Notes under the pieces: model-generated
Seen by the model: the letters and a program-made list of their open reading frames with translations, nothing else
What the model was told of the DNA's origin: nothing
Database searches by the model: none
Translations under genes and position numbers: made by a program
Shown here: positions 1 through 64,000 of the stretch, piece after piece
How positions within the stretch are numbered: position 1 is the stretch's first letter
Layout: every line of letters begins with the position of its first letter
Source: an uncultured Paracoccaceae bacterium
GTDB lineage: Bacteria > Pseudomonadota > Alphaproteobacteria > Rhodobacterales > Rhodobacteraceae
Assembly (NCBI GenBank): GCA_947493255.1
Contig: CANLQK010000008.1
Span: 62,001-126,000, forward strand
Direction: 5' to 3'
DNA: 64,000 nucleotides

Positions 1-509
1 GTCCAAAGCCGACCCCAATAATCCAACTGCAATGGTCTGACGGTCTTGTCGCGGCCGGCGATGGTCAAAGCAAGTTTTTGCCGTGCGCGGATCGCACTAC
101 GAATTTTTGGCAGGTGCTCGAACCCACGTGCCGCATCTGCAAAGGGGTAAACAGCCAAAGACCTAGGTGCGTTGCCTTCTGGTAGGACGCCGTCCAACTT
201 TGAAGCCAGACTTGCCGCCGCATTGGCTAGGTCTTCGTCCTGGGCTTGCCCCATGGCCGCCAACCCAAGATGCAACGCCTCGAGTTCCGACATGGTCAGG
301 TTCAGGGGGGGCAGGGTGATGGCGGCAGTGACCCGGTACCCGGTGCCACGTTCGCCTTCTATTGGGACACCAGATGCGGCCAAGGTTTCCATGTCGCGGT
401 AAACCGTGCGGAGCGAAACGTTCGTTGCGTGTGCCAAATCGGCTGCTCTGTGCAGCTGTCCATCACGAAGCAGGCGAATCAAATTCATTAAACGGTCTGC
501 GCGGCGCAT
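1..509 (-). CDS. WYL-domain transcriptional regulator (YafY type), C-terminus beyond the window
   Basis: I translated this directly; the gene runs off the window at base 1, so about 169 codons are visible. It opens with a winged helix-turn-helix of the HTH_11 type: an Arg-Leu-rich first helix, then RTVYRDMETLAASG as the recognition region near residues 38-51. A linker follows, and a stretch starting near residue 140 and ending in LDYWGRLW looks like the start of a WYL ligand-binding domain. ATG at 509 is preceded by AAGGGG at a good distance. The gene is divergent from tatA, and the spacer holds a TGTCA-N6-TGACA dyad, so autoregulation is plausible. The ligand and targets are unknown. Confidence 0.85.
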   Translation of the reverse strand, partial: MRRADRLMNLIRLLRDGQLHRAADLAHATNVSLRTVYRDMETLAASGVPIEGERGTGYRVTAAITLPPLNLTMSELEALHLGLAAMGQAQDEDLANAAASLASKLDGVLPEGNAPRSLAVYPFADAARGFEHLPKIRSAIRARQKLALTIAGRDKTVRPLQLDYWGRLW

Positions 510-534
510 TAATTCCCCTTTTTGGGAATATATT

Positions 535-568
535 TGTCAAAAAACTGTCAGTTGTCAATTTGATGACA
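535..568. promoter_or_regulatory. TGTCA repeats and TGTCA-N6-TGACA dyad upstream of the WYL regulator
   Basis: TGTCA occurs at 535-539, 546-550 and 553-557, and its complement TGACA at 564-568, giving a perfect TGTCA-N6-TGACA inverted repeat at 553-568. The site lies 26-59 bases upstream of the regulator's start and about 140 bases upstream of tatA. A role as the operator of the WYL regulator is inferred from position only. Confidence 0.4.
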
Positions 569-704
569 CAAGTTCATCAAAACCCTTGTGATATTGGTCA
601 GAATTATTCGGTTTTCCCTTTCCATCTTGAAAAAGCCTCCGTAATCATGACCCTTGGAAATGATTTAGCGGGCGCAGCAGCCCGCCTGCTTTTGGAGAGT
701 GAAA

Positions 705-917
705 ATGCTTAACAATATCGGCCTCCCGGGCCTTCTTTTGATCGCTGTTGTGGTTTTGGTCTTGTTCGGCCGCGGCAAGATTTCTTCGCTGATGGGCGAG
801 GTTGGTAAAGGCATCACTGCGTTTAAAAAGGGCGTAGACGATGGCAAACAAGAACTGGAAGACGGCATGGCTGAAGTCAAAGACGTCACACCAGAGGACG
901 AAGACACAAAAGTCTAA
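705..917 (+). CDS. tatA: Sec-independent protein translocase subunit TatA
   Basis: This 70-residue protein forms the pore-forming component of the twin-arginine translocase in the inner membrane. It has a single hydrophobic helix at residues 5-21, the conserved FGRGKI hinge at 21-26, an amphipathic helix to about 45 and an acidic tail, which is the usual TatA layout. I chose ATG 705 because GGAG at 694-697 sits 7 bases upstream; a GTG at 699 is in frame but too close to that site. It heads the tatA-tatB-tatC operon, which exports folded proteins such as cofactor-containing redox enzymes. Confidence 0.95.
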
Positions 918-951
918 TCGCACACCCTGAACCGTATGCGGGAGACTTCGT

Positions 952-1488
952 ATGTTTGATCTAGGATTTATGGAAATGCTGGTGATTGGGGTTGTTGCCC
1001 TGATCGTCGTTGGACCTAAGGATTTACCTGGGCTGTTTCGCAGTGCGGGAAAGTTCATTGGTAAAGCCAAGGGCATGGCGCGGGAATTTTCCAGTGCAAT
1101 GAACGCGGCTGCGGACGAAGCAGGCGTGAGTGAGATCAACAAAACGATCAAGGCTGCCGCAAACCCGCAAAAGTTCGGCGTTGATAAGATCCGTGAAGCG
1201 ACCAAGATTGACCCTCTTGCCACGGCAAAGTCTAGCGGTGCAACCGATGCGACGACAGCGTCAGAGACCGACAAGCTGCGGGCTGAAATGACTGAAGAAC
1301 GAAAAGCAACCGCGAAGAAGATGTCTGATGCGATGGCGAAGGCGGCAGAAGACCGCATCGCAGGTGAAAAGGCGGCGGCAGCAAAGGTGGAGAAAGCCGA
1401 GGCCGCACGTTTGAAACGGAATGCGGCTGCGCGGGCAAAACGTGCGGCTGACAAGGCGGCGAAAGCAGCCGAGAAGGACGCCAAATGA
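952..1488 (+). CDS. tatB: Sec-independent protein translocase subunit TatB
   Basis: This 178-residue protein is the receptor partner of TatC. The N-terminal membrane helix (about 5-21) ends in VGPKDLP, the signature that separates TatB from TatA. An amphipathic helix follows, and from about residue 95 to the end there is a long Ala/Lys/Glu-rich segment that should form a helix or coiled coil. The gene lies 34 bases after tatA and its TGA overlaps the tatC ATG by 4 bases, which suggests translational coupling. The length is typical for alphaproteobacterial TatB. Confidence 0.95.
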
Positions 1489-2384
1489 GCCAGACCGACA
1501 CCAATGACGAGATTGAAGATAGCGCAGCACCCCTGATTGAACATCTTGCGGAACTGCGCACCAGATTGATTAAATGTGTGGTCTACTTCCTGATAGGCAT
1601 GGTGATTTGTTTCACTGTGGCGACGCCGATCTTTAACTTTCTCACCGCGCCACTGTGTTCAGTTTTGGCCGAACGCGGGCAAGACTGCGACCTGATCTTC
1701 ATCAGCCCGCAAGAGGGCTTCTTTGTTGCGATCAAGGTTTCGTTGCTCGGTGGATTTATGTTGTCTTTCCCCTTTATTGCCAGCCAGATGTGGCGGTTTG
1801 TGGCACCGGGTTTGTACAAAAACGAGAAGGGCGCCTTCTTGCCGTTTCTTGTGGCGTCACCCTTCATGTTTATTCTGGGCGCGTCTTTCGCTTTTTATGT
1901 TGTAACGCCACTCGCTTATGATTTCTTTCTTGGTTTTCAGCAGTTTGGCGGGGACGGGGAGGTCGTTGATGCTGGCATGAACGGCGCGCCGTTGTCTGTG
2001 GTTTTCCAAGGCTCCGCGCAGGAATACCTTAACCTAACAGTAAAATTCATCGTCGCGTTTGGCATGTGTTTCCAGCTTCCGGTTTTGCTAACGTTGATGG
2101 GCAAGGCGGGTTTGGTAAGCGCCGAAGGACTGCGCAACGTGCGCAAGTATGCTGTGGTTGGCATCTTGTTGTTGGCTGCATTGGTCACCCCACCTGACGT
2201 GATCACCCAGATTATCCTGTTCGCCGTAGTTTACGGCCTTTATGAGATTTCAATTCACCTTGTGCGACGGGTTGAACGCAAACGCGAAGAGAAACTGCGC
2301 GCCGAAGGTCTGTGGTTTGACGATGACGAGGAAGAAGCTGATTTGGCCGATGCTGAAACGGATGAGGATGAGGCCGCAAAATGA
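1485..2384 (+). CDS. tatC: Sec-independent protein translocase subunit TatC
   Basis: TatC is the polytopic core of the Tat translocase that recognises twin-arginine signal peptides together with TatB. The 299-residue product has the conserved cytoplasmic N-terminal segment [15 protein letters not shown] (about residues 17-31) and six hydrophobic segments. The last 40 or so residues form a very acidic tail rich in Asp and Glu, making the protein longer than the roughly 250 residues of the E. coli form; similar tails are known in this bacterial group. It overlaps tatB by 4 bases and the following ATPase gene by 4 bases, so four genes form one transcription unit. Confidence 0.96.
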
Positions 2385-3217
2385 ATGACGACGCGTTAGG
2401 GCGGATTGCCGAAGCACTAGAACGTTTGGCCCCGCCCGCCGCGACTGCCCCGGATTTCAGCGCCAGCGCCTATGTTTGGCAGGCTGAACCTGACGGATTG
2501 CAGCCCGTTGAAACCATCAGCCGGATTGAATTGGACTTGCTGGTCGGGATTGATCGATCACGCGACACATTGCTTGCCAACACGCGCCAGTTTGCGAAAG
2601 GGCTACCCGCAAACAATGCCTTGCTGTGGGGCGCACGTGGGATGGGGAAATCTAGCGTTGTTAAGGCGATACATGGCGCTGTTGCTGCAGAGCAGAACAT
2701 GCTCAAGATCGTTGAAGTTCAACGCGAAGACTTGCCCAGTATTGGCCGGTGTTTGGCGCTTTTGCGCGGACGGCCAGAACGGTTTATCCTGTTTTGTGAC
2801 GACCTTAGTTTTGGCCACGACGATGCCCATTACAAATCGTTAAAGGCGGTTTTGGATGGCGGGATCGAAGGACGGCCAGAGAACGTAGTGCTATACGCCA
2901 CATCTAACCGTCGCCACCTAATGCCGCGGGACATGATTGAAAATGAACGATCTTCCGCCATCAACCCATCTGAAGCAGTTGAAGAAAAAGTATCTTTGTC
3001 AGACCGATTTGGCCTCTGGCTGGGTTTCCATCCTTGTGACCAAGACCAATATCTGTCGATGATCCGTGGGTATTGCGACGCCTATGGTGTGACGATTGCG
3101 GAAGATGAATTACGTGCCGAAGCGATCGAATGGCAAGCCACACGCGGGTCACGATCAGGACGTGTCGCTTGGCAGTATTTCGTTGATCTGGCCGGGCGCC
3201 GAGGCGTGACACTATAG
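2381..3217 (+). CDS. DUF815-family ATP-binding protein
   Basis: This 278-residue predicted ATPase carries a P-loop GARGMGKSS at about residues 84-92 and a Walker B-like strand [11 protein letters not shown] near 134-144, followed by an SNRRHLMP sensor-like segment. The organisation matches the DUF815 (AAA-like) family, whose biochemical role is not established. The start overlaps the end of tatC (ATGA), so it is translated with the Tat genes; that link is seen in many related genomes but does not prove a role in Tat export. It is the last gene before a convergent spacer. Confidence 0.85.
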
Positions 3218-3673
3218 GCGAAGCCCCATCTATTTAGACTAGTCGCGGGAATTGGGTTTCGAAAACAAAATTCTACGTGTGTTTGACAATGATGTTTTGT
3301 TTCTATCTGGCAAGACCGGCACTTATGTGCAGCGTCGTAGTAGGGGCGGATCGCATAGTGTTGGCGCGGCTCCCATCTGGGATGGGCAGTTGCTGCTGAT
3401 AAAGAAACTACCGGTATTCAGGTGGGAGGATATCTGTCGAAAATCAACCGGGTTTGGTTGGAACAGACCGTGCACCCGAAGCTGATCCTCAGCGCGAGCT
3501 GCACCAACCTAAATGATGCGGAGCGTTTGCGCGGTGCAAATTAGATACACCGGTTTATATGCCCTATTTATTCGATTATGGGCCCGTTCGCTGCCAACTT
3601 TTATGTGATGCCCGCGCACTTTATCATCGACCCATAGGAGATCGTTTCCTTGATTGGCGTCCTCGTTCTGAAA
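3218..3673. other. 456-base spacer without a convincing gene
   Basis: This lies between convergent genes (DUF815 on plus, nlpD on minus). Short open frames exist (for example 3252-3485 from a TTG), but none has a good ribosome site or a recognisable protein pattern. A small hairpin CCCATC-TGG-GATGGG is at 3372-3386, without a following T run. The length is unusual for so compact a segment, so a decayed gene is possible but cannot be identified by eye. Confidence 0.5.
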
Positions 3674-4891
3674 CTAAGGCAGGTAGTCCGCTGGATCTAC
3701 GCTTTCCAATCCATCCCGCACTTCGAAATGCAAGAAGCTTGGTGAACCTGCCGCGACCGACGCAATACCTTGGCCTTGTGTCACGGTATCGTCCTTGGAA
3801 ACGGCAAGATTGTCGACATTAACATAGACTGTCAGGATATTGCCGGTGTGCCGGATAACAACGATCTGGGCTCCATTGGTGTTTTGCGTGATTGCAGCCA
3901 CCGTTCCCGCGGCTGCAGCTTTAACCGTTGTACCAGCTGATGCACCGATATCGATGCCTTCGTTGCGGCCGGGATTATAGGCACGAATTATCGACCCTTG
4001 GACTGGATAAATGAACGGTGCGCTGGTTGCTGGTGTAGACGCAGTGCCAATGTCCGGTGCGGGCACGGGGGCGGGCGCTGCAGCCGCTTGTGGTGTTGAA
4101 TCTTCTTCAGGAAGAGGAGCAACTGCGCTCGGCGGTGTTGGAGTCGTGGATCCTGTGCCTGGGGCTTCGACAGCAGCTGGTGCCGCCGCAGCAGGGCTTG
4201 GCGGTGTTGCGCCAGCCACGGGGATCAACAGTTGCTGGCCCTCGCGAATTGTCAGGTCAGTCCCGAGGCCGTTCCATTCAGCCAGTCCTGCGACCGGCAC
4301 GTTGTATAAACGTGCAATCTGGAATGCCGTTTCGCCACGTGCGACGCGGTGTAAACTCGGTTCTTCCCCGGTTTGCGGTGCAGGGCTAAGCGGTGTTTGT
4401 GTTACCGGAGCAACATTTTGCTCGCCAGCACGATCAATCGCGTCAGACGCCAAAGTCGTTACGTTCACTTCCGGTGGTTGAATTGGGCCTGTCGTAACCG
4501 CACCTGTCGAAGGCGATGGTTCGGCGACGCGGTTTGGCAATGCGACGATTTCATCGCGGCGCAAAGCAACATCCGCATCAACACCATTATAGCTGGCTAG
4601 TGCGTTTGCATCGAGGTTCAGGCGGGCCGCAATTTGGCGAACGGTTTCACCACGTTCGGCGACAACCACCTGATAATTTGGATAAGAAATGACACCGCGG
4701 TCATCTGGGCGCGGCCTGTTGGGCAGGTTTTCCGCGGCCTCCGTGGTGTTGAAACCACCACCCAAATTGCGAAGATCCCAGTCAAAATTGCGGGGTTGGA
4801 TATTGCCGTTTCCGTCACAGGCGGACAAACCGACCAATGCAACAGATGCTAACATCAACGAACGGGATTGGGTGAAGCGGGGCTTCGCCAT
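3674..4891 (-). CDS. NlpD-like lipoprotein with two LysM domains and a degenerate LytM (M23) domain
   Basis: The 405-residue product begins with a lipoprotein signal ending in LSAC (Cys25 lipidated). LysM repeats lie at about 73-119 and 181-224 and should bind peptidoglycan; Pro/Ala-rich linkers separate them from a LytM domain at about 293-405. In the HxxxD zinc motif the His is replaced (NEGID near 310-314), while LHFEVR near 387-392 is kept. This is the pattern of NlpD/EnvC-type proteins, which activate cell wall amidases rather than cutting peptidoglycan themselves. The surE-pcm-nlpD order, also seen in E. coli, supports the NlpD assignment. It probably acts in daughter cell separation. 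Confidence 0.9.
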   Translation of the reverse strand: MAKPRFTQSRSLMLASVALVGLSACDGNGNIQPRNFDWDLRNLGGGFNTTEAAENLPNRPRPDDRGVISYPNYQVVVAERGETVRQIAARLNLDANALASYNGVDADVALRRDEIVALPNRVAEPSPSTGAVTTGPIQPPEVNVTTLASDAIDRAGEQNVAPVTQTPLSPAPQTGEEPSLHRVARGETAFQIARLYNVPVAGLAEWNGLGTDLTIREGQQLLIPVAGATPPSPAAAAPAAVEAPGTGSTTPTPPSAVAPLPEEDSTPQAAAAPAPVPAPDIGTASTPATSAPFIYPVQGSIIRAYNPGRNEGIDIGASAGTTVKAAAAGTVAAITQNTNGAQIVVIRHTGNILTVYVNVDNLAVSKDDTVTQGQGIASVAAGSPSFLHFEVRDGLESVDPADYLP

Positions 4892-4952
4892 GGCACTGAC
4901 TCCTCAAGACTGTCGGATCTTTGTCCAACTTTGACGCAACTATAGCCGTGTT

Positions 4953-5591
4953 TTAATCTTTTCCCAAGCCCTCAAGCAAAGGGACGAACCGCACTGGGCG
5001 TAATTCCTCGTACTCGAAGCCAGTTTCGGTCCGTGCGACACGGATCAACTGCTGGACGCTGTCCGATTGCCCAACTGGCAAAACCATGATGCCACCTACC
5101 TTGAGTTGGGCCAACAATGGGCCTGGCGGGTCTTCGGCGGCGGCTGTTACCAAGATGCGGTCGAACGGTGCCTGTTCAGGCAAACCAAAGCTGCCATCAG
5201 CGGTGAAGGCGGTTAGATTGGTGATGTCGAGCCGGGTGAAAATAGCACGGGCGTCGTTCAATAAGGATTTGTAGCGATCGACCGTATAAACGCGACGCGC
5301 AAGGTGACTGAGGATCACAGCTTGATAGCCCGAACCCGTTCCGACTTCGAGAACCTTGTCGCGCGGGTTCACCTGTAAAGCTTGGGTCATTAACCCCACA
5401 ACAGACGGTTGGCTAATCGTTTGACCACAGGCGATTGGCAACGGCATGTCTTCATAGGCGCGATCCGCAAAGTGGCCCTTAACGAACAGCGAACGATCGG
5501 TACGCTCCATTGCCGTAAGCACACGGGCATCCGTCACGCCTTTGGATCGAAGCGCATAAAGAAATTGCATCTGAAGTTCGGCACGTGTCAT
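4953..5591 (-). CDS. pcm: Protein-L-isoaspartate O-methyltransferase
   Basis: This 212-residue enzyme uses S-adenosylmethionine to methylate L-isoaspartyl residues in damaged proteins so that they can return to L-aspartate. The GQTISQP segment at about 56-62 and the SAM-binding motif I ([11 protein letters not shown], about 81-91) are typical. It begins 6 bases after the surE stop codon and is followed by nlpD, so the three form the widespread surE-pcm-nlpD stress and stationary-phase unit. The ATG at 5591 is the only good start. Confidence 0.93.
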
Positions 5592-5597
5592 CGCGGT

Positions 5598-6383
5598 TTA
5601 ATCCAGACGGTTTGAAAGGTCGGTCAAAAGGTCATGGGCTGTCAGATCGGCCCGCATGGGGGTGATTGACACATAACCATCCAAATTGGCGGTCACGTCA
5701 GTATTGGGGCCTGTAGGTTTGTCCTGCGGGCCACCTGTGACCCATAAATAGCGGCGACCGTTTGGTGCAACGACGGGATTCATCGAAAAGCAGGTTTCTT
5801 TGCGAAACCCTTGGGCTGCAACCTTGCGTCCTTTGACATCTGCCGCAGGGCAGGGCGGGAAATTCACATTATAGAAAACGCGGTAATCGTCTTGGGTCCA
5901 AATACCACTGTCCAATAAGGCCTTCACTGTGGAGGCGCCATGTTGAGCCGCGGCTGCGAACGGATCGTCCAAATCCCGGTTATCCACGCCAAAAAATTGA
6001 CTAAGCGCGATCCCGGGAACGCCTTGCAACGCGGCCTCCATAACGGCGCCGATGGTGCCGGAATAAAGCGTATTGTCCGCTGCGTTGTTTCCGCGATTCA
6101 CGCCAGATAGAACGAGATCAGGTTTCGCATCGGACATCACATCGTAAAGTGCAGCCAAGACGCAGTCTGCCGGATTTCCTTCAAGGGCATAACGACGATC
6201 GGCAATTTTGGTCAACAAACTTGGGGTGGTGTAGTTGATACAATGCCCAACACCTGACCGTTCTACTGCTGGTGCGACTGTCCAAACCTCACCATTCGGG
6301 CCGGCAACCTCGTGGGCGATCGCTGTCAATGTCGCCATCCCCGGTGCGTTAATTCCGTCGTCGTTGGTGATAAGAATGCGCAT
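5598..6383 (-). CDS. surE: 5'/3'-nucleotidase SurE
   Basis: SurE removes phosphate from nucleoside 5'- and 3'-monophosphates. The 261-residue protein starts with the metal-binding [10 protein letters not shown] (Asp8, Asp9), has the conserved Ser in ERSGVGH (about 41-47) and the Asn in SGVNRGNN (about 93-100), all expected of the SurE active site. It is the first gene of the surE-pcm-nlpD unit, with 135 bases separating it from the SDR gene upstream. Length and start agree with the family. Confidence 0.95.
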
Positions 6384-6518
6384 TGCTCAAGCCCCTTTAG
6401 CCTTTGTTACGACTTTGGATTCTGGGCAGCAATGGGCGTACGTCAGCAGACGCACAGGCGTTGCAGGAAAGACTCCATTTTGACGGTAACGAAATGACGT
6501 GCCCACACCTACGAAAGT

Positions 6519-7160
6519 TTACTCGCACAATATCTGCGGCAATAGGCGTGCGGCTTCGTCGCGCGGATGCGCCAACGGGGCCCGGTCTTCACCTGGGTGG
6601 AACCGTGCGCGCAGGGCTGTGGCCATTGGTTTTGGCTGTAAAATACGCACTTTTGGTCCCGTGTTTACAGTTTCAGAAGCCCAAGACCTTGCCAATGCGA
6701 TTTGAGCTGCTTTGGTCGTACCGTAGGTTGCGAAATACTTTTCGCCGTCATGCGGATCATCAAGGAAAACAGCCGTTCCGTCAGCCCCTAGAAGGGGCGA
6801 CACATAGGTGATCAAACGAGACGTTGCAGTAATATTTACATCAGTGGACTTGGAAAAGTCCTTTGCGTTTACGTGGTTGGCTGGAGAAAGCGGAGCGGCG
6901 TGAACTGCGGCATGCACCCACAGATCCAAGCCATTCCATCGGTCGTAGATGCTGCGACATAGCTGTTGCATTGCCGCGTCGACGGTAATGTCCATCGGTG
7001 CCAATGTTGCGTCGCCGCCTGCGGCCTTGATCTTGTCATCGACCTCTTCGAGGGCGCCAGTTGTGCGACCAACCGCAATAATGTGGTGCGTCTGTGCCAA
7101 GCTTTCGGCCAGTGCTGCGCCAAGTCCGCGGGAGGCGCCGGTGATAAGTGCTGTTTTCAT
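6519..7160 (-). CDS. SDR family oxidoreductase (atypical active site)
   Basis: This 213-residue Rossmann-fold protein belongs to the short-chain dehydrogenase/reductase family. The dinucleotide-binding TGASRGLG is at 7-14 and the YxxxK pair at Tyr146/Lys150. Two things are odd: the NNAG motif is replaced by HAAV, and no serine lies about 13 residues before the tyrosine, where the catalytic Ser normally sits (the stretch is VFLDDPHDG). Either catalysis differs or the protein works as a binding or regulatory SDR. The substrate cannot be inferred. It lies between a small unknown gene and surE on the same strand. Confidence 0.8.
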   Translation of the reverse strand: MKTALITGASRGLGAALAESLAQTHHIIAVGRTTGALEEVDDKIKAAGGDATLAPMDITVDAAMQQLCRSIYDRWNGLDLWVHAAVHAAPLSPANHVNAKDFSKSTDVNITATSRLITYVSPLLGADGTAVFLDDPHDGEKYFATYGTTKAAQIALARSWASETVNTGPKVRILQPKPMATALRARFHPGEDRAPLAHPRDEAARLLPQILCE

Positions 7161-7202
7161 GCGGTCTGATTAGGGTGAACCGAAAGAAATGGCAATGCGC
7201 TG

Positions 7203-7484
7203 TCAGGCAATGACCAAACGATGGATGCGATTGTTTTCCTCGACCATCGCCCAACCGTCGCCCGTTTCTAAAAGGGTCAAACCGTCATTGGGGATACCCA
7301 GCTGTACCATTAAATTGGTGGCGTCATTCGTTCGGATCAGAACACTGGTACCATCAGCGGATGTAAAAATGCCAAGGAGAGTTAAGGAACGGTTTAGGTT
7401 TGGTGCAGTGCGTGTCGCGGCTTGCGAGGTCAGCGAATTCGTAATGGGCATGTTATGTCGGTCTTCGTTGCGGAAGACGGGCAT
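7203..7484 (-). CDS. Small protein with possible GspC/PilP-like fold
   Basis: This 93-residue product has no clear family match. From about residue 31 the pattern LTLLGIFTSADGTSVLIRT, then a glycine-containing segment and LLETGDGWAMVEENNRIHRL, recalls the small beta barrel of the type II secretion protein GspC and the pilus protein PilP (a short repeating beta pattern beginning with LLG). That similarity is my reading and not proven. No signal peptide or membrane helix is evident. It lies downstream of purF on the same strand, with about 90 bases between them. No other secretion-system gene is in the window. Confidence 0.6.
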   Translation of the reverse strand: MPVFRNEDRHNMPITNSLTSQAATRTAPNLNRSLTLLGIFTSADGTSVLIRTNDATNLMVQLGIPNDGLTLLETGDGWAMVEENNRIHRLVIA

Positions 7485-7575
7485 GTAGTTGCGGATGACG
7501 TATACGGGAAGAGGCGCCGCAACCGATAGGCGGAGAATGGCCTGTTTGAGACGCAGAACCAGTCCTACCGTCGGT

Positions 7576-9078
7576 TTATTCTGCGGCTGTTTTCATCTCG
7601 AAACCTTGGTCCAACATATCCCTTGGGTCGATGGGATAATCACCTGTGAAGACCGCATCGTAATAAGCAGGTGCTTTCGGGTCACGGCCATTCTTTTCGC
7701 CCAATGCCCGGTACAATCCGTCGATGGATAGGAATTCTAACGAGGACACGCCAAGGTATTCGCGCATTTCTTCATTAGTCATTTGTGCGGCAAGAAGGTC
7801 TTTTCGGCTTGGAAGGTCTACGCCGAAGAAACACGGCCACTGAACGGGCGGCGATGCGATGCGGAAGTGAACTTCTGCGGCACCAGCTTCAAGGATCATA
7901 TCCTTTAGCTTACGCGATGTGGTGCCACGAACGATGCTGTCATCAACTAAGATGATCCGTTTTCCTTGAACCAACGCACGGTTCACGTTGAGTTTAAGGC
8001 GAACACCCATGTTGCGGATCTGTTCGGTGGGTTCGATAAAGGTGCGGCCCATGTATTGGTTGCGCACGATCCCCATTTCAAAAGGAATGCCGCTTTCTTG
8101 GCTGTACCCAATAGCGCCAGGTGTCCCGCCGTCTGGAACTGTGCAAACCATGTCGGCCTCGACGGGTGCTTCACGGGCAAGTTCGCGGCCGATTTCTCGG
8201 CGCACTTCATATACTGATTTACCACCCAAAACTGAATCGGGACGGCTGAAGTAAACGTATTCAAAGATGCAGGGCTGTGGTCGGCGCGGGGGGAAGGGGC
8301 GCGTTGACTTGATGCCCTTATCTGTGATCACCACCATTTCCCCTGGTTCGATTTCACGTTCGAATTTCGCACCGATAATGTCCAATGCGCAGGTTTCAGA
8401 CGCCAGAATATATCCATCTTCCAAACGGCCCAACACTAATGGGCGGATCCCTAGTGGGTCGCGCACACCGATCAGTTTAGTCCGCGTCATCGCCACGATC
8501 GAAAACGCACCTTCGACTTGGCGCAACGCTTCTTCCATACGGTCAGGTATGGTCTCGCCCATGGCACGCGCCATTAGGTGGATGATGCATTCACTGTCAG
8601 ATTTTGACTGAAAGATGGAACCGCGGTTGATTAGGCCTTTGCGCAAAGCGACCGCGTTCGTCAGGTTGCCATTATGTGCGACTGCCGCTTCACCCATGAC
8701 AAATTCGCCCGAAAACGGCTGTACATCGCGGATCGCTGTAGCGCCTTTGGATCCTGCTGTAGAATACCGCACATGCCCAATTCCGATTGGACCGGGCAAC
8801 GTTCTTAGAAGCTTTTCAGATGTGAAGTTATCGCGCACCAAGCCAAATCGTCTGGCCGAATTAAACCCGTGTTCCGCATCATGGGTGACGATTCCACCGG
8901 CTTCTTGTCCGCGATGTTGAAGCGCGTGTAACCCAAGGGCGACAACCGAAGCGGCATTTGCAACACCAACAACACCGAATACGCCGCATTCGTCCTTTGG
9001 GCGATCATCATCGATATCAAAACCGACTGCGTCAGAAAATGGCGAAAGGGCGGGCGTATGTGGCTTATCGGTGGACAC
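7576..9078 (-). CDS. purF: Amidophosphoribosyltransferase
   Basis: PurF makes 5-phosphoribosylamine from PRPP and glutamine, the first committed step of purine synthesis. A propeptide of about 30 residues precedes the nucleophilic Cys in DECGVFG, which becomes the N-terminus after processing. The PRPP-binding motif RIILVDDSIVRGTTS is in the C-terminal half. I chose GTG at 9078 because CGGAG lies 9 bases upstream; TTG at 9087 is in frame but abuts that site. The product is 500 residues. The cvpA gene lies directly upstream, the same pairing as the E. coli cvpA-purF operon. Confidence 0.95.
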   Translation of the reverse strand: MSTDKPHTPALSPFSDAVGFDIDDDRPKDECGVFGVVGVANAASVVALGLHALQHRGQEAGGIVTHDAEHGFNSARRFGLVRDNFTSEKLLRTLPGPIGIGHVRYSTAGSKGATAIRDVQPFSGEFVMGEAAVAHNGNLTNAVALRKGLINRGSIFQSKSDSECIIHLMARAMGETIPDRMEEALRQVEGAFSIVAMTRTKLIGVRDPLGIRPLVLGRLEDGYILASETCALDIIGAKFEREIEPGEMVVITDKGIKSTRPFPPRRPQPCIFEYVYFSRPDSVLGGKSVYEVRREIGRELAREAPVEADMVCTVPDGGTPGAIGYSQESGIPFEMGIVRNQYMGRTFIEPTEQIRNMGVRLKLNVNRALVQGKRIILVDDSIVRGTTSRKLKDMILEAGAAEVHFRIASPPVQWPCFFGVDLPSRKDLLAAQMTNEEMREYLGVSSLEFLSIDGLYRALGEKNGRDPKAPAYYDAVFTGDYPIDPRDMLDQGFEMKTAAE

Positions 9079-9219
9079 GTTGAGCAACTCCGAATCCGGT
9101 ATGGCAGGTGAGTGCGGGTTTAACCAATCGTTACAGTTCTGTCACGTGTCGATCCGAAGGAAAGCGCGATCAAGATATAGAAAAAGATCATGCCCGTAAT
9201 TCAGGGGCGATGCCTTAGA

Positions 9220-9810
9220 TTAATTTTCAACCGGCGCGGCTTCAACTTCAGCCTCAGGGGCACCACATTCGCCTACGAGTTGTTCATACTGTGTCGTAAT
9301 CCAACCCAACGCGGCCTCTGGATCACGTTCTTCAATGCTGCCAGTCATCTTAGAGAACACAGCGATCGCACGAGAATTTTCGACCATTTCGATGTTCTGG
9401 CTTTGCAAGACTGTTTGGTAAACGAAGAATGCGACAGCGACCAATAGGATGCCGCGCAGTGCGCCAAACAAGAACCCCAGCCCTTGATCAAGGCCACCAA
9501 GAACAGATCGTTGGATCAGCGATGAGAATAATGGTGTGAAAATCGATGCGACAACCAAGACAACTGCGAACACTGCGGCAAACGCGGCAATAACGCTAAG
9601 TTCGCAACTGTCGCCGATAAAGTCGCCGACGACCGGAATTTGACGCACAAGCGGGGTTACTTTGTCAGCAAAGACGAAAGCAACGATTGTAGCGATGATC
9701 CAACCTGCGATGGCCAACGCCTCGCGCACAAATCCGCGGCTGTATGCCAGAAGAGCAGACAGGATGATTACAATGGCGACGACGCCGTCGATAATTGTGA
9801 AATCGGCCAT
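9220..9810 (-). CDS. cvpA: CvpA family membrane protein
   Basis: The 196-residue product has four hydrophobic segments and the features of the CvpA family, named for colicin V production in E. coli, whose molecular function is still uncertain. The N-terminus (MADFTIIDGVVAIVII) and the Gly-rich third segment (LGFLFGALRGILLV) are typical. It is followed by purF, and preceded by radA with a 30-base gap, so radA-cvpA-purF may be transcribed together. The C-terminal 30 residues are acidic and probably cytoplasmic or disordered. Confidence 0.9.
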   Translation of the reverse strand: MADFTIIDGVVAIVIILSALLAYSRGFVREALAIAGWIIATIVAFVFADKVTPLVRQIPVVGDFIGDSCELSVIAAFAAVFAVVLVVASIFTPLFSSLIQRSVLGGLDQGLGFLFGALRGILLVAVAFFVYQTVLQSQNIEMVENSRAIAVFSKMTGSIEERDPEAALGWITTQYEQLVGECGAPEAEVEAAPVEN

Positions 9811-9840
9811 GTTTTTTTGTCCCGTCTGACTATGGGGAGT

Positions 9841-11208
9841 TTATCGTTCCCCGAATACTTGTTCCACGAAGGTGAGCAAATCCTGCATCTCACGCATTTG
9901 AACACCCGCGTCCCCACCACGTTTCGCACGAATGGGGGTGATTGCGGAGGTAAAACCAAGTTTTGACGCTTCTTTCAACCGATTTTCCGTCTGAGGTGCC
10001 GGGCGAAGGCCTCCAGAGAGGCTAATTTCGCCAAAAATGACACTTTCTTTAGGGAGAGCGGCATCTTCACGCGCGGAAATCAGCGCGGCGGCGACGGCCA
10101 AATCTGCCGAAGGTTCGGATACACGCAAGCCTCCGGCGACGTTGAGGTACACATCAAGGCCAGTAAACGGCACCCCCGCACGAGATTCAAGTACGGCCAG
10201 TATCATCGCCAAACGCGATCCGTCCCAGCCCACAACCGTTCGGCGGGGTTGGCTGTGTGGTGATGGGGCAACCAAAGCCTGAAATTCGCACAGCATCGGG
10301 CGTGACCCTTCGATCCCTGCAAAAACCACGGAACCAGGGGCAGGGTCGCCACGTTCGGACAAGAACATGGCAGATGGGTTTTTGACCTCTGCCAGCCCTT
10401 TGCCTGTCATTTCAAAAACACCAATTTCGTCAGCTGGGCCAAACCGGTTTTTGACAGCCCTCAGTATTCTGAACTGATGACCGCGTTCACCTTCGAAATA
10501 AAGAACAGTGTCGACCATATGTTCGACTACTCGTGGCCCTGCGATGGCGCCTTCTTTCGTTACGTGGCCGACCATGACAATTGCGATCCCACGTGATTTC
10601 GCAAATGTCGTCAGTTCGTGAGCCGCGGAGCGCACTTGTGAAACTGACCCTGGTGCGGCCTCGACTGTATCCAGCCACATGGTTTGAATGGAATCGATGA
10701 TAACAAAGTCTGGTTGCTCGGCTTCAAGCGTTGTCAGAATGTCCCGAAGGTTGGTTTCTGACGCCAATTTCACAGGGCTTTCCGTTAATCCCAAACGACG
10801 CGCACGCATTTGGACCTGCGAGGTTGATTCCTCGCCCGAGATGTACATGACCTTTAGTCCGTTACGGGCAAAGCGTGCGGCAGCTTGTAGCAAGAGCGTG
10901 GACTTGCCGATCCCGGGATCGCCGCCAACCAAAAGTGCAGACGCCTTTACCAAACCACCGCCTAGTGTTCGGTCTAGCTCTCCGACACCTGAAAGTGTGC
11001 GGGGTGGTTCCTGTTCTTCGGTCGCCAAATCAGTCAACGTGATCTGCTTGCCGCGCCCACCTTTCAGGGAATTCTTTGCTTTGGGGCCTGACGATAGCGG
11101 CTTTACTTCTTCGATACAGTTCCATTCGCCACAGGTGTCGCAACGACCCGACCACTTGGTGGTGGACGCATTACATTTGGTACATGTGAACGTAGGATCT
11201 TTTGCCAT
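9841..11208 (-). CDS. radA: DNA repair protein RadA
   Basis: RadA (Sms) is a RecA-related ATPase that promotes branch migration of recombination intermediates. The 455-residue product has a four-cysteine zinc finger (Cys9, 12, 23, 26), a P-loop GGDPGIGKST at about 95-104, the RadA-specific KNRFG motif (in RAVKNRFGPADE) and a C-terminal Lon-like domain (VYLNVAGGLRVSEPSADLAVA). All domains appear complete. It is upstream of cvpA-purF on the same strand. Confidence 0.96.
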   Translation of the reverse strand: MAKDPTFTCTKCNASTTKWSGRCDTCGEWNCIEEVKPLSSGPKAKNSLKGGRGKQITLTDLATEEQEPPRTLSGVGELDRTLGGGLVKASALLVGGDPGIGKSTLLLQAAARFARNGLKVMYISGEESTSQVQMRARRLGLTESPVKLASETNLRDILTTLEAEQPDFVIIDSIQTMWLDTVEAAPGSVSQVRSAAHELTTFAKSRGIAIVMVGHVTKEGAIAGPRVVEHMVDTVLYFEGERGHQFRILRAVKNRFGPADEIGVFEMTGKGLAEVKNPSAMFLSERGDPAPGSVVFAGIEGSRPMLCEFQALVAPSPHSQPRRTVVGWDGSRLAMILAVLESRAGVPFTGLDVYLNVAGGLRVSEPSADLAVAAALISAREDAALPKESVIFGEISLSGGLRPAPQTENRLKEASKLGFTSAITPIRAKRGGDAGVQMREMQDLLTFVEQVFGER

Positions 11209-11302
11209 GTTCCCGTTTTGGTCTTTTTGGGCGCGCCGTGCAAGAGGTGATAGTGCCGTGTTTTGAAAACAGGCGATTTCGGCGATGCTGCCGTGTATCG
11301 AT

Positions 11303-11752
11303 TTAGCGGTCAGATTTCATGTCGCGTGCGGTGAAAATGGATACAAATATCGAAATCAAAACGCAGGCTGTAAAAAGGTAAAGCCCCCAACCGCCTTCGA
11401 CAGTGACACGCCCGGCGCCTTTAACGACAACCACATACAGTGCGATAAGGAAAATATCCGCCATTGCAAGTTTACCTAGATATCCAAGCACGGGCAGTAC
11501 CTTGGGTTTAAGAAGTTCAAAGTGGATCAGAGCCAAACCGATCGTCTTGAGGTATGGGGCAAATATTGCAAAGGCAGTTACGACCAAGGCCAAGAAAACA
11601 TCGCTGCCCCAAAGGCTTTGAAGGCCAGATATGACAGAGATTTCATCAAGACCAAAGATAGGCAAAAGTGCCGCACGCAAGAGCGGAGCGAACCAAGCGA
11701 TAGGGAACAAGATCAACAATGACAGATTGGCAATTCTGAGTGTGTTTTTCAT
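11303..11752 (-). CDS. PqiA-like (paraquat-inducible protein A) membrane protein
   Basis: The 149-residue product has four predicted membrane helices and matches one half of the PqiA family, including the segment GLQSLWGSDVFLALVVTAF and the acidic KLAMADIFLIALYV motif. PqiA proteins work with MCE-domain PqiB in lipid transport across the periplasm, but no pqiB is next to it. E. coli PqiA has two such units in about 417 residues, so this is a single-unit form. The function is therefore inferred from family only. Confidence 0.8.
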   Translation of the reverse strand: MKNTLRIANLSLLILFPIAWFAPLLRAALLPIFGLDEISVISGLQSLWGSDVFLALVVTAFAIFAPYLKTIGLALIHFELLKPKVLPVLGYLGKLAMADIFLIALYVVVVKGAGRVTVEGGWGLYLFTACVLISIFVSIFTARDMKSDR

Positions 11753-11830
11753 AAGGTATCCTGTCAGTCAGCCCAACCTATGTGGGGCCATAAGCCACGT
11801 CGCACAAGTGATGGTTTTGTTTAAGAGGCG

Positions 11831-11870
11831 GGACGGAAACAGGCGACCTGTTTCCAGATCGCCTGCGTCC
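11831..11870. other. Two mutually exclusive inverted repeats downstream of the coiled-coil membrane protein gene
   Basis: Bases 11835-11843 and 11847-11855 form a perfect 9-bp stem (GGAAACAGG, loop CGA). Bases 11840-11846 (CAGGCGA) can instead pair with 11859-11865 (TCGCCTG), extended by GGACG at 11831-11835 with CGTCC at 11866-11870. The structures share bases, so only one can form at a time. No T run follows on either strand. It sits just 3' of the gene ending at 11893. Confidence 0.45.
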
Positions 11871-11892
11871 GAGAATGCAATTTTTAGGGTCG

Positions 11893-12651
11893 TTATTCAG
11901 CGGCAGGTTTCTGCGGCAATGGCACCACTTCGGCACTATCGTTCCCAAGCGTGTAACCGAGAGATGGCAAGGTTGCCTCAAGCTGCTCTTCAAGCTGGCT
12001 TAGTTGTGACGCGACAACGCTTTCTTCCAACTCAACTTGCTGAGACCATTTGCGGATGTCGCGCAAAGCGTGATGGGCTTCCACGATCAGCGACTGTTGA
12101 CGTTCGACTTCTTCTTGGCGTTGGCGCAGGAAAGTCTTTGCACGTGTGACCTTCTCATCGCTGTAAATATCCGCCAACTCACGAGACTGTTGTGACATCT
12201 GGGCTGCTAATTCCAGAACCTGAGGTTCCAAGCTGTCCAGATCAGGGTGATCGCGCAGATGCGAAAGGCGTTCGCGTACCGCGTCAAATTCAGAACTCAT
12301 CGTGAAAAGACCCGCGCGGTCAGCCGTGTGACAAACGTGATAGGCGCGGGCAACGTCTTCCATCGTAATTTTGAAATCACGGTGAGCGCGTTCCAATGAC
12401 ATAATGCGTCCAGCGCTTGGCATGAAGAAAAACAACGACGCCAAAATTACCGTCAGAACGATTTGCGAAATCATGCCAGCTTGCGGATAGGAAAAATCAC
12501 CGAAGGTCGCCGAAAAGGACAGCCATGGAGCGACACCAAACGCGCACAATAAAGTATAAACGATTGCGGAAAGTCCGATCAGCAAAATCAGGACCATAGA
12601 AACAGAATGTAAAAAGCGGTGGCCGCGAGCCACTATAGAATGGTCAGACAT
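11893..12651 (-). CDS. Inner membrane protein with cytoplasmic coiled coil, function unknown
   Basis: The product from ATG 12651 is 252 residues. Two hydrophobic helices lie near residues 16-38 and 58-78, followed by a long Glu/Gln/Arg-rich segment (about 85-230) with heptad-like spacing that should form a coiled coil. Homologues in this bacterial group are often labelled as DNA repair proteins, but I see no motif to support that label. I chose ATG 12651 because a GGGGGGA site lies 3 bases upstream; a TTG four codons earlier overlaps that site. Membrane anchoring with a coiled-coil domain suggests a scaffold role, which is inference. Confidence 0.75.
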   Translation of the reverse strand: MSDHSIVARGHRFLHSVSMVLILLIGLSAIVYTLLCAFGVAPWLSFSATFGDFSYPQAGMISQIVLTVILASLFFFMPSAGRIMSLERAHRDFKITMEDVARAYHVCHTADRAGLFTMSSEFDAVRERLSHLRDHPDLDSLEPQVLELAAQMSQQSRELADIYSDEKVTRAKTFLRQRQEEVERQQSLIVEAHHALRDIRKWSQQVELEESVVASQLSQLEEQLEATLPSLGYTLGNDSAEVVPLPQKPAAE

Positions 12652-12949
12652 GGGTCCCCCCAAAGGATTTTGTCATCTTTCGGTTAATATAGGCAATTTG
12701 CCGCCTACAACCCAAGGGGAAAAACTCCTGATTTGCCTCAAGTCATCATAAAGTGATTTACTTTCAATGATTTGCCGTGCCACCGTTTCTATTTCCGACA
12801 TTGTAAGGCCTTTGGGTTTGTTTTGTTTCTGCCTAGGCCAACCCTAGATTTCGGTAAGCGAAAGCCCTCTCTTCACCCATCTAGTCAAACGTGCTGGATG
12901 TGGTGTGTTGCCGTTACGTTAGATGTGGGTGTCGAATCGTTAATCTCGG

Positions 12950-13141
12950 TTACAGACCGAAATTAACCTTAGAAAGCTCAACGGCCAGTAGAGCCGCGAT
13001 CACAATAAGTACCGTACCAAATACCAGCCAATTTGCGGCTGACTTCTTTTTGCGAACCAACTGCACAACTCCAATGAGAAGGAACAGCGCGCCAAGTGGT
13101 CCACCAAAGTAGATTCCAACAAGTACTGCGACCAGCCCCAT
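12950..13141 (-). CDS. Small membrane protein downstream of mlaF
   Basis: From ATG 13141 the product is 63 residues with two hydrophobic segments (about 1-22 and 35-54) separated by the basic VRKKKSAAN loop. It begins 4 bases beyond the mlaF stop codon, so it is probably translated from the same mRNA as alr-mlaE-mlaF. I do not recognise the family. A longer in-frame version starting at 13201 would overlap mlaF and has no better ribosome site. Confidence 0.6.
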   Translation of the reverse strand: MGLVAVLVGIYFGGPLGALFLLIGVVQLVRKKKSAANWLVFGTVLIVIAALLAVELSKVNFGL

Positions 13142-13145
13142 CTGA

Positions 13146-13892
13146 TCACCGCACGGTTTCAATAGGGCCATTGGCCCGGCCATTGATGAACTGGTCGACA
13201 TAAGGGTCGCCGGCTTCAGTCATCTCTTCGACTGGCCCGGTCCATCTGATCTTTCCGGCATGCAACATTGCAACATTGTCGGCGATGGCGCGAACAGATG
13301 TCATGTCGTGGGTGATTGTGATCGCCGTTACCCCCATTTCGGTAACAATTTCGCGGATCAAGTCGTTGATGACACTTGACATAATCGGGTCCAAGCCCGT
13401 CGTAGGTTCATCAAAGAAGATTATTTCGGGGTTGGCGGCAATCGCGCGAGCTAGGCCAACCCGTTTCTGCATACCGCCAGAAAGTTCGGCAGGTAATCTA
13501 TCGGCAACATCAGCCGCAAGACCTACGCGGCGGAGTTTATCGATGGCAATGTCGCGGGCTTCGGGCTTTGGTCGTTTCAGCGACCCGCGCAACAAACGAA
13601 ACGCAACATTTTGCCAAACCGGAAGGCTGTCAAAAAGGGCTGCGCCCTGAAACAGCATCCCAAAACGCGCAAGAAATGCATCGCGATCTGTGGTGGTGAT
13701 GTCTTGGCCGTCTACTGTGATGGTGCCAGAATCTGGTGTTACGAGACCCAAAACCGATTTAATCAAAACGGATTTCCCCGTTCCTGACCCTCCGATGACC
13801 ACCATCGAAGACGCTTTGGGAACACGCAGGTTTACACCTTGCAAAACGGCGTTGGTCCCAAATGTTTTATGAACATTATCAAGCGTAATCAT
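13146..13892 (-). CDS. mlaF: ABC transporter ATP-binding protein, MlaF type
   Basis: This 248-residue ATPase powers an Mla-type phospholipid transporter. Walker A is GGSGTGKS near residues 34-41, the signature is LSGGMQKRVGLARAI and Walker B is IIFFDEPTTGLDP, the wording typical of MlaF/Ttg2A. The start overlaps the end of mlaE by 4 bases. In the known system MlaF works with the permease MlaE, the MCE protein MlaD and the periplasmic MlaC to keep the outer membrane asymmetric. Neither mlaD nor mlaC is next to it here, so the partners must be encoded elsewhere or replaced. Confidence 0.88.
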   Translation of the reverse strand: MITLDNVHKTFGTNAVLQGVNLRVPKASSMVVIGGSGTGKSVLIKSVLGLVTPDSGTITVDGQDITTTDRDAFLARFGMLFQGAALFDSLPVWQNVAFRLLRGSLKRPKPEARDIAIDKLRRVGLAADVADRLPAELSGGMQKRVGLARAIAANPEIIFFDEPTTGLDPIMSSVINDLIREIVTEMGVTAITITHDMTSVRAIADNVAMLHAGKIRWTGPVEEMTEAGDPYVDQFINGRANGPIETVR

Positions 13893-14665
13893 GCGGAGAA
13901 AAACACCCCTGTTAAAAGGAAGTTCGCGATAAGAATGAGTATGGCGGCGGCCTGAACCGACGATTTTGTAGCACGCCCGACCCCCATCGCTCCGCGGTCC
14001 GAGTTCATACCGTAATAGCAGCCCATCAGTGCTGCGATGAATCCAAAGACAGCGCCCTTAACAAGACTGGAAATGATATCAATGCGGGTAAGAAAATCTG
14101 CTGTATTTTGCAGATAAGCTGCCGCGTTGAACCCCAAACGTTCAGTGCCAACCAAAAAACCACCATAAATACCGATGATGTCGCCAACCGCGACCAAGAA
14201 TGGCATCACAAGGGTTGCTGCCAAAACGCGGGGCAGGGTGAGGTATTTCATTGGATGGGTCGACAACGTGACCAACGCATCAATCTGTTCGGTAACTTTC
14301 ATCGTCGCGATTTCCGCAGCGATTGATGACGTTACCCGCGCGGCTATCATCAAGCCCACCAACACGGGACCAAGTTCTCGGACCATTCCGATGGCTACGA
14401 TTTGCGGAACGACGGCTTCCGCAGAGAAACGCGCGCCGCCGGCATAGATTTGCAAAGCAAGAGCGCCCCCTGTGAACAACGCTGTTAGCCCCACAACCGG
14501 TAAAGAAAAATAGCCGATTTGTAGAACAGCCGTGCCAAATTCACGTGCGTAAAACGGGGGACGAAACAGGTGGCTGATGGTTTGACCAGTAAAGATCGCA
14601 AGCCGCCCTATTGCGGCCAGAACGCCCAGCGTCGCCGCGCCAATAGAGGCCAGAAGCGCGATCAT
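13889..14665 (-). CDS. mlaE: ABC transporter permease, MlaE type
   Basis: The 258-residue permease from ATG 14665 has five or six membrane helices and the MlaE family core ([18 protein letters not shown], then [15 protein letters not shown]). It overlaps the alr stop codon (ATGA) on one side and mlaF on the other, so alr-mlaE-mlaF are translationally linked. A longer frame to 14875 only reads through alr and has no family similarity, so I rejected it. It is the membrane partner of MlaF in lipid transport. Confidence 0.88.
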
Positions 14666-15699
14666 CCGCCAGTGTAACGTCGTTGGTATCGTGGTCCCAA
14701 AGACGTCAAGATTTCGTACCCGATGGTTCCAGCCTTTTCGGCAAGGGCATCTACAGTTTGATCCGCCCCAAGGAACGATAAGGTCGCCGGAAGTTCGGAC
14801 AAATCGGTGACATCGACTGTGATCAAATCCATTGAAACACGTCCAACCAATGGTACCGGCTGTGAGCCGTGCCAAAGGTTTGCTCCACCGGATAATGCGC
14901 GAATTAAACCATCGGCGTAACCGCCTGAAACAGTGGCGATTTTACTTGGCCTTTGGGCGATCCAGCTGTTCCCATAACCTACGGTTTCGCCGACCTCTAG
15001 ATCGCGAACCTGAATGACGGGTAGGTCTAGAAACGCGACGGGCTGCGCGTCTGCAAATGGTTGACCGCCATAAAGGCCGACACCGGGGCGCGTTACATCA
15101 AAATGATATTCTGGTCCAAGCAATATGCCGCCTGTCGCAGCCAAAGAACGCGGCACGTTGATGCCGTCAGTCATAAGGTGGAACTGGTCAAGTTGTTGGC
15201 GGTTCATCGGATGGTCTGGTTCATCAGCGCAGGCCAAATGCGACATCACCAGACGGCAGTTTTGCGACAATGCGATTTCCGCGATAGAGGCCCATTCGTT
15301 CATTTCCAAACCCAAACGGTTCATGCCGGTGTCCAGTTGGACCCCAAATGGATGTTCGGGAAGGGATTCAAGGTGTCGCGTTAGTTGACCGACCGTGTTG
15401 ACCATCGGGGTCAGCATCATGTCTCCGATCATATCCGTGTCGCCACGCATATGACCTGAAAACACGCAAATTTCGACGTTAGGGCCAACTGCCTGCCGCA
15501 AAGCAGCACCTTCTTCGGCAACGGCGACAAAGAAACGCTTAACGCCTGCGCGCATCAAGGCGCGCGCGACTTTCCCTGCGCCCAAACCATAGCCATCTGC
15601 CTTGACGACAGCGGCGGTTTCAGCTGTGGTAACAGCATCAAGCGCCCGCCAGTTTGTGGCTAACGCATCAAGATCAACGGATAAGAAACCAGTACTCAT
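14662..15699 (-). CDS. alr: Alanine racemase
   Basis: Alr interconverts L- and D-alanine for peptidoglycan synthesis, using pyridoxal phosphate. The PLP lysine is Lys33 in [11 protein letters not shown], and the C-terminal domain contains [13 protein letters not shown], the conserved active site region. The product from ATG 15699 is 345 residues, close to the family norm. An upstream in-frame start at 15768 would add 23 residues that do not look like Alr. It is 90 bases downstream of dnaB and overlaps mlaE. Confidence 0.95.
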
Positions 15700-15789
15700 A
15701 GCGCGTTCATGCCAGCCAGACGGCTGCGTCGCAAGGGGCGGCGATGGCCAATTTCCGCGCACTGGCAATGTCTGACAGATTCATTTGTC

Positions 15790-17277
15790 TTAGAATTCTT
15801 GTTCGCTGTTTTGCTGCCATTGCTTGGCGAGGTTCCCAAAGCGCGTGAACTCAGGTGTAAAGCTCAGTTCGACTGTGCCAATTGGGCCGTGACGTTGTTT
15901 GCCAATGATCACTTCGGCTTTGCCAAACAGGCTGTTCATCTTGTCCTGCCACGCGGCCATGGCTTCTAGGTTGCTGTCATCGGGTTTTTCACGCTCGACG
16001 TAGTATTCACCACGGTACACGAACATAACAACGTCGGCATCCTGCTCGATCGAACCAGATTCGCGAAGGTCAGACAGTTGTGGCCGTTTATCTTCGCGGC
16101 TTTCAACCTGACGCGAAAGCTGGGACAGGGCGATGACAGGGATGTTAAGTTCCTTTGCGATCGCCTTGAGCCCCATAGAAATTTCGCCGATTTCCTGCAC
16201 ACGGTTGTCCGATGTACCACGCACCAGCTGCAAATAGTCGACGATCAATAGGTCGAGCCCGTGGGTCCGTTTCAATCGCCGAGCGCGTGCGGCCAATTGG
16301 CTGATCGGAATGGCTGCCGTATCGTCGATGAAGAGTGGGCAAGCTTCTAGCTTCTTGGCAGCTTCGACAAAGCGGCGGAATTCGCCTTCGGTCATGTCAC
16401 CTTGGCGGATCTTGTGGGATGAAATTTCGGAGGCTTCGGCCAGAATACGTCCGGCCAACTGTTCTGCCGACATCTCGAGACTGAAAAAACCGACCACGCC
16501 ACCATCAACGGCCCCTTCGGACCCATCCGACATTTTGCCTTTGCGGTACGCCTTGGCGACGTTGTAGGCGATGTTAGTCGCGAGTGAAGTTTTCCCCATC
16601 GATGGACGACCGGCGAGGATCAGAAGGTCGGACTTATGTAGCCCCCCCAATTTCCCGTCTAAGTCGATCAGATCCGTCGCGACACCGGCCAAACCACCCT
16701 CGCGTTGATAGGCGGTGTTTGCGACATTTACCGCTTCGGTGACAGCCTTTAAGAAGGACTGAAAGCCCCCCTCGGACGTGCCTTGTTCAGCGAGTTTATA
16801 GAGGGCTTGTTCAGCTTCGACGATTTGTTCTTTAGGCTCTGATGCGACATCAACCTTGCCTGCTTTGGACGCAATGTCGTTGCCGACCGTAATCAGTTCG
16901 CGACGCACAGATAAGTCGTATATCATCTGGGCGTAGTCACGCGCGGCAAAGGCGGAAATGGCGGCACCGGCGAGGCGAGCCAAATATGCAGGGCCGCCAA
17001 GTTCTTTTAAGCCTTCATCGTCTTCCAAAAACGCCTTTAGCGTCACCGGTGACGCAAGATTGTTCTTGGCAATACGTGCAGCTGCGACTTCGAAAATACG
17101 AGAATGAACAGGGTCGTAGAAATGTTCTGGTCCGACAATGGATGCAACGCGGTCGAAGATGTCGTTGTTGGTCAGGATGGCGCCCAGCAATTGCTGTTCG
17201 GCTTCGATGGAATGGGGCGCATGATCGACATTGGCTTCGGCTGTACCTGATGCGTTAAAAGTCGCAATTTCATTCAT
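15790..17277 (-). CDS. dnaB: Replicative DNA helicase DnaB
   Basis: DnaB is the hexameric 5'-3' helicase of the replication fork. The 495-residue product has the N-terminal primase-interaction domain (PHSIEAEQQLLGAIL near residues 21-35) and the RecA-like helicase core with Walker A (LAGRPSMGKTSLA), Walker B (LDLLIVDYLQLV) and the QLSRQVESREDKRP motif. No intein interrupts it. A 320-base spacer separates it from pyrC upstream. Confidence 0.97.
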   Translation of the reverse strand: MNEIATFNASGTAEANVDHAPHSIEAEQQLLGAILTNNDIFDRVASIVGPEHFYDPVHSRIFEVAAARIAKNNLASPVTLKAFLEDDEGLKELGGPAYLARLAGAAISAFAARDYAQMIYDLSVRRELITVGNDIASKAGKVDVASEPKEQIVEAEQALYKLAEQGTSEGGFQSFLKAVTEAVNVANTAYQREGGLAGVATDLIDLDGKLGGLHKSDLLILAGRPSMGKTSLATNIAYNVAKAYRKGKMSDGSEGAVDGGVVGFFSLEMSAEQLAGRILAEASEISSHKIRQGDMTEGEFRRFVEAAKKLEACPLFIDDTAAIPISQLAARARRLKRTHGLDLLIVDYLQLVRGTSDNRVQEIGEISMGLKAIAKELNIPVIALSQLSRQVESREDKRPQLSDLRESGSIEQDADVVMFVYRGEYYVEREKPDDSNLEAMAAWQDKMNSLFGKAEVIIGKQRHGPIGTVELSFTPEFTRFGNLAKQWQQNSEQEF

Positions 17278-17597
17278 CTGCTGTCCCCTCTTGTCTGCCG
17301 GTTATCCGCGTCCCACCGCAGACTTGTCTGATACAAACTGCACGGGCATCACGCAAATTGTATAAAACTGTGGATAGGTTCGTTCTGGGAAGATGCCACA
17401 AAATATGGCCTCCGACTAGGGCTGAGTACTATATGAGGTACATTGGGCGGCAGGGGGAATTCACCGACCACGCCAATAAAAAATTGAAAGCAGCCGATTT
17501 TTTGGGTGGAGCGGAAATTTACATAGCAATCGAGCGTTCAGTCGGGCCGGAATAGAATCGAACTATCTGCGCCTTTTCCCAAAGGGACATTCCTAAC
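17278..17597. other. 320-base spacer between pyrC and dnaB
   Basis: I find no gene here. The dnaB promoter is expected in the part nearest 17280. Near 17535-17551 the minus strand reads GATAG-TTCGATT-CTATT, which resembles a tRNA T-arm with a trailing CCGGCCC, but no matching 5' acceptor strand or anticodon arm is present, so this is at most a decayed tRNA fragment or a chance hairpin. Part of the spacer (17430-17520) is AT-richer than the surroundings. Confidence 0.5.
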
Positions 17598-18650
17598 CTA
17601 TGCTTCAACGCTCCAATGAAGAGGGAAACCTGGATCGAACACCGTGACGGGCCCATCGGCGGTTTCGACCTGAGCTGGGTATGAAAAAGGTTCACCACGT
17701 ACCAAAGTGATGGTGTCTTCGTTCGGATCCAACCCGTAGTAGCGCGGCCCTGCAAGGGACGTGAAGTTTTCCAATTTGTCCAACGCCCCTGCAACCTCAA
17801 ATACTTCTGCCAAGCAAGACATCGTATTGGGCGCGGTAAAACAGCCAGCACATCCACAAGGCAAAAACTTGTTTGCGTCCGTATGTGGAGCGGAATCCGT
17901 GCCTAAGAAGAACCGCTTGTCACCGGAAATAGCCGCAGCAACCAGCGCAATGCGGTGCTTTTCACGTTTGGCGACTGGTAGGCAATAGTAGTGCGGCTTA
18001 ATCCCACCTGCGAGTATGTGATTACGGTTGATGATCAGGTGGTGCGTCGTGATGGTCGCCGCCAAGTTAGATCGGCTGTCGCGTACGTAATCAACGGCGT
18101 TTTCCGTCGTTACGTGTTCCATGATTACCTTCAGGTCAGGCACTTTTTTGCGGATTGGCTTAAGCACCCGATCAATGAAAACTGCTTCACGGTCGAAAAT
18201 ATCGATATCAGGATCTGTGACTTCGCCGTGCACACACATAGGCAAGCCAATGTCCGCCATTCGTTCTAGAATAGGGCGAACCTTGTCGAAATCGCTGACG
18301 CCGGATGCAGAATTGGTTGTGGCCCCTGCAGGGTAAAGTTTTACCGCTGTGATGATCCCGTCTGCATGGGCGCGTGCCAGATCATCAGGGTCTGTGTCTT
18401 CTGTCAAATAACATGTCATTAACGGGCGGAACGTACTACCTTCGGGCAGCGCGGCCATGATCCGTTCGCGGTACGCGCCAGCCTGAGAACCCGTCACGAC
18501 TGGGGGCACCAGGTTGGGCATAATAATAGCGCGGCCAAAATGGGCGGCGCTGTGCTGGGTCACCGCCTGCATCATCGCACCGTCTCGTAGGTGAAGGTGC
18601 CAATCATCTGGGCGGCGGATTGTAAGGCGGTCAGGTATCATCTTGGACAT
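17598..18650 (-). CDS. pyrC: Dihydroorotase (class II, PyrC)
   Basis: PyrC closes carbamoyl-aspartate to dihydroorotate in pyrimidine synthesis. The 350-residue product has the metal ligands in DWHLHLRDG, the likely carboxylated Lys in AVKLYPAG, His in CVHGEV and IMEHVTT, and the catalytic Asp in LGTDSAPH. This is the E. coli-like homodimeric type of about 345 residues. ATG 18650 is the start; an 18753 gene is divergent. It is the first of a run of minus-strand genes through to nlpD. Confidence 0.95.
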
Positions 18651-18752
18651 GTGAAGCCATTACACCCGATCATGGAAACAAGAAAGGGGGTTCCCCTTGC
18701 CAAATCACCCAATAATGGGGTCATTGGGGCGGCAACAAAAGGGAACATGGGT

Positions 18753-19040
18753 ATGTTAGGATTCTTGATCGCAATAGCTGCAGGTGCGGCCACGCCAAAA
18801 ATCGAAGACTTAGCAGCGCGCCCCATGGCGCGGCTGATGGGGCAAAACGTTGAGGTTTTCGACGATGAATTGCCAGTGGTCGCTTTCATGATTGGGATGC
18901 TATTTGCCGCGGTTCTAAGCGCGATCTTTAGCAACGGGTCTGCATTGGCTGTTATCATTGGTGGCGCGATCGGCTTTTTCGGTCTGCGGATTGTCCGCCT
19001 TGCACAACGCCTCATGGAAGGTTCAGACGGCGCAAGCTGA
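18753..19040 (+). CDS. Small integral membrane protein, unknown
   Basis: From ATG 18753 the product has 95 residues with an N-terminal hydrophobic stretch (MLGFLIAIAAGAATP) and two strong C-terminal helices (VVAFMIGMLFAAVLSAIF and ALAVIIGGAIGFFGLRI), ending in a basic and polar tail. GGGA at 18741-18744 is 8 bases before this ATG; an ATG at 18747 is in frame but too close. The gene is divergent from pyrC and ends 7 bases from the convergent 19048 gene. I do not recognise the family. Confidence 0.7.
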   Translation: MLGFLIAIAAGAATPKIEDLAARPMARLMGQNVEVFDDELPVVAFMIGMLFAAVLSAIFSNGSALAVIIGGAIGFFGLRIVRLAQRLMEGSDGAS

Positions 19041-19047
19041 TCGTTTG

Positions 19048-19986
19048 CTAAAGTTTGACACCTTGGGCTTCAAGGTCGGCCAACTTGTTTGCAAACATGG
19101 CTCGGTCCGTTTTCTGCGCGACCTTGCGGCAAAGGCGGGCCAGTAGCTTTGGGTGTTCTTCTTCTGCGTCGAGACGATGGAATAACGTTCGCAAATAGGG
19201 CAGATGTGATTGGCGTTCACGCCAAAGCGCAGCAAAGCACTGCTGCGTGAGCGTACCATCCATCGCATTTTCAATCTGATCCACGAGAACATCCATTCCG
19301 CTAAACGATTGCGCGGCGTTTGGGCCGATGAATGGACATTTAAAGTGGCTGGTGTTGTGACCGTTGTACAGCTGCGCATGCATAGCATCTTCGATTATGC
19401 TGGGGTCGTGAATAACGGTCACGTGCTGCGCTGTTTCGACCATCGCTGGCGCATAACCAAACCGGCTGTGAAAATCGAGGCGCCTAGATTCGGGAAACCT
19501 GCGGTCCCATCCGGTATATGTTGTGTCGAGTGTGGCTTGAGGTTGGATCAACAATACCCGTGCACCTGGTGCCGCAACTGAAAATGCTGCAGCCGCGTAA
19601 CCAGCGGCGCCTGCTCCGTAAAACAGTATCTGTTCAAAGTCATCGAAGAAACCGTCATCGATCAACCGGTCAAAATAGCCAAACATGGCAGGGTGGCGAT
19701 ACCAGTCTTGGTTCTTTTTCGCCAAAAGTGTCAGGCTGGACCATCCATTTGAATTAACAAATTGCCAACCAAGCGGTGCTGCATCGTGGTTTTTCGAATG
19801 CACACTCGGGGCACTTTCAAAGCTGACTAACAGTGTTCTTCCCGCATCGATAAGCAAAGCAGAATGGTCTGGGCCAATTGGTTCAAAATGGCCAAATTCT
19901 TCGCAAACGTCATCAACCCGCGATATCCATTCATCACGTTCTAGACCTTTAAGTTCATATGCAAATGCAGCAGCCATATCTTTCAT
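19048..19986 (-). CDS. Unknown 312-residue protein (often labelled PAPS reductase without visible motifs)
   Basis: Homologues in this group are commonly annotated as phosphoadenosine phosphosulfate reductase, but the sequence lacks that family's P-loop-like SGGKDS and its C-terminal cysteine motif (ECGLH type), so I do not accept that call. The middle shows QILFYGAGAAGYAAAAF (about 142-158), which looks like the turn after a beta strand in an alpha/beta fold, then GARVLLIQPQATLDT. The C-terminal 90 residues are helical with many Arg and His. No signal peptide. It may act on polysaccharides or be hydrolase-like; function is unknown. Confidence 0.7.
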   Translation of the reverse strand: MKDMAAAFAYELKGLERDEWISRVDDVCEEFGHFEPIGPDHSALLIDAGRTLLVSFESAPSVHSKNHDAAPLGWQFVNSNGWSSLTLLAKKNQDWYRHPAMFGYFDRLIDDGFFDDFEQILFYGAGAAGYAAAAFSVAAPGARVLLIQPQATLDTTYTGWDRRFPESRRLDFHSRFGYAPAMVETAQHVTVIHDPSIIEDAMHAQLYNGHNTSHFKCPFIGPNAAQSFSGMDVLVDQIENAMDGTLTQQCFAALWRERQSHLPYLRTLFHRLDAEEEHPKLLARLCRKVAQKTDRAMFANKLADLEAQGVKL

Positions 19987-20057
19987 TACGTATACTCATT
20001 CATAGTGTGTACCCACTCACATGGGGGCGTTTGATGTCCCTTTGAGGCGAAAATGGG

Positions 20058-20073
20058 AACGTCGCGAGACGTT
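20058..20073. terminator. Weak hairpin downstream of the acyl-CoA dehydrogenase gene
   Basis: AACGTC at 20058-20063 pairs with GACGTT at 20068-20073 across a GCGA tetraloop, 13 bases past the stop of the dehydrogenase. The T run (GTTTTT) is on the plus strand, opposite to the gene it would serve; on the minus strand the stem is followed by CCCATTTT. Terminator function is uncertain. Confidence 0.3.
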
Positions 20074-20085
20074 TTTGCGAAGTCA

Positions 20086-21306
20086 TCAAAAGAACGCCTG
20101 CAGACCGGTTTGCGCCCGTCCCAATATCAAAGCGTGGACGTCATGTGTGCCTTCGTAGGTATTGACGGTTTCAAGGTTAACCATGTGCCGCATGACGTGG
20201 AATTCTTCTGAAATGCCGTTGCCACCGTGCATGTCACGGGCTGCTCGGGCAATATCCAAGGCCTTGCCGCAATTGTTGCGTTTCATCATGCTTATCATTT
20301 CGGGCGCAGCTTTGCCCGTTTCCATAAGGCGCCCCAATTGCAGCGCGCCCGTTAGGCCAAGTGAGATTTCGGTCTGCATATCAGCTAACTTCTTCTGGAA
20401 CAGCTGGGTTTGCGCCAATGGCTTGTTAAACTGGTGGCGATCAAGCCCGTATTGGCGCGCAGCGTGCCAGCAGAATTCGGCGGCCCCTAAGACGCCCCAA
20501 GAAATACCGTACCGAGCGCGGTTCAAACAACCGAACGGCCCCTTCAATCCTTGAACATTTGGTAGAAGGGCATCCTTGCCGACTTCCACGTCTTTCAAAA
20601 CGATTTCGCCGGTGATTGACGCGCGAAGGGACAGTTTTCCACCAATCTTGGGGGCTGAAAGGCCGGGCGTACCCGCGTCGATTATGAACCCACGGATCTT
20701 GCCGCCATGGTCGTCAGATTTTGCCCAAACAACGAAAACATCAGCAATCGGTGCGTTTGAGATCCACATTTTCGATCCGTTGAGCCTATAGCCCGTTGCC
20801 GTTTTGGTGGCTCTCGTTTTCATGCCGGCAGGGTCGCTGCCTGCATCTGGTTCGGTCAGGCCGAAACAGCCAATCATTTCGCCGCTGGCCAAACTCGGAA
20901 GATATTTGCGGCGTTGTTCTTCGGACCCATAGGCGTGGATCGGGTACATCACCAACGATGATTGCACCGACATCATTGACCTATAGCCACTATCGACCCG
21001 TTCAATTTCGCGTGCGACCAAGCCATAGGTTACATAACCTGCACCTAGCCCGCCGTATTCTTCTGGGACTGTCAAACCTAGTAGGCCGGCTGCACCCATT
21101 TCACGGAAGATCGAAGGGTCTGTGGTTTCTTCGCGGTAAGCGTCTTTCACGCGGGGCTGCAGAGTGGATTGCGCGAATGTTTTCGCTGCATCGCGAAGCA
21201 TGCGTTCATCTTGTGTCAATTGATCTTCAAGGCACAGTGCATCTGACCAATCGAACCTTGCCAATTCCGGCCCAAAACCAGTGGCTATTGGTGTCGACTC
21301 GGTCAT
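20086..21306 (-). CDS. gcdH: Acyl-CoA dehydrogenase, glutaryl-CoA dehydrogenase type
   Basis: From ATG 21306 the product is 406 residues with a complete acyl-CoA dehydrogenase fold: [16 protein letters not shown] for FAD/substrate contact, [16 protein letters not shown], and the catalytic glutamate in [16 protein letters not shown] near the C-terminus, which is the wording seen in glutaryl-CoA dehydrogenases. That enzyme converts glutaryl-CoA to crotonyl-CoA in lysine and tryptophan breakdown. A longer start at 21363 adds residues unlike the family. It is divergent from the MoxR gene; no other pathway gene is adjacent, so the substrate rests on sequence pattern. Confidence 0.88.
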
Positions 21307-21420
21307 GCCTATTCCTCTTTTGCAACCTTGCCAGACCCTAGCGTGTGATCTGCGGGCAAACAATGCATCTCTTGACCAGAACCGATTTGAATGCAGCTAT
21401 AGAAACAAAGGGGAAAAAAC

Positions 21421-22320
21421 ATGCAGACAATCGACGAGGTGCAAACAATTCTTGGCGAACAGGGGTATGTCTGTGGGCGGGCCTTGGCAACGGTTGTGTT
21501 CTTGTCGCAATCCTTGGGGCGGCCTTTGTTCTTGGAAGGCGAGGCGGGTACGGGCAAAACCGAAATCGCTAAAGCGCTGGCTGCTTCTTTGGGGCGGGAT
21601 CTGATCCGCCTTCAATGCTATGAGGGGTTGGATGCATCCACTGCTGTGTACGAATGGAACTTCGCAGAACAAATGGTCGCAATTCGTACCGCCGAAGCGA
21701 CAGGCGAAACAAACAGGTCCGTCTTAAAAACAGAGCTGTTCAGCGAAGATTACTTGATCGAGCGCCCCTTGTTGCAAGCAATGCGCCCCCATTCAGGCGG
21801 TGCACCTGTGTTGTTAATCGACGAAATCGATCGCACCGATGCCCCATTTGAAGCATTCCTGTTAGAAGCCCTTTCGGATTTTCAAGTTACGATCCCCGAA
21901 CTTGGCACCATAAAGGCGCCCGAGCCTCCGATAGTAATCTTAACGTCAAACCGGACCCGTGAAGTCCACGACGCATTGAAACGGCGTTGTTTGTATCACT
22001 GGGTCGACTACCCAGATTTCGATCGCGAGATGGAGATATTGCACGCGCGGGCACCAGAGGCACAAGAGGCGTTGAGCCGAGAGGTTGTTGCATTCATCCA
22101 GCGATTACGTGGTGAGGATTTGTTCAAAAAACCCGGTGTTGCGGAAACCATAGATTGGGCCAAATGTCTGTTGGCATTGGATGTTCTAACGCTGTCGCCC
22201 GAAGTGATCGCAGACACTCTAGGCGCTGTGTTGAAATATCAAGATGACATTCAGGCGTTGCAAGGGTCAGCCGCCAAGCGATTGCTGGACGGGGCGCGCT
22301 CCGATCTGGATGCGGCTTAG
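21421..22320 (+). CDS. MoxR-type AAA ATPase (CoxD-like)
   Basis: This 299-residue AAA+ ATPase has Walker A GEAGTGKT at about 40-47, Walker B VLLIDEIDRTD at about 130-140, and a sensor 1 motif ILTSNRTREVHD. MoxR proteins work with VWA-domain partners to mature metalloenzymes; the CoxD/CoxE pair activates the copper-molybdenum site of carbon monoxide dehydrogenase. A VWA gene follows 9 bases downstream, so the two form one unit. No coxMSL structural genes are in this window, so the client protein is unknown. Confidence 0.88.
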   Translation: MQTIDEVQTILGEQGYVCGRALATVVFLSQSLGRPLFLEGEAGTGKTEIAKALAASLGRDLIRLQCYEGLDASTAVYEWNFAEQMVAIRTAEATGETNRSVLKTELFSEDYLIERPLLQAMRPHSGGAPVLLIDEIDRTDAPFEAFLLEALSDFQVTIPELGTIKAPEPPIVILTSNRTREVHDALKRRCLYHWVDYPDFDREMEILHARAPEAQEALSREVVAFIQRLRGEDLFKKPGVAETIDWAKCLLALDVLTLSPEVIADTLGAVLKYQDDIQALQGSAAKRLLDGARSDLDAA

Positions 22321-22329
22321 GGTCTTACG

Positions 22330-23613
22330 GTGAAATTACCTGCCTTGGACATACCTGATGACGGAGCCTTGGGACGCAACATAACCCACTTTGCGCGGGC
22401 ATTGCGGCGTGCGGGTCTCCCAATTGGGCCGGGTCGGGTTATTGACGCAGTGCGTGCTGTTCAAGTGGCGGGGTTTAGCCAGAAAGAAGATTTCTTTCAT
22501 ACGTTAAAGGCATGTTTCGTAAATCGCCCTGAACATGCAGCTATCTTTGCGCAAACATTTCGATTGTATTGGCGTGACCCACAGTTCCTCGATCATATGA
22601 TGTCTTTGCTGATGCCGGTTGTGGGGGGCTTACAAGAGGACCGCGTTGCACAACCTGCGGAAAAGCGGGCCGCGCAGGCGTTGCTAGATGGCGTTGGGCC
22701 GGACATATCGCAGAATTCTGATGACCGTGGCGAGACTGAAATAGAAGTCGATGCCAGCCAAACCACATCAGCCGCAGACAGGCTACGCACCCTTGATTTT
22801 GAACAGATGAGCACAGAGGAGATGGCGCAAGCGCTGAGGTTACTGTCGGCGATGACATTGCCGACCAAGCCGCTTGTCGCCCGCCGCCGAAAGTTCGGGG
22901 CCGGGCCTATTGTTGATGGTAAAGAAACCTTGCGCCAAGCCGCGCGCCAGGGCGGTGAAGTTCGGACTGTCGTTACCAAGAGACTGTCGACGCGGCCCCC
23001 ATCCTTGGTGGTTTTATGCGACATTTCAGGGTCTATGGCTGCATATTCGCGTGCTGTGCTTCACTTTATTCATTCCATATCCAACGATCGCAGCAGCGGG
23101 TGGGGAGATGTCCATGCATTTACCTTTGGCACCCGACTGACGAACATAACCCGCCATATGCGAACCCGAGACGTGGACGCATCCCTTGCCGCTGCTGGCC
23201 AAGACGCGCAGGACTGGGACGGGGGGACCCGTATCGGGGCATGTCTGATGCAATTTAACCGTGACTGGTCGCGCCGCGTTTTAGGGCAGGGTGCCAGTGT
23301 GGTGTTGATCACCGATGGGTTAGATTGTGGACCAAGCGCTGACCTAGAAAAAGCAATGGCACGTTTACAAAGAACAGCGCGGCAAGTTGTTTGGGTTAAT
23401 CCCTTGATGCGTTGGCAAGAATTTGCACCCAAGGCTGAGGGAATTCGTGCGATGATGCCCTATGTGTCAAGTTTTCGGGCGGGCCATAACATAGCATCGC
23501 TTGAAGGCATGGCCGCTGCATTGTCCGACACCGGTGACAGTGGAGAAAAGGCAAGAATGATTGCTATGATGCGAACCGTAGCTAGCAATCCGAAAGATGC
23601 GACCTTAGGTTAA
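22330..23613 (+). CDS. VWA domain protein, CoxE-like
   Basis: The 427-residue product starts at a GTG 9 bases after the MoxR gene. The C-terminal half has a von Willebrand A domain with the MIDAS motif DISGS at 231-235, followed by a TFGTRLTNIT segment and VVLITDGLDCG. The N-terminal half is helical with an acidic linker (about 125-150). This is the CoxE/DUF58-like layout. The pair with a MoxR ATPase implies a chaperone-like role in metal-cofactor insertion or complex assembly. No signal peptide, so cytoplasmic. Confidence 0.85.
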   Translation: MKLPALDIPDDGALGRNITHFARALRRAGLPIGPGRVIDAVRAVQVAGFSQKEDFFHTLKACFVNRPEHAAIFAQTFRLYWRDPQFLDHMMSLLMPVVGGLQEDRVAQPAEKRAAQALLDGVGPDISQNSDDRGETEIEVDASQTTSAADRLRTLDFEQMSTEEMAQALRLLSAMTLPTKPLVARRRKFGAGPIVDGKETLRQAARQGGEVRTVVTKRLSTRPPSLVVLCDISGSMAAYSRAVLHFIHSISNDRSSGWGDVHAFTFGTRLTNITRHMRTRDVDASLAAAGQDAQDWDGGTRIGACLMQFNRDWSRRVLGQGASVVLITDGLDCGPSADLEKAMARLQRTARQVVWVNPLMRWQEFAPKAEGIRAMMPYVSSFRAGHNIASLEGMAAALSDTGDSGEKARMIAMMRTVASNPKDATLG

Positions 23614-23640
23614 CATGTCTGTGATCAAAGAAAGACATTT

Positions 23641-25458
23641 ATGCGCGGCCTTTCCAAAACTTCTGCAAATTTGAACAACGAACAAATCCAGGGATGGAAG
23701 GTCGTTAAACGTGTCATTCCGTATTTGTGGCCGGAAGAGGCGCCATGGGTGAAGTACCGTGTTGTTGCCGCCCTTACTGTCCTGTTCGTGGCGAAACTGA
23801 TCGCTGTTGGTACCCCGTTGTTCTACAAGTATGCGGTCGATGCATTAGACGGTGAGGGACCCGCAACCTTCTTGATGTTGGGTGCTGTTGGGTTGACCGT
23901 TGCCTATGGGATGGCGCGGTTGATGAACGTTGGTTTTCAACAACTTCGCGATGTCATTTTTGCCAAAGTTGGCCAGCGAGCCCTGCGTGCGCTGGCGCTA
24001 GAAACGTTCACTCATATTCACCGGCTTTCTATGCGGTACCATATAGCGCGCAAAACAGGCGGATTAAGCCGCATCATTGAACGCGGTGTGAAGGGTGTCG
24101 AATTCCTTTTGCGGTTCTTGTTATTCTCGATCGGGCCGCTGTTGCTTGAACTATTGATGATCGCTGTCGTTTTGGCATTCTTGTTTGATATCTGGTACTT
24201 GGCTGTCGTTTTTGTAACAATTGCCTTGTACATTTGGTTTACCTTCACAGTTACTGAATGGCGGGTGAAAATCCGAAAAGAAATGAACGACCAAGACACG
24301 GACGCCAACCAAAAGGCGATCGACAGTTTGTTGAATTTCGAAACAGTGAAGTATTTTGGCGCCGAAGCCCGCGAAGCAGAGCGATATGACGTCTCCATGG
24401 CGCTGTATCAAAAGGCGGCGCTTAAGACGTCATATTCATTGGCATTTCTGAATTTTGGTCAGTCTGTCTTGATCACTGGTGGTTTGGTCGCGGTCATGGT
24501 CATGGCGGCAGTGGGGGTCCAAAATGGGACTTTGACTGTTGGCGACTTTGTAATGGTGAACGCCTACATGATCCAAATCACGATGCCATTGAACTTTTTG
24601 GGAACAGTCTATCGTGAAATCCGGCAAGCCTTGGTTGATATGGGGCAGATGTTTGATTTGTTGGAACAACCGGCTGAGGTGAACGACAAACCGGATGCTG
24701 CTGAATTAAGAGTGCAAGGTGGTGAAGTTGTTTTCGAGAATGTTCTCTTTGGGTATGAGCCAGAGCGCCCGATTTTGAAGGGGGTTCACTTGCCGGTTCC
24801 GGCAGGGCAAACCGTTGCAATCGTTGGGTCCAGTGGGTCTGGTAAATCGACCTTGGGGCGGCTGTTGTTTCGGTTTTATGATGTTTCGGGCGGGGCTATT
24901 CGGATTGATGGGCAAGACCTGCGCGATGTGACACAGGCCAGCCTGCACGATCAGATAGGCGTGGTACCGCAAGACACGGTGCTGTTTAACGACACAGTTC
25001 GGTACAACATCGCCTACGGGCGTGACGGTGCTTCGTTTGAAGATATCGTGTCAGCAGCGAAGGCCGCTAAGATCCACGACTTCATCGACGGATTACCAGA
25101 TGGTTATGATACGACTGTCGGTGAACGGGGACTGAAACTGTCTGGCGGTGAAAAGCAGCGGGTTGGCATTGCGCGAACATTGTTGAAGGACCCACCGATC
25201 TTGATTTTAGATGAGGCAACATCTGCTCTAGATACGGAAACGGAAATGGAGATCCAGAACGAGCTTAAGGGGCTGGGACATGGGCGCACCGTATTAACGA
25301 TTGCCCACCGGTTGAGCACCATCGCCGATGCCGACAGAATTGTTGTTCTGGAAAATGGTATGGTTGTCGAAGAAGGTGCGCATGACGTTCTTTTGGCGAA
25401 AGAAGGCCGCTATGCACAGCTCTGGCATCGCCAACAACAAGATGAAGATGCAGCGTGA
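23641..25458 (+). CDS. ABC transporter, Atm1/HMT1 type (fused permease and ATPase)
   Basis: The 605-residue half-transporter has six membrane helices in the first 330 residues and a nucleotide-binding domain with Walker A (IVGSSGSGKSTLG), signature LSGGEKQRVGIARTL and Walker B (PPILILDEATSALD). The SLLNFETVKYFGAEAREAERY segment is the hallmark of the Atm1/ABCB7/HMT1 group, which exports glutathione-linked sulfur or metal compounds and supports Fe-S assembly and metal tolerance. Homodimer expected. It is 27 bases after the VWA gene on the same strand, so it may share a transcript. Confidence 0.92.
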   Translation: MRGLSKTSANLNNEQIQGWKVVKRVIPYLWPEEAPWVKYRVVAALTVLFVAKLIAVGTPLFYKYAVDALDGEGPATFLMLGAVGLTVAYGMARLMNVGFQQLRDVIFAKVGQRALRALALETFTHIHRLSMRYHIARKTGGLSRIIERGVKGVEFLLRFLLFSIGPLLLELLMIAVVLAFLFDIWYLAVVFVTIALYIWFTFTVTEWRVKIRKEMNDQDTDANQKAIDSLLNFETVKYFGAEAREAERYDVSMALYQKAALKTSYSLAFLNFGQSVLITGGLVAVMVMAAVGVQNGTLTVGDFVMVNAYMIQITMPLNFLGTVYREIRQALVDMGQMFDLLEQPAEVNDKPDAAELRVQGGEVVFENVLFGYEPERPILKGVHLPVPAGQTVAIVGSSGSGKSTLGRLLFRFYDVSGGAIRIDGQDLRDVTQASLHDQIGVVPQDTVLFNDTVRYNIAYGRDGASFEDIVSAAKAAKIHDFIDGLPDGYDTTVGERGLKLSGGEKQRVGIARTLLKDPPILILDEATSALDTETEMEIQNELKGLGHGRTVLTIAHRLSTIADADRIVVLENGMVVEEGAHDVLLAKEGRYAQLWHRQQQDEDAA

Positions 25459-25473
25459 CTTTGCGCGCCGCTG

Positions 25474-25493
25474 TTGAGGCCATTTGGCCTCAA
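25474..25493. terminator. Hairpin between convergent genes
   Basis: TTGAGGCC at 25474-25481 and GGCCTCAA at 25486-25493 form a perfect 8-bp stem around ATTT. It follows the Atm1-type gene by 15 bases and overlaps the desaturase stop codon at 25490. There is no T run on either strand, so it may only be a barrier or mRNA 3' structure. Confidence 0.4.
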
Positions 25494-26398
25494 GGCGCCC
25501 CGCCCTCCGTCCCGTTTAGGTAGGATTTGGCAAAGCTGACGTAACCGTCGGTGAGTGTTTCGATGTGATCTTTGGTAATCTTGTGAACGTCGGGCAATTT
25601 GTCGAACGGAACGGTGGGGTAGGCGTGATGCTCTGCGTGATAGGGCATATTCCACGCCAGCCAACGCACCAGAGTTGTGGTAAGGGTTGTGCGAGAGTTT
25701 AGGAACATATTTGCGACCTGCGGGCAGCGGCCATGTTCTGCGAGTAGATAAAGCCTTAAGGCTGGGAAGCCCAAACATAAGGGGATGATCCAGATCCAAA
25801 GCAAGATTGGTGAGATGAAAAGCGTGAATCCAAGGGCCAGCGTGTAGATCACCAACATCGCTCTCGCTTCTGTTATCAAACGGGGGATAGCCCGACCAGA
25901 AACATAGCTGGAATCACACCTACCGTTTGCATTGGCCCATAGAGTACTGGCCTTAGCTGTCCAATACCCAAGCGAAGACACGTGCCAAATCATTCCCCGT
26001 AAGTTTTTTGGTTTGGCGTCGCCTGTTAATTCGGGGTCGCGATCTGGGTCGTTGGTGTAGCGGTGATGTGCCATGTGAAAGGCCCGAAACCAGCCGAAGG
26101 GTTGTATCAAGATGAGGCCAGTTATGTGCCCAACCCATTCGTTCATCCAGCGTGTCGCAAACGGAGTTTTATGGGTGCATTCGTGCTGAAGGGTGAACAA
26201 AAATGCCAGACATAGACCAAGCGGCAACAAGGCGATCCCCCAGAGGGCCAAACCCATGGCGACGTACGTAGCAAACGCCACGATTGCTAGGCTGTGGAGC
26301 GCCAAGTGCTTGATACCTACCCAGCGGCTCGTTGTGGTTAGCGCCGCTCGTTCATTGGCGGGCAGGCGCGCCCAGAGCTGAGCAGGTTCTATACTCAT
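25490..26398 (-). CDS. Membrane fatty acid desaturase family protein
   Basis: This 302-residue membrane enzyme carries the three His boxes of the di-iron desaturase/hydroxylase superfamily: HECTH (72-76), HMAHH (108-112) and HAEHH (254-258), with an extra EHGRCP near 221. Hydrophobic helices lie between the boxes in the usual pattern. The family includes acyl-lipid desaturases and carotenoid ketolases or hydroxylases; the box spacing fits a fatty acid desaturase best but does not settle the substrate. Its start overlaps the RND gene's stop by 4 bases, so it is probably cotranscribed with the efflux genes. Confidence 0.88.
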   Translation of the reverse strand: MSIEPAQLWARLPANERAALTTTSRWVGIKHLALHSLAIVAFATYVAMGLALWGIALLPLGLCLAFLFTLQHECTHKTPFATRWMNEWVGHITGLILIQPFGWFRAFHMAHHRYTNDPDRDPELTGDAKPKNLRGMIWHVSSLGYWTAKASTLWANANGRCDSSYVSGRAIPRLITEARAMLVIYTLALGFTLFISPILLWIWIIPLCLGFPALRLYLLAEHGRCPQVANMFLNSRTTLTTTLVRWLAWNMPYHAEHHAYPTVPFDKLPDVHKITKDHIETLTDGYVSFAKSYLNGTEGGAP

Positions 26399-29300
26399 TC
26401 AGCGGCTTGGGCTGGTGGCGTTCCAAGCGCGACGGCTTTGGGTTCTGGCACTTCGTCTGGATCACCCCAGATGATTTCTGGTGACTTGATGCGTTTTGCT
26501 TCGCGCGAGAGGGCCCAGTCTTGCGCCGCGCGGCTTTGGCGGCCCATAGATAGTTTTGCGAACAATTGTGCGGCCCAGCCTGCATAGGTCGTGATCCAGA
26601 CCCGCAACGCGAGCATTGATGGCGTGAACACCAATGTCAGAACGGTCGCGATGCCAAGGCCAAATACAACCGCGGTAGCCAGCTGTTTCCACCAAAGCGA
26701 TGTCGGGCTATCGATGGAAAACCCACCACCGATGAAGTCCAAAGACAGGCCAAACATCATCGGTGCGAGGCCGGCCATTGTGGTGATGGTGGTCAACAAA
26801 ACCGGTCGAATACGGTCTTCGGCAGTGCGGGTAATGGCCTCTGTTCGGGGCATGTAGCGCTCGTATTCCTGATAGGTATCGATCAACACGATGTTATTGT
26901 TCACGACGATCCCCGCAAGGGCCACGATACCTGTACCGGTCATGATGATCGAAAACGCCTGATCCATGACCAACATCCCGATCAACACACCTGTGGTGGA
27001 CAAGATCACTGCCAATAGGACGAGTATGGAATTATAGACCGAGTTGAATTGGGCCAGTAGGATGATGAACATTAGGCCCAAAGCACCAGCAAATGCGGTC
27101 ATGAGGAACTGGCCGGATTCAGCCTGATCTTCTTGGTCGCCAGTCCATTCCCAGTCCACCGAAGCGGGCAGGGGCATCGTGCCCAGCCATTCAGTTAGAA
27201 CGGCGATCCGTTCGTTGCCGTTTACAGCGACAGGAATTGTGTCGCCATCGCTGATTGCGGCCTGCACGGCATCAACGTTCGCAGCGTCATTAAGAACCAC
27301 CAATTCATAGAGCGTTCCATCGCCGGATTCGACGGTTTGAGTCGCGTCAACGGGTGTTTCATCCTCTAGCAATTTGCGGAAGATGCCTAATACCTGTAGG
27401 TCGTCGTCCGCACCCATTGTAAATTTGGTTAAGTTCGGTTCGAAAGCCGCCTTAACATCAAAGTACCGTGACTGGTCTATCCGATCAATTTGCGACAGTT
27501 CTGGCACAGGGGTTCGTGTTATGAAGTTGGACAAAGGAACCAAGCCGTCCGCTGTACGGACACGCAAGCTGTCGAGTGTCGACATCACACGATCTTCTTC
27601 TGGCAAGCGAACGCGAATTTCAATTTCTTCATCACTACTGTCAACGCGCATCGTATCAAGCAGGATACCGCGTGTTACCAGCTGAACCATCCCGCCGACA
27701 GTCGCAACATCAGCGCCATAACGTCCTGCTTTTTCTACGTCCACGTCGATTTGCCAATCGATGCCGGGTAGCGGGCGGCTGTCTTCGATCAAGGTCAAGC
27801 CGGTCGTTTGATCAAATTGTGCCCGGGCGATGGCGGTGGCTTCGTGCAAGTCTTCCCAGTTTTGCCCTGACAGACGTAAATGAATGGGTTTCGCAGAGGC
27901 AGGGCCGCCGCTAAGCGCGAAGATTTCTGTTCGAATCCCCGGTAGGACAGCCAGCTTTTCTTCCAGACGGTCGAGCACCAGGTCCCCGTCTAATGTGTCT
28001 AGGTCCAGCCCATTTGCGCGGGCAAACGCAGGGCGGTCGTCCCACGGAACAAGTTCAAGCTGCAGCTGCCCGATTGTGTCCTTCGGGCCTTCGCCGCCAC
28101 CTGTGTTTTGGTTCAATCCGCCAGCACCCGCAAAGGCAAAGATTGATTGGATCCCCGGCTCGCCCAATGCAATCTGTTCAACTTGCGAAAGAAGTTCGTC
28201 TTTTTCCGTGATCGAAAGGTTACCACGGGCCTGCACGTAAACGATTGCCTGTTCGGGTTCGGATTCTACAAAGAACTCAACACCGTTGTTGTTTGCGCCG
28301 AAGTACCCAAAAACCGACATCACGACAAAGATGATACCGCCAATCGAAACGATCGGCATTATTGGATTACCAGCAATAAGGTGGATGAAATGGCCGAAAA
28401 CAGACCGACGGTAACCAGCTTTAACACGTTTGCTTTCGCGTTCTATGCGCGCAGCGCCCATGGTGATCGACAACAAGATTGTTCCGCTAAATAGCAAGAC
28501 CAAACCAGGGAAGTGGGCGCCAAGACCGCCTTCGCTTTCGCCGCCGGTCAAATAGGTTGGGTTCAAGGATTGCATCGCGCCGATGAAAACCAACATCATC
28601 GCAGGCAAAACCAGTAGTGCGCAGATAAACCAAGGAAGGCGGGCGCGCAGCCCATTTGCAGCCCGTTCAAACAGGCGAGAAAGCCGACCTGTGACACCGC
28701 CCATGACCGGTAGGTAAATCAATGCGACGACGAGGGATGCGGTTAGAACGAAGATGATCGTGACAGGCAACATGCCCATGAACTGCCCCGGTACACCAGG
28801 CCAGAACAACATTGGCAAAAAGGCGCATAAGGTTGTCGCTGTGGAAGATACAATCGGCCAGAACATGCGTTTGGCCGCATCAGTGTAGGCCTCCATGGGG
28901 CCTGCGCCCTCTTTCATGCGCTTGTCGGCAAACTCGACGACAACAATCGCACCGTCCACTAGCATCCCGACGGCTAGGATCAGGCCGAACATAACGATGT
29001 TCGAGATCGTGATTTCCATCACGGCCAATAGGGCAAAACACAGCAGGAACGAGGTGGGGATCGCAAAGCCAACCAACAGCGCTGGGCGCGTCCCAAGTGC
29101 GGCCAGCACAACAATCATCACCAAGGCGATCGCGGTTAGAACAGAGCCTTCAAGCTGGCTAACCATAGACGCGACGTTGCGGGATTGGTCGTTGCTGACA
29201 CCGACCTGAACTGCATCGCGAAGATCTTGTGGCCATGCCTCGACTTCCGCATCGATCACATCACGTACCTCTTGTGCAGTGTCGATTAGGTTAAAACCGC

Positions 29301-30159
29301 GTCGTTTAACAACCTGTAGCGCAACGGTTGTGGTGCCGTTGAAGCGAGCAGTACTTGCGCGGTCTTCAAACGTGAGACGTATTTCGGCAAGATCGCCAAG
29401 GGTAATGACACGGTCCCCGTTTGTCTTGACAGGCAGTGTGTATATGTCGCGTGGTTCATCAAAGCTCGATGGAATCTTGACCGCGAATGCACCACCCGCG
29501 GTTTCCACTTCGCCGGCGGCAATCAAAAGGTTGTTTTGCGTGACAACGTTGATCAATTCGCCAGCCGTCACGTTGTACGCTTCCAAACGCAGCGGGTCGA
29601 TGATGACCTCAATCATCTCATTGCGTTGGCCTGTTAGAGAGGCTTCAAGCACGCCATCAATGCCTTCGACCGCATCCTGCAGGTCTTCACCCACTTGGAT
29701 GAGGGTACGTTCAGGTACATTGCCTGTCAGGTTTACGATGACAATCGGAAATTCTGAGAAGTTTACCTCGTTAATGGAATAGGTGTCCGCACCATCAGGG
29801 AACTGGCCTTCGGCTGCGTTCATGGCGTCACGGATGTCGGCCATCGTGTCGGTCTTGTTCCAGTTGAAATCGAATTCCAGTGCGACACCAGCATAGCCTT
29901 CGGATGCGGTCGATGTCATCTCGACCAACCCATCCACATCCTGAAGCTCGGATTCCATTGGTCTAACCAACAACGTCTCGGAGTCCTCAGCCGAAATACC
30001 GTTGAAAGGCACCGATACAAAGATGATGGGAATTTCAATGTCTGGCTCGCCTTCTTTTGGCAAGCCTACATAAGCCATCGTTCCAGCTAGTAAGGACAGA
30101 GCGATAAAGGCAATCACCATCCGCGCGCGGCTGGCGGCGACGTCGATGATTTTAATCAT
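26395..30159 (-). CDS. RND efflux transporter permease (AcrB/MMPL superfamily)
   Basis: From ATG 30159 the product is 1254 residues, with the two-fold RND layout of 12 membrane helices and two large periplasmic loops. The proton-relay aspartate is in GMLVDGAIVVVEFAD. It overlaps the preceding membrane fusion gene by 4 bases. Usual AcrB-type pumps have about 1050 residues; the extra length here is mostly a long hydrophobic-loop insert after the first TM cluster (from GRLSRLFERAANGLRARL onward) and an extended C-terminus. No outer membrane channel gene is adjacent. Substrate unknown; drugs, metals or lipids are all possible. Confidence 0.9.
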   Translation of the reverse strand: MIKIIDVAASRARMVIAFIALSLLAGTMAYVGLPKEGEPDIEIPIIFVSVPFNGISAEDSETLLVRPMESELQDVDGLVEMTSTASEGYAGVALEFDFNWNKTDTMADIRDAMNAAEGQFPDGADTYSINEVNFSEFPIVIVNLTGNVPERTLIQVGEDLQDAVEGIDGVLEASLTGQRNEMIEVIIDPLRLEAYNVTAGELINVVTQNNLLIAAGEVETAGGAFAVKIPSSFDEPRDIYTLPVKTNGDRVITLGDLAEIRLTFEDRASTARFNGTTTVALQVVKRRGFNLIDTAQEVRDVIDAEVEAWPQDLRDAVQVGVSNDQSRNVASMVSQLEGSVLTAIALVMIVVLAALGTRPALLVGFAIPTSFLLCFALLAVMEITISNIVMFGLILAVGMLVDGAIVVVEFADKRMKEGAGPMEAYTDAAKRMFWPIVSSTATTLCAFLPMLFWPGVPGQFMGMLPVTIIFVLTASLVVALIYLPVMGGVTGRLSRLFERAANGLRARLPWFICALLVLPAMMLVFIGAMQSLNPTYLTGGESEGGLGAHFPGLVLLFSGTILLSITMGAARIERESKRVKAGYRRSVFGHFIHLIAGNPIMPIVSIGGIIFVVMSVFGYFGANNNGVEFFVESEPEQAIVYVQARGNLSITEKDELLSQVEQIALGEPGIQSIFAFAGAGGLNQNTGGGEGPKDTIGQLQLELVPWDDRPAFARANGLDLDTLDGDLVLDRLEEKLAVLPGIRTEIFALSGGPASAKPIHLRLSGQNWEDLHEATAIARAQFDQTTGLTLIEDSRPLPGIDWQIDVDVEKAGRYGADVATVGGMVQLVTRGILLDTMRVDSSDEEIEIRVRLPEEDRVMSTLDSLRVRTADGLVPLSNFITRTPVPELSQIDRIDQSRYFDVKAAFEPNLTKFTMGADDDLQVLGIFRKLLEDETPVDATQTVESGDGTLYELVVLNDAANVDAVQAAISDGDTIPVAVNGNERIAVLTEWLGTMPLPASVDWEWTGDQEDQAESGQFLMTAFAGALGLMFIILLAQFNSVYNSILVLLAVILSTTGVLIGMLVMDQAFSIIMTGTGIVALAGIVVNNNIVLIDTYQEYERYMPRTEAITRTAEDRIRPVLLTTITTMAGLAPMMFGLSLDFIGGGFSIDSPTSLWWKQLATAVVFGLGIATVLTLVFTPSMLALRVWITTYAGWAAQLFAKLSMGRQSRAAQDWALSREAKRIKSPEIIWGDPDEVPEPKAVALGTPPAQAAE

Positions 30160-31367
30160 CCCTCGGCCTCCTGAAAGGTGGGTATAACGGGAACACCGTC
30201 GATAACGTATTCTTGGCCGACAACGATAACGTTGACCTGTTCCGGTAGGCCAGTCACCCACATTCCGTCTATTGTATCACGCAGCACGCTGATCGGCATG
30301 AAGCGCGTTATGTTGTCAGCATCAACAGCGCGGATGCCAATGTTGCCTTCATTATCCAAAGTAAGCGATGACGCGGGCAATAGATGTGCGGCGCGCCCTT
30401 CAGATTGGATCAAGATCTCGGCGGTTTGGCCATCACCGATAGCCAGATCTTCATTTGCGACGCGGACTTCAACGCGGAACGTGCGGGTCAACGCATCGGC
30501 GGATCTAGACAAGAAAGTTACGTTACCTGTTACTTCTTGTCCGGTTGCTAACCGTGCTCCTGCCAGGGACCCAACATTTACTTGAGAAATGTTGGCTTCG
30601 GGTACGAAGCCAACAAGCTTGATTGGGTCCAGCTGGATAATCGTGGCGCATGGACTTCCCGGCTGCATCAATGTTCCGAGCTCGGCTGTGTCGGATTCTA
30701 AAAGGCCAGAAAAAGGGGCCGTGATGGTCAGGCGTTCAATTTCACGTTCTGCTGCAGCCACGGCAGCCTGTGCAGCCTCAATCCCGGCTTCGGCAGATGT
30801 GATTCCGGTTGTGGACCGTTGTAAGCCAGCATTTGCAGCTTCCAACGCGGCTTCTGCGCTAATCCGGCGGGTTTCAGATGCGAATCCGTCCTCGCTCAGG
30901 GTGCGCGCTACGTTGAGATTGATTTCCGCCTCGCGGACAGCAGCAGCAGCTTCTGCAACTGTCGCCTGTGCTTGTGGAATGCCGCCTTGGGCTTCGGTCA
31001 AGCGTGCATTGGCTTCTGCCAATTGGGATGCCCGTGTGCCGGGGTCGAGCTGGCACATTAAATCGCCTGCTTCGACAAAGGCACCCTTGCGGATCGGCTC
31101 TGAAATAACTTGCCCCGATGTTTCTGACGCCACAGTCACCTGACGCGCCGCTTCGGTGCGGCCACGCAGGATAACGGCGCTGTCCACTGTCTCGGCGACA
31201 GAAGAAAGTACCACAACACTTACTGCGTTGATGACATCTTCGTCGGTTTCGCTCTGTGAGTCGTTCGGTTCCGCTTGTGCAAACGCCAGTAACGCGTCGC
31301 GTTCGAACACTAACGCATAAAGCGAAAATGAGACAATAATGGCTGAAAGGATCGGCATAATACGCAT
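30156..31367 (-). CDS. RND efflux membrane fusion protein (periplasmic adaptor)
   Basis: The 403-residue adaptor has an N-terminal membrane helix (about 5-20) or signal anchor, lipoyl-like half-motifs (EPIRKGAFVEAGDLMCQLD and RLTITAPFSGLLESDTAELG), and between them an Ala/Glu-rich alpha hairpin of about 110 residues, the HlyD/AcrA layout. It bridges the inner membrane pump to an outer membrane channel. It is first in the operon with the RND gene and the desaturase, and a perfect dyad lies about 60 bases upstream of its start. Confidence 0.9.
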   Translation of the reverse strand: MRIMPILSAIIVSFSLYALVFERDALLAFAQAEPNDSQSETDEDVINAVSVVVLSSVAETVDSAVILRGRTEAARQVTVASETSGQVISEPIRKGAFVEAGDLMCQLDPGTRASQLAEANARLTEAQGGIPQAQATVAEAAAAVREAEINLNVARTLSEDGFASETRRISAEAALEAANAGLQRSTTGITSAEAGIEAAQAAVAAAEREIERLTITAPFSGLLESDTAELGTLMQPGSPCATIIQLDPIKLVGFVPEANISQVNVGSLAGARLATGQEVTGNVTFLSRSADALTRTFRVEVRVANEDLAIGDGQTAEILIQSEGRAAHLLPASSLTLDNEGNIGIRAVDADNITRFMPISVLRDTIDGMWVTGLPEQVNVIVVGQEYVIDGVPVIPTFQEAEG

Positions 31368-31422
31368 GATGAAACTCGCGGAATGAACTTTGGCTTGATG
31401 AATGGGTAATCGGTTTACGCTA

Positions 31423-31434
31423 AACTGACCAGTT
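31423..31434. promoter_or_regulatory. Putative TetR-type operator upstream of the RND operon
   Basis: AACTGACCAGTT is a perfect dyad (AACTG, 2-base centre, CAGTT) 56-67 bases upstream of the adaptor gene start. An overlapping imperfect dyad CTGA-N5-TCAG spans 31425-31437. Operators of TetR/AcrR repressors of efflux pumps often look like this. No tetR gene is in the window, so the repressor would be encoded elsewhere. Confidence 0.45.
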
Positions 31435-31526
31435 CAGATTAAAGATATTTTGCCGCACCTGCAACGGGAAAATGTTAATGGTGTTTACTTTTGGCGGAAT
31501 GCCGCAATTGACGTCTTTAGGCCGAC

Positions 31527-31551
31527 GGGGGGCGGGCAGGACTTGCCCCCC
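31527..31551. other. GC-rich hairpin in the leader before the YfgM-like gene
   Basis: GGGGGGC at 31527-31533 can pair with GCCCCCC at 31545-31551 around an 11-base loop; alternatively GGGCA (31534-31538) pairs with TGCCC (31544-31548). TTT follows. It lies 47 bases before the ATG at 31598, so a terminator-like leader or structure in the 5' UTR is possible. Confidence 0.35.
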
Positions 31552-31597
31552 TTTGCTGCTTCAAGATAAGAGGGGCGGACAAAGCAAAGAGGCCCAA

Positions 31598-32290
31598 ATG
31601 AGCAATCCAGACTCCTTTATCGACGAAGTGAGCGAAGAGGTCCGCAAAGACCGACTGTTCGGCTACATGCGGAAGTACGGATGGATCGCCGTTTTGGTGG
31701 TGCTTCTGGTGGTCGGTGGAACGGCATTTCTTGAATTCCGAAAGTCGCAAGCCACGAATGCAGCCCAGTCTGTTGGTGATGAAATTCTTGCCGCACTTGA
31801 ACTTGATGATGATGCAGAGCGCGCCACAGCATTGGCGGCCATCGACGTGGCCGGCGGGGCCGCTGCGATAACAGGTTTGCTGGCAGCTTCCGATTTAACA
31901 GAAACTGGCGATCTAGATGGTGCTGTTGAAGCCTTGAACTCTGTCGCGATTCAAGAAGACGTCCCCGAGATTTACAGAGACATAGCTGCGTTAAAGTCTG
32001 CAATGGTAACCGAAGGCCCGCTTTCTGAGGATGATCGCCGCGCAATACTTGATCGTTTGGCAACTCCTGGGGGTGCGTTCCGGCTTTTGGCCCAGGAACA
32101 ATTGGCTTTGATGGACATTCAAAACGGTGAGGTAGACAGCGCTTTGGAAAAATTCACTGCAATTGCGCAGGACGCCGAAGTCACTGGGGGCTTGCGTGAA
32201 CGGGCATTCAGCATGATTGTGGCGTTGGACGGTGACCTAGAGGCCCTGATCGGCGAAATGATCGGACTGGCAGCCCAAGGCGATCAATAA
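31598..32290 (+). CDS. YfgM-like tetratricopeptide membrane protein
   Basis: From ATG 31598 the product is 230 residues: a cytoplasmic N-terminus with SFIDEVSEEVRKDRL, one membrane helix (about 29-47), and a periplasmic helical domain with TPR-like repeats, as in YfgM/TPR_21 proteins. In E. coli YfgM associates with SecYEG and the chaperone PpiD and is encoded as yfgM-bamB-der, the same order as here. The start is chosen over the upstream frame at 31472, whose 42 extra residues look noncoding. Confidence 0.85.
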   Translation: MSNPDSFIDEVSEEVRKDRLFGYMRKYGWIAVLVVLLVVGGTAFLEFRKSQATNAAQSVGDEILAALELDDDAERATALAAIDVAGGAAAITGLLAASDLTETGDLDGAVEALNSVAIQEDVPEIYRDIAALKSAMVTEGPLSEDDRRAILDRLATPGGAFRLLAQEQLALMDIQNGEVDSALEKFTAIAQDAEVTGGLRERAFSMIVALDGDLEALIGEMIGLAAQGDQ

Positions 32291-32309
32291 ACCCGCAAAG
32301 GGGGACGAG

Positions 32310-33647
32310 ATGACAGGCATTCAACTTTCTAAAAAGGGCGCACCGCGTCTTTCAGTTTTTGGCCTTTTGGCTGCGGCGAGCGTTTTGGCGGCTTGCGGTG
32401 AAAAAGATGTTATTTTGCCGGGCGAACGGGTTGGGATTCGGGGTGAAGCGTTGAACTCTGAGGTTGCGGTCAACGAGGCGAGACCGCTTTCCTTAGCTGC
32501 AACCGTTGCAAACGCCGACTGGACGCACCGGAATGGCGGCCCTACACACACGATCTCTCATCCAGCTTTGAATACATCACTGACACAGGTTTTTGCGGCA
32601 AATATTGGTGCGGGAAATTCACGTCGGTTACGGATCACTGCTGACCCTGTGGTTTCTGCGGGCCGCGTGTTTACATTAGATTCTCAAAGTCAGGTCGCTG
32701 CCACTGCGACGTCCGGGGAAACCCTTTGGGCGCGAAGCGTTATTCCAGCGACAGATAACCCGCGTGATGCATCAGGTGGCGGGCTTGCGGCATCGTCCAA
32801 TGTTTTGCTAGCCACAACAGGGTTTGGTGAAGTCGTGGCGTTGGACCCCGCAACTGGCGCCGAAATTTGGCGTCAGGATCTTGATGCGCCGGGAACATCA
32901 GCACCTACCATTTTTGGTGATCTTGCTTATGTCGTTGCCCGCGATGGCCGTGCTTGGGCTTTGGAGCTGGGGAACGGACGGATTCGCTGGACACAGACCA
33001 GTACTGCATCACCCTCGAATTTCTCTGGCGGAGCAGGAGCCGCGGTGTCATCTGACTTTGCGATTTTTCCATTCCCAACCGGTGAGGTCTTGGCCGCGTT
33101 CCCAGAAGGTGGGTTGCGCCGTTGGTCAACTGTAGTGACAGGTCAACGAGCAGGCCAAGCGGCATCAACCATTTCTGACATCGCTGGTGATCCAGTAATT
33201 GACGGTGATCGCGTTTATGTTGGTAACGTTTCTGGCCGTGTCGTGGCCTTGGAAGTTGCAAACGGCGACCGGATCTGGACAGCGACTGAAGGGGCCGTCG
33301 GCCCTGTATGGCCAGCCGGTGATTCCGTGTTCTTGGTGAACGATTTGAGCGAGTTGATCCGTCTCGATGATGATACTGGTGCTGCCATTTGGCGTGTTGA
33401 ATTGCCAGGTTTCGAAGAAAATCGTCCGCTCCGCCAGAAAACACGTTTCGCCCATTATGGCCCTATTCTGGCCGGCAACCGCTTAATTGTTGCGTCTAGC
33501 GACGGCATGATTCGCCAATTCGACCCGACGTCTGGTGCGCTGGTTGGGACTGTTGAAATCCCTGGTGGGGCGGCATCTAACCCTGTTGTTGCCAATGGCA
33601 CACTTTACGTTGTGACGGGACGTGGCCAGTTGATGGCTTTCCGTTAA
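32310..33647 (+). CDS. bamB: BamB-like PQQ-repeat lipoprotein
   Basis: The 445-residue protein has a lipoprotein signal (VLAAC, Cys29) and a series of PQQ-like beta-propeller repeats (for example VVALDPATGAEIWRQD and VVALEVANGDRIWTA). BamB is an accessory of the BAM complex that inserts outer membrane beta-barrel proteins. Its position between yfgM and der, 19 bases after yfgM, is the canonical arrangement. E. coli BamB is about 392 residues; the extra length is mostly in the N-terminal region. Confidence 0.9.
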   Translation: MTGIQLSKKGAPRLSVFGLLAAASVLAACGEKDVILPGERVGIRGEALNSEVAVNEARPLSLAATVANADWTHRNGGPTHTISHPALNTSLTQVFAANIGAGNSRRLRITADPVVSAGRVFTLDSQSQVAATATSGETLWARSVIPATDNPRDASGGGLAASSNVLLATTGFGEVVALDPATGAEIWRQDLDAPGTSAPTIFGDLAYVVARDGRAWALELGNGRIRWTQTSTASPSNFSGGAGAAVSSDFAIFPFPTGEVLAAFPEGGLRRWSTVVTGQRAGQAASTISDIAGDPVIDGDRVYVGNVSGRVVALEVANGDRIWTATEGAVGPVWPAGDSVFLVNDLSELIRLDDDTGAAIWRVELPGFEENRPLRQKTRFAHYGPILAGNRLIVASSDGMIRQFDPTSGALVGTVEIPGGAASNPVVANGTLYVVTGRGQLMAFR

Positions 33648-33696
33648 ACGCGAAAGGGTGTAGGGGGCAGCACTTAACCCTTTAAAGGTCTTAGAT

Positions 33697-35187
33697 ATGT
33701 CCTTCACACTTGCCATTGTGGGCCGCCCGAATGTTGGCAAATCCACGTTATTTAACCGCCTAGTCGGTAAAAAGCTGGCGTTGGTTGATGACCAACCCGG
33801 TGTGACGCGTGATTTGCGCGAAGGTGCTGCGCGTTTGGGCGACCTGCGATTTACTGTCATTGATACGGCAGGTCTGGAAGAAGCCACTGACGAATCTCTG
33901 CAAGGGCGCATGCGCCGCCTGACAGAACGTGCAGTGGAATTGGCTGATATCTGCTTGTTTATGTATGATGCACGCACGGGCGTGATGCCCGCAGATGAGG
34001 TGTTTGCCGACATCCTGCGCCGCAAGAATGCGAATGTCATTTTGGCGGCGAACAAATCTGAAGGCAAAGCCGCGGACGCAGGTGTCCTCGAAGGGTTCAA
34101 CCTTGGTCTTGGCGAGCCGATCCGTCTGTCTGCTGAGCATGGCGAAGGTTTGGGCGAAATGTATGACGTGTTGATGCCGTTGTCAGATGAATTCGAAGAA
34201 CGTGCTGCCGCCGACGCACCTGATACCGATGTTGACGTTGAAGACGGGGACGAAGACGAAGGCCCACGAATCCCGACCAAATCTAAACCATTGCAGATCG
34301 CCGTCGTTGGCCGCCCAAATGCGGGTAAATCGACGTTGATCAATAAGATCTTGGGCGAAGACCGTCTGTTGACCGGACCCGAAGCAGGGATCACCCGCGA
34401 CGCAATTTCTGTGCAAATGGATTGGGAAACAAATTCCTCAACTGTGCCTGTACGTATTTTCGACACAGCCGGTATGCGCAAGCGAGCCAAGGTTCAGGAA
34501 AAGCTGGAAAAACTGTCTGTATCCGATGGCTTGCGGGCGGTGAAATTCGCCGAGGTTGTCGTTGTGTTGCTCGACGTTGAAATCCCGTTTGAACAACAAG
34601 ATTTGCGAATTGCCGATTTGGCAGAACGTGAAGGTCGTGCTGTGGTTCTGGCTGTCAATAAATGGGACGTCGAAGAAGAAAAGCAGGCCAAGCTGAAAGA
34701 GCTTAAGGAACAGTTCGAACGTTTGTTGCCGCAGCTTCGTGGTGCGCCGCTGATTACGGTGTCTGCGAAAACGGGCCGTGGATTGGACCGCCTTCAAGAG
34801 GCAATCTTGCGCGCACATGAAGTTTGGAACCGTCGGATCACGACATCGCAATTGAACCGCTGGCTTCTTGGCATGACCGAGGCACACCCGCCCCCTGCAC
34901 CGGGCGGCCGGCGTATCAAGATGCGTTATATGACACAGGTCAAAACACGCCCGCCGGGCTTTGTTGTGATGTGTTCGCACCCTGAAATGTTGCCGGAAAG
35001 CTATTCACGCTATTTGGTGAACGGTTTGCGTTTGGATTTCGATATGCCGGGAACGCCAATTCGTCTGCATTTCCGATCTCAGGCGGACAAGAACCCGTAT
35101 AAAAACAACACCAAATCAACGCCTTCACGTCTTCGCAAACACCTTGGTAAAGCACCTGCTGACCAAAAGAAACGGTTCAGAGGTTAG
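33697..35187 (+). CDS. der: GTPase Der (EngA)
   Basis: Der has two tandem GTPase domains and is needed for 50S ribosome maturation. P-loops GRPNVGKST (9-17) and GRPNAGKST (about 206-214), both G3 motifs (DTAGL and DTAGM), and the two NKxD motifs (AANKSEG for the first, NKWD for the second) are visible, followed by the KH-like C-terminal domain. The first NKxD reads NKSE rather than NKxD, a deviation also seen in some alphaproteobacterial Der proteins. Length 496. Its last codons overlap the convergent TspO-like gene by 11 bases. Confidence 0.95.
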
Positions 35188-35878
35188 TGTGAAATTGGCG
35201 GCCAAGCGCTGCCAGAAGCACCCCAATACCAAAGCATGCTAGCAGGCCAACGCCGCTGGACGTACCATTTGCAACGACGATTCCGACCAATGCCCAGACG
35301 ACGGTTAGACCGTAAGGAGGCGTTTCGCGCAGTTTGGCTTGGACGGATAAAGCGATTGCCAAAGCGAGGCCAATTCCACCGTAAGCCCATCCGGTGTCAT
35401 CCATAATCAAACCATACCCTGCAAACGTGGTCGCGATGGATACACAAGACGCAGCGGTTAACCAGCCCGCGTAGATTGCAACCGGGTAACGGGCGAACCA
35501 TTTGTCATCTTGCGGTGCGGAAACCAAAGCGAAAATGGCCGCTATGGCCATTGCGATTATCAAGACCGTCGCCGCAATTGCAGATTGATTTGCGACCCAC
35601 AACCAAGGGGCCCCGATCGCAAGGCTTATCAATAAAGAATTGCGCATTGCGGTCCACGCAGGATCAGTGCGACGTCGCCAAACACCAAAGACAGCAGACA
35701 CCACCAACCAAACGTAGATTAGCCCCCAGATAGAAAATGCGTATCCGGCGGGCTGGACCGGAGGGTCAATTTGAGGGATCGGCAGTTGGTCTTCTGTGAA
35801 GCCTGTAAATGGGCTTGTGACAAGCGGGGACAGCACAAATGTAAGGGTGACAAGCAAGGTCAGGATGGAACGCGTCAT
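35177..35878 (-). CDS. TspO/tryptophan-rich membrane protein-like
   Basis: From ATG 35878 this 233-residue protein has seven or eight hydrophobic helices and aromatic patches ([20 protein letters not shown]) typical of TspO/MBR-like families and of the related uncharacterised seven-helix branch. TspO binds porphyrins and other ligands and modulates stress responses in alphaproteobacteria, but this protein is longer than the usual 160 residues, so it is a related family rather than TspO proper. The first 27 residues of the longer frame were dropped. It overlaps der at the 3' end. Confidence 0.65.
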
Positions 35879-36005
35879 GTTTGGTTTCCTCTTTAGACTT
35901 AAACGTACGCACACATCGATCGGTTCACTATTAGGTCGGGAAATGCAGACTTGACCCAAGGGTAATTGTTAGTCGAACATCTGATAGAAGTTTGGGGGCA
36001 AGTAT

Positions 36006-37271
36006 ATGAAACGCATTGTTATTTTCATAGACGGAACATGGAATAGGCCAGATGCAGAACACCCTACGAATGTGGTGCGATTGGCCCGGTGTGTGCATCA
36101 TCAGACCGATCATGGGATGCCGCAGGTTGTCCTTTATACCGCCGGGGTTGGGTCTGGCGCCGGCAACAACTGGTTAGGCCGCAAAATGGACCGTGTTTTT
36201 GGCGGGATATTTGGCTGGGGCCTATTGTCGATCATGGAAGATATGTACCGCCAACTGGTGTTTGCCTACGAACCTGGTGATGAGGTCATGATTTTTGGCT
36301 TTTCGCGAGGTGCATTTGCCGCGCGCTCACTCGTCGGGTTCATAAGATCCGCGGGCATTTGCCCGAGAGATCGGTTGCGCGAAATTCCAAAGGCAGTGGC
36401 CCGCTATGTCGATCGCGCGCCTGAAACCCATCCGCGTTCAGAAGAAAGCTATGCGTTTCGGCTGGCTATGTCGCCTGATGTTGTGACCTCGCCTGATGAA
36501 CGCAAATGGCGTCAGAAAAACGGGCACCGGCATGAAGATGTTGTGGACCTAAAGATTTCGTACCTTGGGGTCTGGGACACAGTCAAAGCCTTGGGGTTGC
36601 CTGCGAAATTGCCTTTGGCAGCCCGTTTCAATCAGAATTATGAATTTCATGACGCTAAGCTGTCGTCCATGGTTCTGGCCGCACGTCACGCAATTGCGAT
36701 TGACGAACGCAGGGCGACGTTTCCATCAATGCCTTGGGACAATATGGATGACCTGAACCTTCGGTATGAACATTTTGTTCCAGAGTATTTGCAACAATGG
36801 TTTCCTGGAAACCACGGGTCGATTGGTGGTGGCGGCAGCAGAACCGGGCTATCGTCTATCGCATTGAACTGGGTGATGTTAGGGGCGTCAAAGGCGGGTC
36901 TTTCTCTAGATTGGCGGGCATTCCGCAAAGTCGCCCCACGGTTTGACACAGGTGACCCGCTTGATAACAAGTTTGGCCCTGTGAAGCTGGGTGCAGTATT
37001 GAACAAATGGACGTCTGATAGAGCAGGGCCAAATACTCTTGCAGATATGTCGATGGCGGCCGTTGACCGTGCGTTCGAAGATCCTGAATATCGGCGAAAT
37101 GTAACGCTAAAAAACGTCTACGCCCCGATGTTTGAAATGACGATAGAACAACGTGAAAAAATGCGCGCCGCACATTTTGCCACAGATGGTGCGTATAGCC
37201 ATGTGCAAGGGCAGGTGACGTGGCCGGGCCCACCAATTTGGGCCCGAACACATGATAGTCTAGACGAGTGA
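36006..37271 (+). CDS. DUF2235 (T6SS Tle1-like) domain protein
   Basis: The 421-residue protein has an alpha/beta-hydrolase-like core beginning [14 protein letters not shown] with the nucleophile elbow [11 protein letters not shown] (Gly-Phe-Ser-Arg-Gly at 98-102). DUF2235 includes phospholipase toxins of type VI secretion (Tle1), but many members stand alone and have unknown substrates. No T6SS gene, immunity partner or VgrG is in the window, and there is no signal peptide. It therefore looks like a housekeeping or accessory hydrolase. Convergent with serS, overlapping its stop by 12 bases. Confidence 0.8.
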
Positions 37272-38549
37272 GCCGTCAGCCGTGATCGTTGTTTTGCCAC
37301 CCATGTAGGGGTGGAGTGCCGCAGGCAAAGTCACAGAACCGTCTTCTTGTTGGCCATTTTCCAGCACAGCGATAAGGCAGCGGCCAACCGCAAGGCCGGA
37401 CCCGTTCAATGTGTGAACGAACTGCGGTTTGCCGCCCTCAGCCGGTTTGAAACGCGCGTTCATCCGGCGCGCCTGAAAGTCGCCTGTTGTCGAAACGGAA
37501 CTGATTTCACGGTATGTGTTCTGACCAGGTAGCCACGCTTCGATGTCAAATGTTCGACGTGCGCCGAAGCCCATGTCACCGGTGCACAAGGTTACAGTTC
37601 TGTAAGGAATTTCAAGACGTTCAAGGATGTCTTCCGCACAGCCCAGCATGCGTTTTTGTTCGGCATCGCTTTCGTCTGGATGGGTGATAGACACCATTTC
37701 AACCTTTTCGAACTGATGCTGACGCAACATACCAGACGTATCACGGCCTGCGCTGCCAGCTTCAGACCGGAAACAAAGGGAATGTGCGGTGTACCGTCGT
37801 GGCAATGTTTCAGCATCTACCACGTCATTGGCTGCCATATAGGTGAGCGGGATCTCTGAGGTGGAAATCAACCACATGCCTTCTTCGGTGCGGTACGAAT
37901 CTTCGGCGAATTTTGGCAGTTTGTCAGTGCCATACATGGCATCGTCGCGCACCAGAACGGGCGGGTTTACTTCGGTCAGGCCGTTTTCTGTCGTGTGCAC
38001 ATCCAGCATGAACTGGGCCAAAGCACGGTGCACACGTGCGGCCACGCCAGTCAGAATGACAAAGCGGCTGCCGGAAATCTTTGCAGCTGTTTCGAAATCC
38101 ATAGAAGACTTTACAGCTGGAATATCAAAATGTTCCAGCGCGTTGCTGATATCACGCGGGGTGCCCCAACGTTTCATTTCGACGTTATCATCTTCGTCGG
38201 CCCCATCGGGAACATCGTCCGCAGGCAAGTTTGGAATTTCGGCCAAACGGGCGGTCAAGGCTGCGTCTTGGTCTTTGGCTTCGTCATTTAGCTTTGCAAT
38301 CTCGGCCTTTTTCTCGCCGACCAACGCGCGAAGGCGCTCGAATTCGGCTTCATCGCCACGGCCCTTCGCGGCGCCGACTTCTTTGGCGGCTTTGTTGGCC
38401 TCGGCCTGTGCGGTTTCGGCAGCCTGAATCTTGGCGCGGCGGGCTTCGTCCATTGCCAAAAGTTCCGACGACAATGGAGCATCTCCGCGACGAGATAGGG
38501 CCGCATCAAAAGCGGCTGGGTTCTCACGGATGGCGCGAATGTCGTGCAT
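37260..38549 (-). CDS. serS: Seryl-tRNA synthetase
   Basis: SerS charges tRNA-Ser. From ATG 38549 the product is 429 residues: the N-terminal helical arm ([22 protein letters not shown], about 1-110) that contacts the tRNA variable arm, then a class II catalytic core with motif 2 ([18 protein letters not shown]), motif 3 ([18 protein letters not shown]) and the usual C-terminal end. The longer frame to 38684 has no family similarity. It is divergent from yajC-secDF, the normal Rhodobacteraceae order. Confidence 0.96.
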
Positions 38550-38766
38550 TGGTCTGTCCTTTAATTGGTGTTTCGTGGGGGTCATATGGCCCAATTTATT
38601 GGATATGGAAAGGATATGGTTCTGGTATGGGTTTGGTATTGCTCCTTTGGGGGGGCACGTTTCCCACATCGACGTTCCATTCACGTTGCGAATCCTATGG
38701 AAGAGCCGTACGGTGCCGCGACTTTGGGTGGGGGTGTGCCCCGCCGCATTTTAAGGAAGAACGACC

Positions 38767-39048
38767 ATGGAAGCTTTTGCGCAGTTTGTCCCGCTGATCC
38801 TCATTTTCGGGATCATGTATTTCTTGCTGATCCGCCCACAGCAACAAAAGATGAAGGCCCATCAGGCGATGGTCGCTGCACTGCGCCGTGGCGATCAAGT
38901 GGTCACGCAGGGCGGCATCATTGGCAAGGTGTCCAAGGTTAAGGACGATGGCGAAATCGAAGTCGAGATTGCAGATGGCGTGAAAATTCGCGTTGTGCAG
39001 TCCACGATTGCGCAGGTCATCAACAAAACCGAGCCTGCTGACGCATGA
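38767..39048 (+). CDS. yajC: Preprotein translocase accessory protein YajC
   Basis: The 93-residue product has an N-terminal membrane helix (PLILIFGIMYFLLI) followed by the YajC core (RPQQQKMKAHQAMVAALRRGD and GGIIGKVSKVKDD). YajC joins SecDF as a small partner of the Sec holotranslocon. It overlaps the following small secreted gene by 4 bases, and the secDF gene is about 500 bases downstream, so these genes are probably one unit. Confidence 0.93.
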   Translation: MEAFAQFVPLILIFGIMYFLLIRPQQQKMKAHQAMVAALRRGDQVVTQGGIIGKVSKVKDDGEIEVEIADGVKIRVVQSTIAQVINKTEPADA

Positions 39049-39449
39049 TCCGTTTCGCGCTCGCCCTTCTAGGATTGAGCGCGGGGGCAGCGAATGCCCA
39101 AGGGCTGGTGGCGGCGTCATCAGGTCTGGAAATGTGTGGCCAGCACATAGAAGTGCTGGCTCACGGAGCGGATTGCGGCGCCGAAACCTCCCCAGTTGAG
39201 GGACGTTCGACGCCAGACGCCGCAACCATTGAATTAGATGAAGCGATTGTTCCTGTCCGCGCTGTTGTACAGCGGGGCTATGTACCGATCGATACTGGCG
39301 CAAGTAAAACCCCAGCGATGATAACGCGCAGTTTGGCGCTGCCATCCAGCGCAGGCGGGGTGTTACATGGGATAAGCCCCTTTGAAGCAGACCTTGTGTT
39401 CGTTGGCACCTTGGATGGTTCTGACCCAAGCGCGATGTTCTGCCCGTAA
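39045..39449 (+). CDS. Small secreted protein between yajC and secDF
   Basis: The product has 134 residues with a likely signal peptide (MIRFALALLGLSAGAANAQG, cleavage after Ala) and four Cys residues in the mature part (CGQ..., DCGAE... and CP near the end). The family is unknown, though a gene at this place is common in related genomes. The start overlaps yajC (ATGA), so it is translated with it. A role in export is possible from position but not shown. Confidence 0.7.
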   Translation: MIRFALALLGLSAGAANAQGLVAASSGLEMCGQHIEVLAHGADCGAETSPVEGRSTPDAATIELDEAIVPVRAVVQRGYVPIDTGASKTPAMITRSLALPSSAGGVLHGISPFEADLVFVGTLDGSDPSAMFCP

Positions 39450-39547
39450 GCGCAGGTTCCGCCAAGTTTCGCGCCGTCGTGCGCACAATCCTATATTTTT
39501 GAGGGCTGTGGCCCTTTTGACCCGAATTACCCCAGACAGGACGACCC

Positions 39548-42211
39548 ATGCTTAAGATTGACCTATGGAAACGCGTGGCCATTTGGCTGGTTGTGGCAGT
39601 TGGCATTTTGATTGCCTTGCCCAACGCATTTTACAACCGTGTAGAAACCTCGAACGACGCAGAGGCGCTGATTGCGCAGCAATTGACCGCTGCGGAAAGA
39701 GACGCACAGGGCGTTACCACAGAAGGGTTGGAGGCTGAGGCCAACAGTTGGCCGTCGTTTATGCCGGACAATCTGGTAAATCTTGGGCTGGACTTGCGGG
39801 GCGGGGCGCAGTTGCTGGCCGAAGTTCAGGTCAGTGATGTGTACGAAACCCGTATGCGGGCGCTGTGGCCAGAAGTTCGTGATGTGTTGGCGGCCCAACG
39901 AGACGTGGTTGGCTTTGTTACCGACGAAAGCGATACAGACGGTGAGTTGCGTGTACGTATTTCTCAGCCCGAAGGTATGGATCGCGCGTTGGAATTGGCA
40001 CGCGGTTTGGCACAGCCAATTGTTTCGCTGACTGGGGCTGGCCAGTCCGACATTGCCGTGCGTGCAATCAGCGACACTGATTTGGTTATCACGCTGACGG
40101 ATGCTGAAAAGGTCGCGACGGATGACCGTACTGTTGCACAAGCACTGGAAATTGTACGTCGCCGGATCGACGAGGCTGGCACGCGCGAGCCGTCTATTCA
40201 GCGCCAAGGGGTTGATCGAATTTTGATCCAAGTGCCCGGCGTTGGGTCCGCTCAAGAAATCAAGGACCTGATTGGGACACCGGGCCAGCTGGGGTTCCAT
40301 CCTGTTGTTGGGTCCACATCTGACCCTGATGCGCGGGCAGGTGCGGGCAACATTTTGCTGCCAAGCCTTGACCAAGAAGGTTTGTTTTACATCGTTGAAA
40401 GTTCATCCGTTGTATCGGGGGAAGAACTGGTCGACAGCCAACCAACGTTTGACCAGAACAACCGCCCTGCGGTGACGTTCCGGTTTAATGCATCTGGTGG
40501 ACGGAAGTTTGGCGAATATACGCAAGAAAACATCGGGTCGCCGTTTGCGATTGTGTTGGATGGCGAGGTTGTTTCCGCACCGACAATTCAGGCGCACATT
40601 TCGGGCGGGTCCGGCATTATTACAGGTAACTTTACGGTTCAAGAATCTACCACATTGGCCGTGTTGTTGCGTGCGGGTGCTTTGCCAGCAGAATTGGAAT
40701 TCTTGCAGGAGCAAACCGTTGGGCCAGATTTGGGCCAAGATAGTATCGAGGCTGGTGCAATCGCCTGTATCGTCGCGTTCATTTTGGTGCTGATCTACAT
40801 GATCTTGAGCTATGGCTTGTTTGGCGTCTTTGCCAACGTGGCATTGTTGGTGAACGTAGCGTTGATTTTTGGGCTGTTGTCGCTGATCGGCGGGACGTTA
40901 ACGTTGCCCGGTATCGCGGGGATCGTGTTGACGATTGGTATGGCAGTAGACGCCAATGTGCTTGTTTTCGAACGTATCCGTGAAGAAGCACGCACCGCGA
41001 AAGGACCGGCGCGCGCAATCGAGCTGGGATATGAGAAGGCGCTGTCGGCGATTATTGATGCGAACATCACGACGTTCCTGACCGCAGTTATTTTGTTTGC
41101 CATGGGCGCAGGGCCAGTGCGTGGTTTTGCAATTACTCTGGGTTTGGGGATTGTGACCTCTGTGTTCACGGCGATCTTTGTGACCCGTTTGTTGGTTGTG
41201 ATTTGGTTTGAACGCAAACGTCCAAAGACGTTGTTTGCCGGTAAATATTTGCGATTGGTGAAGGAAAAGACGTCGTTCGATTTCTTTAGCCGCGCAAAGA
41301 TTTGGCTCGGCGTATCTGCCGTGATGGTCGCCGTTGCCTTAGGGTCTTTCGCGGTTCAAGGTTTGAACTACGGTATTGATTTTAAAGGCGGTACAACGCT
41401 GCGTACGCAAAGCACGCAACAGATAGATGTTGCTGATTACCGTGCGGCGTTGGTTCCATTGGAACTGGGCGATGTGTCGATCACCGAAGTCTTTGATCCA
41501 AGTTTCGGAGATGAGCGTTTTGTGACCACGGTTGCTATGCAGGCGCAGGGTGACGAAGAGGCGGTCAGCAATGAAACCATCGGCGCGGTGCAAGACGCCT
41601 TGCGCGGATTGGACCCAGACATGACGTTCCCTGCGGTGGAATCCGTAGGGCCGACCGTGTCAGGTGAGTTGATCGTAGACGCGATTATCGCGGTGGTTTT
41701 GGCAATTGGCGCGGTGTTGATCTACATCTGGCTGCGGTTTGAATGGCAGTTCGCCTTGGGGGCTGTTGCGGCCTTGGTGCACGATGTTTTGCTGACGATC
41801 GGGATATTCTCGGCATTGAAGATTCAGTTTGATCTGGCAATCATCGCAGCCTTGCTGACCATCGTGGGTTATTCGTTGAACGATACGGTTGTTGTGTTTG
41901 ACCGTGTTCGTGAGAACCTACGCAAGTATAAGGCGAAAGACCTTAAAGAGGTTTTGAACCTTTCGATCAATGAAACCCTAAGCCGGACCTTCATGACATC
42001 GTTCACCACATTGCTGGCTTTGATTTCGCTCTATGTTTTGGGTGGGGATGTGATCCGCGGGTTTGTGTTTGCGATGATCTGGGGCGTTATCGTGGGGACG
42101 TATTCATCTGTCTTCGTGGCCTCAAGTACATTGTTGGTATTAGGTGTGAAACGCGACTGGTCTAAGGCGAAGAAAAACGTCGGTGGCCAGTTCGCCGATA
42201 TCGACGCGTAA
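39548..42211 (+). CDS. secDF: Fused protein translocase subunits SecD and SecF
   Basis: One continuous 887-residue frame carries SecD in the N-terminal part (motif GLDLRGGAQLLAEV near residues 79-92, with the P1 periplasmic region and six helices to about 560) and SecF in the C-terminal part (motif LNYGIDFKGGTTL near 611-623, followed by six helices). The join lies around the segment IWFERKRPKTLFAGKYLRL. SecDF uses the proton gradient to pull preproteins out of SecYEG. Many proteobacteria, including R. capsulatus, have separate secD and secF genes, so the single gene is noteworthy. Its ATG at 39548 is preceded by CAGGACGACC. Confidence 0.94.
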   Translation: MLKIDLWKRVAIWLVVAVGILIALPNAFYNRVETSNDAEALIAQQLTAAERDAQGVTTEGLEAEANSWPSFMPDNLVNLGLDLRGGAQLLAEVQVSDVYETRMRALWPEVRDVLAAQRDVVGFVTDESDTDGELRVRISQPEGMDRALELARGLAQPIVSLTGAGQSDIAVRAISDTDLVITLTDAEKVATDDRTVAQALEIVRRRIDEAGTREPSIQRQGVDRILIQVPGVGSAQEIKDLIGTPGQLGFHPVVGSTSDPDARAGAGNILLPSLDQEGLFYIVESSSVVSGEELVDSQPTFDQNNRPAVTFRFNASGGRKFGEYTQENIGSPFAIVLDGEVVSAPTIQAHISGGSGIITGNFTVQESTTLAVLLRAGALPAELEFLQEQTVGPDLGQDSIEAGAIACIVAFILVLIYMILSYGLFGVFANVALLVNVALIFGLLSLIGGTLTLPGIAGIVLTIGMAVDANVLVFERIREEARTAKGPARAIELGYEKALSAIIDANITTFLTAVILFAMGAGPVRGFAITLGLGIVTSVFTAIFVTRLLVVIWFERKRPKTLFAGKYLRLVKEKTSFDFFSRAKIWLGVSAVMVAVALGSFAVQGLNYGIDFKGGTTLRTQSTQQIDVADYRAALVPLELGDVSITEVFDPSFGDERFVTTVAMQAQGDEEAVSNETIGAVQDALRGLDPDMTFPAVESVGPTVSGELIVDAIIAVVLAIGAVLIYIWLRFEWQFALGAVAALVHDVLLTIGIFSALKIQFDLAIIAALLTIVGYSLNDTVVVFDRVRENLRKYKAKDLKEVLNLSINETLSRTFMTSFTTLLALISLYVLGGDVIRGFVFAMIWGVIVGTYSSVFVASSTLLVLGVKRDWSKAKKNVGGQFADIDA

Positions 42212-42236
42212 CGCGGCAATAGGCGGAGGACGCAAT

Positions 42237-42590
42237 ATGCGCTTGAACGAAGTGGTCTATACGGACGCCAAACCGGTTGACGGTTACGGCCCAGGGTTCT
42301 TTCGGATTGGCGGCGAGGTGTATGAAGGCGCGTTGGTGGTGTTGCCCACTGGCATCGCGCCTTGGGGGGGCTACGCTGACCCCAAGACCTTGCTAGATGC
42401 TGTTGCTGATTTAGACGTTGTGTTCATGGGGACGGGCGCCGAGATTGCCCACATCCCCGCCGACCTACGGGCGACTTTGGAAGAGGCCGGTTTAGGCGTT
42501 GAGGTCATGTCTTCGCCGACGGCGTGCCGGACGTACAATGTGTTGCTGAGCGAAGGGCGGCGCGTAGGTTTGGCGTTGTTGCCTGTTTAG
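42237..42590 (+). CDS. Mth938-like (DUF498) domain protein
   Basis: From ATG 42237 (site GGCGGAGGA, 6 bases upstream) this 117-residue protein matches the Mth938/NDUFAF3-like fold: GPGFFRIGGEVYEGALVVLP, then AEIAHIPADLRATLEEAGLGVEVMSSPTACRTYNVL. The family's mitochondrial member helps assemble complex I, but bacterial function is not known. It lies 25 bases after secDF and 10 before ccmA. The longer frame from 42183 is not used because it overlaps secDF in a different frame. Confidence 0.85.
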   Translation: MRLNEVVYTDAKPVDGYGPGFFRIGGEVYEGALVVLPTGIAPWGGYADPKTLLDAVADLDVVFMGTGAEIAHIPADLRATLEEAGLGVEVMSSPTACRTYNVLLSEGRRVGLALLPV

Positions 42591-42600
42591 GGGGTTATGA

Positions 42601-43218
42601 ATGGCGTTGAAGGTCGATGATCTGACCGTTGCACGAGGCGGGGTGCCTGTTTTGGCAGGGATTTCGTTTGAGGTCGCTGACGGGGCTGCGTTGGTCCTGC
42701 GTGGACCCAACGGTATTGGCAAAACGACCTTGTTGCGCACGCTTGCAGGGCTGCAACCAGCCATAACGGGCCATATTGATTTCCCTGAAGATACGGGCGC
42801 CTATGCCAGCCATGCCGATGGCATTAAGGCGCAATTGACCGTCACCGAAAACCTTGGATTTTGGGGGGATGTGCACGGCGCGGATGTGCCTGACACTGTT
42901 TTTGAAGCGTTTGATCTGACCGACCTTCGTGATCGGGTTGCCGGTACCTTATCGGCCGGTCAGAAACGCCGTCTGGGGTTGGCTCGTTTGGGCGTCATCG
43001 GGCGTAAGGTTTTGTTTTTGGATGAGCCAACTGTCAGCCTAGATGGGTTTTCGGTGAAAATGTTTGCCACTTGGTTGCGCGAAAGCCATTTGGCCAAGGG
43101 CGGTATTGCAGTGATTGCGACGCATATCGATCTTGGGTTGGATGCCCCAGAACTGGAGCTGTCGCCGTACAAGGCCACTGCGGATACCGCAGGCGGATCA
43201 GATGAGGCGTTTTTATGA
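42601..43218 (+). CDS. ccmA: Heme exporter ATP-binding protein CcmA
   Basis: The 205-residue ATPase drives heme release to CcmE in system I cytochrome c maturation. Walker A GPNGIGKTTLL (about 38-48), signature LSAGQKRRLGLARL and Walker B VLFLDEPTVSLD are complete. It overlaps ccmB by 4 bases. CcmE is not in this window, so it must be encoded elsewhere; ccmF and ccmH are also absent. Confidence 0.93.
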   Translation: MALKVDDLTVARGGVPVLAGISFEVADGAALVLRGPNGIGKTTLLRTLAGLQPAITGHIDFPEDTGAYASHADGIKAQLTVTENLGFWGDVHGADVPDTVFEAFDLTDLRDRVAGTLSAGQKRRLGLARLGVIGRKVLFLDEPTVSLDGFSVKMFATWLRESHLAKGGIAVIATHIDLGLDAPELELSPYKATADTAGGSDEAFL

Positions 43219-43871
43219 TTGCCTTGCTCAAGCGGGATCTAACATTGGCTGTTCGGGCTGGCGGTGGATTTGGTCTTGGGTTGGCATTTTTCCTGATTGT
43301 GATTGTTTTGGTCCCCTTTGGCGTTGGGCCAGAGGCCGAGGTGTTGGCACGCATTGCGCCCGGCATGTTGTGGGTCGCGGCCCTTTTGGCGGCGCTGCTG
43401 TCGCTTGATCGGATTTTCGCGTTGGACTTTGAAGACGGGTCTTTGCCGCTGTTGGCAACGTCGCCGTTACCGTTGGAAGGCGTTGCGTTGATGAAGGGCG
43501 TCGCCCACTGGGTGACGACCGGTTTGCCGTTGACGATTGCGGCGCCATTGTTGGGTTTTTTATTGAACCTTTCACCGTCTGCTTATCTTTGGCTTTTGGG
43601 GTCGCTGGCTCTTGGCACCCCAGCGTTATCGATGATTGGTACGTTTGGTGCAGCGGTGACCGTTGGTTTAAAGCGAGGCGGGTTGCTGATGTCTTTGCTT
43701 GTTCTGCCCTTATATGTGCCAACGTTGATTTTCGGGTCCGAAGCCGTCCGGCGTGGTGCGGGCGGGTTTGATGCGACAATTCCAATGCTGATGGTGGCGG
43801 GCATTACGCTTGGGTGTTTTGCCTTGCTGCCTTTCGCCGCAGCGGCCGCTTTGCGGGTGAATTTACGGTGA
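43215..43871 (+). CDS. ccmB: Heme exporter membrane protein CcmB
   Basis: The 218-residue product has six membrane helices and the CcmB family pattern (DRIFALDFEDGSLPLLATSPLP). It forms the ABC transporter CcmAB with CcmA and works with CcmC and CcmD. The start overlaps the end of ccmA (ATGA). The C-terminal FDATIPMLMVAGITLGCF helix is the family's last one. Length matches the norm of about 220 residues. Confidence 0.92.
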   Translation: MIALLKRDLTLAVRAGGGFGLGLAFFLIVIVLVPFGVGPEAEVLARIAPGMLWVAALLAALLSLDRIFALDFEDGSLPLLATSPLPLEGVALMKGVAHWVTTGLPLTIAAPLLGFLLNLSPSAYLWLLGSLALGTPALSMIGTFGAAVTVGLKRGGLLMSLLVLPLYVPTLIFGSEAVRRGAGGFDATIPMLMVAGITLGCFALLPFAAAAALRVNLR

Positions 43872-43912
43872 GCGGCCTTGCCGTGTGGAATTTGAAGGGG
43901 TAGCTGACGGAC

Positions 43913-44638
43913 ATGTCTATCTGGGAATATGCCAATCCAAAGAAGTTTATTGCAACCACGACGCCTTTGGTGCCGTGGCTGTTATGGGGCGCGATTGCCA
44001 TTTTGACGGTCGGGTTGATTTGGGGCTTTTTCTTTACACCAGATGATGTGCGCCAAGGATCGACGGTCAAGATTTTCTACTTACATGTGCCGTCAGCCAT
44101 GATGGCGATCAACGTGTGGATCATGATGTTGATTGCATCGTTGGTTTGGTTGGTCCGACGTCATCATGTTAGCGCATTGGCTGCCAAAGCAGCAGCGCCC
44201 ATTGGCATCGTTATGACCTTGATTGCGCTGTTTACTGGGGCCGTTTGGGGGCAACCGATGTGGGGCACATGGTGGGCGTGGGACCCAAGGCTAACATCGT
44301 TCTTGATTTTGTTCCTATTTTACCTCGGTTACACGGCCCTTTGGGCGGCGATTGAGGACCCCGATACGGCGGCTGATCTGACGTCGGTGTTGTGCATTGT
44401 CGGGTCTGTGTTTGCAGTGCTTTCACGGTATGCCGTGAATTTTTGGAACCAAGGTTTACATCAACCAGCATCGCTTTCGCTGGATAAGGAAGAAAACGTT
44501 GCCGACGTATTCTGGTACCCGGCGTTGGTTTGTATTGCCGGCTTTGTTTTATTGTTTGTGGCATTGGTATTGATGCGCACGGCGTCAGAAATTCGCCTGC
44601 GCCGCATGCGTGCGCTAGAAGCGAGGATGCGGTCATGA
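43913..44638 (+). CDS. ccmC: Heme-handling protein CcmC
   Basis: CcmC delivers heme to CcmE in the periplasm. This 241-residue membrane protein has six helices, the tryptophan-rich WWD motif (WGTWWAWDPRLTSFL) and two flanking histidines (YLHVPSAMM and LHQPASLS) that bind heme. It lies 41 bases after ccmB and its stop overlaps ccmD by 4 bases. Complete and unremarkable. Confidence 0.95.
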   Translation: MSIWEYANPKKFIATTTPLVPWLLWGAIAILTVGLIWGFFFTPDDVRQGSTVKIFYLHVPSAMMAINVWIMMLIASLVWLVRRHHVSALAAKAAAPIGIVMTLIALFTGAVWGQPMWGTWWAWDPRLTSFLILFLFYLGYTALWAAIEDPDTAADLTSVLCIVGSVFAVLSRYAVNFWNQGLHQPASLSLDKEENVADVFWYPALVCIAGFVLLFVALVLMRTASEIRLRRMRALEARMRS

Positions 44639-44793
44639 TACCTGATTTGGGCAAATACGCTGTCGAGGTTTTGGCGGCCTACGGGGTGTCGATTACGTTG
44701 CTGATCGGGCTCGTCTTGGGCTCGGTGCGCCGGTCACGCAAGGTCAAGGCGCGCCTTGCAGCTGTCGAGGCCGCTTGGGAGAGCACCTCGTGA
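44635..44793 (+). CDS. ccmD: Heme exporter protein CcmD
   Basis: This 52-residue single-helix protein (MIPDLGKYAVEVLAAYGVS, then ITLLIGLVLGSV) stabilises the CcmABC-heme-CcmE complex. The start codon overlaps the ccmC stop (ATGATA) and its own stop overlaps the ccmG GTG. The helix is followed by a basic stretch (RRSRKVKARL). Such short genes are easily missed, but order and sequence leave little doubt. Confidence 0.9.
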   Translation: MIPDLGKYAVEVLAAYGVSITLLIGLVLGSVRRSRKVKARLAAVEAAWESTS

Positions 44794-45323
44794 AATGGCT
44801 TTTGATGATCCCTGTGATCTTGTTTGCTGCTTTCGCGGGGCTATTCGCAGCCGGAATGTTCTTAGGGCAGGGCGATGAATTGCCGTCTGCCTTGATCGGG
44901 AAGGCGGCACCCGTTTTGCAGGTGTCCGACATCGATGATTTGCCCAGTATGACCGATGACATGCTGCGGGATGGCGAGGTGAAGATCGTCAATTTTTGGG
45001 CCAGTTGGTGCGCGCCATGCCGTGTGGAACACCCGAACTTGATGGCATTGGCCAACGAAGGTGTGCCGATTTATGGCATCAATTACAAAGACTTTGACCC
45101 TAATGCGCGGGCGTTTCTGGACGAGTTAGAAAACCCTTATGTGGCCATTGGCGCGGACCCAAGCGGATTCCACGCAATCGATTGGGGCGTCTACGGCGTC
45201 CCGGAGACGTTTTTGTTGGATGGGGACGGCACGATATTGTTGCGCATGGCCAACCCCGTCACTGAACGCGAATTGGCCAATAGGTTACGCCCTGCATTAG
45301 ACGCGGCTTTGGCTGCGAACTAA
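44790..45323 (+). CDS. ccmG: Thiol:disulfide interchange protein CcmG (DsbE)
   Basis: CcmG reduces the apocytochrome CXXCH thiols in the periplasm. From GTG 44790 (site GGGAG at 44777-44781, overlapping the ccmD stop) the product is 177 residues: an N-terminal membrane anchor (about 3-22) and a thioredoxin fold with the active site WASWCAPC (Cys74, Cys77) and a cis-Pro region GVPETFLLDG. A TTG at 44775 is in frame but overlaps the ribosome site. It ends the ccm operon. Confidence 0.93.
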   Translation: MKWLLMIPVILFAAFAGLFAAGMFLGQGDELPSALIGKAAPVLQVSDIDDLPSMTDDMLRDGEVKIVNFWASWCAPCRVEHPNLMALANEGVPIYGINYKDFDPNARAFLDELENPYVAIGADPSGFHAIDWGVYGVPETFLLDGDGTILLRMANPVTERELANRLRPALDAALAAN

Positions 45324-45326
45324 TCG

Positions 45327-46112
45327 TTAGACAGAATACCGCAATGACATGCAGCTGAGGCCACCGTCGACCAAAGCGGCTTGCGACGTATTCAGAACCT
45401 TCACCGAATAACCTGCTGCTGTTAGTTTTTCCGCCGTCTGTGGGTGGCCTGCGGACAGGAAAACATGGTCATTTACACGAATGGCATTGGCTGCCGCTTC
45501 TTCACCGTCAACGGTTTCGATCACGTTCAAACCCTTGAACGCACCTGCGGATTTGAGCGCAGGCGTAGCGAGTACAGTTTCAGCGTCTAACAACGAACTT
45601 TCGGTTTTGAAGTGCAAAATTTCTGGTGGGGTTTGCAGGACGTCTAATGAATACCCAAGGCTTTCGACGATTGGGCGCAAATCATCGGCGCCTTGTTGGT
45701 TGGTCCGTGCGGACAGACCCAACAAAACGCGATCGTCGGTGCACAAAATATCCCCGCCATCAACGAAACCATTTGTTTCAAGGTCGATGACATCGTTCAT
45801 CGTCGCGATGAGAGAAGGGCGCAACGCCGCAGCTTCGCCAATGCGCGAGGGTGCGCCTGGTCGTAAGACAATTGCTGTGCCATTCAGCACCAATGCTGGG
45901 TCCTCGATGAAAACGCTGTCGGGGAATGCTTCGTCTGCTGGCAAAACGGTGACGGTGCAGCCTGCTGCGCGCAAGGCGCTGACATAGGCAGCATGTTCGG
46001 CCGCAAACGCCATTGGATCGGGGTCGCCTTGATCGGTGGCACGTAACCCGTCGGTGACAGATGTGGCTGGAGCACGGCAAAGGGCATGAGTGAATTGGTA
46101 TGATTTATGCAT
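45327..46112 (-). CDS. Dimethylargininase/arginine deiminase-like enzyme (DDAH)
   Basis: The 261-residue enzyme belongs to the pentein superfamily. The catalytic residues are in place: Cys254 in GGLSCMSLRYS, His167 in LHFKTESS and acidic residues in GFVDGGDIL (about 115-123). The pattern matches N(G),N(G)-dimethylarginine dimethylaminohydrolase, which makes citrulline and dimethylamine from methylated arginine. Other pentein hydrolases cannot be excluded without profile comparison. It ends 3 bases from the ccmG stop on the other strand. Confidence 0.85.
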   Translation of the reverse strand: MHKSYQFTHALCRAPATSVTDGLRATDQGDPDPMAFAAEHAAYVSALRAAGCTVTVLPADEAFPDSVFIEDPALVLNGTAIVLRPGAPSRIGEAAALRPSLIATMNDVIDLETNGFVDGGDILCTDDRVLLGLSARTNQQGADDLRPIVESLGYSLDVLQTPPEILHFKTESSLLDAETVLATPALKSAGAFKGLNVIETVDGEEAAANAIRVNDHVFLSAGHPQTAEKLTAAGYSVKVLNTSQAALVDGGLSCMSLRYSV

Positions 46113-46270
46113 GTCGCTAACGTATCTGATTTTGCTACGGGGTCTACAAGGGACGCACCCACAACAACAGAATTAGACGGGCACAAATGATTTTGCGTTG
46201 AATTGTAACAGTTCCATCGCAAACGGTTGATTGGCGTGTCACGCGGTGATGGGTTACGCAGGATCAAATT

Positions 46271-46972
46271 ATGGGGAATCCTATGCGTCGATCTTTAGCT
46301 TTGCTTGCAACCCTAGCCTCGTTTGCGACACCTGCCGTAGCAGACGGGCCAGTGGTTTTGGAACTGTTCACCTCGCAGGGGTGTTCAAGTTGCCCGCCTG
46401 CCGATGAGATGTTGCATGAATTGGCTAGCCGCACAGATGTTATCCCGTTGGCGTTACATGTAGATTATTGGGACTATATCGGCTGGGCTGATTTGTTTGC
46501 CGACCCGGAGCATACGACCCGTCAACAAGCCTACGTTCGCTTTGCTGGGGGCAGTACGATTTATACTCCGCAAATGATTATCGGGGGCGTGGATCATGTG
46601 ATTGGCGCAAAATCCATGCAAGTTGCCGATGCGATTACCCGTCGCAATGTTCCAAATGGCGTGCAGGTCGAATTGCAGCGCACTGATGATCAACTGGTGA
46701 TATCTGGCGTATCAACCCAGTCGCTACCCGAAGGAACGATCGTTCAATTGGTGCGGTTTAATCCGAACGAAACAGTAGAGGTACAGCGTGGTGAAAACGC
46801 GGGCCGGACTTGGACTTACAGCAACATTGTACAGTCTTGGGATGTTGTTGGTGAATGGTCTGGCAGCGAGGACCTGACGTTGGACGTCGCCGTTGAAGGC
46901 CCTGAACCGATGGTTGTTATTGTGCAAGAACCAGGGCCAGGGGCCATTTTGGCATCAGCCGTTTTACGTTAA
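46271..46972 (+). CDS. Secreted DUF1223 protein (thioredoxin-like)
   Basis: The 233-residue product has a signal peptide (about residues 1-25, ending in TPAVA), then the DUF1223 core starting VVLELFTSQGCSSCPPADEML, which keeps a CxxC redox-like pair (Cys-Ser-Ser-Cys). A second cysteine motif is absent, and the fold resembles a thioredoxin. Function is unknown; such proteins are linked to redox or metal homeostasis by domain only. Two starts are possible, ATG 46271 (AGGA 7 bases before) and ATG 46283 (GGGGA 5 bases before); I give the first. Confidence 0.8.
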   Translation: MGNPMRRSLALLATLASFATPAVADGPVVLELFTSQGCSSCPPADEMLHELASRTDVIPLALHVDYWDYIGWADLFADPEHTTRQQAYVRFAGGSTIYTPQMIIGGVDHVIGAKSMQVADAITRRNVPNGVQVELQRTDDQLVISGVSTQSLPEGTIVQLVRFNPNETVEVQRGENAGRTWTYSNIVQSWDVVGEWSGSEDLTLDVAVEGPEPMVVIVQEPGPGAILASAVLR

Positions 46973-47604
46973 GGACGTTTGGCTAACCCGGTGCCGATCA
47001 TGCTGTCGCGGGTGACGAGTTTGGCTAGGTCGCTTTGTGACATGTTATCTGTCCCCTCGGGCCGATTGGGGATCACGATGTAGCGCATATCTGCGGTGCT
47101 ATCGTGAACTCGGACGGTTGTTGCATCGGGCAACGTTACACCAAATTCTGACAAGACTGTGCGGGGTTCGCGGACAGTGCGGCTGCGGTAAGCACGTGAT
47201 TTGTACCAATCGGGCGGAAGACCCAAAAGGTTACGCGGATAACATGAACACAATGTGCACACGATCATGTTGTGCACCTGTGGTGTGTTCTCGACGGCGA
47301 TTAGACGAAGGGGACCAATGTCAAACCCCATCTCGCGTGTCGCCGCAGATGCATCGCGCATAAGCTCTGCATGAAAAACCGGATCGCTCCATGCGTGGGC
47401 AACAACCTGTGCGCCATTTGCGGGCGTGCGGCTGTCCATAGTTTCGATTTGGTTTGCAACATCCTGTGCGGTGGTGATGCCCTTTTCAATCAGCAACTCG
47501 CGCACTGCGATTTCCATTGTTTGCCAATAGCTTAAGTCAGTATCGTTGTCGGCGCGGTAGGGGTGGCCCGAGGGGCTTAGATGGTTGTGATGATCATGTG
47601 GCAT
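46969..47604 (-). CDS. Nitrile hydratase alpha / thiocyanate hydrolase gamma-like subunit
   Basis: The 211-residue subunit carries the metal-claw motif VCTLCSCYP (Cys116, Cys119, Ser120, Cys121), where two cysteines are normally oxidised to sulfinic and sulfenic acids. The Thr (CTLCSC) is typical of the cobalt-type enzymes. The family hydrates nitriles to amides, or hydrolyses thiocyanate (SCNase). The N-terminus is His-rich (MPHDHHNHLSPSGHP), as in many SCNase gamma subunits. The start lies inside the end of the gene for the beta C-terminal part. No P47K-type metallochaperone gene is present in the window. Confidence 0.88.
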   Translation of the reverse strand: MPHDHHNHLSPSGHPYRADNDTDLSYWQTMEIAVRELLIEKGITTAQDVANQIETMDSRTPANGAQVVAHAWSDPVFHAELMRDASAATREMGFDIGPLRLIAVENTPQVHNMIVCTLCSCYPRNLLGLPPDWYKSRAYRSRTVREPRTVLSEFGVTLPDATTVRVHDSTADMRYIVIPNRPEGTDNMSQSDLAKLVTRDSMIGTGLAKRP

Positions 47605-47869
47605 CTGGGGCTGGCTCCAACCAATGTTCGTAGATTTCGGCATCTAATGTGTCGTTGGGGTTTTCTGTCGCATCACCCCATAAGTCGGCCATTGTAAAAC
47701 GGACCCTTAGGAGCGGTTTTGCTGGGGCAGGTTGGCCGTAGGCCAAGTTTTCAGGATTGGGAAAACTGCCAAGCTGTCGTTCGACAGTCCCTATTTTGCC
47801 GCGAAGGTAGTGCGGTGTTCGCACATGGCCCGGTGGCATAAGTGATTTTACACGAACCCGTTGCATCAC
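47594..47869 (-). CDS. Nitrile hydratase beta C-terminal-like subunit (SCNase alpha-like)
   Basis: The 91-residue protein matches only the C-terminal SH3-like barrel of nitrile hydratase beta (RVRVKSLMPPGHVRTPHYLR, then LLRVRFTMADLWGD). It stands as a separate gene with its own ATG and overlaps its neighbours by 4 and 11 bases. In thiocyanate hydrolase the NHase beta chain is split in this way into the beta and alpha subunits. The split is real here: the reading frames differ between the two parts, so it is not an unbroken gene with an error. Confidence 0.85.
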   Translation of the reverse strand: MMQRVRVKSLMPPGHVRTPHYLRGKIGTVERQLGSFPNPENLAYGQPAPAKPLLRVRFTMADLWGDATENPNDTLDAEIYEHWLEPAPDAT

Positions 47870-48213
47870 GACGCCGAGGCGGCGTCGCCGTAGGTGGCGC
47901 CGCGTTTCGCAACTTCGGCCATCTTTTCAGCTAGTTCTGCCGTGGTGTAGGCCCCACCTTCAATCAGGTTTTGATTGATAGAGGCGATCCAACGTTCGTA
48001 ATAGGTCATGTTTTCAAAAGCGTCTTCGCCCATGTCTTCAAGGACACGGCGCAAACCGTCGACTGTGAAAAACCCCTTCGCAGCACCGATGATCATGAGA
48101 GCATCGACCCGTTTTTCCCAAAGGGAGAAGTCATGTTGGTCGGTCGGAATTGGGCCGGCGAGGTCGCCGCCCATATCGTGCCAACGGCGTGCAGGATTGA
48201 ATGTATCTGACAT
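47866..48213 (-). CDS. Nitrile hydratase beta N-terminal-like subunit (SCNase beta-like)
   Basis: The 115-residue protein from ATG 48213 matches the N-terminal helical part of nitrile hydratase beta (the RRWHDMGG segment at about 10-17, DFSLWEKRVDALMIIGAAKG, YYERWIASINQNLIEGG). It overlaps the next gene by 4 bases (stop/ATG), so the three subunits are translated together. The start context lacks a clear ribosome site; TTG 48219 is in frame. It is the first gene of the cluster, following fliG on the same strand by 40 bases. Confidence 0.85.
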   Translation of the reverse strand: MSDTFNPARRWHDMGGDLAGPIPTDQHDFSLWEKRVDALMIIGAAKGFFTVDGLRRVLEDMGEDAFENMTYYERWIASINQNLIEGGAYTTAELAEKMAEVAKRGATYGDAASAS

Positions 48214-48253
48214 AAGCAAATGCTAGGCGGAAGTTGCGCCACTTGGAAGAGGG

Positions 48254-49288
48254 TTATTCTTCGTCTTCGATAACCAAGGTGATCGTCCCTGAATCTGCTG
48301 CACCACGCACGGCGCTGATGACGGCGGCTTGGGCCGTTTCACCGTCCACCTGTTTGATCTTGCCGCATTCTGCAATTTCTTCGCGCAGGTTGTCGGCCAT
48401 ACGGGTCGACATATTGTTCAACAGATGGTCGGCCGCAGTGGCGGCTGGCCCACCGACAGTGGCGCTAAACGCGAGCGCCTTGATCAGGTCCGCTTGATCT
48501 ATGTCGCGTAGTACTTTTGGAACATCCAAGGCAGCCAAACGGGCGGGGATGTCCTCGAAGGTAAAGATGACCTTTCGGACGCTTTCGCCGAATGCGGGAT
48601 CTTCTGATAGTAACCCTTCGAGCAAAAGGTCACGCGTCGCTGCAGGGCTTGAATTGAGGATCGAACCGATACGTTCTTCTGCCGTTTCGGAAAATGCCGA
48701 GATTGCGGCCCCGCAGTAGTATTTCGCAAGGCCTGCGCCAATACGAGCAATGGCGTCTGGCCGAATATCGGTGGTTTTTGACATAGCATATGCGATACGG
48801 CGTGCTTTTTCGCCGGGCATTAAGCCAAGTAGAGACGCAGCTTTTGAGGTTGGCAGTTTTGACAAGACGATCGCAACGACTTCTGGGCTTTCGGCCTCGG
48901 TCATCGGGAGGAAGTCTTCGGGGGCGAGTTCCAAAACGAGCGCCCAAGGGTCGCTGCCGGATCGTGCGGCGGCTTCTTCCCTTAGGCGTGCGGTTGCGGT
49001 TTGCGAAATCCGCCCATCGAGTGATTTTAATGCGGCTTCCATGCTGCCTGGTGCCGTAAGCGCGACATCAGAAAGTTCGTTCGCAAATTCGTTTGCCACA
49101 GCAGCCAGTGTTTTTTTATCGATGATGTCGAGAGCACCCAGTTCTTTGGTCAAACGCATTTGTGCGTCTTCCGGGAGGTCAGATAAGGGCAAGTCGTCGC
49201 CTTCGCGCAACAATAATTGAACGACCATTGCAGCTTTGCGAGACCTTGGCAGACTGGCGGGTTTTCGGGTTGTTGGTGCGGTGGCCAT
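48254..49288 (-). CDS. fliG: Flagellar motor switch protein FliG
   Basis: FliG is the rotor protein that contacts MotA and switches the flagellar motor. The 344-residue product from ATG 49288 shows the middle-domain pattern LPTSKAASLLGLMPGEKARRI and the C-terminal domain (FTFEDIPARLAALDVPKVLRDIDQADLIKALAF, then NNMSTRMADNLREEI). It is the only flagellar gene in the window; its neighbours are NHase-like genes and quorum-sensing regulators. In this bacterial group fliG is often outside the main flagellar cluster, so it is probably functional. The N-terminus is rich in Ala and basic residues. Confidence 0.85.
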   Translation of the reverse strand: MATAPTTRKPASLPRSRKAAMVVQLLLREGDDLPLSDLPEDAQMRLTKELGALDIIDKKTLAAVANEFANELSDVALTAPGSMEAALKSLDGRISQTATARLREEAAARSGSDPWALVLELAPEDFLPMTEAESPEVVAIVLSKLPTSKAASLLGLMPGEKARRIAYAMSKTTDIRPDAIARIGAGLAKYYCGAAISAFSETAEERIGSILNSSPAATRDLLLEGLLSEDPAFGESVRKVIFTFEDIPARLAALDVPKVLRDIDQADLIKALAFSATVGGPAATAADHLLNNMSTRMADNLREEIAECGKIKQVDGETAQAAVISAVRGAADSGTITLVIEDEE

Positions 49289-49436
49289 AACGGAACTTTC
49301 CTGTTGGACACCGATACGGGTAGTTTGTTTAGGTGAATGAACCTTTAACCAAGCACCATAGAAGCATAATCGAATCAAATTTCAGCGAGAATGCAGGTCC
49401 GGATACTGGTACGTGCGATCAACTTTGGGTTTACCT

Positions 49437-49925
49437 TTAAGACGGGTGGGTCATTTCCACGGATAAGCGGTGAAGCTCTGCCCTTAGATCTTCACTCATT
49501 CCGGTTTTTGACGCGGTAAGGTCGTGCAATTGCTGCACGTATTCATTGAGTGTAGACAGTTCTTTATCAGTATATTCTCGATCGGGCCGGGCGAAGCCTG
49601 CGACGCTTCTGGTGTCGCCGGATTCCACGCCGACGGCGGCACCAAACTTCATACCATACTCTGAACATTGCCCCATAATATCAAGTGTATCCAATGATTT
49701 CAGGTCAGACCAACGCGTCACACCTGTGTTTGCAAATGCCCATCCGACAATAGGGTCTGACATGACATAGCCGCGCTCGGAATAAATTTCGTTCCATTTT
49801 CGCGGGTATGTTTGAAACTGAAGTTCTGATGTTGTCAGCCTTAGGTGAAATGCAATTGCAAAACCTGATGGCGCCATATCTTCAACGTTTTCCAACAATG
49901 AGGTGATGTTGCTGAAATCTGCCAT
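49437..49925 (-). CDS. LuxR-type autoinducer-binding protein without a DNA-binding domain
   Basis: The 162-residue product is only the N-terminal autoinducer-binding domain of a LuxR protein. The pocket residues are kept: Trp and Tyr in YPRKWNEIYSERG, Asp-Pro in MSDPIVGW, Trp in TRWSDL and Gly in YGMKFGAAV. It ends with LHRLSVEMTHPS and no HTH; the 58 bases downstream hold no HTH remnant. The start is ATG 49925 with AAGGAA nearby. It is divergent from a full LuxR and close to luxI, so it may bind the signal without acting on DNA, or titrate the regulator. Role not demonstrated. Confidence 0.8.
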   Translation of the reverse strand: MADFSNITSLLENVEDMAPSGFAIAFHLRLTTSELQFQTYPRKWNEIYSERGYVMSDPIVGWAFANTGVTRWSDLKSLDTLDIMGQCSEYGMKFGAAVGVESGDTRSVAGFARPDREYTDKELSTLNEYVQQLHDLTASKTGMSEDLRAELHRLSVEMTHPS

Positions 49926-50071
49926 ATCGTTTCCTTGCACTCGCTTTGTGGTTGCTTAATGATCGTAAGAACGTCTAATTAATCAATGTATTGTTTGAAA
50001 TAAGTGGTAAGCGGTTTGGTAACTAAAAGACAGTATCGAAATTGGGTCTTGAGGGGCCGAGAGGGCACTGT

Positions 50072-50680
50072 GTGGTAGTTCTTGAAAATCCAAGCGACGT
50101 TAAAGCAATCTCTGGATCGGGATACTACATCGCGTTGCGAGTTGGTTTTGCATTTCCGCTTGAGGAAGTGAACGAGCTCCCTTCTACATGGGTCAATCAT
50201 TACACCAAATTGCGGTTTATGTTACAGGATCCTGTCATCCGATGGATCTATAGTAATACCGGCACCGTACGGTGGAGCGAAATTGAGATCGAAGATCCAT
50301 TGCGGGTTTTGGACCAAGCACAAACTTTTGGTTTGCGGTATGGTGTTGCTGTATCGTGCTTCGATGAAAACTCTGACGGGCAGCGATCTTTTGGGCATTT
50401 TGCACGTTCGGACCGCGAATTCGAGGCAGACGAAGTCGCTGCTCTTTACGCCTACATCCTGAGGCTTCATCGCGAGAAAGCCCCACCAACGAATCTGACG
50501 GATGCGGAGCTAGAGGCGCTGGCAATGGTAAAGGATGGCATGCGCTTAAAACAAATCGCCCATGAACTGGGAGTGTCGGAAGGCGCGGTTAAACAACGTT
50601 TGAAGAATGCCAAGACCAAGTTGGGCGCCCAGACATCTGCACAAGCTGCTGCAATGGTTAGAGATTTCGGTTTGGTCTGA
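50072..50680 (+). CDS. LuxR-family quorum-sensing regulator
   Basis: The product (202 residues from GTG 50072; TTG 50042 is an alternative) has the autoinducer pocket residues Trp and Tyr (STWVNHYTKL), Asp-Pro (LQDPVIRW), Trp (VRWSEI) and Gly (FGLRYGVAV), then a C-terminal LuxR HTH (LTDAELEALAMVKDGMRLK, IAHELGVSEGAVKQRLKNAK). GAGGG at 50061-50065 supports GTG 50072. It is divergent from the HTH-less paralogue and upstream of luxI, which it probably controls. The N-terminal domain resembles that paralogue along its whole length, so they are likely duplicates. Confidence 0.85.
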   Translation: MVVLENPSDVKAISGSGYYIALRVGFAFPLEEVNELPSTWVNHYTKLRFMLQDPVIRWIYSNTGTVRWSEIEIEDPLRVLDQAQTFGLRYGVAVSCFDENSDGQRSFGHFARSDREFEADEVAALYAYILRLHREKAPPTNLTDAELEALAMVKDGMRLKQIAHELGVSEGAVKQRLKNAKTKLGAQTSAQAAAMVRDFGLV

Positions 50681-50784
50681 AGCCTTTGAATTTGTTAATA
50701 AAAGGTTAAGTTCTCCGCCGTGGTCCGTTAAAACAGGTATGAAAACTTTTAGGTTAACAAGTCTTAAGGTTCGGGGCTAAATGG

Positions 50785-50803
50785 ACTCTCCATATAGGAG
50801 AGT
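50785..50803 (+). promoter_or_regulatory. Perfect dyad covering the luxI ribosome binding site
   Basis: ACTCTCCATATAGGAGAGT is a perfect inverted repeat (7-bp arms, loop ATATA). The right arm contains the AGGAG Shine-Dalgarno sequence, whose ATG is at 50808. As RNA the hairpin would hide the ribosome site; as DNA it resembles a lux-box-like LuxR operator placed downstream of the promoter. Either function would regulate the synthase, but neither is tested. Confidence 0.6.
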
Positions 50804-50807
50804 ATCT

Positions 50808-51422
50808 ATGAAAAACATCACCTTTGAATTGTCGAACGTACACCAACATGGTTCGGCCTTCTTCGACTACCTCGCCCTTCGTAAGCAGTTTTTTGTCGAC
50901 ACATTGCATTGGAAAATTCCACACAACGCAGATGTGGAAATGGACCAATACGACAACCCAATGGCCCGCTATTCATTGATTTTGGATGACGACGGACGTG
51001 TATTGGCTGGTGCACGAGCAATGTCTACGTCGTCAAGATGGGGTGACCACACCTACATGTTGAAGGACGCCATGTCGGGAAAATTGGAAACGATTCCGGA
51101 TAACTTAATCAATGATGTCATTGAGACACCTAAAGTTTGGGAATGCACCCGTTTGGTTATTTCACCAGATGTGCGGTCGATGCGGGTTCGGACCCAATGT
51201 TTGGATCTGATCGTCGAAGGGTTGATTGATATGGCAAATAAGGAAGGCGCGGATACGCTGATTTCTTTGTCAAACCTATGGCTCTTACGCGCATTAAAAC
51301 GGCTGGGGTACGGTGCCGAACTAATGGGTGAACCTTACCAGAATGACGATGATGGCCATAAGTATGCAGTGATGGCAATTGCCGCTCGTCATAAGATGAT
51401 TGTCGAAAAGACAGCGGCCTGA
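50808..51422 (+). CDS. Acyl-homoserine lactone synthase (LuxI family)
   Basis: LuxI-type enzymes make acyl-homoserine lactone signals from S-adenosylmethionine and an acyl carrier. From ATG 50808 the product is 204 residues and the invariant residues are present: Arg25, Phe29 and Trp35 (LRKQFFVDTLHW), Glu44/Asp46/Asp49 (EMDQYD), Arg70 (AGARAM) and Glu112/Arg115 (WECTRLV). It lies 127 bases downstream of luxR on the same strand, the classical arrangement. The acyl chain cannot be predicted. A stable terminator follows at 51441-51467. Confidence 0.92.
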   Translation: MKNITFELSNVHQHGSAFFDYLALRKQFFVDTLHWKIPHNADVEMDQYDNPMARYSLILDDDGRVLAGARAMSTSSRWGDHTYMLKDAMSGKLETIPDNLINDVIETPKVWECTRLVISPDVRSMRVRTQCLDLIVEGLIDMANKEGADTLISLSNLWLLRALKRLGYGAELMGEPYQNDDDGHKYAVMAIAARHKMIVEKTAA

Positions 51423-51440
51423 GACTACCTGCCTCTGAAA

Positions 51441-51467
51441 CCGTGGGCCAATTGGGGTGGCCCACGG
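51441..51467. terminator. Bidirectional terminator between luxI and purB
   Basis: CCGTGGGCCA at 51441-51450 and TGGCCCACGG at 51458-51467 form a perfect 10-bp GC-rich stem with a 7-base loop. It lies between the two convergent stop codons (51422 and 51485). T-rich tracts follow weakly (TCTTT on plus), so termination in both directions is likely but not certain. Confidence 0.7.
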
Positions 51468-51484
51468 AGGTCTTTGAAATCAAT

Positions 51485-52786
51485 TTAGCCAAACACGCGT
51501 TTGAAAATCGTGTCTACGTGTTTGGTGTGATAATCCATGTCGAATTTTTCGTTAATGCCATCGACGCCAAGCGCTGCGACGACTTCTTCGTCGGCAAGCA
51601 ATTCTTCACGGAAATCAACGCGGTGTTCCCAGACTTTCAACGCATTGCGCTGAACCATGGAATACGCATCCTCGCGGGAAACGCCGGCCTGTGTGAGCGC
51701 CAGCAAAACGCGCTGGGACATCACCAACCCAGGGAATTTGTTCATGTTGTCGAGCATGTTTTCAGGGAAGATCAACATCTTATCGATCACACCTGTCAAA
51801 CGGTTCAATGCGAAGTTGAGGGTGACTGTCGCGTCTGGGCCGATGCCGCGTTCCACGGAGGAGTGGGAAATATCGCGTTCGTGCCACAGCGCAACGTTTT
51901 CCATCGCGGGTACAACGGTCATGCGTACCAAACGGGCCAAGCCTGTCAGGTTTTCTGTCAGGATCGGGTTTTTCTTGTGCGGCATCGCAGAAGAACCCTT
52001 TTGACCCATTGAGAAAAACTCTGCGCCTTCAAGAACTTCGGTTCGCTGCATGTGACGGATTTCGATGACCACGTTCTCGATAGAGGAGGCGATCACGCCC
52101 AGCACCGCAAAGAACATCGCATGGCGGTCACGGGGGATGACTTGGGTGGAAATCGGCTCTGGCTTCAGGCCGAGCTTTTCGCAAACATGTTCTTCCACGG
52201 CTGGATCGACGTTGGCGAACGTACCGATCGCACCAGAAATTGCGCCGGTTGCGATTTCTTCGCGGGCGGCGATCATGCGGTCGCGGTTCCGGGACATTTC
52301 GGCGTAGAACCGTGCGAATGTCAGACCCATAGTTGTCGGTTCTGCGTGGATACCGTGGGAGCGGCCAACGCGGACTGTCATTTTGTGTTCCATTGCGCGT
52401 TTTTTCAACGCGGCCATCAGGTTTTCGATGTCTTTGATCAGGATGTCTGCGGCGCGGACCAACTGGACGTTCAAGCAGGTGTCCAACACGTCAGAGGATG
52501 TCATGCCTTGGTGCACGAAACGGGCCTCTTCGGACCCAACGTGTTCGGCAAGGTGCGTGAGGAATGCGATGACGTCGTGTTTGGTGACGGCTTCGATTTC
52601 GTCAATGCGGGCCACGTCGAATTCAACGTCTTTGGCTTTCCAGACGGCTTCGGCGTTTTCGCGCGGGATAACACCAAGGTCGGCCATCGCGTCACAGGCG
52701 TGTGCCTCGATTTCGTACCAGATGCGGAACTTGGTGGCTGGTTCCCAAATGTCGGTCATTTCGGGGCGTGCATAGCGAGGGATCAT
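51485..52786 (-). CDS. purB: Adenylosuccinate lyase
   Basis: PurB cleaves SAICAR and adenylosuccinate in purine synthesis. From ATG 52786 the product is 433 residues and shows the family signature SSAMPHKKNP, the GRSHGIHAEPTTMG substrate region, and HQGMTSSDVLDT. The N-terminus (MIPRYARPEMTDIW) is typical; 23 additional residues of a longer frame are not. The gene stands alone, so it is probably controlled independently of purF. Confidence 0.96.
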   Translation of the reverse strand: MIPRYARPEMTDIWEPATKFRIWYEIEAHACDAMADLGVIPRENAEAVWKAKDVEFDVARIDEIEAVTKHDVIAFLTHLAEHVGSEEARFVHQGMTSSDVLDTCLNVQLVRAADILIKDIENLMAALKKRAMEHKMTVRVGRSHGIHAEPTTMGLTFARFYAEMSRNRDRMIAAREEIATGAISGAIGTFANVDPAVEEHVCEKLGLKPEPISTQVIPRDRHAMFFAVLGVIASSIENVVIEIRHMQRTEVLEGAEFFSMGQKGSSAMPHKKNPILTENLTGLARLVRMTVVPAMENVALWHERDISHSSVERGIGPDATVTLNFALNRLTGVIDKMLIFPENMLDNMNKFPGLVMSQRVLLALTQAGVSREDAYSMVQRNALKVWEHRVDFREELLADEEVVAALGVDGINEKFDMDYHTKHVDTIFKRVFG

Positions 52787-52883
52787 TGGCAGATGGCCTT
52801 TTCGTGATGTGCAAAGTGTATGGGCTGCGTCATAAGGGGGACGACGTTGGGTCACAAGGCCGTCAGGGAGAGAGGGCGCTGAA

Positions 52884-53228
52884 ATGCGACGATTTGCAGT
52901 GGTATTTTCCGTAATTTCGGCTGTTTTACCCGTAAAGCTGGCCGCGGATGGGTTTGCGGTGATGGATGGCGCCCAGATAAAGGCTGCATTGACGGACCGA
53001 GCATTGGTTTACGGCGACGGTTCGACACAAGACTTTCGGGCGTCGGGGCGGACATTGTATAATGCAGGTCGTGACAGTTGGGGGTATTGGGCTGTGCGTG
53101 GTGATCAGTACTGCAGCCAATGGCCACCAGCAGATGGGTGGTATTGTTATGACATGGCGCGGAACGGCGATGTGATGCGATTTATTGCCGAGGATGGAAG
53201 CTATTCAGATGGAGTTTACATTCAGTGA
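52884..53228 (+). CDS. Small secreted protein, unknown
   Basis: The 114-residue product has a signal peptide (MRRFAVVFSVISAVLPVKLAA) and a mature region with two Cys (QYCSQWPPADGWYCYDM) and many Trp/Tyr/Gly residues, ending in DGVYIQ. The pattern RALVYGDGSTQDF suggests a short beta-rich domain. I do not recognise the family. ATG 52884 has an AGGGAGAGAGG site upstream. It overlaps the DUF6314 gene (GTGA). Confidence 0.65.
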   Translation: MRRFAVVFSVISAVLPVKLAADGFAVMDGAQIKAALTDRALVYGDGSTQDFRASGRTLYNAGRDSWGYWAVRGDQYCSQWPPADGWYCYDMARNGDVMRFIAEDGSYSDGVYIQ

Positions 53229-53638
53229 CCCGCGGACTGGTTGATTTCTTAGGCCGTTACAAAGTTGTGCGGCACATTAAAGATGCGCGCGCGCAGTCTC
53301 AGAGTGCCTTTGAAGGCGAAGCCGAGATTGCAGGAAACCAAGACAGCGCCGTTTATGAAGAACGGGGCCAATTGATTTTGAATGATCAACGGTTCGAGGC
53401 GGAAAGGTCCTATTTGTGGCGTAGCGCACCGGACCAGATCGAGGTGTTGTTCGAAGACGGGCGCGCGTTTCATGATTTTGACCCGACATTGGGCGGTAAA
53501 GCGACGGAGCACTTGTGTGGTGCGGATTGGTATCGCGGCGGGTACGATGTGTCGCAATGGCCGGTTTGGACAGTGACATGGGAGGTGGAGGGGCCACGAA
53601 AATTGTACCGATCTGTTACATCTTATAGCCCTTGTTAG
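53225..53638 (+). CDS. DUF6314 family protein
   Basis: The 137-residue product starts at a GTG overlapping the stop of the preceding gene. It shows the DUF6314 pattern: RGLVDFLGRYKVVRHI, then AFEGEAEI, LWRSAPDQIEVLFEDGRAFHDFD and a C-terminal WTVTWEVEGPRKLY. The family forms a small beta barrel of unknown function, widespread in alphaproteobacteria. No signal peptide. It may be linked to the secreted neighbour by translational coupling. Confidence 0.75.
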   Translation: MTRGLVDFLGRYKVVRHIKDARAQSQSAFEGEAEIAGNQDSAVYEERGQLILNDQRFEAERSYLWRSAPDQIEVLFEDGRAFHDFDPTLGGKATEHLCGADWYRGGYDVSQWPVWTVTWEVEGPRKLYRSVTSYSPC

Positions 53639-53724
53639 CGTAAACTACCTGCAATGCACTTGCAGAAAAGGTGCCGCTGGGGCATTCAAGCGCCAACGTG
53701 ATTTAATTAACGGGAGCCAAACAC

Positions 53725-54321
53725 ATGGCGTTAACAATGAATGATACAGTATTAAGCGAGGCTTTCGGTGCGAATGAAGGATCGTCGCTGCGCGTGAAAC
53801 AGGCGTTGTTGGTCATCGTCGGGATTGCCGCGTTGACAGCAATGGCGAAAATTCAGGTGTTCCTACCAGGGAACCCAGTGCCAATCACAATGGGCACGTT
53901 TGGTGTTTTGACAATCGGTGCAGCATACGGCGCACGTTTGGGCCTGGTTACGATCCTTGGCTATTTGGCGTTGGGTGCAATGGGCGCAACAGTGTTTGCG
54001 GGTGAGAAAGCTGGCCTGACATACATGATGGGCGGCACAGGTGGCTATTTGGTTGGCTACGTGTTGGCAACGCTGGCGCTGGGTTTTGCGGCGCGCAAAG
54101 GCATGGACCGCAACGTTGGAATGATGGCGTTGGCGCTATTGGTCGGCAATGCGTTGATCTACGTCCCCGGTTTGCTGTGGTTGAACGGCTTTGCTGAAAG
54201 CTGGGCACAGACGCTGGAATGGGGCATTACACCTTTCCTTATCGGTGACGCGCTGAAATTGGTATTGGCCGCGCTGCTGATCCCTGCGGTCTGGAAGTTC
54301 GTGGGCAAAGCCCGCAGCTAA
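53725..54321 (+). CDS. bioY: Biotin transporter BioY
   Basis: BioY is the substrate-binding S component for biotin uptake, either alone or with an ECF module. The 198-residue product has six hydrophobic helices and the BioY signature (PVPITMGTFGVLTIGAAYG). The start ATG 53725 has CGGGAG 8 bases upstream. No bioM or bioN gene is adjacent, so it is either solitary or uses a shared ECF module. A strong terminator follows at 54346-54373. Confidence 0.92.
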   Translation: MALTMNDTVLSEAFGANEGSSLRVKQALLVIVGIAALTAMAKIQVFLPGNPVPITMGTFGVLTIGAAYGARLGLVTILGYLALGAMGATVFAGEKAGLTYMMGGTGGYLVGYVLATLALGFAARKGMDRNVGMMALALLVGNALIYVPGLLWLNGFAESWAQTLEWGITPFLIGDALKLVLAALLIPAVWKFVGKARS

Positions 54322-54345
54322 AACCGAAACAGGTTTAAAAATAGA

Positions 54346-54373
54346 GAGGCGCGGTGCTTAGGCACCGCGCCTC
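54346..54373. terminator. Bidirectional terminator between bioY and the OsmC fusion gene
   Basis: GAGGCGCGGTGC at 54346-54357 and GCACCGCGCCTC at 54362-54373 form a perfect 12-bp stem with a TTAG loop. On the minus strand it is followed by TCTATTTTT; on plus by GTTTCATTT. It serves the two convergent genes bioY and the hydrolase-OsmC gene. Confidence 0.85.
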
Positions 54374-54422
54374 GTTTCATTTATAGGCCTAGTTTTGCGG
54401 CCGTGAGCCTATCGCCGACCCG

Positions 54423-55631
54423 TTAGGTTAGTTTGGTTTCGATGTGGTTGCTGCGTTCTAGCGTTTGATGAACGGGGCAGCGATCTGCGATTTCCAGAAG
54501 GCGATTACGCTGTGTTTCGTCGAGGTCGCCTTTTAGTGTGATCAAACGGGTGAATTGGTCGATCTTGGTTTTGGTGTCAGTACCGGCATCTTGGCCATGC
54601 ACCTTGTCGTGGGTGACGTCGACGCTGACGTGATCAAGGGGCCAACCTTTGCGCCGCGCATACATGCGGATCGTCATTGAGGTACATGCACCAAGGCCGG
54701 CTGAGAGAAGGCCATAGGGTGTAAGGCCCTGATTAGTGCCGCCATATGCTGCTGGTTCGTCCGCCAGAATGTGGTGCGGGCCAGATTGAACGTCTTGAAG
54801 AAATCCGTTTGGATCAGCCTCGGAAACACGCAGGATGCCTTCTGGCGTGCCAATTGGTGGCGCAGGTCGTTTTAGGTCGAGGTAGCGAGTTACCCATGAT
54901 GCGATGACATCTGCCGCATATTCGGCGTCTTCGCCACGCGTCAACAGATGGTCTGCATCATCTAAGGTGACAAAGCTTTTGGGGTGTTTGGCGGCCATAA
55001 AGATATTCGATGCGTTATCGATAGATACAGTTTGGTCAAAGGGCGCATGAAGCACCAGCAACGCCGAATGCAATTTCGCAATCGCGGTATCGAGCTCCTC
55101 TGTGGCGACGTCGTTCAGGAAATCGGATGAGATACGAAAAGGTCGGCCTGCGAGCGAAACCTCTGCGACACCGTCTCTTTGAATTTCGTCGATTTTTGAA
55201 CCGAAGTTATGCGTTACATGCTGGGGATCATGGGGCGCGCCGATTGTGACGACGGCCTTGATGTTTTCCATTGTGCTTGCGGCCTTGAGAACGGCAGCAC
55301 CCCCAAGAGAGTGACCAATAAGAAGCGTCGGGGTGAGGCCACGTTTATCAAGTTCTGCACGGGCTGCATGTAAATCCTGCACATTGGTGGTGAATGTTGT
55401 GTTTTCAAATTCACCCATTGAATGGCCAAGGCCTGTGAAATCAAAGCGCAACACCGCGATGCCCATAGATGCCAGGCGCCCTGCAATTCGGCGTGCGGCT
55501 GGAATGTCTTTCGAACACGTAAAACAATGGGCAAATAGGGCGGTTGCCAGATGCGGGCCATCGGGCATATCGAGGCGTGCGGAAAGTTGGCCACCATCGT
55601 GGCCGGGAAATGTGAAACGAGTCATGGGCAT
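54423..55631 (-). CDS. Alpha/beta hydrolase fused to an OsmC domain
   Basis: The 402-residue protein from ATG 55631 (AAGGAC upstream) has an alpha/beta hydrolase domain (about 1-255) with nucleophile motif IGHSLGGA, and an OsmC domain (about 270-402) carrying the two redox-active cysteines (LGACTSMTIRMYA and DRCPVHQTLE). OsmC proteins are thiol peroxidases that reduce organic hydroperoxides. The fusion is found in several bacterial groups, but the joint role is not known; the hydrolase could release the peroxide substrate from a lipid or ester. Confidence 0.85.
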   Translation of the reverse strand: MPMTRFTFPGHDGGQLSARLDMPDGPHLATALFAHCFTCSKDIPAARRIAGRLASMGIAVLRFDFTGLGHSMGEFENTTFTTNVQDLHAARAELDKRGLTPTLLIGHSLGGAAVLKAASTMENIKAVVTIGAPHDPQHVTHNFGSKIDEIQRDGVAEVSLAGRPFRISSDFLNDVATEELDTAIAKLHSALLVLHAPFDQTVSIDNASNIFMAAKHPKSFVTLDDADHLLTRGEDAEYAADVIASWVTRYLDLKRPAPPIGTPEGILRVSEADPNGFLQDVQSGPHHILADEPAAYGGTNQGLTPYGLLSAGLGACTSMTIRMYARRKGWPLDHVSVDVTHDKVHGQDAGTDTKTKIDQFTRLITLKGDLDETQRNRLLEIADRCPVHQTLERSNHIETKLT

Positions 55632-55718
55632 GGAAAGTGTCCTTTTGTTGAGCCCAAAGTGGTGGTGGCTTCGTTTTGGTGCAAGGCGTGTGGCTGGTAC
55701 GTCACGGGAAGGTGAAAG

Positions 55719-56585
55719 ATGTGGCAAGTGGTAGGGCGTGCGTTCGTCGTGTTGGCAGGTGCGGTGTTGGCGGCCAGTTTTGCGGGTGAAATGCACGGTT
55801 TAGGTGACAGTCTGGCTGTCTTTCGCCCAGTTCTAATATGCGGTGTGATTGCCTGTGGCGCTTTGGTGTGGCGCTGGCGCGGGGCGCAGATTTTGATGGC
55901 AGCCGCAGTTGTTCTTGCGGGTTTGCATGGGGTGGCAATCGTTGGAAAAACGACCCACGCCGGCCAAGCGGATGTGGTCGTCTATCAAAAGAACATGTTG
56001 TTTCGAGGGCACGACCGGTCGGAATTGATCGCCGATATCCGCTCTGTTGGGGCCGACATTGTGGCCTTGCAAGAAGTAAGCCGCGTGAACCAACCCATGT
56101 TGGACAGGTTGCGCGGAACTTACCCGCATCAATTGCTGTGTAACGGGCATGCTGTTGGTGCGGTGGCAATACTGTCGAAAACGCCGTTGGATGGGCAAGA
56201 TTGTTCAAATCAGCACGGTTTTGCCCGAGCTGTGACAACGATTGACGGGCAGCAAGTACAGGTGTTTGCGATCCATCTTCATTGGCCGTGGCCCTACGGG
56301 CAGCGCGACCATCTTCAGCGGATTTTGCAAAACATGGTACCGCTGGCAGGAGCGGAAACGATTGTTGCAGGTGATTTTAATATGGTTGCATCAGGGCGCC
56401 CAATTGCATGGGTTGAACGTGAACTTCTGGTGGAACGGGTCGGGGCGTTGGTCAAGACATTTGAATTATTCGGATACCCCATTGGGATCGACCATGTTTT
56501 GGCCTCTGGGCGCGGAGGCGATTTGGATGTGCGCCCCAAGGCGGGGTCTGATCATTACGGCGTTGTTGCGCAGATTTACTGGTAG
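55719..56585 (+). CDS. Endonuclease/exonuclease/phosphatase family protein with membrane anchor
   Basis: The 288-residue protein has two or three hydrophobic helices in the first 80 residues and then an EEP fold with the expected motifs: QKNML near the first strand, ALQEVSR, IHLHWPWPYG, GDFNMVAS and SDHYGVVAQ. These residues bind metal and phosphate in EEP phosphodiesterases. The membrane anchor suggests an extracytoplasmic site of action. The substrate is unknown. It lies divergent from the OsmC gene, with its ATG preceded by GGGAAGG. Confidence 0.78.
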   Translation: MWQVVGRAFVVLAGAVLAASFAGEMHGLGDSLAVFRPVLICGVIACGALVWRWRGAQILMAAAVVLAGLHGVAIVGKTTHAGQADVVVYQKNMLFRGHDRSELIADIRSVGADIVALQEVSRVNQPMLDRLRGTYPHQLLCNGHAVGAVAILSKTPLDGQDCSNQHGFARAVTTIDGQQVQVFAIHLHWPWPYGQRDHLQRILQNMVPLAGAETIVAGDFNMVASGRPIAWVERELLVERVGALVKTFELFGYPIGIDHVLASGRGGDLDVRPKAGSDHYGVVAQIYW

Positions 56586-56589
56586 GGGC

Positions 56590-57930
56590 TTATTCCCCCA
56601 TCAACGCAGGATCCCACGGATAGGTCGTTAGGTTTTCAAACCCGTCATCTGTGATCAGGACCTGATCTTCGAGCTTGATCGAGAAATCGCCACCAACTTC
56701 ACCCACAAGGGCTTCGACGCAGATGGTCATGCCGGGCTTGAGTTCGTGGTCAAATGCACCGTCGACCATTTTGTCAGGGTAGGCGACAAGCGGCCATTCA
56801 TCACATAGGCCGACGCCGTGCATCAGGCAGCTGTACTTTTGGGCCTGATATTTGTCATGCAAGACATGTGTGTTGCGGCTAAGGTCTTGGATGTTCACGC
56901 CAGGTTTTAGCATTTGCATATTGGTTTCAATGTGTTCAACGGCGTGTTTCATCGCGTCGACCATGTCAGGGCGTGGTTTTTCGGAGCCAACCCACCATGT
57001 GCGGCTGATGTCGATGCAGATGCCGTAGCTGCCGATCAGGTCAGTATCAAAGGCGAGGATTTCATTGGGCTGGGTGATGCGGGGGCCGCATTCTTGAAAC
57101 CATGGGTTTGTGCGTGGCCCAGATGACAGCAGGCGTGTTTCGATCCATTCACCGCCTCGTTTGATGTTTTCGGCGTGCAGAACGGCCCAGATGTCGTCTT
57201 CGGATGTTGAACCGTTGCCGGAATAGGCGCGGGTGAAGTCCTCCATCGCTTTGACTGCGGTTTCGCAGGCGTGATTTGCGCAGCGCATCGCGAGGATCTC
57301 GTCTGGGCCTTTGATAGAACGGGCATGTTCTGTGACTTCTTCACCCTCCAACACCTCGATGCCCCGTGCCTCGAGGGCGCGCAGCCCGCTGACCATAATT
57401 TTATCGACAGCCAGCTGCACATTGCTGCCTGCATGTTCGCGCAGAAGATCGCGCACTTCGTCGGCAAAGGTATTGGCGGCATCTTGGTCTTTATCGCCGT
57501 TCGAAAAGTAAAACATGGAGGCGCCAGATCGTTGTTCACGAACTAAGGGATTGAATTCACTTAGGAATGGAGAGTTCTAGTAGTCCCAAATGACCATGTA
57601 GCCATCAGCGCAGACCAAAACAGCACGGAATGGGTTGTGTGTGTTCCAAAGCTGCATGTTGGTGCTGTCTGTTGCATACCTGATGTTCAGAGGGTCGAAC
57701 ATCAATACGCCGCCATAGTCGCGCGCGTTAATGTGCGAGACGAGCCGATCAAGGCGATACTGCCGCATAGCGGGGAGGTTTGGCAGTGTTAGACCTGCGC
57801 CTTTCCATTCATCAAACGCCAACTGTGTGGGGCCTATTTCGACGCGATCCGCGTCATTAGGGGTGCCATCACCCAAGGTCGCACCTCTGGTAGGGTCGAT
57901 TTTTCGGGTATCGCTGTAGTGGCTTTTCAT
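56590..57930 (-). pseudogene. dddP: DMSP lyase DddP (M24 family), interrupted by one in-frame amber codon
   Basis: Read as one frame from ATG 57930 to the stop at 56590 the product would have 446 residues, the usual DddP length, with the metal-site pattern of M24 proteins (AFDTDLIGSYGICIDIS, CLMHGVGLCDEW, CVEALVG, KLEDQV). DddP releases dimethyl sulfide from dimethylsulfoniopropionate. A TAG at 57577-57579 breaks it after VIWDY, where family members usually read DYKNSPFLS; the code before and after is in the same frame and still DddP-like. A single AAG-to-TAG change explains it. The 3' half has an internal ATG at 57516 but no good ribosome site, so restart is unlikely. Confidence 0.9.
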
Positions 57931-58027
57931 GACGTGCCTCCCGTGGTCATACTGCAAGCGTGACGTGGGAAGGATTTTGTGTCCGGTCTGAAAACGACAT
58001 GAAAATGCTGTGCCAGGGGGCGACGGT

Positions 58028-58759
58028 TTGAAGCCAATTTTACAAGAAAGTTTGCCAGCTGGGCAGGAAGAACGCGCGGCAGCGCGTTTGCCATCAATGG
58101 TGCCGGTCGAGGGTGCATGGTTAGAAACAGACGAAGCCTATGCCGCGCAAATGGCGAAGCGCCGAGGTCTCATTGGAATGCAGATGGATGACGTTTATGC
58201 GCAATTGCCCGATGGGTTAGTGGCCTCGCGTGCTATGCTGGACGACGTACTGGTTAACCTGCCTGCGACATTCAAACATAACCGCAACGAGGTCGTTTGC
58301 CCTGATGGCGAGGTTGTAGCGTTGGATTGGGACGCACCGTTGCTGTGCCTTGGCAGGATCATCCAACAAGATGTCTGCATTCTAGAGAAGCAAGGGGACG
58401 AGCACGTACTGACGGGCGCTATTTTGTGTTTTCCAGCGAGTTGGACGTTGTCGCAGAAAATTGGCAAGCCGTTGATTGGTATCCACACACCAGTAGCTGA
58501 ATACGATGACAGCATCGCGAAACGCGTGCAGCGGTTGTTTGATGGAGTTAGGCGTGGGCGACCGATGTGGCGCGCCAACCATTTGCGTTACGACGACCCC
58601 AACTTGTTTCAGCCGCGAGCGGAAAACGATCCGCGCCCCGTTGGGACAAAACAGGCGCGATACATCAGGAGCGAACGCCAAACAGTGTTACGTTTGGCCG
58701 TTCCTAATGCGGTCGCGTTTGTTATTCATTCGATAGTAGTTGACGTTGGGCTAGGCTAA
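58028..58759 (+). CDS. DUF3445 (heme-dependent oxidative N-demethylase-like) protein
   Basis: The product (243 residues from TTG 58028; GTG 58010 is a second option) matches the DUF3445/HODM family, which binds heme and oxidatively demethylates amines in the HODM complex. Typical parts are LKPILQ at the N-terminus, LPSMVPVEGAWLETDEAYAAQM and VLRLAVPNAVAFVIHSIVV. AGGGGG at 58015-58020 favours TTG 58028. Only one gene of the family is here; other HODM subunits are not in the window. It is divergent from dddP. Substrate unknown. Confidence 0.75.
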   Translation: MKPILQESLPAGQEERAAARLPSMVPVEGAWLETDEAYAAQMAKRRGLIGMQMDDVYAQLPDGLVASRAMLDDVLVNLPATFKHNRNEVVCPDGEVVALDWDAPLLCLGRIIQQDVCILEKQGDEHVLTGAILCFPASWTLSQKIGKPLIGIHTPVAEYDDSIAKRVQRLFDGVRRGRPMWRANHLRYDDPNLFQPRAENDPRPVGTKQARYIRSERQTVLRLAVPNAVAFVIHSIVVDVGLG

Positions 58760-59050
58760 TAGTGCAGCCAAGGCAAAAGCTGCGCCGATCGAAGTTATGA
58801 TTTGACCCGTCCGCGTCGTGTAACACCTGGTTAGGGTCGCCTTGATGATGTTGGCGTAGCTGCGAACGGACTGATCACTGTGTAGCGCAGTCGGATGGGT
58901 CGGTGTCATCCGGGACTGCCATGCAGAAGGCATGCTGCTTGCGCCAGACCGAATAGCCGACGCAGGGCGATCGGCGTGTCGATGGGCACCAAATGACATG
59001 GTTTCATTTAGGTGCGCGAACGGTGGGATATACTGTTTACTTTTACTCAT
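58751..59050 (-). CDS. Small tail-anchored-like protein, uncertain
   Basis: The 99-residue reading frame has a polar N-terminus (SKQYIPPFAHLNETMS) and a hydrophobic C-terminus (GQIITSIGAAFALAALLA) that could be a tail anchor. The ribosome site is weak (AAGAAG), and the 3' end overlaps the DUF3445 gene by 9 bases. It could be a real small membrane protein or a chance frame. No family is recognised. Confidence 0.4.
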   Translation of the reverse strand: MSKSKQYIPPFAHLNETMSFGAHRHADRPASAIRSGASSMPSAWQSRMTPTHPTALHSDQSVRSYANIIKATLTRCYTTRTGQIITSIGAAFALAALLA

Positions 59051-59282
59051 AACGCTTCTTGCCGCGTGTTCATGGCTCTAGCAGGTTGCCCTAGGGGCAA
59101 TGTCGGGAAAAAAGTAGGGCCAAACTAGGGCAGGGTCGGCCGTGCTGCTGGTGCTTCCCCACGTTGACAGTGCTTTATGGGCTCGGTTGCATGCGGCGGT
59201 TGGGTGAGAGCAGTTCATAAAACGGGTGTAGGTTTGTATTCCGGCCCACTCTAGGTGGGAAACTGATAAATTTCTCAATGAG

Positions 59283-59308
59283 AAAGGGCGCCCCGAAGAG
59301 CGCCCTTT
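59283..59308 (-). terminator. Terminator of glnA
   Basis: AAAGGGCGC at 59283-59291 pairs with GCGCCCTTT at 59300-59308, a 9-bp stem with an 8-base loop. Read on the minus strand it follows the glnA stop codon by 25 bases and runs into TTTCTCATT. Confidence 0.75.
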
Positions 59309-59332
59309 CCAAAATTCATAATCCGTTTGGGA

Positions 59333-60739
59333 TTAGCAGCTGTAGTACAGCTTGAATTCAACAGGGTGAGGAGTGTGTTCGTATTCGTACACTTCTTCCC
59401 ATTTCAGATCCATGTAGCCTTCGATCTGGTCTTTGGTGAACACGTCGCCAGCCAAGAGGAAGTCCATGTCTTTTTCCAGCTCGTCCAGTGCTTCACGCAA
59501 GGATGCACAAACTGTTGGAATTTCAGCCAATTCTTCTGGTGGCAGATCGTAAAGATCTTTGTCAGAAGCCGGGCCTGGATCGATTTTGTTTTTGATGCCG
59601 TCAAGGCCAGCCATCAACAGTGCGGAGAAGCACAGGTATGGGTTGGCAGCTGGATCTGGGAAACGAGCCTCAACGCGCTTGGCTTTCGGGCTGTCTGTCC
59701 AAGGAATACGGACACAACCGGAACGGTTAGACGCAGAGTAAGCGCGAAGAACTGGTGCTTCGAAACCCGGGATCAAACGCTTGTAGGAGTTTGTGGATGG
59801 GTTTGTGAACGCGTTCAGGGCTTTGGCGTGCTTCAGGATGCCGCCGATGAACCACAGAGCTTCGTCGGAGAGATCAGCGTATTTGTCGCCTGCGAACAAT
59901 GGCTTGCCATCTTTCCAGATGGACATGTTCACGTGCATACCTGTGCCATTATCGCCAGCGATTGGCTTTGGCATGAATGTAGCGGATTTGCCGTACGCCT
60001 GTGCCACGTTGTGGATCACGTATTTGTACTTCTGAAGCTCATCAGCTTGAGTTGTCAATGAACCGAAGATTAGGCCCAGTTCGTGCTGACAGGACGCAAC
60101 CTCGTGGTGGTGCTTGTCCACTTTCATGCCGAGACGCTTCATTGTGGAGAGCATTTCGGAACGAATGTCGTGTGCATCGTCGATTGGGTTTACAGGGAAG
60201 TAGCCGCCTTTAACGCCAGGACGGTGACCTGTGTTGCCCATTTCGTATTCAGCGTCTGTGTTCCAAGCCGCATCGATTGCGTCAACTTGGTAGGACACTT
60301 TGTTCATGCCGACTTGGTAACGAACGTCGTCGAACAGGAAGAATTCAGCTTCTGGGCCGAAGTAGGACACGTCGCCAATACCGGAAGATTTCAGGTAGGC
60401 TTCTGCGCGCTCGGCTGTGCCGCGTGGGTCACGGTCGTAGCCTTCGCCTGTGTCTGGCTCAACGATAGAGCAGTGCAGGCAGAGTGTTTTCTCCGCGTAG
60501 AACGGGTCAACATAGGCGCTGGACACGTCTGGCATCAGTTTCATGTCGGATTCGTCGATGGATTTCCAACCAGCGATGGAAGAGCCGTCAAACATGAAGC
60601 CATCTTCGAGGAAGTCTTCGTCTACCTGATCGGACATCAGTGTAACGTGCTGCAGTTTGCCGCGCGGATCGGTGAAACGAATGTCGACGTATTCGATTTC
60701 TTCATCCGCAATCTTTTTTACGAGGTCTTTATTGCTCAT
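59333..60739 (-). CDS. glnA: Glutamine synthetase type I
   Basis: GlnA makes glutamine from glutamate and ammonia. From ATG 60739 the product is 468 residues, the normal length of the dodecameric GSI-beta form. Conserved parts include [33 protein letters not shown], and NRSGCVRIP. The adenylylation site is kept in DLYDLPPEE (Tyr near 397), so it is probably controlled by GlnE. A longer start at 60766 has no better ribosome site. The gene lies 57 bases downstream of glnB, the normal alphaproteobacterial glnBA pair. Confidence 0.96.
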
Positions 60740-60796
60740 ATCTCTAAGGTTCCCCTGGTTAGACATTGTATTAAGTGTTGTGTGGATGGACGCGCC

Positions 60797-61386
<590 letters not shown>

Positions 61387-61414
61387 AAACGCAGCCCTTT
61401 TGGGGGCTGCGTTT
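61387..61414 (-). terminator. Terminator of the Hint-domain gene
   Basis: AAACGCAGCCC at 61387-61397 pairs with GGGCTGCGTTT at 61404-61414 across a 6-base loop. On the minus strand it is followed by TTCCG after a T-rich end of the stem, and it lies 46 bases past the stop of the Hint gene. Confidence 0.8.
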
Positions 61415-61460
61415 GAACGAGGCACATAGAATTGATGCCCCGTAAATCTAATCGTGGAGC

Positions 61461-61940
61461 TTAAACCGCCGTGCTCGCGACTTCGAGGCCGTCTGCATAA
61501 AGGATATGCTGCTTGTCGAAGATTAGTTCATAGACGGTTGTCGTTTGAGCGGATTGTTCTGAAATGAATTCGCCATCGATCAGCCGCTTGGCCTTAACCG
61601 TAGCGACGTCGGCACCAAACAACGCTTTTGCGCGCCAATCACGAATGTGAACGAGCGTATCTGGGCCAACAAGCATGTCGTGTTGGGGGCGTGTGTGGCC
61701 CAATGAACCAGCCTTGATCTGGATCGCAGCGACCTCGACTGTTTTAGAACGGATGTCGCGCAGTACGGACATGCCTGCGTCGCGGGTGATGACCCTGTCG
61801 CCTACTGACAGATGTTCGATCGGCAATTCACCGTCCAAAGTCATAACCGTGGTACCAGCTGTCAGGCCGGATACGTTTGCGGCGCGTTTGACGGCAATTA
61901 CGTTGCCAACTTCGAAGTCTTTTGTTTGTCCCAGATGCAT
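61461..61940 (-). CDS. Stand-alone Hint-domain protein
   Basis: The 159-residue protein has a Hint (Hedgehog/intein) fold: GLTAGTTVMTLDGELPIEHL begins the domain, VGDRVITRDAGMS and RPQHDMLVGPDTLVHI are the middle motifs, and ILYADGLEVAS ends it. Hint_2 proteins in Rhodobacteraceae usually sit at the C-terminus of large secreted or repeat proteins; here nothing precedes it. The self-cleavage Cys or Ser at the domain start reads Gly-Thr-Thr, so activity is unsure. No signal peptide. Confidence 0.75.
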   Translation of the reverse strand: MHLGQTKDFEVGNVIAVKRAANVSGLTAGTTVMTLDGELPIEHLSVGDRVITRDAGMSVLRDIRSKTVEVAAIQIKAGSLGHTRPQHDMLVGPDTLVHIRDWRAKALFGADVATVKAKRLIDGEFISEQSAQTTTVYELIFDKQHILYADGLEVASTAV

Positions 61941-62227
61941 GGCGTTTCTCGCTCTCAGCTATTTGTCTGCTCAATGTTGCGTTGAAATATGGCAAAAAAG
62001 AGTGAAGGGCGGGACATAAATCGTATCAATTTGAGGCATTAACCTTTTGTGAGTCTTTTTGGCCACTGTCGAAATTGGGGCTCTGTTGTGCAGTGAAAAA
62101 GCGAGCGAGACAGAAAACACGCAAGATCATGCACAATTGGCGCGTTTTCCTCTCGCATCCTCCAAAAGTCTTTGCTAAGACGCGCCCAACTCGAGGGGAT
62201 GGCAGTGCCGTCCCCTTAGAATTACAT

Positions 62228-62312
62228 GCGGGTGTGGCGGAATTGGTAGACGCACCAGATTTAGGTTCTGGCGCCGCAAGGCGTGGAGGTTCAAGTCCTC
62301 TCACCCGCACCA
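62228..62312 (+). tRNA. tRNA-Leu(UAG)
   Basis: The 85-base gene has acceptor GCGGGTG/CACCCGC (62228-62234 and 62302-62308), discriminator A and encoded CCA. The anticodon stem CCAGA/TCTGG encloses the loop TTTAGGT (62260-62266), giving anticodon TAG (62262-62264), and a long variable arm follows, as in class II tRNA-Leu. TTCAAGTC in the T loop is canonical. It reads CUA and other CUN codons and lies 22 bases before tig. Confidence 0.96.
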
Positions 62313-62334
62313 AAAGTTTGAAAAGGACGATCCA

Positions 62335-63666
62335 ATGACGGTCAAAGAGACCCTGAACGAAGGCCTCAAGCGCGGCTACGAAATTACCGTGACAGCGGCT
62401 GAGCTGGAAGCGACGGTCAATGACAAGCTGAAGGAAGCGCAGCCTGAGATCGAAATGAAGGGTTTCCGCAAAGGCAAAGTGCCTATGGCGTTGCTGAAAA
62501 AGCAGTTTGGCCCAAAAGTTCTTGGCGAAGCGATGCAGGAATCTGTTGATGGTGCGATGAACAAGCACCTCGAAGAATCCGGCGACCGTCCTGCGATGCA
62601 GCCTGAAATGAAAATGACCAATGAAGACTGGAAAGAAGGGGACGATGTTGTTGTTTCCGTTGCGTACGAAGCGCTGCCAGAAATTCCTGAAGTCGACTTT
62701 TCCGGTATCAAGCTTGAGAAATTGGTTGTGAAAGCGGACGACGCTTCTGTTGACGAAGCTCTCGGGTCCTTGGCTGAAACCGCACAGAACTTTGAAGACC
62801 GCAAAAAAGGGTCCAAAGCGAAAGACGGCGACCAAGTGGTTTTCGATTTCTTGGGTAAAGTTGACGGCGAAGCATTTGAAGGCGGCGCGGCTGAAGGTCA
62901 TGCGCTTGTACTTGGTTCCGGCCAATTTATTCCTGGCTTCGAAGAAGGTCTGGTCGGTGTGAAAGCCGGTGAAGACAAAGACGTCACCGTGACGTTCCCA
63001 GAAGACTACAACGCTGAACACCTTGCTGGTAAAGAAGCTGTGTTTGAGTGCAAAATCCACAACGTTAAAGAGCCCAAAGCGGCTGAGCTTAACGATGAAA
63101 TGGCCAAGCAGTTCGGCGCAGAAGACCTTGCTGGTTTGAAAGGTCAGATTTCTGACAAGTTGGAAGAAGAGTACGCGGGTGCTGCGCGTGCAGTGACGAA
63201 ACGCGCACTTCTCGATGCGTTGGACAAAGAAGTCTCTTTCGAACTGCCGCCTTCATTGGTTGAAGCCGAAGCGGGCCAGATTGCCCACCAGCTGTGGCAC
63301 GAAGAAAACCCAGAGGTTGAAGGGCACGATCACCCTGAGATCGAAACAACTGAAGAGCATACAACACTTGCAGAACGCCGCGTGAAGCTTGGGCTGCTGT
63401 TGGCTGAGATTGGCCAGAAGGCGGAAGTTCAAGTGTCTGACGCAGAATTCACACAAGCTGTGATGAACCAAGCGCGTCAGTACGGTCCACAAGCCAAGCA
63501 GTTCTTCGAGTTTGTTCAGCAGAACCCACAGATGCAGCAGCAAATTCGTGCACCTTTGTTTGAAGACAAGGTCGTTGACCATGTGATTGAAGGCGCTTCT
63601 TTGACAGAAAAAGAAGTATCCAAAGACGATCTTCAAAAAGCTGTTGAGGCGCTCGAAGAAGAGTAA
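62335..63666 (+). CDS. tig: Trigger factor
   Basis: Trigger factor is the ribosome-bound peptidyl-prolyl isomerase chaperone. The 443-residue product shows the ribosome-binding loop ([18 protein letters not shown], about 43-60), an FKBP-type domain (about 160-245, with [17 protein letters not shown]) and a helical C-terminal chaperone domain rich in Gln ([20 protein letters not shown]). The ATG at 62335 is preceded by AAAGGACG. A strong terminator follows at 63687. Confidence 0.96.
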
Positions 63667-63686
63667 GTCTCTGATATAGAATGTAG

Positions 63687-63715
63687 AAAGGCCGCCCTAT
63701 ACTGGGGCGGCCTTT
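63687..63715 (+). terminator. Terminator of tig
   Basis: AAAGGCCGCCC at 63687-63697 pairs with GGGCGGCCTTT at 63705-63715 (11-bp stem, 7-base loop), and the 3' arm merges into TTTTTCG. It is 21 bases after the tig stop. Confidence 0.9.
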
Positions 63716-63840
63716 TTCGTTTCTCCACCTTACGGCATAAACGTAAGGAATACCCGACCGCGTTTCGATAAGTTTACCCTAGGAAAACCTCCCTAAAAAA
63801 GTTTACCATTTGGTCACAAATTGTCTCTTGGGGAAAAATT

Positions 63841-64000
63841 ATGAAATTCATTTTATCTACGATTGCTGCGATGGTCTTAACAGCTGGCGCAGCACAGGCT
63901 TGTCCGAATTGGAACAATAATCCAACGTATGGGGCCTATGATTTGTCATTGGCACAACTGCGGGCTGGGCAGTCATTGTCACTGACAGCTGGTGGTAGCG
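63841..64000 (+). CDS. Secreted protein, truncated at window end
   Basis: I translated this directly; it opens with ATG 63841 behind GGGGAA, and 53 codons are visible. It begins with a signal peptide (MKFILSTIAAMVLTAGAAQA) with cleavage before CPNWN, followed by YGAYDLSLAQLRAGQSLSL. The rest is beyond the window, so no family can be given. The pattern of a short repeat-like segment after the signal suggests a periplasmic or extracellular protein. Confidence 0.75.
   Translation, partial: MKFILSTIAAMVLTAGAAQACPNWNNNPTYGAYDLSLAQLRAGQSLSLTAGGS

Follow-up and report, generated by a model that had tools for sequence, protein, structure and literature searches.

The window, the whole stretch of 64,000 nucleotides analysed here, comes from a 3.36 Mb genome (G000; 24 contigs, 99.78% complete) that belongs with Octadecabacter; the seven named loci listed first are from Octadecabacter and Pseudooctadecabacter. 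Two minus-strand reading frames within it, 57930-57580 and 57576-56590, join in phase and are the two parts of a single gene for the dimethylsulfoniopropionate (DMSP) lyase DddP, separated by one stop codon. The features of the locus are listed below; where neighbouring genes are named outside Pfam and NCBIfam matches, the names are those we presume from their sequences.

54423..55796, minus strand: hydrolase-OsmC fusion, the conserved flank on the other side of the dddP site (PF02566 and alpha/beta-hydrolase matches; synteny)
55719..56585, plus strand: EEP, endonuclease/exonuclease/phosphatase family, which takes a divergent form in two relatives without dddP (PF03372; identity matrix)
56590..57516, minus strand: putative internal restart at ATG codon 139, 308 aa, without the beginning of the N domain (mechanical open reading frame)
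56590..57576, minus strand: dddP 3' piece, codons 119-446 and TAA, metal-binding C domain (NF043017 positions 118-443; six ligands)
57577..57579, minus strand: in-frame TAG, codon 118, Lys in the relatives compared (alignment of distinct sequences and further loci)
57580..57930, minus strand: dddP 5' piece, codons 1-117, covering the tail and the beginning of the N domain (NF043017 positions 2-116; 4rzy_A 1-117)
58010..58759, plus strand: HODM_asu-like protein (PF11927)
59333..60766, minus strand: conserved flank of the dddP site, which we take to be glnA from its sequence (synteny)

Most of the order glnB-glnA-(HODM-like)-dddP-(EEP)-hydrolase/OsmC-bioY-purB-luxI-luxR recurs at the genus loci, and part of it in Thalassobium and Loktanella, which places the window's dddP at its ancestral, orthologous position. 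Its immediate neighbours are variable: G004, G010 and G018 yielded no HODM gene at their loci, and G006 and G010 no EEP. At window positions 50042-51422 an autoinducer synthase adjoins a LuxR-type regulator; the pair recurs in many of the relatives examined, and in the G017 stretch no synthase turned up.

Against the NCBIfam profile for DddP, NF043017, whose equivalog cut-off is 600 bits, the upstream piece aligns with positions 2-116 (234.5 bits) and the downstream piece with positions 118-443 (628.9 bits, by itself above the cut-off), so that one residue is replaced with neither shift nor deletion; read through the stop in the genome profile search, the gene scores 881.6 bits and qualifies as an equivalog. 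The solved DddP structure 4rzy_A aligns gap-free on each side of the stop (1-117 and 119-445). All six metal ligands in the list of PMC4108388 (D295, D297, D307, H371, E406 and E421) are kept, as are Y366 and D377. The earlier note's description of one in-phase gene with a single lesion and intact metal residues is thus borne out by both the profile and the structure. In sequence, length, six ligands, proposed base D377 and Y366, the gene agrees with the DddP family (NF043017; 4rzy, 4rzz, 4s00, 4s01, 4b28), from which it differs in that its frame is cut by TAG at codon 118, and an uninterrupted frame spanning both domains, as a working enzyme would have, is lacking.

The TAG (57579-57577, minus strand) stands between VIWDY and NSPFL, where the earlier note placed a lysine in family members and proposed aligning relatives to see whether AAG is ancestral. 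Codon 118 encodes lysine in all 108 other distinct DddP sequences picked by motif (AAG in 70, AAA in 38), and the window gene is the only one of the 109 with TAG. The four of 125 DddP loci that the motif missed likewise have lysine and no stop, so that this residue holds throughout the sequences compared, with either lysine codon.

We propose that a single nonsense substitution recently broke dddP. Translation would end after 117 residues, inside the N domain, to give a fragment without the metal site, and a product restarted at codon 139 would be missing a portion of the N domain that closes off the active site of the partner chain; in RdDddP, one chain contributes its N domain as the tunnel wall of its partner (PMC4108388). 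With such a fragment and such a defective restart product, DddP activity would be lost. Reinitiation at codon 139 could instead yield a working C-domain enzyme, the split gene functioning as two pieces, since the C domain is intact and carries all six ligands downstream of an in-frame ATG. However, the N domain belongs to the dimer and the substrate tunnel (PMC4108388), the break occurs in just one of the 109 distinct sequences, and no clear ribosome-binding site for the codon 139 start was recognised by eye, which makes a functional split gene very improbable.

After loss of DddP activity by nonsense mutation, DMSP would be expected, from the gene content, to go mainly to demethylation via DmdA. 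The window genome contains dmdA (655.7 bits against a cut-off of 410), and the gene next to it scores above the cut-off of the acrylyl-CoA reductase family (444.2 against 297.25) and lies just below the AcuI equivalog cut-off (421.8 against 440). With dmdA above its cut-off and an acuI-like neighbour, DMSP demethylation is likely kept, and for this route the suggestion of the earlier note that other DMSP pathways remain to the cell holds good. Among DMSP lyases, the cupin type (PF16867) has no match in the genome. Fused DddD is about 830 aa long, and no frame of that length was found; the genome's four PF02515 matches lie in frames of 396-473 aa. DMSOP is a further substrate of DddP (PMC10686828), and activity on it would be lost too. 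Another genome of the genus, G003, has a PF16867 DMSP-lyase match (L183, G003:C1:3569040-3569342) with one in-frame TGA, perhaps another broken DMSP lyase.

Full-length DddP could still be made at some level if the TAG were read through or suppressed. Two RF00005 searches of the genome, one strict and one with E up to 10, found 36 tRNA genes above the cut-off and one weak match, and none of the 36 carries the anticodon CUA, which reads UAG. The list is not complete, as tRNA-Tyr, tRNA-Ile(GAU) and tRNA-Ala(UGC) are missing from it, and the gap at tRNA-Tyr leaves some room for a suppressor. A pattern for the tRNA-Tyr anticodon arm had no match in the window genome and 32 across the genus; ARAGORN found no tRNA-Tyr in the 30 loci fetched, so the pattern is wrong for this group and has no bearing on a suppressor. 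Of the 47 window gene groups that end within 12 codons of the ends in relatives, 7 terminate in TAG, which is thus not left unused as a terminator, as recoding would have it. Although purifying selection seems intact on both stop-bearing branches of the genus (the window's own and that of G002, described below), suppression is unlikely given the absence of a UAG-reading tRNA among the 36 and the ordinary use of TAG, and we consider continued synthesis of full-length DddP highly improbable.

The age of the stop was addressed with a branch model of 16 taxa and 442 codons. Overall omega for dddP is 0.056, with 0.039 on the window's own branch against 0.057 in the background, and omega = 1 on the own branch is rejected (2dlnL 91). 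The neighbouring hydrolase has an own-branch omega of 0.038, like that of dddP, and purB one of 0.002 against 0.038 (2dlnL 20.7). The own branch is close to saturated at synonymous sites (t about 3), and omega on stop-free branches varies from 0.005 to 0.31 (4 of 14 other dddP tips fitted). Limits on an unconstrained final part of the own branch, taken at 2dlnL 3.84 with other branch lengths held fixed, are at most about 1.3% if the earlier omega equals the background and at most about 4% if it is free; even with a free earlier omega, neutral shares of 5% or more are rejected (2dlnL 5.4 at 5%, 21.8 at 10%). An attempted positive control, the stop-bearing hydrolase of G015, gave omega 0.078 against 0.058, which is not significant (2dlnL 2.2), so that the omega test draws its power solely from the likelihood profile.

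With at most about 1.3-4% of the own branch neutral, the stop is very recent, perhaps at strain level, or not real. The codon model therefore agrees with the earlier note on recency; the raised dN/dS for which that note proposed to look, and which would follow inactivation of a pseudogene, was not found, and its absence fits a pseudogene only if the event is very recent. A TAG older than the split from G017, with G017 losing the pseudogene later, was considered and rejected: roughly one third of the own branch, or more, would have to be neutral (0.083/0.235, lengths taken from two different trees), and a neutral share of 35% gives a 2dlnL of at least 95. Missing decay is also expected from a sequence error or from a tolerated stop.

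The main rival to a real pseudogene is a base-calling or assembly error, in which case the cell would carry an intact dddP and the TAG would be absent from its DNA. A lone substitution without decay is the appearance expected of an error, and the assembly is a 24-contig draft of unstated coverage. Substitution errors are, however, rare in high-coverage draft assemblies. The window was screened for lesions by comparing the reading frames of two relatives with it; unfiltered, the screen gave numerous stops that came from antisense frames. Once any match lying under a better one in a different frame was removed (121 of 174 kept), 54 gene groups were left, five of them with a stop: dddP and four others, two at the end of an alignment (1486 and 53636), one in a weak match of 41% identity (42237-42590) and one in a frame antisense to glnB (61076). 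We judge that these four are not lesions of real genes, which leaves dddP as the sole real internal lesion, with none among the other 53 groups. The gene hit by the stop is, moreover, one that relatives have lost repeatedly, and an error at this site appears improbable. Of the three options left by the earlier note, suppression is unlikely given the tRNAs found and the ordinary use of TAG, and the real event is favoured by the repeated loss of dddP in relatives.

This genus-wide loss pattern is beyond what the earlier note could see. In an NF043017 profile search over 19 genus genomes, ten have a full-length open dddP (G001, G003, G004, G005, G006, G009, G010, G011, G013 and G018), in G008 a piece of the gene lies at the edge of a contig, and in two genomes, G002 and that of the window, a stop interrupts it. 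In G007, G012, G015 and G017 (L258, L257, L259 and L256, respectively) the locus is contiguous and conserved but without dddP, and the incomplete genomes G014 and G016 (61% and 74%) gave no match. More distant DddP relatives occur elsewhere in G012 and G015, at 281 and 110 bits and thus below the cut-off of 600; the former, a divergent relative in a genome without the orthologue, is L017 (G012:C10:15165-16328).

The dddP of G002 (L179:10103-11437) occupies the same locus as that of the window and also carries a single in-frame stop without decay (branch omega 0.049). Unlike the TAG at 118 in the window gene, this stop is a TGA, and it lies at codon 404, a position that is Cys in the window gene, two residues before ligand E406; in contrast to the window the adjoining EEP gene is also damaged, being partly missing. 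Selenocysteine at this TGA was rejected, as none of the 19 genus genomes passes the SelB cut-off, which likewise speaks against reading through; we read the matches below the cut-off as EF-Tu and related factors. In the same search the window genome had no strong elongation-factor match, unlike 7 of the 11 most complete genus genomes; this and its missing tRNAs probably reflect unassembled repeats. We infer that G002 is O. antarcticus 307 and G003 O. arcticus 238, and the table in PMC4818494, in which DddP is blank for O. antarcticus and marked for O. arcticus, fits the stop in the former and the open gene in the latter.

A tree from five flanking genes places G017, the closest relative (88.5% identity), beside the window genome, and G012, without dddP, beside G001, with an intact one (94.8% identity). 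G015 groups with G003 and G009, both intact (support 87), G002 stands next to these, and G007 lies elsewhere with weak support (47). As the stop must be younger than the G017 split, simple parsimony counts six losses with a genuine TAG and five without it, and three routes of loss are represented. The EEP genes beside the empty site in G017 and G012 are 55% identical to each other and 31-38% identical to the other ten compared, while the hydrolase beyond follows the species (window genome and G017 86%, G001 and G012 98%), which suggests that in these two genomes a version without dddP took the place of the EEP-dddP segment, as opposed to a plain deletion. The link between EEP type and dddP loss is not strict, as G005 has a third divergent EEP with an intact dddP. 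G007 keeps an ordinary EEP and lacks dddP and HODM, and G015 lacks dddP and EEP. The hydrolase/OsmC gene beside the empty site of G015 (L259:9793-10929) has an in-frame TAG of its own and a slightly raised omega.

At family level, 217 of 394 genomes pass the DddP cut-off, and among the matches listed only the window genome has a stop, compared with two of the twelve above-cut-off genes in the genus; on the listed matches, this hints at more frequent breakage in the genus than in the family. Octadecabacter is known for many pseudogenes, with 361 given for O. antarcticus and 411 for O. arcticus in PMC3646047, and the window's dddP is likewise broken in that group; those of the polar strains are described there as mostly linked to transposable elements, whereas the dddP lesion is a point change. 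No report of a broken dddP in this genus was found in the literature searched, and by term search the main text of PMC3646047 has neither 'DMSP' nor 'dimethylsulfoniopropionate'.

Taken together, we put the probability at roughly three in four that the TAG is a real, fresh nonsense mutation, in an Octadecabacter-group genome, of the orthologous dddP in its ancestral position. The loss is in kind an ordinary gene loss, and it gains its value from being one of several parallel losses at a single locus. That the genus sheds dddP in parallel under selection, in about six losses by nonsense mutation, deletion and exchange of the EEP-dddP segment, is a tentative and rather doubtful extension of this reading; the presence of HODM and EEP varies as well, so that the stretch around dddP is changeable in general, and this weakens the case for a shedding specific to dddP. 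Were it true, the window would show the freshest step of a process in which DddP cleavage is switched off lineage by lineage while demethylation stays, at least in the window genome.

In one ocean survey, dddP made up about 65% of bacterial ddd genes (PMC10686828), and gene counts of this kind serve to predict the release of dimethyl sulfide (DMS), which is climate-active. The window's dddP would be counted as present by a read or profile survey, yet most likely no enzyme is made from it. As there are relatives without dddP at the same spot, including close pairs with and without the gene such as G001 and G012 (94.8% in the flanking genes), the group allows the worth of DddP to the cell to be tested.
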